From contig NZ_MUNR01000009.1 in NCBI RefSeq assembly GCF_002001045.1, forward strand, positions 186,001 through 250,000: a stretch of 64,000 bases of DNA, written 5' to 3'. The stretch comes from Rhodanobacter sp. C01 (GTDB taxonomy: Bacteria; Pseudomonadota; Gammaproteobacteria; Xanthomonadales; Rhodanobacteraceae). Each line of letters begins with the position of its first letter. Position 1 is the first letter of the stretch. The position numbers and the translations under genes are program-made. Under the pieces are notes generated by a model. That model was not told the DNA's origin, did not search any database, and saw only the letters and a list, made by a program, of their open reading frames with translations. Shown piece by piece: positions 1 through 64,000 of the stretch.

Positions 1-590
1 ATGCCGAAATCCGAGCGTTTGAAGGTTCCATGCGCGGAGAACCCGATGCGAGCGTGAGGGTCCATGTTGGCGATGCCTGCATACCCTCCATTGTATGTGC
101 CGGTCAGTACCAGGGGGCGCGTGATGCCGTGCAGATCCAGGGTGCCCGAGATCTCAAACGATTTGGCGCCGGTCATGCGGATTTTTTCCGAGCGGAAGAC
201 GATCGTGGGAAACTTTTTGGTATCGAGGAACTGAGGCCCTTGCACGATATCCACACACATCTTCGGTGCCGCATCCATTTCCAGCGACGCGGCGTCGACG
301 GTGGCCACAAGCCTGGATGCAGGTATGTTGCTTGGGTCGAACGTCAATGTCGCATCGAAGCGGCTGAACCGCGTGGTGTAAGTCGAGAATCCCATATGGC
401 TTACACGAAGTTGCAGACTCGCGTGGGCCTTGTCGATCTGGTACATGCCCGCGGGTGCTGCCATCGCAGGCGGCATGGCAGGTTGCGCAGACGCGTCGGC
501 AGCGCGGGACATGGCGCAATACACGCCAAGCAAGGCAACAACCGAGCTGGCGGCAAGCCGCCGCGAAACGGTTCGGATCGTGTTGTTCAT
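1..590 (-). CDS. YceI-family periplasmic protein (3' end beyond window)
   Basis: The minus-strand frame starts at ATG 590-588 and runs off the left edge, so 196 codons are visible and an estimated 25-30 C-terminal residues are missing. A signal peptide (hydrophobic stretch from about residue 15, then an Ala/Pro-rich linker) precedes a YceI lipocalin-like barrel. Typical features are YQIDKAHASLQ, then FSRFDATLTFD, FLDTKKFPTIVF, a LDLHGITRPL strand and the closing KRSDFG motif. YceI proteins bind isoprenoid-type lipids in the periplasm and are often stress- or pH-induced; the ligand here is unknown. The start codon overlaps the stop of a 65-codon frame upstream in an ATGA arrangement. The family call is firm. 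Confidence 0.9.
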   Translation of the reverse strand, partial: MNNTIRTVSRRLAASSVVALLGVYCAMSRAADASAQPAMPPAMAAPAGMYQIDKAHASLQLRVSHMGFSTYTTRFSRFDATLTFDPSNIPASRLVATVDAASLEMDAAPKMCVDIVQGPQFLDTKKFPTIVFRSEKIRMTGAKSFEISGTLDLHGITRPLVLTGTYNGGYAGIANMDPHARIGFSAHGTFKRSDFG

Positions 591-784
591 GACAAGTCAT
601 TCCGTATGAGTTGATGTGTCCCGATCAGGGTTGCCAGCGGGTGGTTGCCGCTCCTGTTCGCATGTCGGTCTGCGGTGTCGTACGTCTCATCTGCGTACTC
701 TTCCAACCATGCGACGAACGACTCGCGGCCAAATCGACACAAATCGATGGCTGCGGTTTTAGTGCCGGTCCACTCAAACACCAT
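587..784 (-). CDS. Possible small hypothetical protein upstream of yceI
   Basis: This 65-codon frame ends with a TGA overlapping the YceI start codon (ATGA), the usual sign of translational coupling in this genome. The predicted peptide is acidic in its middle (WLEEYADETYD) and has no membrane segment or signal peptide. No family is recognised and no good ribosome binding site precedes the first ATG. It could equally be a chance frame or the 3' remnant of a larger gene. The overlap is the only positive evidence. Confidence 0.25.
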   Translation of the reverse strand: MVFEWTGTKTAAIDLCRFGRESFVAWLEEYADETYDTADRHANRSGNHPLATLIGTHQLIRNDLS

Positions 785-1307
785 GCATCAGCCCATTTTT
801 GCTTGCCACCATGGCGGCTTTCCCCAACGTCTGCTCGCCCACCTGATCGAGGATGTAGCGCGACGCGCAGGCTGCGTCATGGATCGTCTTGCCAAGTACG
901 GGCAGACTCCGCTCATCCAGGTGGTCAGCACCGCCGGTCGAAATCACATCGCCATGTGCAGCCGAATCAAAAGGGACGGAGGTAGTTATCCGCGTTCGAT
1001 TACCTCCGTCCCTTAATTCGGCAACAACGCCAGGGTGCATCGCTTTTGCATTACTGCTGACCAAGCTAACGGGTGCTTTCGCCCTTGTCATGGATGGCTC
1101 TTGGCATGGCCATCTGAATAAGCGGCTCAAACTGACCCCGTTTTTATCTCGACCGCGCAAAACGATGGGTCGAGCGCGGATATGAAAGAAAGATTGAGGG
1201 CTGCCGTGGACCGCTAGGCGACGCCTTTCTTGCGCCAACGCAAGATGATCTTGGACTTCTGATTGAGTTTCACGTCCTGCCCCAAGGCACTGTCGCGAAT
1301 GCACATG
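785..1307. other. Intergenic stretch with one REP-like palindrome and no convincing gene
   Basis: This 520-base stretch lies between the LysR gene and the small frame at 587-784. A minus-strand frame ending at 774 looks weakly protein-like in its last 50 codons, up to about 960. There it runs into the palindrome at 971-1014, so it may be a gene remnant broken by the repeat. A 30-codon basic frame at 1214-1306 sits 2 bases after the LysR stop, but nothing supports it as a gene. A half-site AAACTGACCCCG (1126-1142) resembles the second REP type of this window. Confidence 0.4.
971..1014. repeat. REP-like palindrome, GGACGGAGGTA type
   Basis: A perfect 14-bp inverted repeat, AAGGGACGGAGGTA (971-984) and its complement (1001-1014), with a 16-base loop. 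The same core occurs at 16361-16412 and, degenerate, at 18963-19012. It is shaped like the REP elements that REP-associated tyrosine transposases move, but no such gene is in the window. Confidence 0.75.
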
Positions 1308-2243
1308 CTACCGCCCAAAATCCGTAGCTGTTGTCATCGAAGGGATCGAAGGATCGGCACCGAAACGAGCCATCAGAAAATCGACCACGCTTCGTAGCTT
1401 TGCCGTGGGACGGCGATCCTGCGGGTAGACCAGATACATCGGCGATGGTGAGAGCGACCAGTCGGGTAGCACAGGTATCAAACGGCCTGCAGCCAGATCG
1501 TCGGCCAGTACGACATCCGGCTGCAACACGATGCCCACACCGCTCAAGGCGGCGATGCGCAGCGCGTTGCCCTGATTTGCGACGAAGCGACCTTGCACAG
1601 CGACGCTGCAAGTGGCGCCATCGGGCCCCACCAAACGCCAACGATCATGGTGCCGCCAGTACGACAGACCGAGGCAAGCGTGCGTGCTGAGCTCTTCGGG
1701 GTGCTGGGGCTGACCATGGCGCGCAAGGTAACTCGGTGCTGCGGCTAGCCGTCTGCGGTAAGGCTGCAGTGGCCGCGCCACCAAGCCGGTGTCGTCGATA
1801 TCACCGATATGGATGCCCAGTTCATAGCCTTCGTCGACGAGGTCGAGCTTGCGGTTATCCAGTGTCAGCTCCACGCTGACCTCGGGATGGCTTTCCATAA
1901 AGTCGGCCAACGCCGGCACCAAGCTATGGCTACCGAAACTCACTGGCGCAACCAGTCTCAGTTGACCGCGTGGGCTCGCCTGCAGCTCCAAGGCACTCGC
2001 TTCAGCCAACTCCACCTCAGCCAGCACCTGTTTGCATCGTTCGTAATAAAGCCGCCCAATGTCGGAGAGCTGCTGCCGCCTGGTGGTGCGATAAAGCAGG
2101 CGTGCACCAAGGCGCTGCTCGATGGTCCGAATGTGCTTGGCAACCATGGTCGCCGAGACCTGGCTGGCCTCGGCGGCGGCGCTGAAACTGCCGCTTTCCA
2201 CGACCCGTACGAACATTTCCATACTGGCTAGCTTGTTCACCAT
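1308..2243 (-). CDS. LysR-family transcriptional regulator
   Basis: 311 residues, the normal LysR length. Residues 1-60 form the winged helix-turn-helix: MEMFVRVVESGSFSAAA, then VSATMVAKHIRTIEQRLG as the recognition region, then LLYRTTRR. The rest is a periplasmic-binding-like effector domain, opening with GQLRLVAPVSFG and containing YELGIHIGDI and the GVGIVLQP motif near the hinge. It is transcribed divergently from the tautomerase at 2355, with 111 bases between the starts. This is the classic layout for a LysR protein that controls the divergent gene and itself. The inducer cannot be read from sequence; a small aromatic or quinone-like compound would fit the neighbours. Confidence 0.93.
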   Translation of the reverse strand: MVNKLASMEMFVRVVESGSFSAAAEASQVSATMVAKHIRTIEQRLGARLLYRTTRRQQLSDIGRLYYERCKQVLAEVELAEASALELQASPRGQLRLVAPVSFGSHSLVPALADFMESHPEVSVELTLDNRKLDLVDEGYELGIHIGDIDDTGLVARPLQPYRRRLAAAPSYLARHGQPQHPEELSTHACLGLSYWRHHDRWRLVGPDGATCSVAVQGRFVANQGNALRIAALSGVGIVLQPDVVLADDLAAGRLIPVLPDWSLSPSPMYLVYPQDRRPTAKLRSVVDFLMARFGADPSIPSMTTATDFGR

Positions 2244-2354
2244 TACAAACCTTTAGGTTTTGTATGAGTCAAATCATGGCATGTTTATCCAACTATTGGT
2301 CATGGGCACCATGTGCGCACTGCCTCCCTGCGGAGGTGTTCACGGAGAAACCCC

Positions 2355-2540
2355 ATGCCTACCCTGCACCTGGAAATGCACCCCGGTCGCACGCTGGAAC
2401 AAAAGCGCGCCTTTGTGCGTGAAGTAACCCGCGTCACCGTCGAAACCCTGACCTGTCCGCCAGAAAGCGTCGATGTCGTGATCACTGAAGTGCCGCGCGA
2501 ACATTGGTCGAAGGGTGGCAAGCTGGTGGCGGATACCTGA
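2355..2540 (+). CDS. 4-oxalocrotonate-tautomerase-family protein
   Basis: A 61-residue protein starting MPTLHLEM. After removal of Met the N-terminal Pro would be the catalytic base of the tautomerase superfamily. The small beta-alpha-beta fold is typical: strand PTLHLEMHPGR, helix TLEQKRAFVREVTRVTVETL, then strand SVDVVITEVPREHW. I place the start at 2355 because GGAG lies 8 bases upstream and the family requires Pro directly after Met; an in-frame start 42 bases further upstream would destroy this. Members interconvert keto and enol forms in aromatic catabolism, or dehalogenate small acids. It is probably controlled by the divergent LysR gene. Confidence 0.88.
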   Translation: MPTLHLEMHPGRTLEQKRAFVREVTRVTVETLTCPPESVDVVITEVPREHWSKGGKLVADT

Positions 2541-2723
2541 GCCAGCGACGGCGTGCCCATGATTTGTCCTAGCGGACGCAAGCATCGGCAAGTTCGACAG
2601 CAACCAGGTCGAGCTTGCCAGAGTCAAGCGGGTACGATGCCATCGGAAATGCCGCGAGCAGACAGGTACAACGGACCATCATGGTCCGTTCCACGCACTG
2701 TCGAACCACATAAGGTAGAAGGA

Positions 2724-3119
2724 ATGAGTGATAAAAACGCGCCCTATCACGCGCATATCTATTACGGCGCCGAAACGCGAGCCCAGGCGGAAACCTTGCG
2801 TCACCGCCTGAGCCAGCTGATGGTGTCCGGCGAGATGCCACAGCTTCTCTTTATCGGCCAGCTCAAGGACTACAAGGCCGGCCCGCATCCCATTCCGCAA
2901 TTTGAATTTCATTACCTGAAAGAAGCGCTGCCCGCCGTGCTCCGTCTCATTGAGGATTCGGGACTAACGGCCCTGGTGCATCCACTTACCGATGACGACT
3001 TGGCTGACCACACCAGCTTGGCCCACTGGATTGGCAGCCCCATCGAACTCGACCTGACCACGCTCGATCCACCGGGCAAGAATCAAGGCGTCGCGCGTTT
3101 CGGGAAAGCGGATTTCTAG
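2724..3119 (+). CDS. DOPA 4,5-dioxygenase-family protein
   Basis: 131 residues. The frame is open from 2553, but the homologous part begins at ATG 2724, preceded by AGAAGGA. The fold is recognised by YHAHIYYG at residues 8-15 and the GPHPIPQFEFHY block at 53-64. A LVHPLTDDDLADHT stretch follows at 84-97. The conserved histidines would bind iron for extradiol ring cleavage. Fungal and plant relatives make betalains; the bacterial members' substrates are largely unknown. It follows the tautomerase on the same strand after 183 bases, so the pair may act on one aromatic compound. Confidence 0.85.
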   Translation: MSDKNAPYHAHIYYGAETRAQAETLRHRLSQLMVSGEMPQLLFIGQLKDYKAGPHPIPQFEFHYLKEALPAVLRLIEDSGLTALVHPLTDDDLADHTSLAHWIGSPIELDLTTLDPPGKNQGVARFGKADF

Positions 3120-3129
3120 GCCTGTTAGG

Positions 3130-3177
3130 CCGACGCGGCACATCCAAGTGCACTCTATCTACCGATCGCCGCGTCGG
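3130..3177 (+). terminator. Hairpin downstream of the dioxygenase gene
   Basis: A perfect 10-bp inverted repeat, CCGACGCGGC (3130-3139) and GCCGCGTCGG (3168-3177), starts 10 bases after the stop codon. The loop is long (28 bases) and there is no T tract, so it may stabilise the mRNA end rather than terminate transcription. Confidence 0.4.
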
Positions 3178-3230
3178 ACGCAGAGGCCATGAAGAGCCGC
3201 TGACAGCATGGCCATGAGTCGCATCTGAAA

Positions 3231-3282
3231 AACGGGGTAAGGTTCACTTGCATCCTGCCTAAGAGTGAACCTGAACCCGTTT
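3231..3282. repeat. REP-like palindrome, GTCAGGTTCA type
   Basis: Imperfect inverted repeat: ACGGGGTAAGGTTCACT on the left and AGTGAACCTGAACCCGT on the right, with an 11-base centre. It belongs with 14472-14518 and the half-sites near 4400 and 17590. Confidence 0.65.
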
Positions 3283-3417
3283 CAGGCCAGACGACATCCA
3301 CTTCCGACTGTGGATTCAACCGGTCACTGCAACGGCTTGGTGAAATCGTTCGGCCGGAGTTTCGAGCCTAGCGCTCGCTGCTGCTGATGCGCTCCAGAAT
3401 GCGGCGAAGGTGTGCGG

Positions 3418-3487
3418 AAAAAATGGTGTCAGGGACGATTTAAGAGCTGCCGATAATTGTCCCTGACAGCTTTCCGACACCTTTTCC
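3418..3487. repeat. REP-like palindrome, GTCAGGGAC type
   Basis: TGTCAGGGACGATT (3427-3440) is mirrored by AATTGTCCCTGACA (3455-3468). The loop TAAGAGCTGCCGAT is nearly the same as in the copies at 6013 and 14790. An extra 11 bases separate the right arm from the usual CCTTTT tail, so this copy is slightly rearranged. Apart from these repeats and the hairpin at 3130, I see nothing in 3120-3501. Confidence 0.75.
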
Positions 3488-3501
3488 ACTCTGGTTTCCA
3501 T

Positions 3502-4182
3502 TCACACCACCTGCCGGCGACGCAAGATATCCGCGTGATAGCGCTCCTCGGGAGCATTGAGGTACGGCAACACGTGGCTGGCCGTCAGCCAGGAAACGCC
3601 AAAGGCCGTCAGCGCCGCCGCTTCGGCATAAAAGAACAGCCAAGGGAAATGCGTATCCAGCCAATCGTTGTGCAGGAGCATATCCAGGACGATATCTATC
3701 AGCAGGATCGCGATGGCGCCCATGATTGCCACCGCGCACAGCAGGTACACGCCCATGCGCCGCTTCGCCTCGCGCGCGGATTTCATGCGGGCTTTCCGAA
3801 AGAACGCTATGCAAAAATACGTCAGGATCACGAACAGTACCCCGCCGGCAACGTAGTGCAGCGTGGCGTGGCAGCGCGGCCAAACGATCTTGGTCGGATC
3901 GGATGGGAAAAGTGAAGTGCCGGCGGCAGCAACGGCAGCGACCTTAGCCATAACCAGATCCAGTGGCCTGTCACCGTTGTAGGCCGAAATCAGCGCGGCG
4001 ATCGCGATCAATGCGCCGACAAAAAAGTTCCGAGGCCAGTCCCCGGCCCAGTAGGACCCGCTAACTGAAGGCAGTACGTGGCCGGCGGCGAACCTAACCA
4101 GCCACGGCAAGAGAACCGCGATCGTGCCGACCCACAGCTTGATCGTAAGGTGGTCGATTTCATGGAAGCTTCGGTTGTTCAC
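3502..4182 (-). CDS. Integral membrane protein of unknown function
   Basis: 226 residues with five or six hydrophobic segments, roughly at 15-34, 51-68, 107-128, 143-166 and 180-205. A basic cytoplasmic loop (FRKARMKSAREAKRRMG) lies between the middle ones. No enzyme motif is visible and I do not recognise the family. It is a lone minus-strand gene flanked on both sides by REP-like repeats, with no likely operon partner. The reading frame and membrane topology are clear; the function is not. Confidence 0.75.
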   Translation of the reverse strand: MNNRSFHEIDHLTIKLWVGTIAVLLPWLVRFAAGHVLPSVSGSYWAGDWPRNFFVGALIAIAALISAYNGDRPLDLVMAKVAAVAAAGTSLFPSDPTKIVWPRCHATLHYVAGGVLFVILTYFCIAFFRKARMKSAREAKRRMGVYLLCAVAIMGAIAILLIDIVLDMLLHNDWLDTHFPWLFFYAEAAALTAFGVSWLTASHVLPYLNAPEERYHADILRRRQVV

Positions 4183-4349
4183 GGATGCGGGTCCTTCTCA
4201 AGGTATTGATTTCCACCCAGAACTGAGCCGGTTTTCATCGAAACGTGAGCCGCCGGTTGCGGGGCAGCTTAGCTCAGAGGTTGAGTGCACGGGTGTCCTT
4301 GACCTTCTTTCATGCGTCGCGGGCATCGTGCTGGAAGCGCTATTTAGGG

Positions 4350-4438
4350 ACGGGGTCGCGTCTAATTCCACGTCTTTATTTAAGTGAACCCGACCACTTT
4401 TTCCCATGCGCTCTCAAATTGTCCCTGACACCTTTTCC
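4350..4438. repeat. Mixed, degenerate REP-like sequences
   Basis: A mosaic. TTTAAGTGAACCCGACCACTTTTT (4377-4400) resembles one arm of the GTCAGGTTCA type, facing a weak left arm GGGACGGGGTCG at 4350. AAATTGTCCCTGACACCTTTTCC (4416-4438) is a lone right arm of the GTCAGGGAC type. A further half-site, GAAGTGCACTCTGACCC, follows at about 4450-4466. The rest of 4183-4483 contains no gene; a D-arm-like tRNA string near 4264 does not fold into a tRNA. Confidence 0.5.
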
Positions 4439-4483
4439 TCTGCCTAAAAGAAGTGCACTCTGACCCGGGTTCTCGGATTGGCG

Positions 4484-5323
4484 TCAAGGCTTCTTCGCGC
4501 CCGCCATCAGCTCGCGATGCTGCGCATCGGTCCGATCGTCCGCCGGATACAAGCACTCGATGCGCAACTCCTGCGTCGCGATAGTCTGTGGCGTGCCGAC
4601 CGTGGTCACCATCGAAAAATAGTTGAGCGTGCGGCCGCCCCTGACGAAGCTCAGCGGAATCATCGGCAGCGTCGGTTCCGGTATCGCCGCGTCGGCCGGC
4701 TTCAGGGCATCCTCCACTTCGGGGTAGGCCATCAGCGTGGTGAGCAGATCCCAGGTGCGTTCGTCGATCACCTGCCCCACCGACTCGCGATGCACGCGCT
4801 GGATCAGGCTCTTCGCGGTGCGATCCCAGTGCGCGATGAACGGGCGCAAGCCGGCGGGATCGAACATCAGGTGCAGCAGGTTGCGTGGCTTCGGTCGCGC
4901 CTCGAGATCGATGAACATGTTGAAGAAACGCGGTGCCGATGCGTTCGTCATGAACACGTTCCAGTAGCGGTCCATCACCACCGCGGGAAACGGCTCGTGC
5001 TGGCGCAGCACACGCTCCAGCGCGGCGTTCACGCTCTTCATCTCATCGGCGTTCCAGGCATCCTCGCCGTAGATCGGCGCGAAACCCGCGGCCAGCAGCA
5101 GGCGATTGCGATCGCGAAACGGCACTTCCAGTCCCTGCGCGATATTCATCAGGGTCTGCCGGCTCGGCGCGCTGCGGCCGCTCTCGATGAAACTGAGGTG
5201 GCGCTGGGACACGCCGGTATCCAGCGACAATTCGATCTGGCTCTTGCCGCGTGTGCCGCGCCAGTAACGAAGCAGTTCGCCCAGTTCGCCGCCGACGGCA
5301 GCTTCAGTTGGTCGGGTGGTCAT
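4484..5323 (-). CDS. XRE-family regulator with MmyB-like ligand-binding domain
   Basis: 279 residues. Residues 14-65 form a Cro/C1 helix-turn-helix (LLRYWRGTRGKSQIELSLD, then VSQRHLSFIESGRSAPSR). From about residue 95 the sequence matches the MmyB-type domain of actinobacterial and proteobacterial regulators: HEPFPAVVMDRYWNVFMTN, then FNMFIDLEARPKP, then the FVRGGRTLNYFSMVTTVGTP block near the end. Such domains are thought to bind fatty-acid-like ligands. The start is fixed by AGGTGA 7 bases upstream. It lies 119 bases downstream of the NTF2-like gene on the same strand, with a strong palindrome between them. Confidence 0.88.
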   Translation of the reverse strand: MTTRPTEAAVGGELGELLRYWRGTRGKSQIELSLDTGVSQRHLSFIESGRSAPSRQTLMNIAQGLEVPFRDRNRLLLAAGFAPIYGEDAWNADEMKSVNAALERVLRQHEPFPAVVMDRYWNVFMTNASAPRFFNMFIDLEARPKPRNLLHLMFDPAGLRPFIAHWDRTAKSLIQRVHRESVGQVIDERTWDLLTTLMAYPEVEDALKPADAAIPEPTLPMIPLSFVRGGRTLNYFSMVTTVGTPQTIATQELRIECLYPADDRTDAQHRELMAGAKKP

Positions 5324-5369
5324 GCGATATCACCTGGGTAGCCCGTTCAAAGGAATCAACGCTGGATGC

Positions 5370-5429
5370 ATCATGCGATGCCAGGATGCGTGCCGGGAAC
5401 CGAATACACGCATCCTGGCATCGCATGAT
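5370..5429. repeat. Perfect 23-bp inverted repeat between two genes
   Basis: ATCATGCGATGCCAGGATGCGTG (left arm 5370-5392) is repeated exactly inverted at 5407-5429, with a 14-base loop. No T run follows on either strand, so it is a poor intrinsic terminator. It sits between the NTF2-like stop (5443) and the XRE gene start (5323). It differs from the three REP types of this window. Confidence 0.8.
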
Positions 5430-5442
5430 CCTCCGCGTTGCA

Positions 5443-5832
5443 TCAGAACTCGATCGGACCGACCGAACCGAGCCAGCGACGGACCTTGGCGGGATCCTTC
5501 TCGTCCATGTAGAAAAAGTGCGCCATCGTAGGCCGTACGACCGGTAGCGCAGGATCGTCGAAGGCCATCCGCACGTTGCCATGGAACACCTTGAGCGAGC
5601 CGCCGTCCCAGTACTCCACGACATCGTGGTGTGCGGTGAAGCCGCGATCGATGAACTGGCGAAGGTTCTCGCGGATGGCGTCGCGGCCGTGCCAATCGGC
5701 CACACCGAGGTTGCAGACGGCATCGTGCGCGAAGCAGTCGAAGCCCTTGCCGAAGGTCTTGTCGTCGATCTCCTTCCAGAAATCGAGCAGCCACTGAGGC
5801 GGGTCTTTGCGGGTGAAAGTCATCGTGGTCAT
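5443..5832 (-). CDS. NTF2/SnoaL-like protein
   Basis: 129 residues of the NTF2-like cone fold: PPQWLLDFWKEIDDKTFGKGFDCFA, then HGRDAIRENLRQFIDRGFTAHHDVVEYWDGG, then a strand with GNVRMAFDD. Such proteins are small polyketide-cyclase-like enzymes or ligand binders; no catalytic residue assignment is possible here. I choose ATG 5832 because AGGAGA lies 7 bases upstream; the frame itself is open to 5862. Its 5' end and upstream region lie inside a 324-bp block that occurs again at 14522-14845. Confidence 0.8.
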   Translation of the reverse strand: MTTMTFTRKDPPQWLLDFWKEIDDKTFGKGFDCFAHDAVCNLGVADWHGRDAIRENLRQFIDRGFTAHHDVVEYWDGGSLKVFHGNVRMAFDDPALPVVRPTMAHFFYMDEKDPAKVRRWLGSVGPIEF

Positions 5833-6068
5833 CGCATCTCTCCTGAGCATCTGGATGGGCACCTGACAAGGTGCCTGGAATTACCCGAATGTCAGTCGAT
5901 GCGCATCGTTTCGTCGGGCGTGGCGCCACTATCGGCGACATGCCGCCCGCCAGCAATGACGTGCGAGGTAATAGAGACGCGTCAAAATCCTTGCTGGCCC
6001 GTCAAAACAAGAAATGGTGTCAGGGACGATTCAAGAGCTGCCGATAATTGTCCCTGACACCTTTTTCT
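5745..6068. repeat. REP-bounded duplicated block, copy 1
   Basis: These 324 bases align without a gap to 14522-14845, at a constant offset of 8777, with 6 mismatches by eye. The block holds the first 29 codons of the NTF2-like gene, its ribosome binding site and upstream region, and ends with the complete REP-like palindrome at 6013-6067. Here the NTF2 gene is intact, so this is probably the parental copy. Confidence 0.95.
6013..6067. repeat. REP-like palindrome, GTCAGGGAC type
   Basis: GGTGTCAGGGAC and GTCCCTGACACC are perfect arms, extended by an imperfect RATT/AATT step. The spacer is TCAAGAGCTGCCGAT. It forms the outer end of the duplicated block. Confidence 0.8.
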
Positions 6069-6156
6069 GCGTGGTCGTTGCATCTGAAGCATCCGCATGA
6101 GTGCGCCCCTCAGATGATTGCATACAGCAATCGATCACGATGACCAAACGCTACAA

Positions 6157-6190
6157 AGAAGAACGCCCGCGCAAGGCGGCCGTTCTTTTC
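6157..6190 (-). terminator. Hairpin downstream of the RHS-Sel1 pair
   Basis: AAGAACG (6159-6165) and CGTTCTT (6181-6187) pair, with an inner GCC/GGC step. TTTTC follows on the plus strand and a weaker T-rich run on the minus strand. It can act as a bidirectional terminator 62 bases beyond the Sel1-like stop. Confidence 0.5.
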
Positions 6191-6251
6191 GGATATCGGA
6201 TGATCAGTTTGAGGTGACGAGCGTCTTTTGAGCGCCGTCGCCATTCAAAAA

Positions 6252-6671
6252 TTAGAAACCGCCCGGCTTGTAGTTTTTTAGATGTTCAATGGCAGGTTGG
6301 TACCCTTGACTCGCTGCCCTACGAAGCCAATACATCGCCCTTCGTTGATCTTCCGGAGATTCTCGTCGAGACAATAAACCGTACGCGGTGTATTCGCAAT
6401 TCGGATCACCGTTTTCAGCGCCAATGATTGCCCACTGAAGTGCGAGTTCGAGGTTCAAAGTCACATTTGAATAGAACCTAGAAAGTTTGAGTGCAGCGTC
6501 ACCGGAGCCATCGAGGGCCTGCGCGCTTAGGCTGGATACTTGTTGAGTACTCAGCACGAACTCTTGTTCCGCAAAGGGTGGCGATGATGGAGCGGCCGCT
6601 TGATAGCTGTACGACAATGGTGCTGTCGAAAAACATATCAGCCCGATCAAGAAACTTAGTGTTGATTTCAT
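6252..6671 (-). CDS. Secreted Sel1/TPR-like protein, putative RHS partner
   Basis: 139 residues from ATG 6671, chosen because TGAGGTGAG lies 9 bases upstream (the frame is open to 6683). A signal peptide (MKSTLSFLIGLICF..., cleavage near residue 23) is followed by Sel1-like helical pairs: DAALKLSRFYSNV, LALQWAIIGAENGD and RAMYWLRRAASQGYQPAI. The start is 13 bases after the RHS stop, so the two genes are almost certainly co-transcribed. Small secreted genes directly after an RHS toxin are usually its immunity protein. A periplasmic immunity role is therefore inferred, not shown. It could also be a chaperone or an unrelated Sel1 protein. Confidence 0.7.
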   Translation of the reverse strand: MKSTLSFLIGLICFSTAPLSYSYQAAAPSSPPFAEQEFVLSTQQVSSLSAQALDGSGDAALKLSRFYSNVTLNLELALQWAIIGAENGDPNCEYTAYGLLSRRESPEDQRRAMYWLRRAASQGYQPAIEHLKNYKPGGF

Positions 6672-6684
6672 ACAGCTACTCACC

Positions 6685-9600
6685 TCAGTTCTTTTGGGGG
6701 CTGAAAGTATTCATGGTGCCTGGAGCACTCAGATCTATGGAGATATTCGTGGGATTTATTCCAGTCTGATCCCACTGAACCGGCCCATTAGCGCCGAGCG
6801 CCCCTGCCACTGTGAACGTTCCGTTTGATTGAAACCAACCAAACGTATTCGGCGCTTGAACAGGGGCTCCTAGATCATTCGCCAAGAACTGAGCATACGG
6901 AGTCGGCGCATAGGGCTTGCCGGGATTGCGACCGGTATTGCAAGAAAGCAGTCGCACGGGTTCGCCCAGCTTGTACGATTTGTCGCGCTTAATCAGTTGA
7001 GCAAGCTCACTTGGATAAAGCGGGTTTCCGTTCGCATCAACCATATCGAGAGGGTTTCCGTGCGCTCCGACCGTATAAACATCAGCCGGGCTTTGGTAGT
7101 TATTCGCACCCGTCCAATCGTCCGTATTTTTCGGGAACATATTTAAGTTCACCTGCAAGCCAAGCGGGTCGAAGTAGCTCAGCGGATCATTGCCGACATA
7201 GGCATACATACTGACTCCACCATTGAGCCCGATCGGATCACTCTGCAGATACCGCCCCGTCGCCGGCTCGTAGTACCGCGCCCCGTTGTACATCAACCCG
7301 GTTTCCACATCGTAGTACTGCCCCGGAAACCGCGTGTAGAAGTTACCGGCACCACGGGTCGGCTGTTCACCAAACGCATTGTTGAGCCACGGCCACTGAT
7401 AGGTGCCCACGGCCTGCGTATTGGCGATCGCGCGGATGGTGCCCAGCTGGTCCGCGTAGTCGTAGTTGATACCAGGCGCCGCCTTTCCTGCGTCGGTCGC
7501 CGAGGCCACCGGGATGCCATCCAGGTACACGTATTCGCGATAGTCGGTCGCGAAGTATTCGCCGTAGAGGTTGCCTGTGCCTGTCGGGTCATAGATCGTC
7601 GCCGCCTGCCCGATGGACGGAGAAGTGATCGTGCGCCACACGCGCACGCCCTGACCGTTGTACTGATACGAACCGATCGTGCTGCCGCCGCTGGTGACCG
7701 TGGTCAGCAGGTTGCGGTCGTCGTAGCCCAGCCCCACCAGCGCGCCATTGGGGTCGGTCATGGCGGTGGTATTGCCATTGGCATCGGGTAACCGCGAGGC
7801 ACTGCCCACGGCCGTGAGTCGATGGCTGCCGGTTTGATAGCCGTAGGTGAGGGTGCCCTGCCCGGCCACGGTCTTGGTCAGCCGATCCCCGGTGGGGCCG
7901 TAAGTGAAGCTTTGTTCGGCCACGCCGTTGGGATCATCCAGCTCGCTCAACCGGTTCAGCGGGTCGTAGCGGTAGCTCTCGCTGAGCGGGTTGGCCCCCG
8001 GCGCCGTGCCCTCCGCGCCGATCCGGCCCATCGTGTCGCGCTGGAAATGCAGGGTCAGCGCGTTGCTGGTGATATCGGTCAGCGCGTAGTTCTGGTCGTA
8101 GGTGCGTTGCACGGCCTGGCTGCCTTGTGCCCACGAGTAACCGGTCACCGGACCGAACGGGGCATAGGACACCGCCGTGATCAGCGGCGTCAGGGTGCTG
8201 TTGGTGTAGCTGCCATACGGCCCCGGCTGCTGCAGGTAGCCGATCGTGGCCATCCGGCCATCGCTGTCGAACCCGTACTTCAGCTCGAAGCCCGACGGGT
8301 ATTGCAGGTACTGCAGGCGCCGTCCGGCGGTGTAGGCATACCCATGCAGGTAGCTGACATTGGTCGTGGTGGTGCCCACCACCTGCTTGATGGTCTGGTT
8401 CACCTCGCGGATATCGCCCTGGTTGGTGTAGCACCAGGCGGTGGTACCCGAAGCATCCGTCATGCCGGTGAGGTGGCCGATGTTGAAGTTGGTCGGGCAG
8501 CCGGTGATCGGGGTCGCCTGGTCGTAGACATAGGTGACATTGAGGCCGGGATGGGCCGGGTAGATCTTGCCGGTCAGCCGGTTCAGCCTGTCATAGGTGT
8601 ACTGGGTGACGACGCCGCGTGCATCGGTGTGCTGGGTGCGATTGCCCGCTGCGTCGTACAGGTCGCCGGACGATCCCCCCGACGTGCCGCTATCGGGACT
8701 TTGCAACGCCGTGAGATTGCCGAGGCCGTCGTAGGTGTAGTTGGTGGCCAGTCCACTGGGGTCCAGCACGGCGGTCACGCGGTCCAGCGCATCGTGGGTC
8801 ACGCTGGTGGCGGTGTTCTGGGTCGCCGGGTCGGTGCCCTGGTAGTTCTCGATCGTGCTGTTCAACCGATTCAGCGCGTCGTAGCCCTGCTGGCGCTGGA
8901 TGCCCAGCGCATCCTTGCTCAGCACGAGATTGCCGTTGGCGTCGTAGTTGCCGCTGCCGCTGGCGTCGAACACGGTGTGGTTGAGCCCATCGAGCACCGT
9001 GGTGAGCTGGCCCAGGGTATTGAAGGTACGGCTGAGGCTTTTATGCAACGTGCCGGTGCTGTCATAGACCTGCTCGCCGGTTTTATCGCCGGCGGCATCC
9101 AGGGTGTACTGGACGTAGTTGCCCTGGGCATCGGTGATGCGGGTCAGGCGATGGGCCGTGTCGTAGCCGTAGCTGGTGGTGACGTTGTCGGGATCAGTGA
9201 TCGAGGCGACCGCACCGTACGGTGTGTAACCGATCGTGGTGACGGCGCCGCCCACGCTGCGTGAATGGAGCCAGCCACGCGGCGTGTAGGTCAGGTCGGT
9301 ATTGACGCCATTGGCGTCGGTGACGCGGGTAGGACGTCCGGCGCCATCGTAGGAAACGACCGTGGTGATGTGACCCAAGGCATCGGTCACCTGATACAGA
9401 TCACCCGGCTGATGGCAGGCACTTCCCGGTGTGCCGCAACCCGAAGCGCTGCTGCCCAGGTAGTAGCTGTAGGTCGTGGTCTGGGTCAGGTCGGTGCGTG
9501 GCCCGGTGACGGAGAGCAACAATCCGACGAGCGGGCACTGAGTCGTATCGACAGCGGTGCAGTAGGTGTAGGTCCAGCGACGCACACCTGTCGGCGGTGT

Positions 9601-11190
9601 GCCACTGGCGGCGCAGGTATAGGACACCGCCGGATCGATCTCGCAGCGGGCCAGCGGCTGGCCGGCGGTGTTGTAGACCCAGGCGGTCGAGGCGACGGCG
9701 GTACCGCTCGCATTGAGCACGGCGCGGGTCAGGGGAACGCGAAGCGTCGTGTTCCAGGTGAGGTTGGTGGTGCGCTGGCTGGGCGTGCCGGAGGCATCGA
9801 TCTGCTGATCAAGCAGGCCGTTGGCATCGTAAGTCGTTTTTGTAATGTTGCCGTTCCAATCTGTCGCAGAAGCCGGATAGCCGTTGGTGTCGAACGTGGC
9901 CGCGGTGTTAGGTTGGCCACAGGCTGGACCGCAGGGAGCACTGACCGAGTTCGCGTGAACGGAACCATTAGGCGTCACGAAGCCAAGGGTCGTTTGGGCA
10001 CCCAGCGGGTATGTTACCGACGAAGTCCCGTTACTGTTGTAAACCACCTGCGTGTCATCGACACCCCCAGCCAGTTGCGACGAGCTCGCCCGTCCCTCAC
10101 TGTCGTAGCCGATGCTGGTAAAACGGTTGCCCACCTCATCGATGTCGCCGGTCAGAGCATTGGGAAGATTCGTCCCACCCGTCAGCGTGCTTTCGTTGTA
10201 GACGTACTGACGAAAGGTGCTATCCGGATAAGTTACTTTGGTCAAGTTGCCATTTGAATCGTAGGCATAGCTCAGCACGCCGCCATCGGGCAATGTCACC
10301 TTCGAAATGTCGCTGCTACTGTTATAAACAAAAGACAGCTGCCTACCTTTCGGATCGGCCACCGTCAATAAAAGCCCGGTGACCGGAGCAACTGTCGCGG
10401 GGGTTGTCGTCGTGCTGTAAGTTAACGTTGTAGTTTGTTGATTGGTATCCTGGATGGTAATCAACTGCCCACTGGCGTTGAAATTTTCGTAGTGACGCGT
10501 GGCCGCCTCAAAATACGTCCATCCAGTGATGGTGCCGGAACTCACTGTCGAGGTGAGCGTATCAGCGACATCGGGGTCAGCAACCCAACTCGTACCACTT
10601 ATTGTGAAGGTGACTTGGCGGCCATCAGGGCGAAAGACGACTGCGGTGGGTGACGCATAAGCCAAACTGCGATCAAAATTATGTCGCCAGTGCGCCCCCA
10701 CGTTGGCGGTGACAACCTCCGTCTGACTGTTGTAGTAGCGGCTGAAGCGGAGTCCGCCAAGTCCAGCGTCTACATCCACGTCCTCTCTATATTCATTGCC
10801 CGTGCCCATGTTGATGGGATCCGCGGCGCCCGAAAGAATGGGATTACCTTGGCAGTTGCAAGGTGAGCCAGCGTTCTTATGGGCATTTCCTGGAGACGTT
10901 GGGTCCGTGTAGTAATACTCCGCCCCACCCACTCCCGTATCCAGCCAGTAAAAGCCAGCCCAAACCGTTGGATACGATTGATAAACGCAAGCTTTGTAGA
11001 TCGGATACCCGTTAGTAGGGTCCGGTGCGTAATACAACGACCTGACCCACGCCAGCTCAACCTGACAGGCCGCATAGGCGGCAGATTGTTCTTGGTATTC
11101 GGCCATCGAGTCAGCTTTCGCTGTCGACGAAGTAGCATGCAGCACTATGGCAACAATGAACAGAATGAGATATTTGGCCGAGCGCGTCAT
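6685..11190 (-). CDS. Secreted RHS-repeat protein with variable C-terminal toxin-like tip
   Basis: 1501 residues. A Sec signal peptide (1-26) is followed by a Cys-containing N-terminal region. A DUF6531-like entry (ADPINMGTGNEYREDVDVDAG) then leads into some 1000 residues of YD/RHS repeats (GYDTAHRLTRITDAQGN and similar). The RHS core ends YDVETGLMYNGARYYEP... DPLGLQ at about residue 1346. The last 155 residues are not RHS. They contain a TVGAHGNP motif (His 1377) and LLSCNTG (Cys 1417), followed by YAQFLANDLGAPVQAP. A His-Gly and Ser-Cys pair spaced like this recalls clan CD cysteine peptidases (CHAT/C80), but this is inference. AAGGGGA precedes the start. The Sel1-like gene follows after 13 bases. 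Confidence 0.9.
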   Translation of the reverse strand: MTRSAKYLILFIVAIVLHATSSTAKADSMAEYQEQSAAYAACQVELAWVRSLYYAPDPTNGYPIYKACVYQSYPTVWAGFYWLDTGVGGAEYYYTDPTSPGNAHKNAGSPCNCQGNPILSGAADPINMGTGNEYREDVDVDAGLGGLRFSRYYNSQTEVVTANVGAHWRHNFDRSLAYASPTAVVFRPDGRQVTFTISGTSWVADPDVADTLTSTVSSGTITGWTYFEAATRHYENFNASGQLITIQDTNQQTTTLTYSTTTTPATVAPVTGLLLTVADPKGRQLSFVYNSSSDISKVTLPDGGVLSYAYDSNGNLTKVTYPDSTFRQYVYNESTLTGGTNLPNALTGDIDEVGNRFTSIGYDSEGRASSSQLAGGVDDTQVVYNSNGTSSVTYPLGAQTTLGFVTPNGSVHANSVSAPCGPACGQPNTAATFDTNGYPASATDWNGNITKTTYDANGLLDQQIDASGTPSQRTTNLTWNTTLRVPLTRAVLNASGTAVASTAWVYNTAGQPLARCEIDPAVSYTCAASGTPPTGVRRWTYTYCTAVDTTQCPLVGLLLSVTGPRTDLTQTTTYSYYLGSSASGCGTPGSACHQPGDLYQVTDALGHITTVVSYDGAGRPTRVTDANGVNTDLTYTPRGWLHSRSVGGAVTTIGYTPYGAVASITDPDNVTTSYGYDTAHRLTRITDAQGNYVQYTLDAAGDKTGEQVYDSTGTLHKSLSRTFNTLGQLTTVLDGLNHTVFDASGSGNYDANGNLVLSKDALGIQRQQGYDALNRLNSTIENYQGTDPATQNTATSVTHDALDRVTAVLDPSGLATNYTYDGLGNLTALQSPDSGTSGGSSGDLYDAAGNRTQHTDARGVVTQYTYDRLNRLTGKIYPAHPGLNVTYVYDQATPITGCPTNFNIGHLTGMTDASGTTAWCYTNQGDIREVNQTIKQVVGTTTTNVSYLHGYAYTAGRRLQYLQYPSGFELKYGFDSDGRMATIGYLQQPGPYGSYTNSTLTPLITAVSYAPFGPVTGYSWAQGSQAVQRTYDQNYALTDITSNALTLHFQRDTMGRIGAEGTAPGANPLSESYRYDPLNRLSELDDPNGVAEQSFTYGPTGDRLTKTVAGQGTLTYGYQTGSHRLTAVGSASRLPDANGNTTAMTDPNGALVGLGYDDRNLLTTVTSGGSTIGSYQYNGQGVRVWRTITSPSIGQAATIYDPTGTGNLYGEYFATDYREYVYLDGIPVASATDAGKAAPGINYDYADQLGTIRAIANTQAVGTYQWPWLNNAFGEQPTRGAGNFYTRFPGQYYDVETGLMYNGARYYEPATGRYLQSDPIGLNGGVSMYAYVGNDPLSYFDPLGLQVNLNMFPKNTDDWTGANNYQSPADVYTVGAHGNPLDMVDANGNPLYPSELAQLIKRDKSYKLGEPVRLLSCNTGRNPGKPYAPTPYAQFLANDLGAPVQAPNTFGWFQSNGTFTVAGALGANGPVQWDQTGINPTNISIDLSAPGTMNTFSPQKN

Positions 11191-11993
11191 TTGGTCCCCT
11201 TGGCTTGCCCCTTACCGCTGCTGATATCGAACCGCATAGCTGACGCACGACATCAGAAACAGTCCCCCCGAACAAAAATCCATTGAGTTTCCCGGATGAC
11301 TCGCTTCCAAGCGATGGCTCGGTTCACGGGAAACTCATGAGCCATCACACCAACGCGTTTTATAATAGGCCAATGAATCGTTGAGGTGGCCTTAGGCGCT
11401 GTCAGAACCTACAGGTTCGCCCGAAAGCGCATCTCTCTATCGTTGCCAAGAAGTCGCCCAAGCTGACCGAGTATCTGCCGCATGACCGATGCTCGGACAA
11501 AGGGCGACTTCGTGGATTGTTGAATGGATACATCTTGGCGCCCGGCCCCCTCAGGCGCCATTTTTTTGGGCTGTGCAAAACCCTGCGCGCACGGGACTTA
11601 ACTGCGCACACCGATGCGGCGAATGCTCCATCAAGGAAGAGCTCAGAGACATTTCCAACGCTGAAAAAAAGTTTCTGACACCTTTCCCCCATTGATAATA
11701 CTTGTGGCGTAAGCTTCTTGCGTGACAGGATGGCGCAGGGGAATCTTGGTCATACCACCAAGGGGTCGCAATTCATTGCGATCCACGCTCCGCGTGTGAC
11801 TTGAGGGAAAGTTAGGCGAGGCCATGGATGACAGACGACAGAGCCCAGGCTTGCAGCTCACGGATGCGTGTATCCGTGGATGCGCAGTGCGCGGCTATCG
11901 GCCATGTCCTTTCGTTGTCCCAGGTTTCGCTCACGCGCATTCACCAGCGTGGCGTTGCCGCGCGCTCGCTTCAACACCAACACCGGGAACAAC
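11191..11993. other. Long intergenic region between divergent RHS and GloVer genes
   Basis: About 800 bases with no convincing gene. It contains nested palindromes at 11284-11348 and a degenerate right arm of the GTCAGGGAC type (TTTCTGACACCTTTCCCC, near 11670-11690). Frames on both strands around 11402-11861 have no recognisable motif, and the GloVer frame can be read back to 11868 without a plausible start. Promoters for both flanking genes should lie here, but I cannot point to them. Confidence 0.5.
11284..11348. repeat. Nested palindromes upstream of the RHS gene
   Basis: TGAGTTTCCCG (11284-11294) pairs with CGGGAAACTCA (11327-11337). Inside it lies the tight hairpin TCGCTT-CC-AAGCGA (11301-11314). 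GATGGCTC (11313-11320) can instead pair with GAGCCATC (11341-11348). The alternatives exclude each other, so a switching RNA structure is possible. It lies about 95 bases before the RHS start, in its likely leader. Confidence 0.55.
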
Positions 11994-14183
11994 ATGGAAC
12001 AGATGAACAGGGACAACATGGAACAGATGAATAAGAGCAAGGTGGTCCGGCCGCGCACCCTGCGCATGACGCGCATCGCGGCGACGTTGCTGGGGGCACT
12101 TGGGTATGCTGTGGTCTCATCGACGGCCGGCGCAACGACGACGACATCGCCGACCTTGCTCGCGGCCCTGCCGGGCGGCACGGGCCTGAGTACGCCTGTC
12201 GGGCACCTGCTGCAAGGCAGCGACGGCAACCTGTACGGCGCCGCCATGCATGACAACAGCACCAATTCCGGTGGTGTCTTCCGCGTCTCGATGACGGGCG
12301 CTTATACCGATTTCTACGATATCAACCCCGCGGCGCAGCAGCAGCCTTTCGGCGGCTTGTTCCAGGCCGGCAACGGCGAGCTCTATGGCACGCTGGTCAC
12401 CACGGACAGCGGCCCCGCACCTGGCGGCGCCGTCTACAGCCTCACCACGGGCGGCTTGTACGACAACGTGCACACCTTCGCCAGCGCGACCTCGTCTGGC
12501 CTGAACTGGTACAACAGCGATGGCGCTTTGCCCGAAACGAGCCTGGTGCAAGGCCCGGATGGCACGCTCTATGGCGTGACCTACAGTGGCGGTGAGTCGG
12601 GCGCAGGCACGCTCTACTCGATCAGTTCCGCCAACAACTTTTCGCTGCTCTATACCTTCGATCCAACCGGCACCATGACCGGCACCCATCCCAATGGATC
12701 ACTCGTGCTCGGCAGCGATGGCAACCTGTATGGCACCACGATGAGTGGTGGTGACAATGGTACGGGCACGATCTACCGCGTCACGCCGGGCGGCAGCATC
12801 GCGCAGATCTTCTCGTTTCCCTCGGGCGGCACTGGTAGCTGCAGCGCCGCCGAATTTGCCGGCGCCGATGGTACGTTGACGGCTGGCGCCAACGGCAAGC
12901 TCTATGGCGTGCTCTGCTCGGCGGGTACCAACGCTGCCGGGCTGATCTACAGCTTCGATCCCGCCACGACTACATTCACTGCCTTGCACGATTTTGGTGC
13001 TGGTTCGCAAGGCAACGTCACTGGCTGGGGTCCCAATGGTCCGCTGGTGCTGGGCGCGGACGGCAACCTTTATGGTTCGACCGGCGCGGGTGGCACCTAT
13101 GACGACGGCGCGATCTTCGAATTGGCGCCGGATGGTTCGTCGTACAAGGTGCTTTACAGCTTCAATGGCACCGATCCACTGGGCTACTATCCCCGATCGC
13201 TGGTGTTGGGCGCGGACAACAACCTCTATGGCACGACCACGCTCACAGGCAGCGGCAACAATGGCGCAGTCTTCCGCTTTCCGTACATGGCGCCCAACGA
13301 TCTGGTGATGACCAATGCAAGCGCCAGCTCGCTCGACGTTCGCCTGATCAACCAGGCAGGTGCGCAGCAAGTGTTGCAGACGGTCGCGAAAGGTTACTAC
13401 CCAGTCGCCGTGGCGGATTTCAACGGTGACGGCTTCCAGGACATCCTGTGGACCAGCGCCAACAACGATCTCTACATGTGGCTGGGCGGCAGCAGCGGGG
13501 GCACCGGCTTCACATCAGTTTACATGGGCAAGTATCCGGCGGGCTGGAGCGTCACCGGTGCAGGCGACATCGACGGGGACGGCAAGACCGATCTCTACTG
13601 GATCAACACCAGCACACATCAATTTGGCTACTGGCTGATGGATGGCACGACCACCAAGAGCACGTACAGCACCTCATACACGCCGGGTTATTACCCGATC
13701 GCGGAAGGCGATTTCAACGGCGACGGCAAACTGGACGTGCTCTGGAGCAGCGCCAATAACGACCTTTACATGTGGACCAGCAACGGCACCAGCGGCAGCA
13801 GCCGTTTCACCGGGGTCTATGCCGGCTCGTATCCGGTCGGCTGGAAGCTCGTTGGCATCGGCGACCTCGACGGTGACGGCAAGAGCGACCTGGTATGGAT
13901 GAAGACCGATGGATCCCAGTGGGGCTATTGGCTGATGAACGGTGTCCAGCGCAAGTCCATCGTAACGGTGTCGAACGCGGGCGCGGAATCCACCACCATT
14001 GTCGCCGTCGATGACTACAACCACGACGGCCTTGCCGATCTGGTGTGGAGCAACGGCAGCAACCTGATCCTGTCGACCAACGCGGGCACGTGCGCATCGC
14101 AGTGCACCTTCACGCCGACCACGCTCGCGGCACCTGCCGCAGGCATGACGGTCTTCAAGAAGAACGTGCCCAACACGCCCTAA
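11994..14183 (+). CDS. Secreted beta-propeller protein with GloVer and VCBS/FG-GAP repeats
   Basis: About 729 residues from ATG 11994; the duplicated string AACATGGAACAGATGAA offers a second start at 12018, and neither has a strong ribosome site. A signal peptide follows a basic N-terminus (LRMTRIAATLLGALGYAVVS, cleaved near STAGA). The first two thirds carry GloVer repeats (TIGR03803 type), each with a G-DGNLYGTT-GG--GTGTIYR pattern. The last third has VCBS/FG-GAP-like repeats with Ca-binding loops such as ADFNGDGFQD, GDIDGDGKTD and GDLDGDGKSD. The protein is probably exported and binds calcium. Adhesion or surface glycan binding is possible; no catalytic motif is seen. A strong hairpin follows the stop. 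Confidence 0.85.
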   Translation: MEQMNRDNMEQMNKSKVVRPRTLRMTRIAATLLGALGYAVVSSTAGATTTTSPTLLAALPGGTGLSTPVGHLLQGSDGNLYGAAMHDNSTNSGGVFRVSMTGAYTDFYDINPAAQQQPFGGLFQAGNGELYGTLVTTDSGPAPGGAVYSLTTGGLYDNVHTFASATSSGLNWYNSDGALPETSLVQGPDGTLYGVTYSGGESGAGTLYSISSANNFSLLYTFDPTGTMTGTHPNGSLVLGSDGNLYGTTMSGGDNGTGTIYRVTPGGSIAQIFSFPSGGTGSCSAAEFAGADGTLTAGANGKLYGVLCSAGTNAAGLIYSFDPATTTFTALHDFGAGSQGNVTGWGPNGPLVLGADGNLYGSTGAGGTYDDGAIFELAPDGSSYKVLYSFNGTDPLGYYPRSLVLGADNNLYGTTTLTGSGNNGAVFRFPYMAPNDLVMTNASASSLDVRLINQAGAQQVLQTVAKGYYPVAVADFNGDGFQDILWTSANNDLYMWLGGSSGGTGFTSVYMGKYPAGWSVTGAGDIDGDGKTDLYWINTSTHQFGYWLMDGTTTKSTYSTSYTPGYYPIAEGDFNGDGKLDVLWSSANNDLYMWTSNGTSGSSRFTGVYAGSYPVGWKLVGIGDLDGDGKSDLVWMKTDGSQWGYWLMNGVQRKSIVTVSNAGAESTTIVAVDDYNHDGLADLVWSNGSNLILSTNAGTCASQCTFTPTTLAAPAAGMTVFKKNVPNTP

Positions 14184-14190
14184 GCGAAAC

Positions 14191-14229
14191 GGCAACGATG
14201 AAGCGGGACGTACCCGCTTCATCGTTGCC
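14191..14229 (+). terminator. Strong hairpin terminator after the GloVer gene
   Basis: GGCAACGATGAAGCGGG (14191-14207) and its exact complement (14213-14229) form a 17-bp stem with a 5-base loop, 8 bases after the stop codon. The T tract is weak (CATCTTTC). Confidence 0.75.
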
Positions 14230-14263
14230 GCATCTTTCAATCTGCATCGATGCTGCCGCAAGA

Positions 14264-14326
14264 ATGGTGTCAGGGACAATTTTAAGGCCGCCTAGCCCTT
14301 GGAAAATTGTCCCTGACACCTTTTTT
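14264..14326. repeat. REP-like palindrome, GTCAGGGAC type, best-preserved copy
   Basis: GGTGTCAGGGACAATTTT (14266-14283) and its exact complement (14303-14320) give an 18-bp stem with the loop AAGGCCGCCTAGCCCTTGG. The usual CCTTTTTT tail follows. The loop differs from the copies at 6013 and 14790. Confidence 0.85.
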
Positions 14327-14348
14327 TACCAAAGCCGATGTCGCAAAG

Positions 14349-14459
14349 ATGTCTGGCAAATACGGCCTTTATTTACTTGTCGCGATACTCGGGCTTGTCT
14401 TTGTCGGGCAAGTCAGTCGAAAGAAACCAGCCATCAAGCCTCCGCCTTTGCCAAAATAA
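14349..14459 (+). CDS. Possible small single-pass membrane peptide
   Basis: A 36-codon frame: MSGKYG, a hydrophobic helix LYLLVAILGLVFVG, then a basic Pro-rich tail (SRKKPAIKPPPLPK). The composition is what a real small membrane peptide would show, but there is no clear ribosome binding site (only GCAAAG). It occupies almost exactly the gap between two REP-like palindromes (ending 14326, starting 14472). It may be a genuine small gene, or the end of one left behind by rearrangement. Confidence 0.3.
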   Translation: MSGKYGLYLLVAILGLVFVGQVSRKKPAIKPPPLPK

Positions 14460-14471
14460 GCAACAGAAAAG

Positions 14472-14518
14472 AAGTCAGGTTCATTTACCCATTCGTAATA
14501 AATGAACCTGACCCCTTT
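14472..14518. repeat. REP-like palindrome, GTCAGGTTCA type, at the edge of the duplicated block
   Basis: GTCAGGTTCATTTA (14474-14487) and TAAATGAACCTGAC (14499-14512) form a perfect 14-bp stem with an 11-base loop. The CCCCTTTGTT tail ends directly at the first base of the duplicated block (14522). Confidence 0.85.
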
Positions 14519-14521
14519 GTT

Positions 14522-14609
14522 CCTTGCCGAAGGTCTTGTCGTCGATCTCCTTCCAGAAATCGAGCAGCCACTGAGGCGGGTCTTTGCGGGTGAAAGTCAT
14601 CGTGGTCAT
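14522..14609 (-). pseudogene. Truncated 5' fragment of the NTF2-like gene
   Basis: The first 29 codons (from MTTMTFTRKD) of the gene at 5443-5832, with the same AGGAGA ribosome binding site, cut off after the DDKTFGKG region, where the copy meets the REP-like sequence. The frame runs on briefly into repeat sequence, so at most a meaningless short peptide is made. Confidence 0.85.
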
Positions 14610-14789
14610 CGCATCTCTCCTGAGCATCTGGATGGGCACCTGACAAGGTGCCTGGAGTTACCCGAATGTCAGTCGATGCGCATCGTTTCGTCGGGCGTGG
14701 CGCCACTATCGGCGACATGCCGCCCGCCAGCAATGACGTGCGAGGTAATAGCGAGGCGTCAAAATCCTTGCTGGCCCGTCAAAACAAAA

Positions 14790-14844
14790 AATGGTATCAG
14801 GGACGATTCAAGAGCTGCCGATAATTGTCCGTGACACCTTTTTC
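14790..14844. repeat. REP-like palindrome, GTCAGGGAC type, in copy 2
   Basis: Same as 6013-6067 with two changes in the arms (GGTATCAGGGAC and GTCCGTGACACC), so the stem is slightly decayed relative to copy 1. Confidence 0.8.
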
Positions 14845-14870
14845 TCTTATTTTCACCAGCAAGTGACGCC

Positions 14871-15080
14871 TTACAACGACCACGGCGTCAAGTCGGCTTC
14901 ATGGATCTCTGTTGATGACCCATCTTCAAATTCAACGGTGTAGACGGGTCCCGGGGGAAATTGGTCGAAATAGGGCCCAGGCCTGCTCTCGAAAATGCCA
15001 ACGATCCAGGCTTTACGCCGCGGTACTTGTGGGTTCGATGCTTCCGATGCCCACACAATATCGTCATAGGTGAATTTCAT
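14871..15080 (-). CDS. Putative immunity protein of the mini-RHS toxin
   Basis: 69 residues from ATG 15080, which follows the RHS stop by 1 base and has GGAGGGGG 6 bases upstream; the frame is open further but would overlap the toxin. The protein looks like a small beta-barrel: MKFTYDDIVWASE, then RRKAWIVGIFESRPGPYF, then YTVEFEDGSSTEIHEADL. The pattern of a turn-rich strand pair ending in an acidic E-DL motif resembles small immunity proteins (Imm31-like), though this is from memory. It has no signal peptide, so it would act in the cytoplasm. Position and tight coupling are the main arguments for an immunity role. Confidence 0.65.
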   Translation of the reverse strand: MKFTYDDIVWASEASNPQVPRRKAWIVGIFESRPGPYFDQFPPGPVYTVEFEDGSSTEIHEADLTPWSL

Positions 15081-15081
15081 A

Positions 15082-15996
15082 TCAGCCCCCTCCATTGATC
15101 GGGAGGTGGGGGTTTCCATCTTCAGTTGTCACGTCGGGCCGGTGGGCGTGCGGTTGTTGAGCATTCGGGTCTGCCTGTCCACTGTGGCCTCCACGATCCA
15201 AACGATCTCCGGTTGGCTTGCCGTTAGAGCCGATGACTTGTTGGTAGTCCCCGTTCGGCGAGGTGTTTACTTTTTGCCCTGTGTCGACGGGTATCGCGTT
15301 GCCGTGTTTATCCACGACCACGACCGGCGAATCAACTTTTCCCGTATAAGGATTTGTGTTGCCATCACTCGCTGGCACGGGTTTGGCCGCAGGGGCTGGT
15401 GCATCCGCAGGTTTTGCGGTCGGAGCAGGTGCATCGTCGTTGTGATGAGCTGTGGGAGCGGTGTTTTGGACAGCTCTAACAGTGAGTGTGGCAACCAACG
15501 CTGCTCCAGCCGCGACAACCGCGGTGCCGCAGGGGGTTGCCGCGCAAGCGGCAATGGCTTCACCGATACAGAGGTCTTCAAGACACTTTCCGTTGGGGTC
15601 GATGTGATTGATTGGGTTGTTATTGACGTAGGTATAGCGGTTAAAGTTGAACGCATTTCCTGCCGTAGGGACTATGGGGTCAACACTGATAAATCGGCCG
15701 ATCGCGGGATCGTAATAGCGCGCTTGCATGTAGCTAAGCCCAGTATCGGGGTCATTCACATGGCCCGCATAGCCAGGCCCGTTAGGCGCAGTTCCAAGTG
15801 CTATTCCGCCATAGGGCGCATAGTCGAATGTCGCTGTGATGTTCCCCTGCGCATCGGCCTCGGCGAGTGGAGTGCCCTGAGAGTCCGTGTAAACGTAGGT
15901 CACGGTACCTGCGTGAAGCTGCGTGTTGAGAAAAACACTCAGCAGAAAAATCACTAAGCATCGGCTCCATGCCCTCAATCCGCTGCCGTCTTTCAT
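15082..15996 (-). CDS. Short RHS-core protein with C-terminal toxin-like domain
   Basis: 304 residues from ATG 15996 (CAGGGG 8 bases upstream; a second ATG at 16002 has no room for a ribosome site). A signal peptide of about 28 residues leads straight into a single RHS core: VTYVYTDSQGTPLAEADAQG, then YMQARYYDPAIGRFISVDPI, then NRYTYVNNNPINHIDPNGK. An Ala/Pro-rich hydrophobic linker follows. The last 75 residues contain GNAIPVDTGQKVN, then IGSNGKPTGDRLDRGGH and DPNAQQPHAHRPDV. This closely resembles what I remember of polymorphic toxin type 24 (predicted RNase). It lacks the usual thousand-residue RHS shell, so it is either a cut-down orphan tip or a silent cassette. Confidence 0.82.
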   Translation of the reverse strand: MKDGSGLRAWSRCLVIFLLSVFLNTQLHAGTVTYVYTDSQGTPLAEADAQGNITATFDYAPYGGIALGTAPNGPGYAGHVNDPDTGLSYMQARYYDPAIGRFISVDPIVPTAGNAFNFNRYTYVNNNPINHIDPNGKCLEDLCIGEAIAACAATPCGTAVVAAGAALVATLTVRAVQNTAPTAHHNDDAPAPTAKPADAPAPAAKPVPASDGNTNPYTGKVDSPVVVVDKHGNAIPVDTGQKVNTSPNGDYQQVIGSNGKPTGDRLDRGGHSGQADPNAQQPHAHRPDVTTEDGNPHLPINGGG

Positions 15997-16152
15997 GTAC
16001 ATCCCCTGTTTATCCCCTAGGAGAAGACTACAAGAAGTTCTATTTGGTGAGAACGCCGAGTGCTAGTGACGTCGGCCCGCGAGGGTGTCAATGCCCTGAT
16101 CCCATTTTCTGATGACCATTTTCTTCATGACTTCGTTTCCTTGAGTACAGCC

Positions 16153-16353
16153 TCAAGCCGCCGCCAGCACTTTGCGCACCGTCTTCGGCGCCGCCACAGC
16201 AACCTTCAGTAACGCCTTGGCAGCCCCGCTCGGCTCGCGCCTACCCTTCTCCCAGTCCTGCAGTGTGCGAACGGAAACACCGATCATCACAGCGAAATCA
16301 AGCTGCGACAAACCATGCTTGAGTCGGGCTTCCATGGCTTGCGTCACGCCCAC
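16153..16353 (-). pseudogene. XRE-family HTH (antitoxin-like), N-terminally truncated
   Basis: 66 codons from a GTG. The helix-turn-helix is intact (KHGLSQLDFAVMIGVSVRTLQDWEKGRREPSG), as in HigA/NadS-type antitoxins, followed by AAKALLKVAVAAP. Relatives carry about 30 further N-terminal residues. Here the frame is broken immediately upstream by a stop inside the REP-like palindrome at 16361-16412, so the repeat has probably replaced the 5' end. No toxin partner is adjacent. A shortened protein might still be made from the GTG. Confidence 0.6.
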
Positions 16354-16360
16354 ATTCGCA

Positions 16361-16412
16361 ATAAAGGGGACGGAGTAAATTATCTCGGCTTAATTACCTC
16401 CGCCCCCTTATT
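16361..16412. repeat. REP-like palindrome, GGACGGAGGTA type
   Basis: ATAAAGGGGACGGAG-TAAATTA on the left and TAATTACCTCCGCCCCCTTAT on the right, with a short centre. It abuts, and seems to truncate, the XRE gene. Confidence 0.75.
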
Positions 16413-16496
16413 TGGTCTGTTTTCGGTTATTTCTGCCTGGACCCGACCGACCGGGCGCGCCGCCTACTCGGCGCGTCCAGTCGAGCCGAAATGGCC

Positions 16497-17261
16497 TCAG
16501 ATGGCAGGCTGGACGTATGCCAGCGCAGCTGCCCTTTCACCACCGCCGAGCGGTCCGACGACAGTGAGCCGAGCCGAAGGGCGCGATATGCCGCGCAGGG
16601 ATGCGCATGCCGGTACGGCGAGATAGGAGGCTGCCTCCTCCCTCACGTCTGCATGCGAACGACGACGCCCATCGAGGCGCTGCACACTGTCGACGTCATG
16701 GATGATGTCGCGCAGTCTCTCTGCATCGCGAATGATGGCATCGCCCATGATCGACAGCGTGACGTCAGCGAAGTCCGCCTGATCGGTAGCGACCACTACA
16801 TCGCCATGGGCGCGGAGGATGTCGCCCAGCCGGGCCAGTTCGTCGATCTGGTCCAGGGTGACGCCCGACACATAGCATTTGCCCGCCTCGTTCGTCGCCG
16901 ACCAGCCCAATTCCGGTTCAGTGTCGTCCGTGTCCGCCGCTACCTCAGTGAAGGTGGACACTTTCGGCTCAACTTCAACCTCCGCCTTGGCCTCGGGCGC
17001 AGCCACCTTGTCGCCACGCTCGGCGGGATACGAGAGTTCGTCCAGCACCTGAGCGATCTGCTCCTCCAGCAGTTCCAGGCAGATCGCGACTTCGCCTGGG
17101 CGAATCTCCGCGAACCACTCCCGATCCACGTCCGACCTGCGCGGTCGCGCCAAATTGGTCAGGAACCCCACGTATTCGCGTAGCTGCTTCAGCCGCAGCT
17201 GGCTGTCCTCCGGCAGAAAATAGCCCGTCGTTTCCAGATCATCCGAATCGTACGTCGACAT
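16497..17261 (-). CDS. XAC0095-family protein
   Basis: 254 residues. The N-terminus (TTGYFLPEDSQLRLKQLREYVGFLTNLARPR) is the signature of the XAC0095 family, small proteins of unknown function typical of Xanthomonadales. It is followed by an acidic helix with LELLEEQIAQVLDELSYPA. Family members I recall are about 100-120 residues, so the remaining 130 residues are unusual. They hold TLDQIDELARLGDILRAHGD and FADVTLSIMGDAI. The last 45 look like read-through into non-coding sequence (Ala/Gly/Pro-rich). AGGAGG lies 6 bases before the ATG. The leader is highly structured and contains a C4-RNA-like fold. Confidence 0.8.
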   Translation of the reverse strand: MSTYDSDDLETTGYFLPEDSQLRLKQLREYVGFLTNLARPRRSDVDREWFAEIRPGEVAICLELLEEQIAQVLDELSYPAERGDKVAAPEAKAEVEVEPKVSTFTEVAADTDDTEPELGWSATNEAGKCYVSGVTLDQIDELARLGDILRAHGDVVVATDQADFADVTLSIMGDAIIRDAERLRDIIHDVDSVQRLDGRRRSHADVREEAASYLAVPACASLRGISRPSARLTVVGPLGGGERAAALAYVQPAI

Positions 17262-17317
17262 GGTCGCCTCCTAGTTCCATAGAAGTGCCCGTCCACGACG
17301 TGACGACGGACGGGAAG

Positions 17318-17390
17318 TCGGGAGGCTAGAAACCGCGTACAGACGGCGGGCGTATTCCCCTTGCGGGTGTTGTATTAGCCGCCCTCCCGA
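17318..17390 (-). ncRNA. C4-antisense-RNA-like structured leader element
   Basis: On the minus strand, TCGGGAGG (17390-17383) pairs with CCTCCCGA (17325-17318) as a closing stem. Inside, GGCGG (17383-17379) pairs with CCGCC (17349-17345), and a CCC-GCAA-GGG GNRA hairpin (17367-17358) caps it. The 3' half (17345-17318) is complementary to the upstream sequence at 17487-17461, the hallmark of phage P1/P4 C4 RNAs, which pair with their own transcript. A second hairpin, CCCGTCC/GGACGGG (17314-17288), sits just before the ribosome site of the XAC0095 gene. The fold is clear; the C4 name is from memory. Confidence 0.5.
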
Positions 17391-17426
17391 CGCAGGGTTC
17401 GCGTCGGCTTGCACCTGCGAACAGGT

Positions 17427-17457
17427 ACAAAAAACCCACCGGTTTGTCGGAGGTGGG
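17427..17457 (-). terminator. Intrinsic terminator inside the XAC0095 leader
   Basis: CCCACC (17457-17452), an 11-base loop, GGTGGG (17440-17435) and six T's (17434-17429), read on the minus strand. It lies about 170 bases before the XAC0095 start and upstream of the C4-like fold, so it could attenuate the gene or end a short leader RNA. Confidence 0.7.
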
Positions 17458-17581
17458 TACCGCTGTACGACGGAGTTTCTAGGCTCCTTGAAATCGAGTC
17501 TGCTACGGCAGTGAAGGGGTGTCAAGACAGGTCCATGGCTATCGGTTGACGTCCATGACACTTCTGCGTTGTAGCGCGGGT

Positions 17582-17604
17582 GAGTGAACCTGACTCCATT
17601 TTTT
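17582..17604. repeat. REP-like half-site, GTCAGGTTCA type
   Basis: GAGTGAACCTGACTCCATTTT with no opposite arm. The rest of 17458-17817 shows no gene; a 67-codon plus-strand frame starting in this half-site has no recognisable motif. Confidence 0.45.
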
Positions 17605-17817
17605 GTCGTCTCGAAGACTGCGCCTGGTGCGCGCACTTCTATCCATATGAAACCGTCGTAGATGTTGATTCGACGTCGGGAAATGTGGGGATACCTCAGA
17701 CTCTGAGTCTGCTTTTCGAGCGGAGGATCTTGAGCATCGCTTGGAGGGCAATCGAAAAGAGGATACTTCCGATCCTCGTCTAACGAGACTAGCCGTCAAA
17801 TCTTCGGCCAGGCGTGG

Positions 17818-18861
17818 CTATCGCCGCCCGTAAGGCCGAGTCAAAACTGGACGGGTTCGCGGAACCATGGCTCGTGCCGAGGCCCGCATGCGATTCACCA
17901 GTCGAGCGGTATCCCTGCTCAGCAACTCTTCACCGCCTCTACCAAGAGCGATGAAATCCATCACCGGGCGCCCGCGCTCGGGCGAAACCATCAAGCTACC
18001 GAGCAGCGTCGCGGCTCGTTCGTTGTCGTTGAATCGGCGCCGAAGAAGCCCGTAGATACCGTTAGAAATCAAATCGGCGACCTGAACTCCGTCGCTATCT
18101 TTCGAGTCAACAAACTTAAGGTGTTCAAGCCATATTTTGTTCGCATCAATCAAACCGTCATCCGGCCGTGAATCCTTCGGTGGGGGTAGCCAGTCGGGAT
18201 ATGGACCGTCGGAGTAGAAGCGTGAAAAGCGACTGTAGTCAGCACCTTTCACCTGAATCAGAGGTTCGTCTCGCGCAATCGCTTGGGTGAAGGGAAGGGT
18301 AATTGAAGCGAACGTTTCGTCGAAATGGTTGCGCGTTACATCTTTTTGATCGAAGCGCCAACGGAACGCGCTCAGCGTGGCCGGGATGCGGACGGCGTAA
18401 TACAGACTTGCGCTCCGGACGATCGTCCAGACCAACCGGGTCCGGCAGTTGATTTCGATGTATTGCTGGACTGAGAGCGCTTCAATCGAACCCGCCATCT
18501 CCCTGACCATTCGCTTTCCCTCTGGAAAGTTCATCTTTGGCTCGTTCGCCAAAATGATCTGGACCTGTGCCGCTTGGTGTTGATCGGCAGTTTCGTTTGT
18601 TGCGCCATCAGTCGCCACAGCGAAAGCGACCGCGTTGATCGCCGACAAGTCCTCCAGAAGTTTGAAGTAAGCCACCTCGTTGACGTCCCTACGCTTCACT
18701 TCGGTGTCGAAGCGAAATCCGTTAGCAACCTTGAAATGGCGCAGCGCCTTGGTTACCTGCGGACGACTGATCTCGGGGACTATGTAACCCGCCACTAGGG
18801 AAAAAGAGCCCTGCGCGTCCGTGGCGGCAAAGGTCCCAGCCTCATCGAGATAGATATACAT
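17818..18861 (-). CDS. DUF3800-domain protein
   Basis: 347 residues. The N-terminus MYIYLDEAGTF followed by FSLVAGYIV is the first conserved acidic strand of DUF3800, and EVKRRDVNEVAYFKLLEDL follows. The C-terminal DSKDSDGVQVADLISNGIYG is the family's last acidic helix. DUF3800 proteins have an RNase H-like fold and are common in defence islands and near mobile elements; nuclease activity is inferred only. GAGG stands 13 bases upstream of the ATG. It is the last gene on the minus strand of the defence cluster, separated from the NADAR gene by 160 bases with a REP-like repeat. Confidence 0.85.
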   Translation of the reverse strand: MYIYLDEAGTFAATDAQGSFSLVAGYIVPEISRPQVTKALRHFKVANGFRFDTEVKRRDVNEVAYFKLLEDLSAINAVAFAVATDGATNETADQHQAAQVQIILANEPKMNFPEGKRMVREMAGSIEALSVQQYIEINCRTRLVWTIVRSASLYYAVRIPATLSAFRWRFDQKDVTRNHFDETFASITLPFTQAIARDEPLIQVKGADYSRFSRFYSDGPYPDWLPPPKDSRPDDGLIDANKIWLEHLKFVDSKDSDGVQVADLISNGIYGLLRRRFNDNERAATLLGSLMVSPERGRPVMDFIALGRGGEELLSRDTARLVNRMRASARAMVPRTRPVLTRPYGRR

Positions 18862-18962
18862 TTGTTCAGTATGCCTCGCTCAAACATCGAGAAGGGCCTG
18901 GGGTTTCTTCAGCGCGATCCAAGTCCCCGGTCGGGTTGTCGATCTGAGAGAAGGGAAGAATA

Positions 18963-19012
18963 GTGTCAGAGGTAGTTATTCGGATTTAATTACCTCTGAG
19001 CTGGCCCCGTTT
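18963..19012. repeat. REP-like palindrome, degenerate GGACGGAGGTA type
   Basis: TCAGAGGTA (18966-18974) and TACCTCTGA (18991-18999), followed by GGCCCCGTTTCC. It ends 9 bases before the NADAR gene's stop codon and is the rightmost REP-like repeat I find in the window. Confidence 0.65.
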
Positions 19013-19021
19013 CCTTGTTCA

Positions 19022-19726
19022 TCACAGCCGAAAATCTTGTTGAACTGTCTCGTCCTGCCGAGCATTGCTGATAGCAGCGGCGCCCACTGTTCGTAGAAAC
19101 GCTTCTTTGGACGAAGTCGCCTCATTGAGCAGGCAACGCTTGTATAGGGATATATACAAGGCAACTGAATAGGCTTGGCAGTTGATCGAGCGCGCGGGGT
19201 TAAATTCGATATCGGTGAAAGCTGAATAATCTAAAAGCTGCTCTGTGATGCTGGACTGCTTCTTCAATGTGTTGATGTAGAGCCAGTCATAGAACGCCGT
19301 CTGCGGCTCAAGACCCCACTCGATACCGAAGAAACGGAACCCAGTAAGACGGCCAGACGAGTGCAGCCTGTCGTCTTTCTTTGCTTCACGCGAGGTCATG
19401 TCGAGAATGTCGATATATGGACCGCCGCGCTCGAACACCTTACTGCCCTGATACGCGCACTCAACGCTGAATGTGCGATTGTGTTTGACTGTGGTGAACG
19501 ATAAGTTGAAGGCGCTTAATGCAACTCCAAGGTTCTCGCGGGACTTACTGGATACCTCTAGCATCCGGTCAATGCCAGGCAGCTTTATGGCAGCAGCATG
19601 CAATGAGTCCACAGACTTCTGCTTCTGCGAAGCAGCCATGCCAGGGAACCACTGGAACTCAACGTACTTCGTACGGACTAGTGCTGGTCCTTCGGCAGTC
19701 GGTATAAAGATGGGTCTTTCGGCCAT
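19022..19726 (-). CDS. DarT-associated NADAR-type antitoxin
   Basis: 234 residues. It starts MAERPIFIPT and has FSVECAYQGSKVF (87-98), PQTAFYDWLYINTL (141-154) and FTDIEFNPARSINCQAYS (170-187). This pattern matches the NADAR-like proteins that accompany DarT toxins. NADAR enzymes hydrolyse ADP-ribose from guanine bases in DNA and so undo the toxin's damage. The gene begins 9 bases after the DarT stop, with AGGA upstream, so the two are one operon. Specific catalytic residues cannot be assigned without a structure-based alignment. Confidence 0.8.
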   Translation of the reverse strand: MAERPIFIPTAEGPALVRTKYVEFQWFPGMAASQKQKSVDSLHAAAIKLPGIDRMLEVSSKSRENLGVALSAFNLSFTTVKHNRTFSVECAYQGSKVFERGGPYIDILDMTSREAKKDDRLHSSGRLTGFRFFGIEWGLEPQTAFYDWLYINTLKKQSSITEQLLDYSAFTDIEFNPARSINCQAYSVALYISLYKRCLLNEATSSKEAFLRTVGAAAISNARQDETVQQDFRL

Positions 19727-19735
19727 TAGCTTGTC

Positions 19736-20374
19736 CTATCGATACTTCCGCGCGTATCCACGGGACGCAAACATACCTTTGTTGTTCGCGTGCAGGTATG
19801 TCTTACGCTCTCCGAGATAACCCGCGTAAGCGTCACGCGCGATAGCAGTCTCGAAGATGGCGCCGACGATGTACCGAGGCTCAATCACATCAAAAACCAA
19901 AACTTCCGCTTGTACATCAGTCGGATCACAAACTTGGAGTTTTTGCTCTTCACGAGATGTAAGGCCCACGATTTCATCGAACATACCCGCGAACGCTTGC
20001 GGAGTCTTCAACACAGCGAGAGGCTGACGACTTATGCGTGCATCGGCAGCATTATGGCAACAAAACGCACAATCTTTCGTCCACAACACTTCAGGGAGTA
20101 GGACAAGGACAGTCCAATCAACACCTTGGCACTCGCTCCGGTACTTGTAAAACATCTGACTGTTCGGAAAGGCTATTGATATGGACGTTCCGTCCTTGTG
20201 GCCGTCAAGTCGAAGCTGATCATTGATAGACGGAGCGGCACCTATCTCATTGACTCGCTCGATGGGATACAGGCCACGAGCCATGATCGACGGCAGATTT
20301 ACCGCGCGCGTAAAGTGTAGAAGGTAGGGAACTTGAAACGCTGTCGCATGTACTTGAATAGCCTGCCTTGGCAT
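19736..20374 (-). CDS. darT: DarT-family DNA ADP-ribosyltransferase toxin
   Basis: 212 residues. The DarT pattern is clear: PYLLHFTRAVNLPSIMARGL (16-35) with the NAD-binding His 20, then a loop with APSINDQLRLDGHKDGTSIS, then SQMFYKYR. The QAEVLV strand carries the candidate catalytic Glu 157. DarT modifies bases of single-stranded DNA with ADP-ribose and blocks replication; relatives stop phage DNA synthesis. The NADAR partner suggests the guanine-modifying branch rather than the thymidine one. AAGGGGG stands 7 bases before the ATG. It reads in the same direction as kwaB, 106 bases downstream of it. Confidence 0.85.
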   Translation of the reverse strand: MPRQAIQVHATAFQVPYLLHFTRAVNLPSIMARGLYPIERVNEIGAAPSINDQLRLDGHKDGTSISIAFPNSQMFYKYRSECQGVDWTVLVLLPEVLWTKDCAFCCHNAADARISRQPLAVLKTPQAFAGMFDEIVGLTSREEQKLQVCDPTDVQAEVLVFDVIEPRYIVGAIFETAIARDAYAGYLGERKTYLHANNKGMFASRGYARKYR

Positions 20375-20480
20375 ACTGCCCCCTTTAATGTGAATTTCGC
20401 ACCTATGCTCGCCTTCTGCATACCATCACTTTTCTGATCGATCGCCAATGAACCGCATCCTTTATTTCACTCTTCTTTAA

Positions 20481-21356
20481 TCAGGAACGAGCCCTTTTTG
20501 AATTTGCCTCGAACGAGCCACCCGTAAGTGGACCAACATACAACTCTTCTTCCAAAAATTTTAGAAGCTCACGAAGTTGCTTTGAATCCGCAGGGATAAC
20601 AAGACATTCGTCACCTTTGTCATCGGCCTGAATATTCAAAGTAAGATCAAATTGCTTTGCCGTTTCAGCAATTTTTGCAACCGGCATATTCGTTAAAATT
20701 CCGGAGTCCAAGATGTATGCAACCCGACTCCTAACCCATTGACCAGCACGCTTTTTGAGAGCATCAGAGTCCTCAACAATTACGTTTTTCAATGCAACGA
20801 AAGCCTCTATATCTACATCCGTAGCCTCACGGTAATAGGATGAAATATCGAAAATCTGTTTCATCCAATAGATGCTTTGAAAAAGCAACACCCCCTGCCG
20901 ATACACAGCATGGCATGTTGATCCAATTGTCAAACCTGCCGCATGAAGACGATCAAAGACTTCGCCCGAAACAATCAAGCGCAGGGTAGATTGGCAAAGC
21001 CTTTGCTCTCTCTTAACCACTTGAATATAGGCAATATCATCATCAGCATCGTAGGCACACAAACCATATACGGTTGAGATGGCTGCGTCATTCATCGGAA
21101 ACGCGGGACAATCAATCGGCGACGTGAAAGCTTCAAAAATATGAGCCGGAAGGTCGAAACCTTCGATCTGAAGAACCTCAGTCTCGTCGGGCTTGAAATT
21201 GTCCCGTTCAAATTTTACAGGCACAAGTTGAGAAGAAGTCAGCGCTCCACCCATTTGTAGAAATTTGGCAGACAAGTCACCCTGGATGCTGCTTTCTATC
21301 TGGAGTCGGTAGCAACCAGTTGATGTTCCATCGTTCGTAAACGCAAAAAAATCCAT
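20481..21356 (-). CDS. kwaB: Kiwa anti-phage protein KwaB (DUF4868)
   Basis: 291 residues, near the KwaB length of about 315. Visible features are LPAHIFEAFTSPIDCPAF, then YIQVVKREQRLCQSTLRLIVSGEVFDRL, then LLFQSIYWMKQIFDISSYYREAT, and a C-terminal LRELLKFLEEELYVGPLTGG. The DUF4868 domain and a directly adjoining KwaA identify it. In Kiwa, KwaB binds DNA and works with the membrane protein KwaA to halt phage replication. The base composition is clearly more AT-rich than the flanking core genes, a sign of transfer. AGGGGG lies 10 bases before the ATG, and kwaA ends 19 bases upstream. Confidence 0.85.
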   Translation of the reverse strand: MDFFAFTNDGTSTGCYRLQIESSIQGDLSAKFLQMGGALTSSQLVPVKFERDNFKPDETEVLQIEGFDLPAHIFEAFTSPIDCPAFPMNDAAISTVYGLCAYDADDDIAYIQVVKREQRLCQSTLRLIVSGEVFDRLHAAGLTIGSTCHAVYRQGVLLFQSIYWMKQIFDISSYYREATDVDIEAFVALKNVIVEDSDALKKRAGQWVRSRVAYILDSGILTNMPVAKIAETAKQFDLTLNIQADDKGDECLVIPADSKQLRELLKFLEEELYVGPLTGGSFEANSKRARS

Positions 21357-21375
21357 TTAATCTAATCCCCCTGAA

Positions 21376-21894
21376 TTATCGTTTAGAGTCAATCAATATA
21401 TATGGTGAAATACGGCCCACACTCTTAACATCCCCTTTCGCGATTAGATTACGCCTAGATATCAGGAGGAATGTCGTCCCGCCCTCTGTGCCGATTTCGT
21501 AGAAATGATATCCGAAAGCAGCCATTATTGGATTAAATGTAAAAGCATTAGACGTTGACAGCGCAATCAACAACAATATCCCTATAAGCGCAAGAGCCCA
21601 TATCGACAGATCCTGTGATGGGCCAGCCAGCGGTAGAAGATAAGTAACAATGAAAGCAACCACTTCAGTATCGGTAGCTTTTATTGTCGTCACTTTTAGA
21701 GAAATTTTTGGCAATTGCCTAGCGAGACCCAACATAACAAGAAGGCATACCAACGCAAGCAATGTTCCCACAATAAGTACATAGGCATGTCTTTCCGACC
21801 AACCATGCCTTGATATGTCAGCGATGCACCAAACTACAAGCACTGGAGCAATCGAAGTTAACGTGAGCAGCAGCCTCGCAATTATGCTGGCCAT
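21376..21894 (-). CDS. kwaA: Kiwa membrane protein KwaA
   Basis: 172 residues with four hydrophobic segments (about 6-26, 33-56, 80-95 and 97-116), the KwaA topology. A soluble C-terminal tail follows (FYEIGTEGGTTFLLISRRNLI, then VKSVGRISPYILIDSK). The tail pattern and the kwaB neighbour make the assignment. KwaA is the membrane sensor of Kiwa. The start has GAGG about 9 bases upstream. It begins 100 bases beyond the stop of hutU, on the same strand. The gene is AT-rich compared with hutU. Confidence 0.85.
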   Translation of the reverse strand: MASIIARLLLTLTSIAPVLVVWCIADISRHGWSERHAYVLIVGTLLALVCLLVMLGLARQLPKISLKVTTIKATDTEVVAFIVTYLLPLAGPSQDLSIWALALIGILLLIALSTSNAFTFNPIMAAFGYHFYEIGTEGGTTFLLISRRNLIAKGDVKSVGRISPYILIDSKR

Positions 21895-21993
21895 TTGGTA
21901 ATGCCTCGCCGTTTCTGGCTTTGAAAGGTACGACTGCGGCGTCTCACCTAGTCAGACTGTCGCGCGACCGAGCATTCACAATATCGACCAGCT

Positions 21994-23664
<1,671 letters not shown>

Positions 23665-23859
23665 GGGCAGGTCCTTCGAAGACGGCTAGACAAGGCACAA
23701 GCACCGATTATGCGGCGCGCGCGCGGCCACCGCCAATCGGCCTAGGTCGCCCCCGCTTGCGGTCGGGCTTATGGCCGATTGCCGGGGCCGGGACAACGGC
23801 AGAGACTGGCAAAGGGGATCCGGGGGGAAACCGTCACAGCAAACTCCGAGGAGGCTGTC

Positions 23860-24426
23860 ATGCACGCCACAGGCTTGATGACCCGGTTCAGCGTTGTCGC
23901 CGCGATGCTTGTTCTCATGGGCTCCACGCAGGCGGCGGACACGAAGGCGCCGACCGATGCGCAGATGATCGCCAGCGCGATGCGCGCCGCACCAGCGCGG
24001 GTGGCGAGAGACGCGACGATCATGGCGATGGGAGCGGACGGAAGCATGCGCACGCTGCGCAAGGGCAGCAATGATTTCACCTGCATGCCGGACAACCCGG
24101 GGGTGCCGGGACCAGATGCGATGTGCATGGACAGGAACGCGATGGCATGGGTGCAGGCGTATGTCGGGCACCAGCCGCCGCCGACCGGCAAGATCGGCTT
24201 GATGTACATGCTGGAAGGCGGCACGGATGCGAGCAACACGGACCCGTACGCGAAGAAACCGGAAAACGGCAAGCACTGGATCAGGACCGGACCGCATTTC
24301 ATGATCGTGGGTGCGGACCCGGCTTTTTACGACAATTACCCGAAGCACGCGGCCCCCGACACGGCGGCGCCGTATGTGATGTGGGCCGGCACGCCGTATC
24401 AGCACTTGATGGCACCGGTCAGGTAA
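23860..24426 (+). CDS. Secreted protein of unknown function
   Basis: 188 residues from ATG 23860, with AGGAGG 7 bases upstream (the frame is open to 23779). The signal peptide MHATGLMTRFSVVAAMLVLMGSTQAA is clear. The mature part contains APARVARDATIMAMGADGSMRTL, the Cys pair FTCMPDNPG and DAMCMDRNAMAWV, and KHWIRTGPHFMIVGADPAFYD. It probably forms one disulphide and may bind a ligand or metal in the periplasm. I do not recognise a named family. It stands alone, divergent from hutU and convergent with the sensor kinase. Confidence 0.82.
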   Translation: MHATGLMTRFSVVAAMLVLMGSTQAADTKAPTDAQMIASAMRAAPARVARDATIMAMGADGSMRTLRKGSNDFTCMPDNPGVPGPDAMCMDRNAMAWVQAYVGHQPPPTGKIGLMYMLEGGTDASNTDPYAKKPENGKHWIRTGPHFMIVGADPAFYDNYPKHAAPDTAAPYVMWAGTPYQHLMAPVR

Positions 24427-24458
24427 TCCGTGCGGGCCGAGCCCGCCGGCATCACGCG

Positions 24459-25766
24459 CTAGGCGCCTGCAGGCAACTGCAGGCGCGGGAACGCCATGGT
24501 CATCGTGGTGCCCTTGCCTGGCGCGGATTCCACATCGACGAAGCCGCCGGCCTGGCGCATCACGCCGTACACCTGGGCCAGGCCCAGGCCGGTGCCGGCG
24601 CCTTCGGGCTTGGTGGTGAAATACGGTTCGAACAGGCGCTCGCGGACTTCCTCGGCCATGCCGCAGCCATTGTCGGTGACTGCCAGCGTGACGTAGTCGC
24701 CCGCGGGGCGCAGCGTGCTGGCCTGCGCCTCGTTGACCGCCAGCTCGCCCAGACGGACGCGGATCGCGCCCTGCCGGTTGCAGGCATCGCGCGCGTTGAT
24801 GCACAGGTTGATGAAAGCCTGTTCGATGGAATGGCTGTCGCCCATCGTCGGCAGTTCGGCCACGGCCGGCTCGACCTGGAAATCGATGGTGGCGCCCAGG
24901 CTGTGGCGCGCGAAGCCCTCGATGTCGCGGATGATGGCGCCCAGTTCGACCGGCTCGGCGGTATAGCGATGCACGCGCGCGAAAGCCAGCAGGCGTTTGG
25001 ACAGCAGCGCGGCGTGGTGCACGCCGTCCATGCTGTAGCCGAGCAGGCGGCGCTGGGTCTCGCTGAGGTTGGCCGAATCGTCCTGGATGCTGCTCAGCGC
25101 CACGATGGCGATCTGCAGCATGTTGGAGAAGTCGTGCGAGAGGCCCGCCACCAGCTGACCGATCGCCTCGTTCTTCTGCGCCTGTTGCGCGGCGTGCTCG
25201 GCAACCGCCTGCGCAGCACTGGCCAGGCCCAGCTGCAGCCTCAGCGATTCCTCGCGGCCGGCCCCCCGCTGCTGGAATATGCGTGCCTGTGCAAGCTGGA
25301 GACCCAGCGCTTCGTTGCGCGCGGCGCCGGTTTCGCCGGCGGACTCGCTGAGGCTGAGGCGGTTGTTCAGGCCGAGGATCACGGTGTCCAGCGCCTGCTT
25401 GGCCTGCACGCGCTCGGTGATGTCGTGGCTGATGACGGCGATGCCATCGACCTGGTCGGCGCGCCCCAGATACGGATGCACGCTGACCAGCCACCAGCAC
25501 GGCTCGCCGTTGCTCGACGGCAGCGTTTGAGTGAACTGTGCAGGCTGCCCCAGGCGCGCGGTGAGCAGCGCCGCTTCGATCGCGGCACGCGCTGCCTCGG
25601 GCCAGAACGCGGCCAGCGGCTGACCGATGGCGCCGACCGGGTCGACGATGCATAGCGCGGCACAACCGCTGTCGTTCATGCGGATGATGCGGCCCTGCAC
25701 ATCGAGTTCGTGCACGCTATCCGGAGAAAATCCGATCAGCTGCCGATAGCGTTCAAGATTATTCAT
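24459..25766 (-). CDS. PAS-domain sensor histidine kinase
   Basis: About 435 residues from ATG 25766 (MNNLERYRQLIG); two earlier in-frame ATGs to 25796 have no ribosome site either. A PAS domain spans about residues 5-115 (SVHELDVQGRIIRMNDSGCAAL, ending VDGIAVISHDITERVQ). A coiled coil then leads to the H-box GLSHDFSNMLQ with His 211. The ATPase domain has NLCINARDA, VTDNGCGMAEEVRERLFEPYFTTK and GTGLGLAQVYG. No membrane segment, so a cytoplasmic sensor. The HDFSNMLQ box is of the HWE/NtrB-like kind rather than classical HELRTPL. The single-domain response regulator at 25881 is divergent and is the likely partner. Confidence 0.9.
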   Translation of the reverse strand: MNNLERYRQLIGFSPDSVHELDVQGRIIRMNDSGCAALCIVDPVGAIGQPLAAFWPEAARAAIEAALLTARLGQPAQFTQTLPSSNGEPCWWLVSVHPYLGRADQVDGIAVISHDITERVQAKQALDTVILGLNNRLSLSESAGETGAARNEALGLQLAQARIFQQRGAGREESLRLQLGLASAAQAVAEHAAQQAQKNEAIGQLVAGLSHDFSNMLQIAIVALSSIQDDSANLSETQRRLLGYSMDGVHHAALLSKRLLAFARVHRYTAEPVELGAIIRDIEGFARHSLGATIDFQVEPAVAELPTMGDSHSIEQAFINLCINARDACNRQGAIRVRLGELAVNEAQASTLRPAGDYVTLAVTDNGCGMAEEVRERLFEPYFTTKPEGAGTGLGLAQVYGVMRQAGGFVDVESAPGKGTTMTMAFPRLQLPAGA

Positions 25767-25880
25767 GCGCTTCGCCATGCCATGAAGACGCAGCATAGGG
25801 GGAATCGGGCCTCACCGCTCATTAACATCGGACAGACCATGGTCAGGACTGGATACCTTTGCCCAGAACGCCGAACGCCC

Positions 25881-26258
25881 ATGATCCACGCGCAGAACAA
25901 CACCATCCTGCTGGCCGAGGATGACCGCAGCGCCCGCGAGGTCACCGCCCTGGTGCTGGAGGCCGAGGGCTACCATGTCATCACGGCCAGCAACGGCACC
26001 AGCGCGCTGAGCATCCTGCTGCAGGACGCCTGCATAGGCTTGCTGGTGAGCGACATCCACATGCCCGGTGGCATCGACGGCATCGAACTGGCCCAACGCG
26101 TGCAGATGAACCGGCAGATCCGGATCATGCTGATCTCGGCCGACCCGCGCAGCAGCTTCGCCTACTTCCCCGAAAACGTGACGTTCCTGCCCAAGCCTTA
26201 CGATCGCCGCGCCCTGCTCGGGGCGGTGGACGGGTTGCTGCGCCACACGGGTACGTGA
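25881..26258 (+). CDS. Single-domain response regulator
   Basis: 125 residues, receiver domain only. Phospho-acceptor Asp 58 (LLVSDIHMP), the acidic pair LAEDDRS at 12-17 and Lys 105 (LPKPYDRR) are present. There is no output domain, so it works by protein contact, as in CheY-like or phosphorelay proteins. The start at 25881 (MIHAQNN) has no clear ribosome site. An alternative, ATG 25839 with GGACAGACC upstream, would add 14 residues. Divergent from the PAS kinase, with 114 bases between them. Confidence 0.85.
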   Translation: MIHAQNNTILLAEDDRSAREVTALVLEAEGYHVITASNGTSALSILLQDACIGLLVSDIHMPGGIDGIELAQRVQMNRQIRIMLISADPRSSFAYFPENVTFLPKPYDRRALLGAVDGLLRHTGT

Positions 26259-26452
26259 CGCCGAGCGGACAGGCGGCTTGAAGGGGCTCAAACCTGACGC
26301 GATGAGTGCTCGATCACCTGTCGATGCCGGCCGCCAGGGAAACGCGTAACCGGGTGCCGCTTCGGAACGAATGTTGCGGAGGGCAAGTGCAATGATGTCC
26401 GCAGTCGTCGTTCACCACATGACATCAGGGCCCTCGCGGCCAGGAGTTGACC

Positions 26453-27541
26453 ATGCATGATCCTTCCGCAACCGACACGCCGCCAAAGCGCCATCTCGGA
26501 TCATGGGCACTGATTGCCGCCGTGGTGGCGGTCACCGTGGGCACGTTCGGTTATGTCGGTGGCTGGCTGGCGCCGCACCGGCTCACTCCCAAGCGCATCG
26601 TGGATCAGTTGCAGGACAACGCCGGCACGTTCGCCGGCTATCGCCGCAATCACGCCAAGGGCGTATGCGTGACCGGCTACTTCGACAGCAACGGCCACGC
26701 CCAAGCTTATTCAAGTGCCGAAGTGTTCGCCGCGGGTCGAACCCCGCTGGTCGGCCGCTTCGCGATACCCGGCAGCAATCCGTATGCGCCGGACAGCAGC
26801 GTGCCGATCCGCAGCATGGCGCTGCGCCTTGCGCAGGCCAACGGGCAGCAGTGGCGTACCGGCATGAACAGCATGCCGGTATTTCCGGTGTCGACGCCGC
26901 AAGCGTTCTACGATCAGTTGAAGGCGCAGCAACCCGACCCGGCCACCGGCAAACCGGATCCGGCAAAGGTGGCGGCATTCTTTGCCGCGCATCCGGAGAC
27001 GGCCGCGTTCCGTGCCTGGGCGAAGACGGCGAAACCGTCCGCCAGCTTCGCGACCGAAAACTACTGGAGCCTCGATGCGTTCGTTTTCGTCGACAGCGCC
27101 GGCAAGCGGCAGGCTGTGCGTTGGCGCATGGTGCCCGAAGCCACCGATGCCGGCAGCGACGTGGACAACAGCGGCAACCCGGACTATCTGGCGAGCGACC
27201 TCGCGCAACGCCTGTCGCAGGGGCCGCTGCGCTGGCATCTGCTGGTGACGCTCGCGCAAGCGGGTGACCCGACCAACGACGCCACCAGGGAATGGCCGGC
27301 CGACCGCCCCACGATCGACGCCGGCACGCTGGTGCTCGAGCACACCGAGCCGCAGGAAAGCGGCCCCTGCCGCGACATCAACTATGACCCGCTGGTGCTG
27401 CCCGACGGCATCGAGGCGTCCGACGACCCGCTGCTGCCCGCACGTTCGGCCGCCTACGCCGACTCCTACCTGCGCCGCACCAGCGAGGAAGCCCACCTGC
27501 CTGGCACTGCCGTTGCGCAGCCGAAGCCGGAGGCCAAGTGA
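26453..27541 (+). CDS. Catalase-family peroxidase (SrpA-like)
   Basis: 362 residues from ATG 26453 with AGGAG 6 bases upstream; a TTG 6 bases earlier lies in the ribosome site and is rejected. A membrane anchor or signal segment spans about 18-38. The catalytic His is in RRNHAKGVCVTG (His 67), and the proximal heme Tyr is in RSAAY (RxxxY, Tyr 335). It is shorter than true catalases (480+ residues) and belongs to the small peroxidases typified by SrpA, probably exported. Its stop overlaps the start of the cytochrome b561 gene, so the pair is translationally coupled. The cytochrome may pass electrons to it. Confidence 0.9.
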   Translation: MHDPSATDTPPKRHLGSWALIAAVVAVTVGTFGYVGGWLAPHRLTPKRIVDQLQDNAGTFAGYRRNHAKGVCVTGYFDSNGHAQAYSSAEVFAAGRTPLVGRFAIPGSNPYAPDSSVPIRSMALRLAQANGQQWRTGMNSMPVFPVSTPQAFYDQLKAQQPDPATGKPDPAKVAAFFAAHPETAAFRAWAKTAKPSASFATENYWSLDAFVFVDSAGKRQAVRWRMVPEATDAGSDVDNSGNPDYLASDLAQRLSQGPLRWHLLVTLAQAGDPTNDATREWPADRPTIDAGTLVLEHTEPQESGPCRDINYDPLVLPDGIEASDDPLLPARSAAYADSYLRRTSEEAHLPGTAVAQPKPEAK

Positions 27542-28143
27542 TGACATCTGACGTGAAGACTTTCTCCCTGCCCGCGCGCGTACTGCACTGGCTGATGGCC
27601 ATCATGATTCTGGCGATGCTGTTCATCGGCGTCGGCATGGTGGCCTCCGTGTCGGAACGGCATGACTGGCTGCTGCGCATCCACAAGCCGCTGGGCATCG
27701 CGATCCTGATCCTGGCCGTGGTGCGACTGGCCGTGCGCCTGCGTCATCCGCCGCCCGCGTTGCCGGCCGATCTCCCCGCTGTCCAGAAACTGGCGGCGCA
27801 TGCCTCGCACTGGCTGCTCTACATCCTGATGCTGGCGATGCCGCTGATCGGCTGGGCGATGCTTTCGGCCGGCGGTTATCCGGTGATGCTGAGCGATTCG
27901 CTGCGGCTGCCGCCGATCTTCCCGACCAGCCCCGTTGCCTTCGCCGTGCTGCGTCACATGCACGGCTGGTTCGCGATGCTGCTGTTCCTGACGTTTCTCG
28001 CGCATATGGGGGCCGCGCTGTATCACGGACTGATCCGCCGCGACGGGGTGCTGTCGAGCATGGTTCGTGGCGAAAAGAAGGCTGAGATGATCGAGCCCGT
28101 GGAAGTGAGCGAGTCCGTCACCGAGCCCGATACTCGACCCTGA
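27541..28143 (+). CDS. Cytochrome b561
   Basis: 200 residues with four membrane helices. Heme histidines sit in RVLHW (16), RIHKPLG, ASHWLLY and HMHGWFAM, matching bacterial b561 proteins with two b hemes. A fifth His (LAHMGAALYHG) near the end may also ligate. Start ATG 27541 shares its A with the preceding gene's TGA (a GTG at 27538 is the alternative). The bacterial b561 CybB oxidises quinol and passes electrons onwards. With the peroxidase partner this suggests quinol-driven peroxide removal at the membrane. That is inference from gene order. Confidence 0.93.
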   Translation: MTSDVKTFSLPARVLHWLMAIMILAMLFIGVGMVASVSERHDWLLRIHKPLGIAILILAVVRLAVRLRHPPPALPADLPAVQKLAAHASHWLLYILMLAMPLIGWAMLSAGGYPVMLSDSLRLPPIFPTSPVAFAVLRHMHGWFAMLLFLTFLAHMGAALYHGLIRRDGVLSSMVRGEKKAEMIEPVEVSESVTEPDTRP

Positions 28144-28190
28144 TAACAACAAATGGCCACCGCATCCTGACCAGCCCCGAATGGTCACTT

Positions 28191-29834
28191 TCAGTCGTGC
28201 GTCGTGCTTTTCATCTCACTCCGCTGGCTGACCGACCTCGACTGCAGCGCCAGCGCCGCACGCATCTGGAGAAGCATCTTGTGGGCCTGCGGGTTGGTGT
28301 CGAAGTGCGCGGCAAAGTAATCGATGGTCTCCTGCAGTCCGGCGCGCGGCTGGTTCTTCTGGATTTCGCCACGCAAGTACCAGCCATACGACTCGTTGGG
28401 GTACGCCTTGATGATGCGGTTGTCGGTGTCCCACGCCTTGTCCCATTCATGGCTCCAATGGGCATACATGCTGCCCAGTTCCATCAGCACACTCTCGTCG
28501 TCGGGATTGAGCGAGAGCGCCTTCTCGAAATCCTGCCCGGCATGCTTGTAGTCGCCCAGCGCCTCGTAGGAATACCCACGCAGCTTGACCGGAGCCTCGT
28601 CCTGCGGCGCCGCCTGCATCATGCTGCTGGCCTCGTCCACGGCCCACTGTGACTCGTCGAAATTGTTCAGCTCATAGATACGATGAAGCCGTTCGTCAGC
28701 AAGGTCTGGATCGAAACGCAACGCCTCGGAGAAATAGACCACCGCCAGTTCCGGGTGATGGCTCGACTCGGCGGCATGACCGGCACTCAGCAGCAGCTGC
28801 GCGGTGGAGACCTGGTCGAATACCACCGTATACATCGCGAGCTGCGCTGCGGTATGGCAGTCGCAGTCATCGAGGTTGATCTCTTCGGCCGGCTCCTTCG
28901 TCGACAACAACGTCAGGATGGGATTCTCTTTCGCATGTGCCTGGGCGTTGCTGGCGAGTTGCGTCATGGCCTCCAGCGAGCCGCCCCAGCGTGGCAGCGC
29001 CCGCCACAGCAGCGAATCGTAGATCCCGAAATTCGCAGGGTCGGCAGCCAGTCCGCGTCTGCTGGCCTCGTCGGCATAGGCATCGCCAAGACTCATGGTG
29101 CCGGCATCGATCATGGCGACATAGGCCGGCGTGATCCTCGGGTTGAGCTCGATGGCATGACGCAGATCGGTGTCCGCCTGTTGCAGCAGGCGATCCATGG
29201 ATTCGACATTGCTTGCCGGCGTGTCCGCCATGTACGCGCCGCCACGCGCTTGGGCAGCCATCTCCCGGTATGCATACCCGCTGGCAGCATAGGCAAACGC
29301 GCTCTTGGGCGAGTCGCGCTTCCAGGCATCCAGCGTCGGGCGGATATCGAACGAACCGTCGAAATCCAGCTCGAAGGTGCGGTCCAGCAAACCGCGGGCA
29401 TTGAGCTGCGTCGATTGCGCATCGAGCATCTGCGCAAAGCGGCGATCGACCTCGGCGGCCTGTCCGTTCTGGATCAGCGACCGCAGCTCGGCAAACGGCA
29501 TCAGGTGCTGCATGCGGTACTGGCAATACGCGTTCGCTGCGGCATGCGACCAGTGGCTGCCTGGCGGATCGGGATAGGCAAGACAGCGCTGTAGCGGATC
29601 CTTGATCTTTTCGGCCTGCTTGGCCGCGGCAAGAAACGCATAGACCTCGGCATTGGAAAACAGATGGCCATGCTTGCCAGCCAGAGCGCGGAGTGGTGCC
29701 TCCTGCTGTGCTGATATGGTCTTTGGCACCAGATCGGCGATATGCGACATCGCCGAATGGACGATCCATAACCATTCGCAAAGACCCAGCAGAATGATTG
29801 CCACAATCAGCAGCCCGCGTGGACCTGAACCCAT
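28191..29834 (-). CDS. TPR protein with DUF4034-like N-terminal region
   Basis: 547 residues. One N-terminal membrane helix (about 7-25) is followed by FAELRSLIQNGQAAEVDRRFAQML, the pattern of DUF4034. Tetratricopeptide-like repeats fill the rest, clearest at LAVVYFSEALRFDPDLADER and DYKHAGQDFEKALSLNPDDESVLMELG. It is anchored in the inner membrane with a helical scaffold facing the periplasm or cytoplasm. Paired cysteines DDCDCHTAAQ lie in the middle. No enzyme motif is seen. It stands alone between the cytochrome gene and a regulatory cluster. Confidence 0.8.
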   Translation of the reverse strand: MGSGPRGLLIVAIILLGLCEWLWIVHSAMSHIADLVPKTISAQQEAPLRALAGKHGHLFSNAEVYAFLAAAKQAEKIKDPLQRCLAYPDPPGSHWSHAAANAYCQYRMQHLMPFAELRSLIQNGQAAEVDRRFAQMLDAQSTQLNARGLLDRTFELDFDGSFDIRPTLDAWKRDSPKSAFAYAASGYAYREMAAQARGGAYMADTPASNVESMDRLLQQADTDLRHAIELNPRITPAYVAMIDAGTMSLGDAYADEASRRGLAADPANFGIYDSLLWRALPRWGGSLEAMTQLASNAQAHAKENPILTLLSTKEPAEEINLDDCDCHTAAQLAMYTVVFDQVSTAQLLLSAGHAAESSHHPELAVVYFSEALRFDPDLADERLHRIYELNNFDESQWAVDEASSMMQAAPQDEAPVKLRGYSYEALGDYKHAGQDFEKALSLNPDDESVLMELGSMYAHWSHEWDKAWDTDNRIIKAYPNESYGWYLRGEIQKNQPRAGLQETIDYFAAHFDTNPQAHKMLLQMRAALALQSRSVSQRSEMKSTTHD

Positions 29835-30174
29835 ATCGTGCCTCCCCCAGGCAGATCGAGCGGTGACAGTAGCACCGGCTTGGGAACCATGTCTGTCGGT
29901 TTGACGGCTTGCTCGATGAGCCTGTCGATGGCCTTCTATCGCATACGCCCCATCTCAGGGAGCAGACATCGAAGGCGATGTGCATCAAGAGCTGAGACAG
30001 TTCCTTCGCACTACCTTCGCGCGAGGTAGTTCGTAGTGAGCTCAGACGCTGTCGATTTGCAAGGTTGATCGGCGAGGATGACCAAGAGGTCATATTTCGC
30101 GCCTTGAACCCGGCGTGGCAACCCACCGTTCCATCCCCTGCATGAGCTCCATGCAGAACCAAGAGGATGCCCCC
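29835..30174. other. Intergenic region before the response regulator, nothing recognised
   Basis: 340 bases between a divergent pair (the TPR gene leftwards, the response regulator rightwards). No gene, palindrome or clear promoter could be picked out by eye. Two ATGs at 30115 and 30142 are in frame with the regulator but lack ribosome sites. Confidence 0.5.
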
Positions 30175-30537
30175 ATGAGTACCGCATCGCCGAACGGCCC
30201 ATTTGTCATGGTGGTGGAAGACGACATGCTGATCGCAGCGACACTGGAGATCGCGCTGGAGTCGAGGGAATACCGGATGCTTGGGCCGGCATCCACCCTG
30301 GAGGAGGCCCAGCGGCTGCTTGAGACGTCCGAGCCGGACATCGCGCTTATCGACTACCGACTGGCCACGACGACGACCGAGAAACTGCTGCCATCGCTCA
30401 ACTCCCGACACATACCGATCTGTGTCCTGACCGGAGCGGATGAGTTGCCGCCTGCCTATGCAGGCTGCACCGTGCTGAAAAAACCGTTCCGGCTGAATGC
30501 ACTGATCGACGCACTGAAAGAGGCCCGGCCGAACTGA
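30175..30537 (+). CDS. Single-domain response regulator
   Basis: 120 residues, receiver domain only: acidic pair VVEDDML (14-20), phospho-acceptor Asp 60 (ALIDYRL), Thr 86 and Lys 103 (LKKPFR). Start ATG 30175 has AGAGGA 9 bases upstream. The Ala-Thr-Thr-Thr-Thr run after the Asp is unusual. It converges with the GAF kinase gene, 30 bases apart, and is its likely partner. No DNA-binding domain, so the output is by protein interaction. Confidence 0.87.
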   Translation: MSTASPNGPFVMVVEDDMLIAATLEIALESREYRMLGPASTLEEAQRLLETSEPDIALIDYRLATTTTEKLLPSLNSRHIPICVLTGADELPPAYAGCTVLKKPFRLNALIDALKEARPN

Positions 30538-30567
30538 TGGGCGGCAAAGCCGACATGCGCAGGAGCG

Positions 30568-31794
30568 TCAGGCCTCGTTGATCGGTATCTGGCTGATCGG
30601 CATCCTGAATACGAAGCAGGTGCCGTCTTCGGCGGTCGATGAAACACCCAGCGTGCCGTGGTGCGCCTTCGCCACTTCCGCGGCGATATACAGGCCGAGC
30701 CCAAGCCCTGGTTGCGGGGTTTCTTCGGCGCCACGGTTGAATGGCTGGAAAAGCTGGCCGATCTTCCCGGGCGGAATAGGCGAGCCGCCGTTCGCCACGG
30801 ACAGTTCGAAATGCTTGCCGTCGCTCATCACCTTGACGACTACCGGCTTGTCCATGGCGCCATGCACGACCGCATTGTTGAGCAGGTTCGCCAGCAACTG
30901 GGCAATGCGGCCCGCATCGGCCGTGACGGGATGATCGATGGCCATCGCCACGCGGATATCCCGGCGAGGATGGCTTTCCTGCACTTCGGCGACGACATGG
31001 CCCAGTTCGACGGCGAGGTTGGCCGCTGGCTGCAATGCGATCGGGATACCGCCGCCCAGCCTGCCCCGCGCAAAGTCGAGGATGTTCTCGATCATCTCCG
31101 CCATGCGATCGCAACTGCGCTGGATGTGCCGGGCAACCCGCTGGCGACGACTATCCGGATCCACCTGCAGAATGTCGGCGCCAACCCGGATCGCGCTCAG
31201 CGGACTGCGCAGGTCATGCCCGAGTACCGCGATGAACTGCTCGCGCAGCTTCGCGGCCTGCTGGGCATCCAGCAGCGCGCTGGTGCTTCGCTCGTGACGT
31301 TCCTCGGACTCGAGCTCGGCAGCGATCAGCTTCGCAAACAGCTCCAGCGTCTTGACGACATTCGGATCATCGAGCTTGGCCGGCAACGGGTCTAGCGCAC
31401 ACAACGTGCCGAAGAATTCGCCGTCGACCCGGAAGATCGGGATCGAGACGTAGCTTTCGAACCCGTACATCTTCGGCACCGGGTGCCGGGAAAATCGCGG
31501 GTCGCTGCTGGCCTCGCCGAAGATCACCGGCTCATGGTGCTGCCGGATTTCGTTACAGATCGTGGATTCCAGCGCCAGCTCGCCACCGGCTTTCAGGCCG
31601 AAGTCGATCTGGTCATGGACCGCGCAGGCTGTCCATTTCGTATCGGTGACACGGGCGATCGCCGCAAAGCGCATGCCGGTCGTATGTGCGACCACCTGCA
31701 GGATCGTGGGCACCGATCCGATGCGGGCAATCGCTTCCACATCATTGGCAATCGGTCGCATGGTCGATATCCCGGCGCGCTCGTCTGTGTGCAT
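30568..31794 (-). CDS. GAF-domain sensor histidine kinase
   Basis: 408 residues from ATG 31794 (MHTDERAG). The frame is open far upstream, but that part lies antisense to the S41 gene and has no homologous look. A GAF domain spans about 22-163: FAAIARVTDTKW, CNEIRQHHEPVIFGEAS, SYVSIPIFRVDGEFFGTLCALD. The classical H-box is LGHDLRSPLSAIR with His 193. The ATPase domain has LLANLLNNAVVHGA, then ANGGSPIP, then GLGLGLYIAAEVAKAHHG. Soluble and cytoplasmic. GAF domains with this pattern are often phytochrome-like or bind small ligands; the signal is unknown. No conserved chromophore Cys is evident. Confidence 0.9.
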   Translation of the reverse strand: MHTDERAGISTMRPIANDVEAIARIGSVPTILQVVAHTTGMRFAAIARVTDTKWTACAVHDQIDFGLKAGGELALESTICNEIRQHHEPVIFGEASSDPRFSRHPVPKMYGFESYVSIPIFRVDGEFFGTLCALDPLPAKLDDPNVVKTLELFAKLIAAELESEERHERSTSALLDAQQAAKLREQFIAVLGHDLRSPLSAIRVGADILQVDPDSRRQRVARHIQRSCDRMAEMIENILDFARGRLGGGIPIALQPAANLAVELGHVVAEVQESHPRRDIRVAMAIDHPVTADAGRIAQLLANLLNNAVVHGAMDKPVVVKVMSDGKHFELSVANGGSPIPPGKIGQLFQPFNRGAEETPQPGLGLGLYIAAEVAKAHHGTLGVSSTAEDGTCFVFRMPISQIPINEA

Positions 31795-31875
31795 GCAGTG
31801 AGCATACCTTTTGTCACTGGAGCACCGGGAACCTGGCCGGCTATCCTGCCGCCCGGTTCCATGGAGTGAAGCCCA

Positions 31876-34125
31876 ATGCGAGCAGTCAGACGAATGGTCG
31901 TGGGTACGTTGCTTGGGCTGCTCGCCACGACCTGGGTCAGCGCGTCGCCCGACACGGCCGACCCCGGACACGAACAGGTCGTGGCGTTTGCCCGGCTTTA
32001 CGGCGTGGTCCGTTATTTCTATCCGGGCGACGCGGCACAGGGCATCGACTGGAACCGTTTCGCCGTGGCGGGCATCACCGATGCACGACAGGCGCATGGC
32101 CGCGCCGAGCTGCGAGACAAGCTGAATGCGCTGTTCGGGCCGCTGGGACCGGGCATCGACATCGTTGCAGATGAAGCGACCTTTCCCGCGTTGCCAGCCG
32201 AGGCCGCGCAGCCGCCGCTGGTGGCCTGGCGCTACCTTGGCTTTCCAGCGAAGGGCACTCTCTATGCTGGCGAAAGAACGTCCCGTGGTGGCGACCGGTT
32301 CGTTGGCATCGCCAGCGAACTGGATGCACAACCATTACAGGGCAAGACCATTCGGCTGCGCGGCAGCATCAAAGCGTTGGGCCAGTCCACCGTCTCGGGG
32401 TTGGGACTCTGGCTGCGTGCCGACCGGAAGGGAAAGCCGCCAGGCTTTTTCAAGAATACCGATGGCAGCCAGGTGCATGATTTGGCATGGCACGACTACG
32501 TCATTACCGCCCCCGTCGGCACCGACGTATCGATATTGGCGTTCGGATTCACCATGATTCCGGGTGACGACGCCAAGGAGCCAACGGCCGCCTTTCGAAA
32601 TCTGACATTGGATGTCAGCGACGGACATGGCGGATGGAAGCCTGTTGCGATTCCTGCTCTGCGTCTGGCGCCGAAGCCATCGCGGGAATGGTCTCTGGTC
32701 GGCAGCATCGCCACGGACAACACGAGCCTCTCATGGCAGCAGACTGGCGCAGACCCAGGTTATCTGGTTCTGCAGCAGCATGGCCAAGCAGTTGATCGCA
32801 CGCTCTTCGATGCACCGCCCGTGGCCGGCAAGACCGCAGAGTTCGCGCTCGGCGCCGGCTTGAAGGCACGCGTCGCGTTGACACTGACGGACATGCAGGC
32901 GCGGTCATCATCGGATCGCGCCGCGGCGCTGCAAGCACTCAAGGCACGCCTCGCGCACATGCCTGATCCAGCAGCCTCCATCGCGTCCAGTGCCGCGCGT
33001 GAAGCCGACATCGTGGTGGCCTGGAACGTGTTCCGGCACTTCTATCCGTACTGGGATGTGATCCACGTGGACTGGGACAGCGAACTGCCGCGCGCGCTAG
33101 CCGATGCGGAAAGGGCAGATTCCAGGGCTGCCCAGAAACGCGCACTGCAACACCTGCTCGCTCCGCTTGAGGATGCCCATGGCACCGTGGCTGATACTAC
33201 GGAAAAGAAGTGGGGCAGCCTGCCGATCACGCTGGAGCCGGTCGAGCATCAATGGGTAATCGTTGCCACGGGTGTACCCGATCAGGCCAAGGTTGGCGAC
33301 GTCATCGCTTCGATCGATGGAGTGGCCATGCCGCAGGCGCAAGAACAGGCCGAAGCGCTCGCCTCCGGCCAAACGTCATCGCTTGCCTGGAAAGCGCTGC
33401 AAGGCCTCCAGTGGGGGCCGGCATCCGAGTCACATACCTTTGGCCTGAAGCACGCCGATGGATCGGCCAGCACCGTATCGCTTGCGTATTCCGAACAGGT
33501 TCCTCCGGCTACGGCTCGACCTGCAGCGATCACCGAACTAAAGCCGGGCATCTGGTACGTGGATCTGGCGCGCACCGACATCGCGCTGTTCACGGCAAAC
33601 CTCACGCAACTGGCCGCTGCACGCACGGTGATCTACGACGTCCGCGGGTATCCGAGGGATTTCAAGGTCAGCACGACCCTTCCCGCACATCTGCTCGACC
33701 ACGCCGAGCAAGCGAAGTGGATGCACATTCCGCGTTACGTTGGTCCGTTTGGCGAGCTCGCCGGCTATACGGACGTCGGCTGGAATATTCAGCCAGCAGC
33801 GCCCCATTTTTCGTCGCACGCGATCTTCCTTGCCGATGGCCGCACGATCAGCCAGGCCGAGGCAATCATGGGCTATGTGCAGGATGAAAAGCTTGGCACG
33901 ATCGTCGGGGCGACAACGCGCGGCGTGGATGGAAACATCACTTCGTTCGAAGTCCCGCTAGGGTTCCGGGTGATCTTTACCGGCATGAAGGTGACGCATC
34001 ACGATGGCGTCAGCCGCTATCACGCGCTCGGCACGATCCCGGATGTGACCGTGCAGCCGACGCTCGCCGGCGTGCGTGCCGGTCACGATGAAGTGCTGGA
34101 AGCGGCGCTGAAACTTGCGCAGTGA
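31876..34125 (+). CDS. Secreted S41-family peptidase-like protein
   Basis: 749 residues. A signal peptide (MRAVRRMVVGTLLGLLATTWVSA) is followed by an N-terminal region with FARLYGVVRYFYPGD, repeated as WNVFRHFYPYWDVIHVDWD at about residue 385. A beta-rich domain lies between. A PDZ-like segment (VGDVIASIDGVAM) leads to the tail-specific-protease core: GIWYVDLART, then TVIYDVRGYP, then LADGRTISQAEAIMGYVQDEKLGTIVG with the candidate nucleophile Ser in the ISQAE motif. Such proteins degrade or process proteins in the periplasm. Unusually large N-terminal addition for the family. ATGs and spacing fit the 5' end at 31876. Confidence 0.85.
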   Translation: MRAVRRMVVGTLLGLLATTWVSASPDTADPGHEQVVAFARLYGVVRYFYPGDAAQGIDWNRFAVAGITDARQAHGRAELRDKLNALFGPLGPGIDIVADEATFPALPAEAAQPPLVAWRYLGFPAKGTLYAGERTSRGGDRFVGIASELDAQPLQGKTIRLRGSIKALGQSTVSGLGLWLRADRKGKPPGFFKNTDGSQVHDLAWHDYVITAPVGTDVSILAFGFTMIPGDDAKEPTAAFRNLTLDVSDGHGGWKPVAIPALRLAPKPSREWSLVGSIATDNTSLSWQQTGADPGYLVLQQHGQAVDRTLFDAPPVAGKTAEFALGAGLKARVALTLTDMQARSSSDRAAALQALKARLAHMPDPAASIASSAAREADIVVAWNVFRHFYPYWDVIHVDWDSELPRALADAERADSRAAQKRALQHLLAPLEDAHGTVADTTEKKWGSLPITLEPVEHQWVIVATGVPDQAKVGDVIASIDGVAMPQAQEQAEALASGQTSSLAWKALQGLQWGPASESHTFGLKHADGSASTVSLAYSEQVPPATARPAAITELKPGIWYVDLARTDIALFTANLTQLAAARTVIYDVRGYPRDFKVSTTLPAHLLDHAEQAKWMHIPRYVGPFGELAGYTDVGWNIQPAAPHFSSHAIFLADGRTISQAEAIMGYVQDEKLGTIVGATTRGVDGNITSFEVPLGFRVIFTGMKVTHHDGVSRYHALGTIPDVTVQPTLAGVRAGHDEVLEAALKLAQ

Positions 34126-34205
34126 CGGAGCGCCTGCCTTTCAGCACTGGCAGGCGATCGCGAAGACGTGGATGCTGGCCCTTCCGCACACGGGAGGTAT
34201 GGCTC

Positions 34206-34745
34206 ATGTCACGCATGATCTGGCTGGTGATGGGCTTGGCCTGCTCGTCCAGTGCGTTCGCCGCGACAGCATCGTCCGGCTCGGACAAGGCCGCGTGCGA
34301 GGTATGGCAACGCGAACTTTCGTTTGCACAAAGCGTCGATCGCCATGATGCGACCGCTTTTGCGAACCACCTCCAGGCGGACGCGATCTTCGATGCGAAC
34401 ACGGGCAAGCCGGTACGCGGACGTGATGCGATCCAGAAAAACTGGGCGGCAATCATCGCCGGCGAAACCGTGCACCTGAGCTGGTATCCGCAGCACGTGG
34501 TGGTCACGGACGACGGTCGCGTTGCCAATTCCAGCGGCACGTATCTGTTCGAGGATCCGGCGCCGAATGCGAAGCCGCGTTACACGATCGGCAGGTTTTC
34601 CACGGTATGGCGGCGTGGCGGCGACGACCAGTGGCGTGTCGCGTTTGATGGCGGCGACGAGGGCAAACCGGCAAGCGATGCGGAAGCCGCTGCGTTCCGT
34701 GCAGGGCGACAAATGCGCTGCCCGGCGAGTGCCGGCGCAGGCTGA
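34206..34745 (+). CDS. Secreted NTF2-like (DUF4440-type) protein
   Basis: 179 residues from ATG 34206, with GGGAGG upstream; the frame is open to 34122. A signal peptide (MSRMIWLVMGLACSSSAFAA) precedes an NTF2-like domain: FAQSVDRHDATAFANHLQADAIFDANTGKPVRGRDAIQKNW, then VVVTDDGRVANSSGTYLFE, then FSTVWRRGGDDQWRVAFDGG. Such domains bind or turn over small molecules; no catalytic set is evident. It follows the S41 gene by 80 bases and may be co-transcribed. Confidence 0.85.
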   Translation: MSRMIWLVMGLACSSSAFAATASSGSDKAACEVWQRELSFAQSVDRHDATAFANHLQADAIFDANTGKPVRGRDAIQKNWAAIIAGETVHLSWYPQHVVVTDDGRVANSSGTYLFEDPAPNAKPRYTIGRFSTVWRRGGDDQWRVAFDGGDEGKPASDAEAAAFRAGRQMRCPASAGAG

Positions 34746-34812
34746 TTTCCGGCTCCGCATTGATGTCCGAAAACGGCGAGTCCGATCTCGCGCCCGGTGC
34801 TAACCTGCAGGC

Positions 34813-36309
34813 ATGTCCGAACCTTCCCTCGCCGCCCTGCCCAACATCAAGGTCTGTGAACGGGCCCGTCTGAGTCGCGACGCGCGCTTCGACGGACTGT
34901 TCTTCACGGCGGTGACCAGCACGCGTATCTACTGCCGTCCGGTGTGCCCGGCACCGTCGCCGAAACCGGCGAACATCCGCTATTACGCGAGCGCTGCTGC
35001 CGCGGAAGCCGCCGGCTTCCGGCCATGCCTGCGCTGCCGGCCGGAACTCGCACCCGGCAATGCGGTGTGGCAGCGCGGCGAGCATGTGGTGGCGCGTGCC
35101 TTGAAGCTGATCGATGCCGGCATGCTGGCGGAGCATTCGCTGGAACAGCTGGCGGCGCGCGTCGACATCGGCGCGCGGCAGCTACGGCGGCTCTTCGTCG
35201 AGCATCTCGGCGCGCCGCCGATCGACGTGCACACGACGCGCCGGCTGCTGTTCGCGAAACAGCTGCTGACCGAGACCGCGCTGCCGGTGACCGAAGTGGC
35301 GCTCGCTTCGGGTTTCGGCAGCCTGCGTCGCTTCAATGCGGCGTTCCTGCAGGCGAACCGCATCCCGCCACGCGAGCTGCGCCGCCATCCTCGTGCCGTG
35401 GTTGGCGAAGCGCTGGTACTGCGGCTCGGCTATCGGCCGCCCTACGATTTCGAGGCGTTGCTGGGTTTCCTGCGCACGCGTTCGCTGCCGGGCGTGGAAC
35501 TGGTCGACGAACACAGTTACATGCGTGTGTTTGGCGCTGCCGATGCACCGGGCTGGCTGCGATTGAGTGCGTGGTCGAACGGGGAGCATGCCCTGAAGCT
35601 GGAACTGCACTGTCCGCAACCGGCGCAGCTGTTGCCGGTGGTGACGCGGTTGCGGCGCATGTTCGACCTGGATGCGGAGCCGCAGGCAATCGCCGCCACC
35701 CTCGGTGCCAGCGGCGTGTTGAAGCCGCTGCTGCGCAAGCGGCCCGGTCTGCGCTTGCCGGGCGGATGGGATGGTTTCGAGATCGCGGTGCGCGCCGTGC
35801 TCGGCCAGCAGGTCAGCGTGGCAGCTGCACGCACGCTGGCGACACGCATCGTGCATCGTTACGGTGAACCGTTGGCGGTGCCGCTGCTGCCCGGGCTGGA
35901 ACGCCTGTTCCCCACGCCGGAGCGCGTGGCCGAAGCGGACCTGCGCGAAATCGGCGTGACCACCGCGCGTGCCGCCACGATCCGTGGCATCGCCCAGGCA
36001 TTGCTGGACGGCCGCATCGATTTCCGCGCGGAGCAGCCGCTGGACGAATTCGTGGCGCGTTGGGTCGCGCTGCCCGGCATCGGCGAATGGACTGCGCATT
36101 ACATGGCGATGCGCGCGATGAGTCATCCGGATGCATTTCCCGCCGCCGACCTGATCCTGCGCCGTGTCGCCGCCGGCGATGCGCCCGAACTGAGCACCAA
36201 GGCGCTCACCGCACTGGCCGAGGCGTGGCGCCCATGGCGCGCCTACGCGGTAATGCACCTGTGGCGCAGCGCAAGCGATGCGGCGTCGGCTGGACGGAGC
36301 AAACCATGA
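34813..36309 (+). CDS. alkA: Ada-type metal-binding/AraC HTH fused to AlkA DNA glycosylase
   Basis: 498 residues. Residues 14-80 are the Ada N-terminal zinc domain with Cys 41, 45, 72 and 75 (YCRPVC and PCLRCRPE); Cys 41 would accept methyl groups from phosphotriesters. An AraC-type helix-turn-helix follows at 95-195 (LEQLAARVDIGARQLRRLF, VTEVALASGFGSLRRFN). The C-terminal half is 3-methyladenine glycosylase: AVLGQQVSVAAARTLATRIV, the helix-hairpin-helix LPGIGEWTAHYMAMRAM and the Asp of FPAADLIL. It would sense alkylation damage, activate its own operon and excise alkylated bases. Its stop overlaps the methyltransferase gene (ATGA). Confidence 0.93.
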   Translation: MSEPSLAALPNIKVCERARLSRDARFDGLFFTAVTSTRIYCRPVCPAPSPKPANIRYYASAAAAEAAGFRPCLRCRPELAPGNAVWQRGEHVVARALKLIDAGMLAEHSLEQLAARVDIGARQLRRLFVEHLGAPPIDVHTTRRLLFAKQLLTETALPVTEVALASGFGSLRRFNAAFLQANRIPPRELRRHPRAVVGEALVLRLGYRPPYDFEALLGFLRTRSLPGVELVDEHSYMRVFGAADAPGWLRLSAWSNGEHALKLELHCPQPAQLLPVVTRLRRMFDLDAEPQAIAATLGASGVLKPLLRKRPGLRLPGGWDGFEIAVRAVLGQQVSVAAARTLATRIVHRYGEPLAVPLLPGLERLFPTPERVAEADLREIGVTTARAATIRGIAQALLDGRIDFRAEQPLDEFVARWVALPGIGEWTAHYMAMRAMSHPDAFPAADLILRRVAAGDAPELSTKALTALAEAWRPWRAYAVMHLWRSASDAASAGRSKP

Positions 36310-36821
36310 ACACCGAAACGATCCACTATGACGAGATGCGTTCACCGATCGGCACACTGCGCCTGGTTGCCGACGTGCAGGGACTGCGCGAAGTGTGGTT
36401 TGAAACCGGGCGTCATCAGAAAGTGCCGTCGCCAACCTGGGTGCATTCATCCAGGGCGCTGAATTTCGCACGGGTGCAGCTGGAGGAATATTTCGCCGGC
36501 GAGCGCCAGGCATTCGACTTGCCGCTGCATCCACTCGGCACGCCGTTCCAGTTGGCGGTATGGAAGGAACTCGAACGGATCCCCTATGGCATCACGATCA
36601 GTTACGGCGAAGTGGCCCGACGCATCGACCAACCCGCCGCCGTGCGTGCGGTGGGCGCTGCGAACGGGCGCAATCCGCTGCCGATCATCGTGCCCTGCCA
36701 TCGCGTGATCGGCAGCAACGGCAGCCTCACCGGCTTCGGTGGTGGCTTGCCGACGAAACGTTTCCTGCTGGCGATGGAAGAGCGCGTCGCATGCGGGGAT
36801 CTGTTTGCTGGCCTGCGGTAG
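36306..36821 (+). CDS. ogt: Methylated-DNA-[protein]-cysteine S-methyltransferase
   Basis: 171 residues with the acceptor motif IIVPCHRVIGSNG, Cys 131. GTPFQLAVWKELERIPYGITISYGEVARRIDQP is the helix-turn-helix and AAVRAVGAANGRNP precedes the active site. It moves alkyl groups from O6-alkylguanine in DNA onto Cys 131 in a suicide reaction. Start ATG 36306 overlaps the Ada-AlkA stop, so direct-reversal and base-excision repair of alkylation share one transcript. There is no Ada-like N-terminal domain on this one. Confidence 0.96.
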   Translation: MNTETIHYDEMRSPIGTLRLVADVQGLREVWFETGRHQKVPSPTWVHSSRALNFARVQLEEYFAGERQAFDLPLHPLGTPFQLAVWKELERIPYGITISYGEVARRIDQPAAVRAVGAANGRNPLPIIVPCHRVIGSNGSLTGFGGGLPTKRFLLAMEERVACGDLFAGLR

Positions 36822-36891
36822 GTCGCTGAAACGTTTCTCCGCTCCTTTTCACCGGAATGACGGGTTGGGATGGCGCGAGTAATCCCACGAT

Positions 36892-36930
36892 TTGACGCAC
36901 CCAAAATTTCATGTATACACTGTATACATG
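36892..36930 (+). promoter_or_regulatory. Promoter and palindromic operator of the TetR gene
   Basis: TTGACG (36892-36897), a 16-base spacer and TATACA (36914-36919) make a good sigma-70-like promoter. The palindrome CATGTATAC-ACT-GTATACATG (36910-36930) covers the -10 and ends in the ATG start codon of the TetR gene. Transcription would begin 7-8 bases after the -10, that is, at or next to the ATG, predicting a leaderless mRNA and tight autorepression. Confidence 0.7.
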
Positions 36931-37509
36931 AAGAAACTCACTACGCCGGAGAAGATCCTCCGTGCCGCCCACAAGCTGTTCGATCGCGAAGGTGCGGATG
37001 CGGTAAGCATGCGCCGCGTGGCGGAAGCGGTCGGCATTACCCCGATGGCGATCTACCGGCACTTTCCGAATCGCGAGGCGTTGCTGAAGCGGCTGTCCGA
37101 CGACAGCTTCAACACCGCCGCGCATGCATGGGAAGCGCACGCGACGCAACCGGACACCCTCAAGCGGCTGCTCGCGCTGCTGGAACCGTATCTGGATTAC
37201 GCGCTGGAGCATCCGCACCTGTTCGACCACGCATTCTCGGTGCGCCGTGACGATGCGCGGCGCTTTCCCGAGGATTTTCGCGCACGCCAGTCACCCACCC
37301 TCAACGTCGTTGCCGATGCGATCGCCGAAGGTATGCGTCTGGGTGTGTTGAAACAGGACGATCCGTGGGACGTGGCGATGTCGCTGTGGGCGCACGCGCA
37401 CGGTCTGGTCGTGCTGTACCGCGCCGGCCGCTTCGGTGACGACGAAACGCGGTTTCGCAAGTTCTATTTCGAATCGCTGGGGAGACTGATCGATGGCATC
37501 AAGGCTTGA
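36928..37509 (+). CDS. TetR-family transcriptional regulator
   Basis: 193 residues from ATG 36928; a TTG at 36892 is in frame but is the -35 box. The TetR N-terminal helix-turn-helix is clear: KILRAAHKLFDREGADAVSMRRVAEAVGITPMAIYRHFPNREALL. The rest is the ligand-binding helical core with FDHAFSVRRDDARRFPEDF and a C-terminal VLYRAGRFGDDE. There is no ribosome site upstream because the operator abuts the ATG. The last 17 bases overlap the CN-hydrolase gene, so the two are co-transcribed and co-regulated. Confidence 0.9.
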   Translation: MKKLTTPEKILRAAHKLFDREGADAVSMRRVAEAVGITPMAIYRHFPNREALLKRLSDDSFNTAAHAWEAHATQPDTLKRLLALLEPYLDYALEHPHLFDHAFSVRRDDARRFPEDFRARQSPTLNVVADAIAEGMRLGVLKQDDPWDVAMSLWAHAHGLVVLYRAGRFGDDETRFRKFYFESLGRLIDGIKA

Positions 37510-38914
37510 TCGTTTCGTGCTGCCGGCATGGCTGGCGGCGACCGCACTGACCGCGCTGGGCTGGTGGTTCGGCAGCGGCGTGCACCCGCTATGGTGGTTG
37601 ACCTGGTTGGCACCGTTGCCGGTGTTGTGGCTGGCGCCGCGAGTGCGCGCCCGCTGGGCGGCGCTGGCAGCCTTTGCCGCGTATGCGCTTGGGGGGCTCA
37701 ACCAGTGGACTTATCTGCACGGCTACATCGGCCTGCCCATGGCAACGATCGTGTATGCGATCGGCATGCCAGCCCTTGTGCTAGCTCTGTGCGTGCTGCT
37801 GTTCCGGCGGCTGCTGTTGCGCGGCCACGCGCTCGCCGCGACGCTGGCACTCCCGGCCGCGTGGGTCGTCGTCGAATACATCAACAGCCTGACCTCGCCG
37901 CACGGCACGTTCGGCAGCATCGGCTACACGCAGATGGAGGCGCTACCGGTCATCCAGGTCGCCGCCATCGCCGGCATCTGGGGGATCGGCTTCCTCGTGC
38001 TGCTGTTGCCGGCCGCGATCGCCGTGCAGGCCGCCACCGATACGCCGCGACGCAGTCGCATGACGGCCGCGGCGATGACCGTGCTGCTGATGTCAGCTGC
38101 CCTCGGCTACGGCAGCTGGCGGCTGCAGGTGCCGGCGACGACGACGCTGCGCATCGGCCTGGTGTCGCTGGAGAAGCCGATTCGCCCCGCCCTGCACGGT
38201 GCCGACGGGAAGGCGCTGGAAGCGCGTTACGTCGATGCGATCGGTCGCCTCGCAAGTGAGGGTGCAAAGATCGTGCTGATCCCGGAAACCTCCTTCGCCA
38301 CCGGCGATGCCACCGTGCCCGCGTTCGCGCAGGTGGCGCAGCAACACGACGTGATCGTGGATGCCGGCATCGACTTCAAGGGCGATCCAAGCGCCGAGCG
38401 CAACATGGTGATGGTGTTCCAGCCGGGCGCCACCTCTCCGGCCACCTATAACAAGCATCACCTGATTCCCGGCTTCGAGAGGCAGTACATGCCGGGCGAC
38501 AGCTACACCCTGCTCGACGGCACGCCACGCACCGGGCTGGCGATCTGCAAGGACATGGACTTCCACGACATCGGCCAGGCCTATGCCGCGCGCCATGCGC
38601 AACTGCTGCTGGTGCCGGCGTGGGATTTCAGCATAGACGGCTGGCTGCACAGCCGCATGGCGATCATGCGCGGCGTGGAAAGCGGCTTCGCGATCGCGCG
38701 CGCCGCGCGTTCCGGCCGGCTCACGCTGAGCGACGACCGTGGCCGCGTGCTGGCGGAGGCTTCCAGCGAACAGCACGATGCCGAACTGGTGGGCGACTTG
38801 CCGCTGCGCGAGACACGGACGCTGTACGCACGCTGGGGCAACTGGTTTGCGTGGCTGGATCTTGCAGGCCTGATCGTGCTGCTGGGACTGGCCCTGCGCC
38901 CTACTCACCATTGA
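37493..38914 (+). CDS. Membrane CN-hydrolase (Lnt-like)
   Basis: 473 residues: about five or six N-terminal membrane helices, then a nitrilase domain, the architecture of apolipoprotein N-acyltransferase. Active-site candidates are Glu in LIPETSFATG, Lys in TYNKHHLIPGFE and Cys in LAICKDMDFHD. The Cys motif differs from the GVxICYE of Lnt, so this is probably a paralogue with another substrate. It overlaps the TetR gene by 17 bases. Expression should follow the TetR ligand. Whether it acylates or hydrolyses is unknown. Confidence 0.85.
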   Translation: MASRLDRFVLPAWLAATALTALGWWFGSGVHPLWWLTWLAPLPVLWLAPRVRARWAALAAFAAYALGGLNQWTYLHGYIGLPMATIVYAIGMPALVLALCVLLFRRLLLRGHALAATLALPAAWVVVEYINSLTSPHGTFGSIGYTQMEALPVIQVAAIAGIWGIGFLVLLLPAAIAVQAATDTPRRSRMTAAAMTVLLMSAALGYGSWRLQVPATTTLRIGLVSLEKPIRPALHGADGKALEARYVDAIGRLASEGAKIVLIPETSFATGDATVPAFAQVAQQHDVIVDAGIDFKGDPSAERNMVMVFQPGATSPATYNKHHLIPGFERQYMPGDSYTLLDGTPRTGLAICKDMDFHDIGQAYAARHAQLLLVPAWDFSIDGWLHSRMAIMRGVESGFAIARAARSGRLTLSDDRGRVLAEASSEQHDAELVGDLPLRETRTLYARWGNWFAWLDLAGLIVLLGLALRPTHH

Positions 38915-38938
38915 AGCAGGCGCCGCTGAGGCAGCCGA

Positions 38939-39331
38939 TCAACCGCCGCCAGTCGGTGCCGGCTGGGGCTGCGGCACGACGCGCGGCAGGTCGGCCGCGT
39001 TCTGCTGGCGATTCAGCAGATCCTGCTGGGTGGCACGATCGCGATCCTGCTGCGCACGATCGGCCTGCTGGATCTGCTGCTGCGCCTGCGCGTTGTTGGC
39101 CAGCGGCACCTTGGCATTGTCCGACACGTTCTGACGCAGCTGCTGTTGCTGCTGGCTCTTCTGCAACTGGTCACGCGTCTGCTGCTGTTGCACGGTCTGC
39201 TGGTACTGCGCAGCCTGTGCCTGGGCGGACTGCGCGGCACAGGCCGTACCGAGGGGCAGCAGTGCGGCGATGCCGACGAACAGCAATGCATGCATAACGG
39301 AAAAATGCGTGGCAATACGTGTAATGGTCAT
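38939..39331 (-). CDS. Secreted Gln-rich protein of unknown function
   Basis: 130 residues. A signal segment (about 10-32, MHALLFVGIAALLPLGTACA) is followed by a strongly Gln-rich, low-complexity helix (AQAAQYQQTVQQQQ, then QKSQQQQQLRQ). The C-terminus is Pro-rich (PRVVPQPQPAPTGGG). Coiled-coil potential is high. No family is recognised. A Cys stands near the cleavage site (TACAAQ) but it does not form a classic lipobox. Convergent with the CN-hydrolase gene, 25 bases apart. Confidence 0.7.
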   Translation of the reverse strand: MTITRIATHFSVMHALLFVGIAALLPLGTACAAQSAQAQAAQYQQTVQQQQTRDQLQKSQQQQQLRQNVSDNAKVPLANNAQAQQQIQQADRAQQDRDRATQQDLLNRQQNAADLPRVVPQPQPAPTGGG

Positions 39332-39381
39332 GACAGTGCGCGATCATGTGTGGATGGTTTTCACATCGTAGGACTCCCCGC

Positions 39382-40665
39382 ATGAAATTCCCGTTTCGCC
39401 TGATGCTGTGCCTGCTGGCGGCATTCAGCGCCGGTTGCGCCACGCAGCCGCCAGTTACGCCAGCGACCGCCGTGTCGGCTGCCAGCCAGCCCGCGCCGCT
39501 GCTGCTGATCTCGATCGACGCCTATCGCTACGACTATATCGACCGCGGCCTCAGCCCCACGCTGGCGATGCTGGCGAAGGACGGCGTGCAGGCGGCATCG
39601 ATGCAGCCCTCGTTTCCGTCGCTGACGTTTCCGAATCACTACACCATCGTCACCGGCCTGTACCCGGATCACCATGGCATCGTGAACAACACGATGTTCG
39701 ATGCACAACTGGGCAAGTTCTCGCTGGGCAATCGCGAAGCGGTCAGCGATGGCCGCTGGTGGGCCGAAGGCACGCCGATCTGGGAGACTGCCGATGCGCA
39801 TGGCCTGCGCACCGCCACGATGTTCTGGCCCGGCGCCGAGGCGAACATCCACGGCCGCCATCCGGATGAGTGGATGCCCTACGACGGCAACGTGACGCCG
39901 GATCAGCGGGTGGACCAGGTGCTGGCGTGGCTGGACGAGCCCGTCGGTCATCGACCGACTTTCCTTACCCTGTATTTCGATGCGGTCGATCATGCCGGCC
40001 ACAAATACGGGCCGGATACGCCGCAGGTCGACGATGCGCTGCGCGAAACCGACGAAGCGATGACGCGGCTGGTACAGGGACTCAAGCAACGCGGCCTGTT
40101 CGACAAGATCAACCTGATCGTGCTGGCCGATCACGGCATGGCCAGCACCCCGCTGCCGAACAGCGTGCTGCTCGACAAGCTGATCCCGCTCGACCAGGTA
40201 CAGACCGTGGCCATGGGTATCCTCGCCGGCTTCAATCCGAAGGACGGCAGCGCGAAGGCCATCCGCGATTTCGCGGCGATCGAACATCAGCTCGAACAGC
40301 CGCAGCCGCACATGCAGTGCTGGGACAAGACCCGGGTACCGGCGCGCCTGCACTACGGCAGCAACCCGCGCGTGCCGCAGCTGCTGTGCCTGGCCAATGT
40401 CGGCTGGCGCGTCACCACCACCGATTACGTGGAAAGCCACAAGGGTGGTATCAGCATCGGCGAGCACGGCTACGACAATGCCGACCCGCTGATGCAGGCG
40501 CTGTTCGTGGCGCACGGCCCGGCGTTCCGCGTGGACGCGAAGGTTCCGGCATTCCCGAATGTGGACGTCTATCCGTTGATGACCCACCTGCTCGGCCTGC
40601 CGCCAGCGGCGAACGATGGCGACTACGACGCGGTGAAGGACATGCTGAAACCGGCGGACCGCTGA
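39382..40665 (+). CDS. ENPP-like nucleotide pyrophosphatase/phosphodiesterase, lipoprotein
   Basis: 427 residues from ATG 39382. A lipobox (FSAGC, Cys 19) indicates anchoring in the membrane, probably outer. The alkaline-phosphatase superfamily core is clear: metal Asp 46 (SIDAYRYDYI), nucleophile Thr 82 (SLTFPNHYTIVTGLYPDHHG), YFDAVDHAGHKYGPD and VLADHGMAS, with the terminal metal His in SIGEHGYDN. It would hydrolyse nucleotides or phosphodiesters outside the inner membrane for phosphate recovery. The frame is open to 39346, but the lipoprotein start is the natural one. Confidence 0.92.
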   Translation: MKFPFRLMLCLLAAFSAGCATQPPVTPATAVSAASQPAPLLLISIDAYRYDYIDRGLSPTLAMLAKDGVQAASMQPSFPSLTFPNHYTIVTGLYPDHHGIVNNTMFDAQLGKFSLGNREAVSDGRWWAEGTPIWETADAHGLRTATMFWPGAEANIHGRHPDEWMPYDGNVTPDQRVDQVLAWLDEPVGHRPTFLTLYFDAVDHAGHKYGPDTPQVDDALRETDEAMTRLVQGLKQRGLFDKINLIVLADHGMASTPLPNSVLLDKLIPLDQVQTVAMGILAGFNPKDGSAKAIRDFAAIEHQLEQPQPHMQCWDKTRVPARLHYGSNPRVPQLLCLANVGWRVTTTDYVESHKGGISIGEHGYDNADPLMQALFVAHGPAFRVDAKVPAFPNVDVYPLMTHLLGLPPAANDGDYDAVKDMLKPADR

Positions 40666-40666
40666 G

Positions 40667-42303
<1,637 letters not shown>

Positions 42304-42341
42304 CGGGACAGTGTAATCGCCGCATCGTGCGGACGATCGCG

Positions 42342-42794
42342 CTATTCGGCGTACCCACGCGCAAAGAACGCCACGATCAGCCCGAACAACATCATCGCCA
42401 GAAGATTTTCGATCAATGATGTCGTGGTGAAATGCGCTTTCGGCCATGCGGCGGAAAGTGGCACGACCACGTATTCCATCACCACGAACACCACCACGCC
42501 GTAAAACGCACCGGCTATCGCCCAGCGCCGGTTCAACCAGGTCCATTGCCGCGCAGCGAACACGAAGATCGCCGCGATGAGCAGCGACATCGCCCATTGC
42601 AAACCCAGTCCCAGCAGCGAGACCGGCAAACCACCCTGAAACGCCGCCTTGCCCAGCAGGCCGCTGGCTATGGCGCGCAGGATCACCAACGGGCTGATGC
42701 CGTTGATCAGGGATGCGACACCAATGTCGATCGTGCCGGCGATGAAACCGCCGTAAAGAATCGCTATCCACGTCGTCGAGCGCGCGTTTGCCAT
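42342..42794 (-). CDS. Small membrane protein of unknown function
   Basis: 150 residues with four hydrophobic helices (about 7-29, 38-50, 60-85, 94-112) and a last one at 125-145. Begins MANARSTTWIAILYGGFIAGTIDIGVASLINGISP. No charged or catalytic motif stands out. A start at ATG 42794 has AGGAAT upstream. Lone gene, 38 bases upstream of the MFS start on the same strand, so it may be co-transcribed with it. Confidence 0.75.
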   Translation of the reverse strand: MANARSTTWIAILYGGFIAGTIDIGVASLINGISPLVILRAIASGLLGKAAFQGGLPVSLLGLGLQWAMSLLIAAIFVFAARQWTWLNRRWAIAGAFYGVVVFVVMEYVVVPLSAAWPKAHFTTTSLIENLLAMMLFGLIVAFFARGYAE

Positions 42795-42970
42795 GGGGAT
42801 TCCTCATCGGGAGTTGTGCGGTGGCTTCGGCACGGACTGCACATCGCGATCCGCGCCATGTCCGTAGGGCGATGCCAACGGGCTGACCGCCAGGCGGTCA
42901 GCCTGATTGAGATACGCCAGCCCGGATGCACTCACATGTGCCAGCAGTCATGGCGCCCGGTCGACGCCGA

Positions 42971-44155
42971 TCAGGAACAACGCCCCGCGCGTGCACGACC
43001 CTCGCCGATGGGAGAGACGCTGGTTGCCCTGGGTGCCGGCGGCACAGCATCCGCCGCCTGCCAGAACCAGCGCTCTTCAAACGACTGACTGCCTTCGGGC
43101 TCGCCCAAAGCGAACACCACGGCGCTACGCGGAGCCACGCGAAATTCGGCACCGACCTGCAGGCCCAGCCGGGCCACGTCTTCGCCGCCCACGTCGGCCT
43201 CCAGTGTCTGGCCGATCGAGGGAATGTGCAGTTCCAGATGCGCCACGCTGCCGGCCAGGTAGACATGCCGCAACCGGGCCGTCCATCCGGGCCGGGTTTC
43301 TGCCACACCCAGCGACAGATGTTCCGGGCGGACATAGGCCACCACCTGGGCGTGGTGATCGTTCCCGGGAAGCCCATCCAGCACCCAGTCGCCCACACTC
43401 AGGCGGCCGTCCGCGCTGGTCACGGCAAGCTTGTTCATCTTGCCGATGAATTCGCAGACGAAGGGTGTCGCCGGCTGCTGGTAGATGGCTTCGGGTGTGC
43501 CGACCTGTTCGATGCGGCCGTGGTTCATGACCGCGATGCGGTCGGCGAGCTCCAGCGCTTCTTCCTGGTCGTGCGTGACGAAGACCGTGGTCAACTTCAG
43601 TTCCTCATGCAGCTCGCGCAGCCAGCGGCGCAAGGTGACGCGCACTTGCGCATCCAGTGCGCCGAAGGGCTCGTCCAGCAGCAGCAGGCTCGGCTCCACC
43701 GCCAGCGCACGCGCCAGAGCCACCCGCTGGCGCTGGCCGCCGGACAACTGCGCCGGATAGCGGCGGCCGTAGCCCTCCAGCTGCACCCGCTTGAGCAGTT
43801 GCCCGACGCGCTCGTTGATCGCCGCGTTCGAAGGCCGCGATTTGCGCGACCGGACGCGCAGCCCGAACGCCACGTTCTCCGCCACGGTAAGGTGGCGGAA
43901 CAGCGCGTAGTGCTGGAACACCAGGCCGACCTTGCGCTCACGCGCCTCCGCTGCCAGAAAATCACGGCCGTCCAGTTGCGCAGTCCCGGCATCGGGATAG
44001 TCCAGCCCCGCCAGGATGCGCAGCAAGGTGGTCTTGCCCGAACCGGATGAACCAAGCAGTGCCAGGAATTCACCGGGCGCCATGGCCAGACTGACATCGT
44101 CCAGCGCGGGGATGCCGGCGAAGCGGCGACTCAGATGCGAAAGTTGCAAGGTCAT
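42971..44155 (-). CDS. cysA: Sulfate/thiosulfate ABC transporter ATP-binding protein
   Basis: 394 residues from ATG 44155; an upstream TTG at 44167 is rejected. Walker [13 protein letters not shown]-loop [13 protein letters not shown], signature [15 protein letters not shown], Walker [13 protein letters not shown] and the His of [15 protein letters not shown]-terminal TOBE-like regulatory domain is present ([12 protein letters not shown]). It energises sulfate uptake. Last gene of the sbp-cysT-cysW-cysA operon. Confidence 0.95.
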
Positions 44156-44163
44156 GGGCAGTC

Positions 44164-45021
44164 TCAATGGCCGCCGGGGGCATGCGCGGCAATCTCGTCA
44201 CCGTAGCGCCACTCCAGCAACGTCTTGATCGCCAGGGTCAGCAGCGCAAGCAAGGCCAGCAGGGTCGCGACGGCGAAGGCGCCGACGTAGTCGTATTCGT
44301 TGTAGCGCATTTCCACTTCCAGCGGCATCGTCGTGGTCAGGCCGCGGATATGCCCGGAGACGACCGACACCGCACCGAATTCACCCATCGCACGGGCATT
44401 GCACAGCAGCACGCCATACAGCAGTGCCCAGCGGATGTTCGGCAGGGTCACCCGGAAGAACATCTGCCAGCCGCCGGCACCCAGCACCCGTGCAGCCTCC
44501 TCTTCGTCGCTGCCCTGCGACTGCATCAACGGGATCAGCTCGCGCGCGACGAACGGCAGCGTGATGAAGATGGTTGCCAGCACCAGGCCTGGCACCGCGA
44601 AAATGATCTTGATGTCGTGTGCGCCAAGCCACGGCCCGAACCAGCCCTGGGCGCCGAACAGCAGCACATAGACCAGGCCGGAGATCACCGGCGAAACCGA
44701 GAACGGCAAGTCGATGAAGGCGCCAAGCAACGCCTTGCCGCGAAACTCGAAGCGTGCCATGAGCCACGCCGCCGCGACGCCGAACAGCACATTCAACGGC
44801 ACGGAAATCACCGCTACCAGCAAGGTCAGCCGGATTGCCGCCAGCGCTTCGTGCTGACCGATGCTCGACAGGTAGGCATGCACGCCCTGCCGCAGCGCCT
44901 CGACGAACACCACCGCCAGTGGCAGCAGCAAGAAGACCGACAGGAAGCCGACCGCCAGCAGACCCAGCAGGCCACGCCCGATCCGGCGCGGCCACGGCGG
45001 TTGACGGTCAAGCCGGCTCAT
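44164..45021 (-). CDS. cysW: Sulfate ABC transporter permease CysW
   Basis: 285 residues with six membrane helices. The binding-protein-dependent EAA loop is [30 protein letters not shown]. Typical CysW features are [14 protein letters not shown] near the start and [19 protein letters not shown]. Its ATG overlaps the cysT stop by 4 bases. Forms the channel with CysT. Confidence 0.95.
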
Positions 45022-45842
45022 CGCTGGAGCTCCGCCCAGCGCCCGCTCCAGCGCTGCAGTCGCGAGATCAGGATCAGCAAGGCGAACGAGGCAAGCAGCA
45101 TCACCATGCCCAGCGCGGCGGCACCGGCATAGTCGAATTCCTCAAGCTTCTCCACGATCAGCAGCGGCGCGATTTCCGAGCGCATGGGAATGTTGCCGGC
45201 AATGAAGATCACCGAACCGTATTCGCCGACCGCCCTGGCCAGCGCCAGCGCGAATCCGGTCAGCAGGGTCGGCACCAGCACCGGCAGGATCACCCGGAAG
45301 AAGGTTTGCAGATGGCTGGCGCCCAGGCTTTCGGCGGCCTCCTCGACATCGCGATCCAGCGACGCCAGCACCGGTTGCAGCGTGCGCACCACGAACGGAA
45401 AGCCCACGAAAACCATCGCCAGGATCACGCCGGGCGGCGCATAGGCAATCTGGATACCCCATGGCGTAAGCCATCGGCCAAGCCAGCCATTGGGGGCATA
45501 CAAGGCGGTCAGCGCGATGCCGGCAACTGCCGTGGGCAGCGCGAACGGCAGATCGACCAGGGCATCGAACAGGCGACGCCCGGGAAAGCGGTAGCGCACC
45601 AGCACCCATGCCACCAGCAGACCGAAACCGGCATTGATCACGGCGGCAAGCATGGCGCCGGCGAAGCTGAGCCTGAGTGCGGCCAGGGTGCGCGGGGAGC
45701 CCAGCAGATGCAGCATGCCGCCGATGCCGATGCCCGACGCCTTCCACGCCAGTGCGGCCAGCGGCAGCAGCACGATCAGGCCCAGATACGTCAGCGCATA
45801 TCCCAGGCTGAGTCCGAAACCAGGCAGGATGCGCCGGCGCAT
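45018..45842 (-). CDS. cysT: Sulfate ABC transporter permease CysT
   Basis: 274 residues from ATG 45842 ([10 protein letters not shown]); the frame is open to 45974, inside sbp, but that is antisense-like read-through. Six membrane helices. EAA loop [50 protein letters not shown] is typical of CysT/CysU. Starts 7 bases after the sbp stop. Confidence 0.95.
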
Positions 45843-45849
45843 GCTGGCC

Positions 45850-46848
45850 TCAGTGCCCCGGACCGATCTGGTCGAAGATGGCGCCATCGGCAAAGAACTT
45901 TGCCTGGGCCTGACGCCAGTCACCGAACACATCGTGGATGGTGAACGTGTTGACCTTCGGGAACTGCGCGGCATATCTGGCCGACACCTCCGGCAGGCGT
46001 GGCCGATAGAAGTTCTTCGCTTCGATGGCTTGCGCCTGCGGCGAGTAGAGGAACTTCACGTACGCTTCGGCCACGGCGCGGCTGCCGTGCTTGTCGACAT
46101 TGCCGTCCACCACCGCGACCGGCGGTTCGGCGAGGATGCTGACCGAGGGCACCACGATGTCGAACGTGCCCTTGCCGAGTTCCCGCTGCGCCAGCAATGC
46201 CTCGCTTTCCCAGGCCACCAGCACGTCGCCGACGCCTCGCTGCGCGAAGGTATTGGTGGCACCGCGCGCGCCGGTATCGAGCACTGGCACATGCTGGTAG
46301 AGCGCCTGCACGTAGGCCCTCGCCTTTGCCTCGTTGCCGCCGGGCTGCTTCAGCGCATAGCCCCAGGCGGCGAGGAAATTCCAGCGCGCGCCACCGGAAG
46401 TCTTCGGATTGGGCGTGATCACCTGCACGCCCGGCCTGATCAGGTCGGGCCAGTCCTTGATGCCTTTCGGATTGCCCTTGCGCACCAGGAAGACGATGGT
46501 GGAGGTGTACGGCGATGCATGGTCCGGCAGGCGCTGCTGCCAATCCTTGGCAAGCAGCCCATGATCGGCCACCGCGTCGATGTCATAGGCCAGTGCCAGC
46601 GTCACGATATCGGCTGGCAGTCCGTCGACCACCGAGCGTGCCTGCTTGCCCGATCCGCCATGCGACATCTGGATAGTCACGGTATCGCCGTGCTGCGCTT
46701 TCCACTGTGTGGCAAATGCGGTGTTGATATCCCGATACAGCTCGCGCGTGGGATCGTAGGACACATTCAGCAGCGTGATGTCCTTGGCTGCAACCGATGC
46801 CGCGAACACGGTGCCAAGCAAGACCAGTATCACCCGTGATTTCTTCAT
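45850..46848 (-). CDS. sbp: Sulfate-binding periplasmic protein
   Basis: 332 residues from ATG 46848, which has GGAG 7 bases upstream (an ATG at 46854 has no room for one). A signal peptide ([21 protein letters not shown]) precedes [17 protein letters not shown], the sulfate-binding entry; [28 protein letters not shown] and [23 protein letters not shown] line the pocket. Delivers sulfate or thiosulfate to CysTWA. First gene of the operon. Upstream lies an inverted repeat resembling CysB half-sites. Confidence 0.94.
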
Positions 46849-46895
46849 TGCCATCTCCAGCCACGTAGCGGGAAGGCCAGCCTAGCCATTGCGGA

Positions 46896-46930
46896 ATAAG
46901 CCTCGAAATGGCCAAAAGCGATTTGCTTAT
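46896..46930 (-). promoter_or_regulatory. Possible CysB-like site before the sulfate operon
   Basis: ATAAGC (46896-46901) and GCTTAT (46925-46930) face each other across 23 bases, about 50 bases upstream of sbp. CysB sites are degenerate ATAA/TTAT half-sites in the same place, so the match is suggestive only. The rest of 46855-47199 (divergent sbp and porin starts) is AT-rich promoter-like sequence without a gene. Confidence 0.35.
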
Positions 46931-47199
46931 GTCCCGAGGCATGTCATGCAGCGTGGACACCGTCATTGCACCTCAAGCTTTCGCAGCGTCGAGGCACGCT
47001 GACGATGGTCGATCAGCCAAATGTGAACCCACAAGTATTTTACATTTGGACGTCTTTACTTCTTGGCGTCTGCATTAATTGCACAACATCCATCAAAAAT
47101 TCGTTTGCCGGCATATTCATATGTCAACGCTTCATTTTTCCTCGCGACTGGCCCGTGCACAGACTGGATGCACCTCACCAAGCCAACGTCGAGACTTAC

Positions 47200-48414
47200 A
47201 TGAAGAGCCTGAAGTACGTTCTCCTTGCAAGCCTGCTGCTGTCCCAGATCGTTCATGCCGACGACACCCCGAACACCTATGTCAGTACGCCGTATATCGG
47301 CCTTCGCTATCGCGACAGCACCTTGCACCAGGACAACCTGGCCGATACCGGCCATGCCCATACGCTGCGCCTGCAACTGGGCTATCTGTGGGCATTGACG
47401 CCGCACCTTGCCGCGTATGCGGAGGGCACGAAGGTATGGTCATTGTTCGGCCAGCAGTACAACGACACGACCGGACGACGCACGCCATACCCGGCCGAGC
47501 CCGATCCCCGCTCGACGGAACTAAGCAGTGCCTGGGTCGGCTACACCGATGACTGGTTCGAAATCCGCGCCGGACGGCAGTACTTGAACATCGACGACAA
47601 ACGCTTCTTCAGCTCCAACGCGTGGCGACAGAACCCGCAGTCGTTCGACGGCATCACCGGCAAGTTGAAACTAGGCAGCACCACCACGCTCGGCCTCGAC
47701 TGGATCGACCAGGTCAACCGCACCGTGGGCGCGGATTTCCCTGATGTCGACCAGCGTCGCTGGAAACTCGACGGGAAGTTGCTGCATCTGGACCAGGTAC
47801 TGCCCTTGGGCACCCTGACCGTCTACGGCTACTTCATCAAGAACTTCACCCTGGCCGCCGATTCCGTGCGCACCGAAGGCGCACGCTGGGTCGGCAACCT
47901 GCCTCTGCAGGGCGGCTCCACCAGGTTGAGCTGGACGCTGGAAGGCGCGCATCAGAACAACTACGACAACAACCCGGCGCACTTCAGCCTCCCCTATCAC
48001 TTCTTCGAGCTCGGCTATGGTCTGCCCGCGATCTCGGCGCGGCTGGGCGAGGAGTCGCTCGGCGGCAACGGCCACACCGCATTCAACATCGCCTACGGCT
48101 CGGGCCACAGCTTCGACGGCTGGGTCGGTGTCTTCAGCATTCCTCCCCATGGCCTGCAGGATCGCTACGGCGGCGTCTACGGCGACCTGCCATGGCACAA
48201 CCTGAGCTGGCTGCTTACCTACCACGACTTTGCGCCCGTGACCGGCGATGGTCGGCGCTATGGCGACGAGATCGACTTCGGCCTGCGCGCCAACGTCAAT
48301 ACCCGCCTCAGCCTGGAGCTGCAATACGGCGACTATCGTGCCAACAGTTTCAGTGTGAGCCAGCGCAAGCTGTGGCTGCTGGCGGAATACCGCTATGGCA
48401 AGCAGCAGATCTAG
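47200..48414 (+). CDS. Outer-membrane porin (alginate-export-like)
   Basis: 404 residues from ATG 47200 (MKSLKYVLLASLLL), a 20-residue signal peptide; the frame is open upstream, but only this start gives one. Alternating beta strands follow: STPYIGLRYRDSTLHQDNLADTG, YAEGTKVWSLFGQQYND, EIRAGRQYLNIDD, ending in LWLLAEYRYGKQ. The pattern fits the alginate-export porin group. Divergent from the sulfate operon (350 bases between starts), suggesting entry of sulfate esters or other sulfur sources. Confidence 0.85.
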   Translation: MKSLKYVLLASLLLSQIVHADDTPNTYVSTPYIGLRYRDSTLHQDNLADTGHAHTLRLQLGYLWALTPHLAAYAEGTKVWSLFGQQYNDTTGRRTPYPAEPDPRSTELSSAWVGYTDDWFEIRAGRQYLNIDDKRFFSSNAWRQNPQSFDGITGKLKLGSTTTLGLDWIDQVNRTVGADFPDVDQRRWKLDGKLLHLDQVLPLGTLTVYGYFIKNFTLAADSVRTEGARWVGNLPLQGGSTRLSWTLEGAHQNNYDNNPAHFSLPYHFFELGYGLPAISARLGEESLGGNGHTAFNIAYGSGHSFDGWVGVFSIPPHGLQDRYGGVYGDLPWHNLSWLLTYHDFAPVTGDGRRYGDEIDFGLRANVNTRLSLELQYGDYRANSFSVSQRKLWLLAEYRYGKQQI

Positions 48415-48474
48415 CGGGTCCTGTTTGCCGGACGCACGCATGGGCCGTCTTGAGCAGCGACTGCCTCGTCGGTA

Positions 48475-49461
48475 TCAGGCGCTTCGATCGCTGCGCAATA
48501 CGCGTACCGCTTCATCATTGCCAGCCGCACCACGCCCGCTGACCCAACCAAAAAATGCGATGCCGACGATGATCGCCAGCGCTCCGAACAACGCATAGCC
48601 ATGCGGCCACGCCTCGCCGAGAAACAGCACCCCGAGCATGGTGGCGAACAGCAGCTCGGCCGCCTGCATGGCCTCGACCGCAGCCAAGGCAGTCGGCTCG
48701 CTGCGCACCATGTCGGTGGCGCGGAAGAACAACACCGTGGCAACCGTGCCCGACGACAGCGCTACGCCACCGGCCAGCAACGCCTCGCGCAGGGTCGGCG
48801 GTCCGATCGTGCACCAGGCAATCACGGTGAACACCAGCCACAGCGGCCAGCTGCACAAGGTCATGCCGAATACCCGCTGCACCGCATTGATATGGCTTTC
48901 GCCATGCTCCAGGTGCAGCAGCAGCTTGCGGTTGCCCAGCGGGTAGGCAAACGCGGAAAGCACCACCGCAGCGATCGCCAGCCAGTCACCGGCATGCAAT
49001 TGACCTTGCGCATGACCCCATTGCAGGGCGAACACGCCCGCGACGATCAGCGCACCGATCGCCAGCGTGCGCCATGCCAGTCGGCGTCGTTCGTCACGAT
49101 AGATCAGTGGTGCCAGCAACGGTCCGGCCAGCACCGTGGTCTGGAAGCTTCCCGCGATCAGCCATGACGGCCCGCTGCTGGCTGCCCAGGTCAACGGGAT
49201 GCCGAACAGCACGAAACCGACGCTGCTCCACAACAGCCAGGCGCGCGAATGCCGACGCAGTTCGCGCGGCAACTCGCCGAGACCGCCCTGCATCGGCAAC
49301 ACCATGGCGAGCAGCGGCAGCGTGATCAGGTAACGCAGGATCACCGCCCATGCCCAATGGCCGCCCCCGGCAACCAGGCTGCGGTTGAGCACATAGGTCA
49401 GCGTGAAGAACAGCGCTGCGCACAGTGCGAGACCCACGGCGGCAAGCGAGGACGAGCGCAT
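48475..49461 (-). CDS. Multidrug-resistance-type EamA/DMT transporter
   Basis: 328 residues from ATG 49461 (MRSSSLAAVG). Ten hydrophobic segments in two repeats. Features are VLNRSLVAGGGHWAWAVILRYLITLP, then GSFQTTVLAGPLLAPLIYRDE, and the second-half match SSGTVATVLFFRATDMV with LGVLFLGEAWPHGY. Fits the EmrE-like multidrug transporters of the drug/metabolite superfamily. Convergent with the porin, 60 bases apart. Confidence 0.87.
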   Translation of the reverse strand: MRSSSLAAVGLALCAALFFTLTYVLNRSLVAGGGHWAWAVILRYLITLPLLAMVLPMQGGLGELPRELRRHSRAWLLWSSVGFVLFGIPLTWAASSGPSWLIAGSFQTTVLAGPLLAPLIYRDERRRLAWRTLAIGALIVAGVFALQWGHAQGQLHAGDWLAIAAVVLSAFAYPLGNRKLLLHLEHGESHINAVQRVFGMTLCSWPLWLVFTVIAWCTIGPPTLREALLAGGVALSSGTVATVLFFRATDMVRSEPTALAAVEAMQAAELLFATMLGVLFLGEAWPHGYALFGALAIIVGIAFFGWVSGRGAAGNDEAVRVLRSDRSA

Positions 49462-49620
49462 GAAAAATCCGGTCAATGTCACGGCTATGCAGTGTTGCAA
49501 ATCGGCTGCCGCTTGCGAAGCGTGTCGGCAGCATTGAAAACCGGCGCCGACGTGACTTCGTGCACATGCCTGTTCCACATATCGACTGCAGACTCATGCA
49601 CATATCGTGGAGAAGTGATC

Positions 49621-50370
49621 ATGCGGACGCACTGGCTGGTATCGGCACTGGCATGCCTCACTGCGCTGCAGGTCCCGACGCTGGACGCTGCAGAAGCACC
49701 CACCGTGCTGCGCGATCAGCTGGTCGCTATCACCCAGGCCTGGGTGGACGCGATTCCACTCGGCAAACAGGATGTGTGGCAACGGACGCTTGCCGATGAC
49801 GCAGTGCTCATCGACGAATTCGGTCGCATCCAGCACAAGAAGGATGCCGTGGCGTCGCTGCAACCTTTCCCGGCCGGGTTTTCCGGCAGCATCGAACTGC
49901 GCGATCCGCATGTACAGCAATACGGCGATACGGCACTGCTGCGCGTCGAAGAGTACGAACGCGAGAGCATCTTCAACCAGAAATTCGTGGTGCGCTATCA
50001 GTCGCTGCTGACTTTCATCAGGCAAGCCGGCACGTGGAAGCTTGCCGGCTATGCGGATGTGACGATTCCGACACCGCCACCGAAGCTTACGGTCGGCGGA
50101 CTTGCGCTCGACGATTACACCGGTAGCTACCGTTATGGTCCCGATCGTGCGTGGTCGGTCAGCGTGAAAGATGGTGTGCTCGGTTACGTCACCAAGGCCG
50201 GTCGACCATTCAACCGGATCGAACCGATCGCCCGGGATGTATTCATGGGCACCGACGACGAAAGAAACCTGCTGATCTTCCGTCGCGATGCCGCCGGTCA
50301 TGTCACTGAACTGGTCGAACGGCGCAAGTTCAACGACCTGCACCTTGCGCGCGAGACTGGAACCGGCTGA
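49621..50370 (+). CDS. Secreted DUF4440-type protein with DUF3471-like tail
   Basis: 249 residues from ATG 49621, with GGAGAAG upstream. Signal peptide of about 24 residues (MRTHWLVSALACLTALQVPTLDA). An NTF2-like (DUF4440) domain follows: WVDAIPLGKQDVWQRTLADDAVLIDEFGRI, then LLRVEEYERESIFNQKF. The last third (LDDYTGSYRYGPDRAWSVSVKDGVL and VTELVERRKFNDL) resembles the DUF3471 tail of beta-lactamase-like proteins. Substrate unknown. Divergent from the DMT transporter. Confidence 0.83.
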   Translation: MRTHWLVSALACLTALQVPTLDAAEAPTVLRDQLVAITQAWVDAIPLGKQDVWQRTLADDAVLIDEFGRIQHKKDAVASLQPFPAGFSGSIELRDPHVQQYGDTALLRVEEYERESIFNQKFVVRYQSLLTFIRQAGTWKLAGYADVTIPTPPPKLTVGGLALDDYTGSYRYGPDRAWSVSVKDGVLGYVTKAGRPFNRIEPIARDVFMGTDDERNLLIFRRDAAGHVTELVERRKFNDLHLARETGTG

Positions 50371-50448
50371 ACTCCCCTTGTCACTCGCGCATACGGCGTC
50401 GCTGGCGACTTGGTGTCGAGGGTGATCGCCAGACGGTGTCTCACTCCA

Positions 50449-51819
50449 TCACGCCGTCCCGACGGAAGCGGCCAATGGCAGCCGCAGCAGCACTTCAAGA
50501 CCACCGCCTTCGCCGTTGCGGGCGTGGATCTCGCCGCCGTGCACCTTTACCACGCGTTGCACGATGGCAAGGCCCAGGCCATGCCCATCGGTGAGCGCGG
50601 CGTTGCTGCCGCGGAAGAAGGGTCGGAACAACGAATCGAGTTCAGCCTCGGGCACACCTGGACCATGATCGCGAATGGACAGCTCGGCGATGCCATCGTG
50701 AACCTGCACGGCGAGTTCCACGCTGCGGCCTGCGGGGCTGAACTTGATCGCATTGGTGATGAGGTTGTCCAGCGCGCGCTCCAGCAGCAGCGCGCTGCCG
50801 AGCACGAAGGCCGTCTGGCTGGGCATCAACTGCAGCCGCACCTGACGTGCATCGGCTTCCAGACCGGCCTGGGCGATGCAACCCTGCAGCAGCTCGACCA
50901 GTGCCAGACGCTCGCGCTCGATCCCCGGGATGCCCCCTTCCAGACGCGACAGCGTGAGCATTTCCCCGGTCATCCGATCGAGTCGGGCGATCTCCTGCTC
51001 GGCCTGGCGAAAATACGTTTCCGCCTCATTGGCATCGGTGCTGCGTTGTGCAAGATCGAGAATCAGATGCAGGCGTGCCAGCGGCGAACGCAGTTCGTGC
51101 GACAGGTCCTGCAGCACGCCACGATCGTGCGTCACGAGCGCCTCGATGCGTTCCGCCATGGCATCGAAATCGAGTGCCAGATGAGCCAGTTCATCGGTTG
51201 CCATGCTGCCCTCGTGGCCGACCCGGGCTGAAAGATCGCCGGCGGCCATCCGCCGGGTCGCATGGCGCAACGCCTCGACCGGCCTGGCCACGCTGCGCGC
51301 GACCCACCAGCCCAGCAATGCGATGAACAACAGCGACAACACCAGCTGGACACCGAGCACGATCGCCTGTCGGGTCCGCGGTGGCAGCCTTGCGTGGGTC
51401 CGGCTCAACGCCACCAGTTGCCGGACCTGACCGTCGCTGCCGACCACCTTCTGCACGGCGACGTAAATGCCTGGCCACGGCTGCAGCACAGTATCGCTGT
51501 CCGCACCGAGCCAGTCCGGCAACGATTTCGCGATGGATGCGTGCAACCGAATCGGATACAGCGGCTGTCCCTTTTCGTACAGGGTGGCTTCGATGCCATC
51601 CTGGCGTTGCTGCACGGACCAGTCGGCGAGAGCCGCTGTGCCGCCACCCTCATAAGCCTGATCCGCACCCTGGGCCAGCGCGCTCCAGTTGATCTCGCGC
51701 GCCGTGGTGTAGTCGATGAAGCCACGCGTCAGCAGGCCGCCCAGGAACAGTACCGACAGGTTGGCTACGCAGAACCAGACCAGCAGGCGCCAGTACAACG
51801 AGCTTTTGAACGGATTCAT
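50449..51819 (-). CDS. cpxA: CpxA-like sensor histidine kinase
   Basis: 456 residues from ATG 51819; the frame is open into cpxR, but the two genes overlap by only 4 bases (ATGA). Two membrane helices (about 10-30 and 152-174) enclose a periplasmic sensor. HAMP follows (RSVARPVEALRHATRRMAAGDLSARVG). The H-box is QDLSHELRSPLARLHL with His 241, then an ATPase domain with NLITNAIKFSPAG, RDHGPGVPEAELDSLFRPFFR and HGLGLAIVQRVV. Envelope stress is the likely signal. Confidence 0.88.
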   Translation of the reverse strand: MNPFKSSLYWRLLVWFCVANLSVLFLGGLLTRGFIDYTTAREINWSALAQGADQAYEGGGTAALADWSVQQRQDGIEATLYEKGQPLYPIRLHASIAKSLPDWLGADSDTVLQPWPGIYVAVQKVVGSDGQVRQLVALSRTHARLPPRTRQAIVLGVQLVLSLLFIALLGWWVARSVARPVEALRHATRRMAAGDLSARVGHEGSMATDELAHLALDFDAMAERIEALVTHDRGVLQDLSHELRSPLARLHLILDLAQRSTDANEAETYFRQAEQEIARLDRMTGEMLTLSRLEGGIPGIERERLALVELLQGCIAQAGLEADARQVRLQLMPSQTAFVLGSALLLERALDNLITNAIKFSPAGRSVELAVQVHDGIAELSIRDHGPGVPEAELDSLFRPFFRGSNAALTDGHGLGLAIVQRVVKVHGGEIHARNGEGGGLEVLLRLPLAASVGTA

Positions 51820-52502
51820 GGCGCACCCACGACCAGCACATATCCCGCCCCGCGTACCGACTCGATCCGCGGGGCCTGCGCCGAAGCCTCCATCAGCTTG
51901 TGGCGCAGCCGGCTTACATGCACGTCGACGCTGCGATCGAAGCGTTCCAGCTCGCGCCCGAGTGCCATGCGCGTCAGCACCGCCTTGTCGACCAGTTCGC
52001 CCGCGCGCTGCGCCAGCGCCTGCAGCAGCAGGAACTCGGCGCCGGTCAGCGACAGCTCGCTGTCCTCGGCATACGCGCGTCGTTCGGCAAGCTGAAGGCA
52101 CAGGGTGCCCACCTGCAGGGTCCCGGCCACACCCGGTGCATTGCGTCGCAGTTGTGCACGCACGCGTGCCAGCAATTCGCGCGGCAGGCAGGGCTTGGCG
52201 AGGTAATCGTCCGCGCCCAGCTCCAGCCCGATCACCCGGTCCACCGCTTCGCCGCGTCCGGAGAGCATGATGACCGGAAGCCGGTATTGCCGCCGCAGTT
52301 CGCGCAGGGTTTCCAGGCCGTCACGGCCCGGCATCATTACATCGAGGATCAACAAATCAGGTCGCAGCGCCTGGCTGTGCAGCTGTGCCAATGCCGTCAC
52401 GCTGTCATGCGCGACATCCACGACAAAGCCTTCACGCTGCAAGTATTCGGTCAGCAGGCTGCACAGTGCGCGGTCGTCGTCGACAATCAGGATTCTGGAC
52501 AT
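51816..52502 (-). CDS. cpxR: CpxR-like OmpR-family response regulator
   Basis: 228 residues from ATG 52502 (MSRILIVDDD); ATG 52526 would add 8 residues and has no better ribosome site. Receiver Asp 54 (LLILDVMMPG) and Lys in DDYLAKP are present. The winged helix has LSLTGAEFLLLQALAQRAGELVDKAVL and RSVDVHVSRLRHKLMEA. A CpxR box upstream and the divergent cpxP-like gene support the name. Confidence 0.88.
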   Translation of the reverse strand: MSRILIVDDDRALCSLLTEYLQREGFVVDVAHDSVTALAQLHSQALRPDLLILDVMMPGRDGLETLRELRRQYRLPVIMLSGRGEAVDRVIGLELGADDYLAKPCLPRELLARVRAQLRRNAPGVAGTLQVGTLCLQLAERRAYAEDSELSLTGAEFLLLQALAQRAGELVDKAVLTRMALGRELERFDRSVDVHVSRLRHKLMEASAQAPRIESVRGAGYVLVVGAP

Positions 52503-52558
52503 GGTGGCCGCTTGGTTTCCATTCATTCAAGCCGCGTGCGGGCACTAGCACCACGGTC

Positions 52559-52573
52559 TTTACCCATCTTTAC
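52559..52573. promoter_or_regulatory. CpxR box between cpxR and the cpxP-like gene
   Basis: TTTAC-CCATC-TTTAC, the reverse complement of the consensus GTAAA-N5-GTAAA, exact in all ten positions. It lies 57 bases from cpxR and 83 from the cpxP-like start, so phosphorylated CpxR could drive both divergent genes. Confidence 0.8.
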
Positions 52574-52655
52574 CCTTCGGCAAAGAACATATACGCAGCA
52601 TGGTCGTCTAATGGACGTAACAGATCACTCCCCCCAACGACAAAGGGTACTACCC

Positions 52656-53150
52656 ATGCGCAAGAGCATCTTTCTCGGCCTGATTCTGGCATCGGCCGTA
52701 GCCGCCACCTCATTCACTGTCGCAGCCCAGACGGGCGGTCCGCACGGCGGCTGGCATTCCCATGGACATGGCCAGTTCCTGGCCTTGAACAAACTCAACC
52801 TGACCGATGCCCAGCGCGCCAGCATCAAGCAGATCGTCACGACCAGCTTCACCCAGAACAAGACACAGCGCCAGGCACTCCAGCAGCAGCGCAGCGCGTT
52901 CAGGTCGATGACCCCGGACCAGGTCGGCTACCAGGCCGCAGCAGCCAGCCTGGCACAGGCTGAGGGCACGGCTGCGCAGGCACGCGTGCAGCAGCGTGCC
53001 AACATCACGGCGCAGATCTATGCCGTGCTGACCGCACCGCAGAAGGCACAGCTGGCCACGTTCAAGACCCAGCAGCAGGCTCGCCAGCAGCAGTGGCAGC
53101 AGTTCAAGGCTCAGCACCCGGTGTCATCGACTTCCTCGACGACCCCGTAA
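52656..53150 (+). CDS. Spy/CpxP-family periplasmic protein
   Basis: 164 residues from ATG 52656 (MRKSIFLGLILASAVAATSF), a signal peptide of about 24. The frame is open 250 codons upstream, but only antisense to cpxR. A His/Gly-rich stretch (GGPHGGWHSHGHGQF) may bind metal. The helical core has LNKLNLTDAQRASIKQIV, the LTxxQ motif of Spy/CpxP, repeated as LTAPQKAQLATF; the C-terminus is Gln-rich. CpxP and Spy inhibit the kinase or chaperone misfolded proteins. Divergent from cpxR with a CpxR box between. Confidence 0.87.
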   Translation: MRKSIFLGLILASAVAATSFTVAAQTGGPHGGWHSHGHGQFLALNKLNLTDAQRASIKQIVTTSFTQNKTQRQALQQQRSAFRSMTPDQVGYQAAAASLAQAEGTAAQARVQQRANITAQIYAVLTAPQKAQLATFKTQQQARQQQWQQFKAQHPVSSTSSTTP

Positions 53151-53176
53151 GCAGTTCAGGCAGCAAGCGGAAGGGG

Positions 53177-53204
53177 GTTGCGCCAGCGGCAGGGCTGGCG
53201 CAAC
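53177..53204 (+). terminator. Terminator between convergent cpxP-like and lipoprotein genes
   Basis: GTTGCGCCAG (53177-53186) and CTGGCGCAAC (53195-53204), a perfect 10-bp stem with an 8-base loop, then TTCT. It can serve both strands. Confidence 0.65.
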
Positions 53205-53228
53205 TTCTGGCAGGCAATCGCAGCTTCA

Positions 53229-53399
53229 TCAACGATAATGCCAGTGACCACCGACCCAGACATGCGTCGGACCCCAGTATCCAGGCACCCAGACGCGCGC
53301 CGGATAACCGCGAGCCGGCACCATGATGCAGCCGGTTAGCGAGACACTGCCGATCAACAGCAGTGCGGAAAAGAACAAGGCCGAGACGACGCGACGCAT
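53229..53399 (-). CDS. Small YXWGXW-type lipoprotein
   Basis: A 56-residue frame from ATG 53399. A lipobox (LTGC, Cys 24) follows the signal peptide MRRVVSALFFSALLLIGSVS. The mature part is short and aromatic: ARGYPARVWVPGYWGPTHVWVGGHWHYR, the WVPGYW--G--VWVPGHW pattern of YXWGXW repeat lipoproteins. Function unknown. It is too short for many gene finders. GGAGGAGT lies 8 bases upstream. Confidence 0.75.
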   Translation of the reverse strand: MRRVVSALFFSALLLIGSVSLTGCIMVPARGYPARVWVPGYWGPTHVWVGGHWHYR

Positions 53400-53560
53400 G
53401 GGGATACTCCTCCTTGGGGATGTGTCACCAGAAACGTGTGCTCATTCTCCGCGATGACCTGCACGCCAATCGCCGATGGCTGGTGTTCATCTCGATCACC
53501 TGAGCCTGAACAGGAAACTCGTCCCTTTCAGCCCCTGGCGCCGACACCGGTCCTGCATCG

Positions 53561-54931
53561 TCAACTGCCGGCGAGCCGCCCCACCACCTCGCGATAGCGT
53601 GCCGCAATGCGCTCTTCATCGCGGTGGCGGAAGTTGCGTACCTGCCAGCGGCCACCGACCATCACGTCACGCACCAGTGGCGTGTTGCCCGCGAACAGGA
53701 AGCTGTCGAGCAACGAACGCGCATCGCGCGCGGCAAGCAGCGGCGAAGTTTCGTCCAGCACGATCAGGTCGGCGCGCGCACCCTCTCGCAACTCGCCGAT
53801 CGGCAGGCCCGACGCTCGCGCACCGCCATGCAGTGCGGCACGCCACAGCGTTTCACCGACACTGTCGCCTTCGCGACGTGCGGCGATATTGCGATGGCGC
53901 GTCGACAGGCGTTGTCCATATTCCAGCCAGCGCAACTCCTCGACTGGCGAGATCGAGATGTGCGAATCCGAGCCGATACCGAGCACGCCACCGCCATCCA
54001 GATATTCGGCCAGCGGAAACAGGCCGTCGCCGAGGTTCGCTTCGGTGGTAGGACACAACCCCGCCACCGCACCGCTGTGCGCAATCTGCGCGGTCTCCGC
54101 GGCGGTCAGATGCGTCGCGTGTACCAGGCACCAACGCGCGTCCACCTCGGCATGATCGAACAGCCATTCGACTGGACGTGCGCCACGCGTGGCGAGACAG
54201 TCCTGCACCTCACCAATCTGTTCGGCGATGTGCATATGGATCGGACAGGTCTTCGCCAGATCGCTGGCGAAGATTTCGCGCATCGCCTGTTCCGGCACTG
54301 CGCGCAACGAATGCAATGCGATGCCGATGCGCAGATCGGCACTTTCGAGTTTCTGCAACGTGTCGAGAAGGCGCAGGTAACCTGCCACGCCGTGGCCGAA
54401 GCGGCGCTGCCGCGCAGTAAGCGCGCGGCCGTCGAAGCCGCCGCTGATGTACAGCACCGGCAGCAGGGTCAGCGCGATGCCGGCTTCGCGCGCCGCCTCG
54501 ATCAGCGCCAGCGACATCGTCTCCGACTGCGCGTACGGCGTGCCATCCGGCTGGTGATGCAGGTAGTGGAATTCGCAGACCTGGGTGTAGCCCGCCTTCA
54601 GCATCTCGACATAGAGCTGGGCGGCAATTGCCTTGAGTTCATCCGGACCGATCGCGGCGGCGAACGCGTACATCGTCTCGCGCCAGCTCCAGAAGCTGTC
54701 GTCGACTCTGCCCTTGCGTTCGGCCAGCCCGGCCATCGCGCGCTGGAATGCATGCGAATGCAGGTTCGGCATGCCGGGCAGTGCCCATGCGCCCAGCGGC
54801 TCGGCTGGAGTAGCCGCAGATTTGACCAGACGTCCACCCGCATCGACGCCAAGCACGTCATCAGCTTGCCAGCCGCCGGGTTGCCAGAGCTGGCCGGCCT
54901 TGAAGCTGCGGATGGCTGCGCTATCACTCAT
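53561..54931 (-). CDS. hutF: Formimidoylglutamate deiminase
   Basis: 456 residues of the amidohydrolase fold. Zinc site NLHSHAFQRAM (His 58 and 60), with HMHIAEQIGEV, HATHLTAAE and GIGSDSHISISPVEEL completing it. It turns N-formimidoyl-glutamate into N-formyl-glutamate and ammonia, the step of the five-step histidine pathway. HutG is not in the window. Divergent from the GNAT-nitrilase gene. Confidence 0.95.
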   Translation of the reverse strand: MSDSAAIRSFKAGQLWQPGGWQADDVLGVDAGGRLVKSAATPAEPLGAWALPGMPNLHSHAFQRAMAGLAERKGRVDDSFWSWRETMYAFAAAIGPDELKAIAAQLYVEMLKAGYTQVCEFHYLHHQPDGTPYAQSETMSLALIEAAREAGIALTLLPVLYISGGFDGRALTARQRRFGHGVAGYLRLLDTLQKLESADLRIGIALHSLRAVPEQAMREIFASDLAKTCPIHMHIAEQIGEVQDCLATRGARPVEWLFDHAEVDARWCLVHATHLTAAETAQIAHSGAVAGLCPTTEANLGDGLFPLAEYLDGGGVLGIGSDSHISISPVEELRWLEYGQRLSTRHRNIAARREGDSVGETLWRAALHGGARASGLPIGELREGARADLIVLDETSPLLAARDARSLLDSFLFAGNTPLVRDVMVGGRWQVRNFRHRDEERIAARYREVVGRLAGS

Positions 54932-55022
54932 GAATCTGCTCCCGTTCTGGTGTCGCGCAGTGTAACCGGGCTGATGACATCCTCTTCACTCGAGCCTGCG
55001 CCGCCCTATGCATAATCGTGTG

Positions 55023-56582
55023 ATGGCCAAGAAGACGAATGAGCACACACCCAAACTGCTGTTGCGGCAGGCGACTCCTGCCGACGTGCCGGCCCTGGTT
55101 GAACTCACCGGGCGAATCTACACCCTGGAATGGGGCCACTCGGCGGAGATGCTGCGCTCCCAGCAGACGCACTTCCCCGAAGGCCAGTTCGTGGTGGAAT
55201 ACGAGGGCACGATCGTCGGCTATTGCGCGACGTTCCGCATCGACGAAGCCACCGCACTGGCGCCGCACACCTGGATGCAGATCACCGGCGGCGGCATGGG
55301 CTCGCGCCACAAACCCGATGGCGACTGGCTGTACGGCATGGAAGTGGTGGTGCATCCTGACTACCGCGGCATGCGCATTGGCCAGCGGCTGTATCAGGCG
55401 CGCAAGCGCCTGTGCATCGACCTCAAGCTGCGCGGCATCGTGTTTGGCGGCCGCATCCCGGGCCTGGCGAAGAACATGGCGCGTTACGGGACCGCCGATG
55501 CGTACGTGCAGGCCGTGGTGGAGGGCAAGCGGCGCGATCTCACCCTGAGTTTCCAGCTCAACAACGATTTCGAGGCGATCGGGCTGCTGCGTGCCTATGT
55601 GCCGTCCGACTACGATTCGCTCGGCTATGCCGTGCACCTGGTCTGGCGCAACCCGCGCCTGCTCGACCACCCGGACATGCCGTCGATCCCCTCGACCCAG
55701 CGCCTGCCCGATTCGGTGCGGGTGGCCTCAGTGCAGTACCAGCAGCGACGCATCAAGTCGTTCGAGGAATTCGCCACCCATGTCGAATACTTCACCGACA
55801 TCGCCGCCGACTACAACGCCGACTTCGTCACCTTCCCCGAGCTGATCACGCTGCAGCTGCTGTCGATCGAGAACGAGGAGCTGTCGCCGTTCGACACGAT
55901 CCGCAAGCTCAGCCATTACACGCCGCAGGTGAAGGAACTGTTCAGTCACCTGGCGGTGCACTACAACATCAACATCGTCGCCGGCTCGCATCCTACCGAG
56001 CAGCCGAACGGCGACATCCACAACGTCTGCTACGTCTGCCTGCGCGACGGTTCGATCCACGAGCGCGAGAAGCTGCATCCCACGCCGAGCGAGCGCAACG
56101 TGTGGAACATCACCGGCGGCGACAGCGCGGCGACGGTGCTTACCGACTGCGGGCCGATCGGCGTGATGATCTGCTACGACTCCGAATTCCCGGAAGTCGC
56201 GCGGCATCTCGTCGACCAGGGCGCGCTGATCCTGTTCGTGCCGTTCTGCACCGACGTGCGCGAGGGCTATCTGCGCGTGCGCTATTGTTCGCAGGCACGC
56301 GCGATCGAGAACCAGTGCTACGTGGTGCTGTCCGGCAACGTCGGCAACCTGCCCGGCGTCAACAATTTCGACATCCAGTACGGCCAGAGCTGCATCCTCA
56401 CCCCCAGCGACTTCCCGTTCGCGCGCGACGGCATCGCCGCCGATTCCACGCCGAACATCGAGACCGTGCTGTTCGCCGACCTGCGGCTGGAAAGCCTGGC
56501 CCGCGCGCGCAACGCCGGCGCGGTGCAGAACCTGAAAGATCGCCGCTTCGACCTGTACGAGACGCGCTGGCGGCCACGTTAG
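55023..56582 (+). CDS. GNAT acetyltransferase fused to carbon-nitrogen hydrolase
   Basis: 519 residues from ATG 55023 (an ATG at 55008 is the alternative). N-terminal GNAT domain at about 10-205, with VHPDYRGMRIGQRLYQARKRL as the acetyl-CoA loop. C-terminal nitrilase domain with Glu in DFVTFPELITLQLL, Lys in EREKLHPTPSERN and Cys in GVMICYDSEFPEVAR. Such fusions exist in many bacteria, but their substrates are unknown. It stands next to hutF but no link to histidine breakdown is shown. Confidence 0.92.
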   Translation: MAKKTNEHTPKLLLRQATPADVPALVELTGRIYTLEWGHSAEMLRSQQTHFPEGQFVVEYEGTIVGYCATFRIDEATALAPHTWMQITGGGMGSRHKPDGDWLYGMEVVVHPDYRGMRIGQRLYQARKRLCIDLKLRGIVFGGRIPGLAKNMARYGTADAYVQAVVEGKRRDLTLSFQLNNDFEAIGLLRAYVPSDYDSLGYAVHLVWRNPRLLDHPDMPSIPSTQRLPDSVRVASVQYQQRRIKSFEEFATHVEYFTDIAADYNADFVTFPELITLQLLSIENEELSPFDTIRKLSHYTPQVKELFSHLAVHYNINIVAGSHPTEQPNGDIHNVCYVCLRDGSIHEREKLHPTPSERNVWNITGGDSAATVLTDCGPIGVMICYDSEFPEVARHLVDQGALILFVPFCTDVREGYLRVRYCSQARAIENQCYVVLSGNVGNLPGVNNFDIQYGQSCILTPSDFPFARDGIAADSTPNIETVLFADLRLESLARARNAGAVQNLKDRRFDLYETRWRPR

Positions 56583-56631
56583 TTGACAGGTTGCCTGTCG
56601 ATCGCGACGCAGGGTCTGCGATAATGAGTAA

Positions 56632-58107
56632 ATGACCGAGCCAGCCCAGTCCGCTTCACCCTCTTCGAATCCGCGCCTGCAGGCTCTGCTCGGTCACGAG
56701 TTCTTTGCGCCCAACCAGTGGAAACGACGCCTCGCACTGTGGATCGGCGCGGTCGTGGTGGCGCTTGCAGCCATCCTGTTTGCCAAGGCCAGCGACTGGT
56801 CCTACCACCTGTTTCAGCGAATGCTGAGCTACGGCGCATGGATTCCGCTGATCGTCACGCCGGTCGTGTTCGGCCTGCTCGCCTGGGTCACCGAGGGGCG
56901 GCTGCGCGCCACCCGCGGCAGCGGCATCCCCCAGGTGATCGGTACCTTGCATATTGAAGACGAAGGCTTCCGTGCCCGCATGCTGGCGCTGCCGATCGCG
57001 GTCGGCAAGATGGTGCTGACCCTGATCGCGCTGGCCGTCGGTGCGTCGATCGGGCGCGAGGGGCCGACCGTGCATGTCGGTGCCGGCCTGTTCTACTCGC
57101 TCGGCCGGCGCTTCGGCTTCAGCGACCCCAAGGCGGCATCGCGTTTCATCCTTGCCGGCGGCGCTTGCGGCATCGCCGCCGCCTTCAATACCCCGCTGGC
57201 CGGCGTGGTGTTCGCGATCGAGGAGCTGGCCGGGACGTTCGAACATCGCTTCAGCGGTCTGCTGCTGACTGCGGTGATCGTCGGTGGCGTTGTCTCGCTC
57301 GGCATCATGGGCAATTACTCCTACTTCGGCCAGGTGCAGGCCAGCCTGCCCTTGGGTCATGCATGGCTGGCCGTGCTGCTCACTGGTGTCATCTGCGGCT
57401 TGCTGGGCGGCCTGTTCGCACGGCTGATCCTGCTCAGCCGACACGGGCCGCTGGCCTATATCGGCCGTCTGCGCTCGCATGCGCCCGTACTGTTCGCCGG
57501 CGGCTGCGGCTTGGCACTGGCGCTGATCGGGCTGTTCTCGCACAACAATGTCTATGGCACCGGCTACGACCAGGCACGCGCCTTTGTACAGGAAGCAGCC
57601 GTCACGCCGGGGCAGACCTTCGGCATTGCCAAACTGCTTGCGAATGTCTTTTCGTACTGGGCTGGCATTCCTGGCGGCATTTTTTCGCCCGCACTCGCGG
57701 TCGGCGCCGGGCTTGGCCACAACATCGCCTATTTCCTGCCCAGCGTGCCGGCCGGCACGGTGGTGCTGCTGGGCATGAGTGCCTATCTCTCGGGGGTCAC
57801 TGGCGCGCCACTGACCTCGGCGGTGATCGCGATGGAACTGACCGACAACCAGGACATGGTGATCCCGATCATGGCCGCCTGCCTGCTGGCGCGCGCCGCG
57901 GCATCCTTGTTCTGCCCGACTCCGGTCTACAAGGATTTCGCCGAGCGCATGGTGCAGGACTTTGAGAAGCAGCAGGCCGCCCATGCGGAAAACGCAGAAA
58001 AGGCCCGTCTGGAAGCCGATGCGTTACAGCACGTCGGCAATACGAGCGCCTTCGCCGAGACGGCTGCGCCAGTGGACGATGCACCCACCGAGCCACCACA
58101 AGCATGA
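56632..58107 (+). CDS. clcA: ClC-family chloride/proton antiporter
   Basis: 491 residues, about ten to twelve membrane helices. Selectivity motifs GSGIPQ (96-101), GREGPTVH (141-148) with gating Glu 143, and [20 protein letters not shown] hydrophilic C-terminal tail of about 40 residues is rich in Ala and Glu. Exchanges chloride for protons, often in acid resistance. The stop overlaps the hutI start (ATGA), an unexpected pairing. Confidence 0.92.
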
Positions 58108-59333
58108 GCGAACCACGCTGGGATCGACTGCTGTTGAATGCCACGCTGGCGACATTCGTTGGCGACGCACCCTGTGGCCTGATCGAACATGGCGCCATCG
58201 CTCTGCATCACGGTCGCATCGCCTGGATCGGCCCCATGGACGCGCTGCCGGCGGCACCGAACGAGCTGGCCATGGCCGTGGAATCGCTGGATGGTGCATT
58301 GGTCACGCCGGGGCTGATCGACTGCCATACCCATCTGGTGTTCGGCGGCGATCGTGCGCAGGAATTCGACCTGCGCCTGAACGGCGCCAGCTACGAGGAG
58401 ATTGCGCGCGCCGGCGGCGGCATCGTTTCCACCGTCAATGCCACCCGTGCCGCCAGCGAGGAGCAGTTGTTCGCGCAGTCGCTGCCGCGTGCACAGGCCC
58501 TGCTCGCCGACGGCGTAACCACGCTGGAGATCAAGTCCGGCTATGGCCTGGAGCTGGAAAGCGAGCGCCGCATGTTGCGGGTGGCACGGCGTATCGGCCG
58601 CGAGCTGGGCATCAGCGTACGCACCAGCTTCCTGGGCCTGCATGCGCTGCCACCGGAGTACAAGGATCGTCGCGACGACTATGTGGCCCTGGTCTGCGAC
58701 GAGCTGCTGCCAGCTCTCGCCGCCGAAGGCCTGGTCGATGCTGTGGATGCGTTCTGCGAAAACATCGGCTTCACCCGCGAGGAAACCCGTCGTGTGTTCG
58801 AGCGTGCGCAGCAGCTCGGGCTGCCGGTGAAACTGCATGCCGAACAACTTTCCGATCAGACTGGCGCTGCACTGGTTGCCGAGTTCGGCGGACTGTCGGC
58901 CGATCATCTGGAATACCTGAGCGAATCCGGCATCGCGGCGATGGCGCGAGCCGGCACCGTGGCGGTGTTGTTGCCCGGCGCGTTCTACGCGCTGCGCGAA
59001 ACGAAGCTGCCGCCGATTGTGCTGCTGCGTGAGCACCGGGTACCGATCGCGATCGCCACCGACTGCAATCCGGGTACCTCGCCGCTGCTGTCGCTGCGAC
59101 TGGCTGCCGGCATGGCCTGCACGCTGTTCCGACTCACGCCGGAAGAAGCACTGCGCGGCATCACCGTGAACGCAGCACATGCGCTGGGCTTGCACGATCG
59201 CGGCACCCTGGTTGCCGGTCAGAGGGCGGATCTGGTGGTGTGGCAGGCAAAGCGCCCTGCCGAGCTGTGTTACTGGATCGGCGGATCGCTGGTGCGCGAG
59301 GTCTATGTGGGCGGCGAGTCAGTGACGATTTGA
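58104..59333 (+). CDS. hutI: Imidazolonepropionase
   Basis: 409 residues, amidohydrolase fold: [17 protein letters not shown] with the metal histidines, [37 protein letters not shown] and [15 protein letters not shown]. Opens the imidazolone ring to give formimidoylglutamate, the substrate of HutF. Coupled to the ClC gene by a 4-base overlap. The 3' ends of hutI and lpxK overlap by 15 bases. Confidence 0.96.
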
Positions 59334-60302
59334 CGCCTCGATGCGCTGGTCCAGCGCATCGAAAAAGGCAGATGGCAATTCGGCTTGCACTGGCACCCGC
59401 CACCAGTGCGGCTGGGTGAACTGCCGGCACTTCACCGCATCCTTGTCGGTCATCAGCACCGGCAGATCTTCCGCAAAGGCCAGATCGGCCGCCGCGAACC
59501 GATGATGATCGGCAAATGCATGCTCGATGACTTCGATGCCTGCCGCATGCAGGCTGTCGAAGAAGCGCTGCGGATTGCCGATCGCAGCCACCGCATGCAC
59601 ACGTTGGCCAACGAAACTGACCAAGGGCTGCCGTCGGGCATCCGCCAAGGCCAGCACCTCGCCACCGCGCAGCTGCATCGGGTATTCACCCGTCGCTGCA
59701 ACACCGCCATTGCAGACGCGAAGATCGACTCGCTGCAATCGGCTCAATGGCTCCCGCAACGGACCGGCCGGCAGCAGTCGGCCATTGCCGAGACGACGCA
59801 CGCCATCGATCACGCAGATCTCGACATCCCGCGCGAGCGCGTAATGCTGCAAGCCGTCGTCGGCCACCACCACATTGCAGCCAGCGTCCAGAAGCAGCCG
59901 TGCGGCGGCCGGACGATCACGCCCAACCGCCACGGGGATGCCACTGGCACGAATCAGGCAAGGCTCATCGCCAACCTGGGCAGGATCGGGTGCTTCACTC
60001 AGCAGAAGCGGTTCACGCTGACTGCCGCCATGACCACGACTGACCACGCCAGGGCGATAACCGCGGGCGCGCAAGGCCTCGACCACCGCGATGGTCAGCG
60101 GCGTCTTGCCGGTTCCACCCACGCTGACATTGCCGACGACCACAACTGGCACCGGAAGGCGCGTACTGCGCAACCAGCCATGCCGATAAAGCCCACGACG
60201 CAGGCGCATCGTGATCCCATACAGCGCGGCCAGTGGCCGCGCCCACCACGGTGCGGAGCCGTTGCCGTACCAGGCTGATTCGAGCGTGTCGACCAGCGCC
60301 AT
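59319..60302 (-). CDS. lpxK: Tetraacyldisaccharide 4'-kinase
   Basis: 327 residues. P-loop [15 protein letters not shown] and downstream [24 protein letters not shown] and [12 protein letters not shown]. Phosphorylates the 4'-position of the lipid A disaccharide at the inner membrane. Starts 9 bases after msbA, in the same operon. Confidence 0.96.
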
Positions 60303-60311
60303 CGATGGTCC

Positions 60312-62096
60312 TCAGTCGCCAGCCTGTTGATCGGCATGATCGTGGAATTGCATGCGGTGCAGCGCGGCGTACTGTCCGTTCAGCGCGATCAGCTCGGCAT
60401 GCGTGCCGCGCTCGATGATGCAGCCCTGGTCCATCACCGCAATCTGTCCGGCGCCTTCCACTGTCGACAAGCGATGCGCAATCACCAGCGTGGTGCGATC
60501 TTTCATCAGGCGCTGCAGGGCCTGCTGGATCAGCCGCTCCGATTCGGTATCGAGTGCGCTGGTGGCTTCGTCGAGTACCAGGATCGGCGCGTTCTTGAGG
60601 ATCGCGCGCGCAATGGCGAGGCGCTGCCGCTGTCCCCCGGACAGCGTATTGCCGCTCTGGCCGATCTGCGTATGGATGCCTAGCGGCATGCGCGCAATGA
60701 ACTCCATCGCGTTCGCCGCTTCGGCGGCAGCCACGATATCCGCCTCGCTTGCACCAGCCAGCTCGCCATAGGCAATGTTGTTGGCGACGGTGTCGTCAAA
60801 CAGCACCACACTCTGCCCTACCCAGGCGATCTGCCGGCGCAGCGAATCCAGTGTGTATTCCTGGTAGTCCTCGCCATCCAGCACGATCCGACCGGTAGTC
60901 GGCGCATAGAAACGTGGAAGCAGGCTGGCCAGGCTGCTCTTGCCGCTGCCGGAGCGTCCAACCAGTGCAGTCACTGTGCCGGCCGCGCAATGCAAGTCGA
61001 TCCCGCGCAACGCCTCGAAGTCATTGCGCGGATACATCAAGGTGACTGCCTCGAAATGCAAATCGCCATGTGTGCGTGTCAATTCGCGACGGCCGTGGTC
61101 CACCTCCGGCGGCATGTCGATGACCTCGAACAGATCTTCCGCAGCGGACAGGCCGCGCTGGATATTGCCCTGCACGGTAGTCAGGCGTTTGAGCGATGGC
61201 ATCATCGAGCCCATTGCCGTGAGCACTGCAAAGAACACGCCCGGCGACATTACGCTCAGGATCTGCGGACGCGTACCCAGAAACACCAACGCGGCCAGCG
61301 CAGTCGCGGCCACCATCTGGATGGTGGAACTGGATGCCGCATTGGTAGCTGCAATCTTCAGATTCAGCCGACGGGTGTGCCGGGTAATTTCGTCGAAGCG
61401 GCCGGCCTCATGCTCCTGTCCACCGTAGATACGCACTTCGCGATGCGCACCCACGGATTCTTCCACGGTGCCGGTGACCGAACCCATGCTGCCCTGGATG
61501 CGTCGACTGATCTGCCGGTAACGGCGACTGACCACCGTGGCAACCACGGCAATCGCAGGCACCATGATCAGCAACGACAGCGTGAGGTAGGCGCTGTTGT
61601 GCAACATGACCAGCAACATGAAGATCACGGTGAAGCCATCGGTCACCGCCACTTTCAATGCGTCGGTGGCCGCCGACGCGACCTGCTCGCTCGTATAGGT
61701 GATGCGCGAAACCTGTTGACCCGAAGGTTCCTTGCCAAAAAAGGCGGCCGGCAGCTTCAGGTAGGCGGCGAAGACATCGTGCTGCATCGTCTGCACCACG
61801 TGGCGACCAATGTACGAGATGCCGTAGTCGCTCACGAAGGTACCGCAGGAGCGCACGAAGAAGATGCCCATGATCCAGATCGGCATCCAGAAAATCAGAT
61901 AGGCGTCTTTCCGGGCAAACAGATCATCGATCATCGGCCGCAGCAGATTGGTAAAAATCGCCAGGCCGCCGCCGTCGAGGATCATGCCGACCAGCGCAAC
62001 CAGGCCGATGGCCCAGTATTTTCGCGAGTAGCCGAGCAGGCGCTTGTAGACGCGCCAGCTCTCAGCATCCCACACGCCGGTTTTCTGGCTGCTCAC
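60312..62096 (-). CDS. msbA: Lipid A export ABC transporter
   Basis: 594 residues, a half transporter: six membrane helices, then Walker A GRSGSGKSSLAS, Q-loop near RRQIAWVGQSV, signature [18 protein letters not shown], Walker B ILVLDEATSALD and AHRLSTVEGA. Flips lipid A-core to the outer leaflet. ATGA overlap with exbD upstream and 9 bases to lpxK downstream. Confidence 0.96.
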   Translation of the reverse strand: MSSQKTGVWDAESWRVYKRLLGYSRKYWAIGLVALVGMILDGGGLAIFTNLLRPMIDDLFARKDAYLIFWMPIWIMGIFFVRSCGTFVSDYGISYIGRHVVQTMQHDVFAAYLKLPAAFFGKEPSGQQVSRITYTSEQVASAATDALKVAVTDGFTVIFMLLVMLHNSAYLTLSLLIMVPAIAVVATVVSRRYRQISRRIQGSMGSVTGTVEESVGAHREVRIYGGQEHEAGRFDEITRHTRRLNLKIAATNAASSSTIQMVAATALAALVFLGTRPQILSVMSPGVFFAVLTAMGSMMPSLKRLTTVQGNIQRGLSAAEDLFEVIDMPPEVDHGRRELTRTHGDLHFEAVTLMYPRNDFEALRGIDLHCAAGTVTALVGRSGSGKSSLASLLPRFYAPTTGRIVLDGEDYQEYTLDSLRRQIAWVGQSVVLFDDTVANNIAYGELAGASEADIVAAAEAANAMEFIARMPLGIHTQIGQSGNTLSGGQRQRLAIARAILKNAPILVLDEATSALDTESERLIQQALQRLMKDRTTLVIAHRLSTVEGAGQIAVMDQGCIIERGTHAELIALNGQYAALHRMQFHDHADQQAGD

Positions 62097-62524
62097 TGAT
62101 CCGCGCCCGGCTTGCTCGGCGTGGTGGCGATCGACAGCCTGGTGAAGCCGAGCTGGCCCAGTGCATCCATCGCGGTCACCACATCCTGGTTCGGAGTCAT
62201 CGCGTCGGCGCGGATCGTCACCGGGCGATCGCGGTCACTGCCGGCGTTGCGCGCGATGGCCTGCTTGAGCGGCTCGATGCCCTCGCCCATCACCTCGTCG
62301 CTGCCCACATAGAACCGACCGTCACGGTCGATCATGATGGTCAGCGCCGGCGCATTCATGTCGCGATCCTGCGTGCTGGCCTTGGGCAGCGTCACCTGCA
62401 AACGCGAGTGCTGCACGAAAGTGCTGGTCAGCACGAAGAACATCAGCAGGGTCAGCAGCACGTCGATCAACGGAATCACGTTGATCTCGAAATCGTCCCC
62501 GCGGCGGTCATTGCTGATACGCAT
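62093..62524 (-). CDS. exbD: ExbD/TolR-family biopolymer transport protein
   Basis: 143 residues from ATG 62524 (MRISNDRRG); the frame is open to 62569 inside exbB. One membrane helix (VIPLIDVLLTLLMFFVLTSTF) with the conserved Asp of the proton path. The C-terminus (NQDVVTAMDALGQLGFTRLSIAT) is typical. It works with the exbB product on the proton-motive force. Confidence 0.93.
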   Translation of the reverse strand: MRISNDRRGDDFEINVIPLIDVLLTLLMFFVLTSTFVQHSRLQVTLPKASTQDRDMNAPALTIMIDRDGRFYVGSDEVMGEGIEPLKQAIARNAGSDRDRPVTIRADAMTPNQDVVTAMDALGQLGFTRLSIATTPSKPGADQ

Positions 62525-62534
62525 CGGTATGCGC

Positions 62535-63197
62535 TCAACCTGCGCGCGGCGCGGTCGGCGTCGCCGCACGCCGCGTCCGTGGCGCTGCCGCGGCAGGCGA
62601 CAGGGTCAGGTCATCGAGCAACGCGGTGGCCTGCTTCTCCATCTCGACGCAATACCCGGCTACGCGCGAGCGGAAATAGCGGTGCAGCACATAGGCCGGA
62701 ATCGCCACGGTCAGGCCCGAGGCAGTGCAGATCAGTGCTTCACCGATGCCGCCGGCCATCTTGGCCGGATCGCCGATGCCTCCGGCCATCACCTCCATGA
62801 ACATGCGGATCAGGCCGATCACGGTGCCGAACAGGCCCAGCAGCGGACCGATTAGCGCGATCGTGCCCAGCGTGTTGAGATAGCGCTCCATCCGGTGGAT
62901 CACATGCCGGCCGGTGTCCTCGATGCGCTCCTTGATGATGTCGCGCGGCTGGTTGCGCACGGTCAGCGCCGAAGCCAGCAACTCACCCAGCGGCGAGCCA
63001 TTCGTCAGGGCGTCCAGGTGTGCCGGGTTCAGCTGGCCCGTGCGAGCCCATTCGCGAACCTCGTCGCCCAGACCCGGCGGCAGCACCGATCTGCGGCGCA
63101 AGGTCCAGCAACGCTCCAGCACGATCGCCAGCGCGACCGCCGAGCAGATCAGGATGGGCACCATCGCCCAGCCACCAGCCATCAGGATTTCCAGCAC
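62535..63197 (-). CDS. exbB: MotA/TolQ/ExbB-family proton channel protein
   Basis: 220 residues from GTG 63197 (VLEILMAGGWAMVPI); ATG 63182 is the alternative. Three membrane helices with LGTIALIGPLLGLFGTVIGLIRMF and IGEALICTASGLTVAIPAYVLHRYF. The family is firm; the partner (TonB or a Tol-like process) is not. Between comEC and exbD in the usual xanthomonad order. Confidence 0.93.
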   Translation of the reverse strand: MLEILMAGGWAMVPILICSAVALAIVLERCWTLRRRSVLPPGLGDEVREWARTGQLNPAHLDALTNGSPLGELLASALTVRNQPRDIIKERIEDTGRHVIHRMERYLNTLGTIALIGPLLGLFGTVIGLIRMFMEVMAGGIGDPAKMAGGIGEALICTASGLTVAIPAYVLHRYFRSRVAGYCVEMEKQATALLDDLTLSPAAAAPRTRRAATPTAPRAG

Positions 63198-63310
63198 TTT
63201 CGACCCCGTCTCGCGACCTGTCAGGAAGCGCGCATGATAGCAGTCCCTTCCCGTCGTACTGCGGCACCCGTGGCAATACCTCATTCACGCCACTTGTGGC
63301 AAACCACAAG

Positions 63311-64000
63311 TCACTCCCGCCAGTAACGCGGCTGCCGCCCGCGCCAGCCCGGTTCACGCCGTACGGGCGAATCGGCGGGAAAATCCAGCGGAATCGCCCC
63401 CTCGATGGCAGTATTGAACAGCGGGACGCCAGCCTCGGCATAGCGTGCAAGCACCTCCGGCTTCGGGTGTCCGAAACGGTTGCGCCAGCCGGCCGAAACC
63501 AGTGCCATGGTTGGCTGAAGCATGGTGATGAAAGCCGTGCCGGACGAGGTCTTGCTGCCGTGATGCGGCACCAGCAGTACTGGTCGCGCTCCTGGCCCGA
63601 GCGCGGCAACCACCTGTGGTTCCATCTTCGAACTGATATCGCCGGTCAGCAACATGCGTCCACTACGCCCCTCGACCAGCAGCACGCACGAACTGTCGTT
63701 GTCCCGATCGCCTCCGCCATCGGCGGGGCTCAGCACGCGAAAATCCACACCGTCCCATTGCCACGACTGCCCGGCGACACACTGGCGCATCGGCAACTTC
63801 ATCCGCGCCATGCGCAATGGCTCCCCGGTATATCGCTGCGCCTGCGGAAAGGCTGTCACGACCGCCTCGGTACCCCCGGCATGATCATTGTCGCCGTGGC
63901 TGATCATCAGCATGTCCAGCCGGGAGATACCCAGTGCATGCATTGACGGCACCACCACGGCCTCGCCCAGGTCGAAACCGGACGGATAACGCGCACCTGC
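63311..64000 (-). CDS. comEC: ComEC/Rec2 competence protein, C-terminal part (5' end beyond window)
   Basis: 229 residues visible, running off the right edge. The metallo-beta-lactamase domain is present: MLMISHGDNDHAGGTEAVV (the HxDxDH signature), LTGDISSKMEP, VLLVPHHGSKTSSG and the closing FGHPKPEVLARY. The membrane channel part would lie beyond 64000. Takes up single-stranded DNA in transformation. Confidence 0.93.
   Translation of the reverse strand, partial: AGARYPSGFDLGEAVVVPSMHALGISRLDMLMISHGDNDHAGGTEAVVTAFPQAQRYTGEPLRMARMKLPMRQCVAGQSWQWDGVDFRVLSPADGGGDRDNDSSCVLLVEGRSGRMLLTGDISSKMEPQVVAALGPGARPVLLVPHHGSKTSSGTAFITMLQPTMALVSAGWRNRFGHPKPEVLARYAEAGVPLFNTAIEGAIPLDFPADSPVRREPGWRGRQPRYWRE

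Follow-up and report, generated by a model that had tools for sequence, protein, structure and literature searches.

The window, as we call the whole 64,000-nucleotide stretch of Rhodanobacter sp. C01 DNA analysed here (C10:186001–250000), contains one 324-bp block twice, which raises the question of where the second copy came from. A preliminary description, made from the DNA sequence, had proposed recent movement of a REP-flanked unit or recombination at REPs. Repeat finding, a search of the window's own genome, and base-by-base comparison all reproduced the duplication that it had reported: 5745–6068 and 14522–14845 are 324 bases each and align ungapped with 6 mismatches, which the base-by-base comparison places at 5880, 5975, 5978, 6011, 6019, and 6054 of copy 1. 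The copies have the same orientation, lie 8.8 kb apart, and are both on contig C10 (334,351 bases). In the own-genome search (3.98 Mb, 14 contigs, E ≤ 0.001), a check that the preliminary description had suggested, the full-length block was found at 2 places, and 4 further matches, at 3 places, consisted of the palindrome part alone. The block and the genes at its first copy are:

4484–5323, minus strand: MmyB-type HTH regulator (MLTR_LBD), the partner gene of the module
5443–5862, minus strand: SnoaL/NTF2-like gene, 139 aa, with SnoaL_2 and SnoaL_4 Pfam matches, both below cut-off
5745–6068, plus strand: first copy of the block (copy 1), covering the intact SnoaL-like gene on its upstream side, with an a-type palindrome as its right end
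14522–14845, plus strand: second copy of the block (copy 2), with 6 mismatches and a truncated start of the gene

Copy 1 belongs to an intact two-gene module, of which it forms the upstream side. Copy 2 holds only the start of the SnoaL-like gene, comprising the 29 codons originally described if counted from the ATG, or 39 if counted from an upstream GTG; its reading frame enters the b-type palindrome to its left and then stops, and copy 2 is probably non-functional. The promoter that had been assigned to the block is unproven, and a simple sigma-70 scan of 5850–6100 found none. Between the copies lie an RHS gene and a GloVer gene, as had been stated, together with a Sel1-repeat gene (6252–6683), and so these two are not the only contents. 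The large RHS gene spans 6685–11190; a separate short RHS core piece is present at 15082–16002, with a small gene (14871–15119) beside it.

The palindromes near the block fall into several types, and are listed without strand except for the row at 4381–4467:

3418–3473: third a-type palindrome, with a loop nearly the same as that of the block
4381–4467, minus strand: row of three TIR halves (b2, a, and d types), ending no more than 17 bp from the start of the module
6012–6065: a-type TIR palindrome that closes copy 1 on the right, a near-perfect hairpin
14260–14326: further a-type TIR palindrome, with a different loop
14327–14467: filler of 141 bp between the a-type and b-type palindromes
14468–14518: b-type TIR palindrome; copy 2 starts three bases after its arm
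14790–14843: a-type TIR palindrome that closes copy 2 on the right, its hairpin weakened by two changes

In computed folding, the a-type (GGTGTCAGGGAC..) and b-type (GGGGTCAGGTTC..) sequences form DNA hairpins, the a-type hairpin having an energy of −9.8 kcal/mol in copy 2 compared to −17.8 kcal/mol in copy 1. The 141-bp filler matched no second place among the sequences compared. Both types flank Y1 (HUH) transposase genes as inverted repeats in relatives from the genus, which is one hallmark of TIRYTs. At L116, a-type repeats at 1752(+) and 2492(−) surround a Y1_Tnp gene (E 2.1e-13) whose open frame extends beyond the right repeat; at L114, b-type repeats at 8180(+) and 9128(−) surround a frame at 8247–9017 (Y1_Tnp, E 1.9e-13). 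The window genome exhibits the other hallmark, dispersed TIR repeats without the gene. In a scan tolerating up to three mismatches, C10 yielded 35 TIR halves, compared to 2 in its reversed control, and the 787-kb contig C6 yielded 7, compared to 0; these merge to 20 and 7 elements, respectively. All 16 TIR halves found in the window lie within 3234–17597.

The window genome has one PF01797 (Y1_Tnp) match at E ≤ 0.001, located between GTAG REPINs at C6:24055–24128 and C6:24641–24717, and this search found no transposase matched to the a-type or b-type TIRs. Because the sole match sits between GTAG-type REPINs, the a-type and b-type repeats are orphans in the window genome as far as PF01797 can tell. 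The suggested search for a RAYT elsewhere in the genome thus yielded one Y1 gene, but one flanked by REPINs of another kind, and a local RAYT was rejected as the mover for that reason. Nor does the foot of the a-type and b-type hairpins carry a GTAG or GTGG tetranucleotide; these palindromes start and end otherwise. The term 'REP-like' holds insofar as it implies a transposon origin, these repeats being TIRs of Y1 genes in relatives, and does not hold if taken to mean GTAG-type REPs.

These repeats can be compared with known systems. Excerpts of PMC3733652 describe long TIRs around RAYT-like genes, termed TIRtrons and TIRYTs, and dispersed TIR families that are most numerous in Stenotrophomonas maltophilia K279a. 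Like the TIRs in those excerpts, the present repeats, in this case self-complementary, flank Y1 genes in inverted orientation in relatives; unlike them, the window repeats have no matched transposase in the PF01797 search and also mark the edges of gene fragments. Compared to the GTAG REPs and REPINs with RAYTs in excerpts of PMC3733652 and PMC3116915, they are likewise inverted repeats tied to Y1 transposases, but the window palindromes lack the GTAG tag, and a separate GTAG REPIN family surrounds the sole Y1 match.

The junctions bear directly on whether a flanked unit moved. The b-type palindrome left of copy 2 has arms at 14468–14487 and 14499–14518 followed by GTT, so that the element ends ..CCCCTTTGTT and the block starts immediately, at 14522. 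The preliminary description was therefore correct that copy 2 starts at a palindrome tail and that a palindrome of another type, the a-type, terminates both copies. Among other b-type elements of the genus, some likewise terminate in TTTGTT or something close to it, followed by varied flanks, and others do not. The left edge of copy 1 has no palindrome and lies in ordinary coding sequence, and at the joint the donor and the insertion site have only CC in common. On the right, copy 1, copy 2, and the corresponding sequence of Rhodanobacter sp. C05 all end just past the a-type palindrome, each followed by a different flank. Neither copy has the same TIR family at both ends: copy 2 has b-type on the left and a-type on the right, and copy 1 has none on the left. 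Because copy 1 lacks a palindrome at its left edge, recent movement of a REP-flanked unit is not supported, and that proposal is also at odds with the GTAG-REPIN context of the sole PF01797 match and with the grouping of copy 2, at two sites, with the C05 allele rather than with copy 1. Recombination at REPs fares better: the ends of copy 2 coincide with palindromes, and this proposal is close to the reading that we prefer. Among the matches scored in the other genus genomes (six candidates per genome), none had the flanks of copy 2, and neither an empty site nor a duplication at the same sites, the two outcomes to be looked for in relatives, was seen.

The module itself has an uneven distribution. 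In a collection of named contigs, the SnoaL-like protein is most similar to those of Rhodanobacter sp. C05 (97%), Dyella sp. S184 (93%), and Pinirhizobacter soli (82%), with more distant relatives in Bradyrhizobium, Acidobacteria, and others, for 19 loci overall. A relative of the regulator adjoins the SnoaL-like gene in 11 of these 19 loci (tblastn E ≤ 1e-10), a count that includes one locus with the regulator split in two hits and one locus with the regulator in divergent orientation. Of the 45 genus genomes, 3 encode the SnoaL-like protein, the window genome counted. DNA homology covers window positions 4487–6068 for C05 and 4476–5989 for S184; beyond the module, the window flanks are unlike those of C05 and S184, except for palindromes, in the stretches compared, and the flanks differ in all three genomes. 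C05 has the a-type palindrome where copy 1 has it, and S184 is without it. A protease and a MAQKK-type regulator stand beside the module in both C05 (L025 4548–8568) and S184 (L026 7598–12238), on opposite sides, as if permuted. A perfect 23-bp inverted repeat lies between the two module genes in the window (5370–5429).

Module identity is 96.6% for window–C05, 92.5% for window–S184, and 91.3% for C05–S184; the corresponding values for hutU are 91.1%, 91.4%, and 93.1%. Because the window and C05 modules are 96.6% identical compared to 91.1% for hutU, the one marker gene used, the two genomes probably share a module that was exchanged at a later date.

Comparison of the block copies with C05 addresses the descent of copy 2. 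Copy 1 and copy 2 have 6 differences, copy 1 and C05 have 5 plus an indel, and copy 2 and C05 have 3 plus an indel; at four of the six sites where the copies differ, copy 2 agrees with C05. At position 5975, copy 2 and C05 carry C, and copy 1 and Dyella sp. S184 carry A. At position 6054, copy 2 and C05 carry G, and this G is derived because C occupies the position in 63 of 68 distinct a-type halves (G in 3, T in 2); copy 2 and C05 account for two of the three G's. The remaining differences are private to one sequence or lack a clear outgroup. Thus, copy 2 and C05 are joined by two shared derived sites, and no site clearly joins copy 1 with copy 2; as evidence of descent, this is moderate. Gene conversion of copy 1 by a different palindrome, or parallel change, could mimic the pattern at 6054. 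The derived bases shared by copy 2 and C05 speak against a recent local copy, and on these grounds recent local movement was rejected as the leading reading, its older form being retained as a rival.

Our preferred explanation, which we consider to have about an even chance of being correct, is that copy 2, rather than being a recent copy of copy 1, represents what is left of a second, now truncated allele of the horizontally moving two-gene module, joined at TIR hairpins. It lies in the zone at 3.2–17.6 kb of the window, near hutU, which is rich in palindromes of the kinds that flank Y1 (TIRYT) genes in relatives and is probably prone to rearrangement. Recombination at the hairpins may have made the joints, as may template switching during the repair of a break. 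A module copy, either incoming or older, might have paired at the a-type palindrome and been joined illegitimately at the b-type palindrome; alternatively, a b-type element might have inserted into a module copy, with subsequent deletion of the remainder. Homology-facilitated illegitimate recombination, as presented in excerpts of PMC3240628, is alike in that one homologous and one illegitimate end would yield the geometry of copy 2, and for the Rhodanobacter copy such a process is only inferred. Among the points that temper the relic reading, the grouping of copy 2 with C05 depends on only two informative sites, and no empty site or intermediate was found among the matches scored in the genus genomes.

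The most serious competitor is a local segmental duplication soon after the window lineage gained the module, by template switching or palindrome recombination, with copy 1 diverging later. This scenario is possible but clearly less probable than an even chance. It would account for two copies on the same contig, 8.8 kb apart in the same orientation, and for copy 1, copy 2, and C05 being about equally distant, the copy 1–C05 and copy 1–copy 2 distances being nearly equal; moreover, REP clusters are described in excerpts of PMC11708052 as recombination hot spots. It does not account for the two derived states common to copy 2 and C05, and no state of clear polarity is common to both copies. Those two derived bases also stand against one-ended mobilisation, in which a TIRYT (Y1, HUH) transposase acting in trans would carry an a-type hairpin end and about 270 neighbouring bases to the end of a b-type element. 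We regard this mechanism as unlikely, even though the left and right ends of copy 2 are each at a TIR end, a 161-bp duplication beside a Y1 gene in genome G027 has a like geometry, and Y1_Tnp matches occur in 36 of the 45 genus genomes: the sole Y1 match of the window genome lies between GTAG REPINs, the ends of copy 2 belong to different TIR families, and CC is all that the joint shares between donor and insertion site.

Two further alternatives have still lower probabilities. Campbell-type integration, through the block, of a circle carrying the RHS–GloVer segment would leave direct copies on both sides, and direct copies do flank an 8.45-kb segment with its own cargo; we judge it very unlikely, as no joined form was present among the matches scored (six candidates per genome), copy 2 has a TIR end next to it on the left, and the copies do not resemble sisters. 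An assembly artefact, which had been named as a finding that would overturn the duplication, is scarcely credible. Nothing beyond the presence of repeats favours it, both copies are inside one 334-kb contig, and at four of the six differences copy 2 matches an independent genome of another species.

Other gene fragments near TIRs, one in C05 and a less convincing one on C10, hint at a pattern. A 520-bp hutU fragment of C05 (C1:232442–232961; L132 10443–10962) lies about 3 kb from the intact gene, to which it is 92.5% identical. It starts 9–10 bp after a complete c-type palindrome, which is the only TIR element that the TIR scan found on this 233-kb contig; a degenerate b-type half, missed by the TIR scan and detected with a looser 14-base pattern, follows the fragment. 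The fragment is closest to the hutU of its own genome (93% vs 91% or less elsewhere), and import of separate alleles is therefore not general. On C10, a 281-bp piece (C10:328407–328687; L145 18407–18687) consists largely of sequence preceding the start of an XAC0095-family gene, and 26 bp separate its end from an a-type palindrome. Its sharp left edge at C10:328407 was set by the query and not by biology, and the TIR scan found no TIR there; relatives in its own genome are 87% identical, and those in G007, G021, G016, and G068 are 90–92% identical. The two copies of the G027 duplication (G027:C1:3092097–3092257 and 3093449–3093609; L169 12097–12257 and 13449–13609) are 99.4% identical; a d-type TIR half lies about 8 bp before the start of the second, with the Y1 gene nearby.

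Enrichment tests gave mixed statistics, and we treat fragments at TIRs as a lead. On the two contigs, 5 of 54 TIR flanks open with a segment repeated elsewhere, compared to 89/4000 random positions, 373/4000 non-ORF positions, 374/4000 non-ORF positions of C10 alone, and 0/26 GTAG REPIN flanks, and thus TIR flanks are not enriched over the non-ORF control. For duplication edges in the window genome, 19 of 39 rows were kept after removal of near-tandem pairs and of repeats of <140 bp with GTAG or GTCAT signatures, a step that also lost a tRNA pair. An edge lies within 15, 30, or 60 bp of a TIR in 3, 4, and 4 of the 19, respectively. Under a uniform null, these counts had P values of 0.0025, 0 of 2000 permutations, and 0.0020; under a non-ORF null, they were weakly significant by edges (0.0205, 0.0095, and 0.0195) and not significant by duplications (0.175, 0.127, and 0.28). 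The four TIR-edge rows represent two families: three of them belong to the XAC0095 gene family, and the fourth is the block, which has a TIR inside it and is the very finding being tested. In C05, 1 of 3 duplications has such an edge (at 30 bp, P 0.004 for the uniform and 0.003 for the non-ORF null), and in G027 the value is 2 of 3, both near Y1 genes (at 30 bp, P 0.0105 and 0.271, respectively).

Duplications and rearrangements associated with REPs were reportedly described by Shyamala in 1990. The joints here are alike in falling at palindromic repeats and unlike in that they bound a short truncated fragment, with two repeat families at its ends and no tandem duplication. Our literature search found nothing on gene-fragment capture at REPs and, judged by title and the start of the abstract, nothing related on REPs with Rhodanobacter. 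The structural trace is real but modest, and it hints at a way in which repeats of this kind may stitch genomes together. Discussion of REP-like repeats usually centres on mobility or regulation; if the hairpins of these repeats are also joints for small modules or gene fragments from other lineages, this would explain mosaic zones near RHS loci and make the hutU neighbourhood in Rhodanobacter a concrete, testable place to catch the process. A broader possibility is that TIR hairpins of Y1 (HUH) transposons are gene-fragment capture points in Rhodanobacter, comparable in bacteria to Helitron or Pack-type capture, acting mostly at one conserved hot spot beside hutU that shuffles whole modules, RHS tips, and fragments between species. 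We think this generalization is unlikely.

Clustering of TIRs near hutU was examined across the genus. In the window, hutU (21994–23664) is close to the TIR-rich interval 3234–17597. The search used a query containing no hutU sequence and scored six candidates per genome. Of the 22 other genomes with both hutU and TIR-like hits, 14 had such hits ≤30 kb from hutU, and in 8 the hits were on contigs other than that of hutU. In total, 17 of 37 hits were within this distance, compared to 0.55 expected under uniform placement in 4 Mb. When hutU loci were read with about 1.5 kb on each side, the fragment locus L213 being left out, 7 of 19 contained a TIR half.
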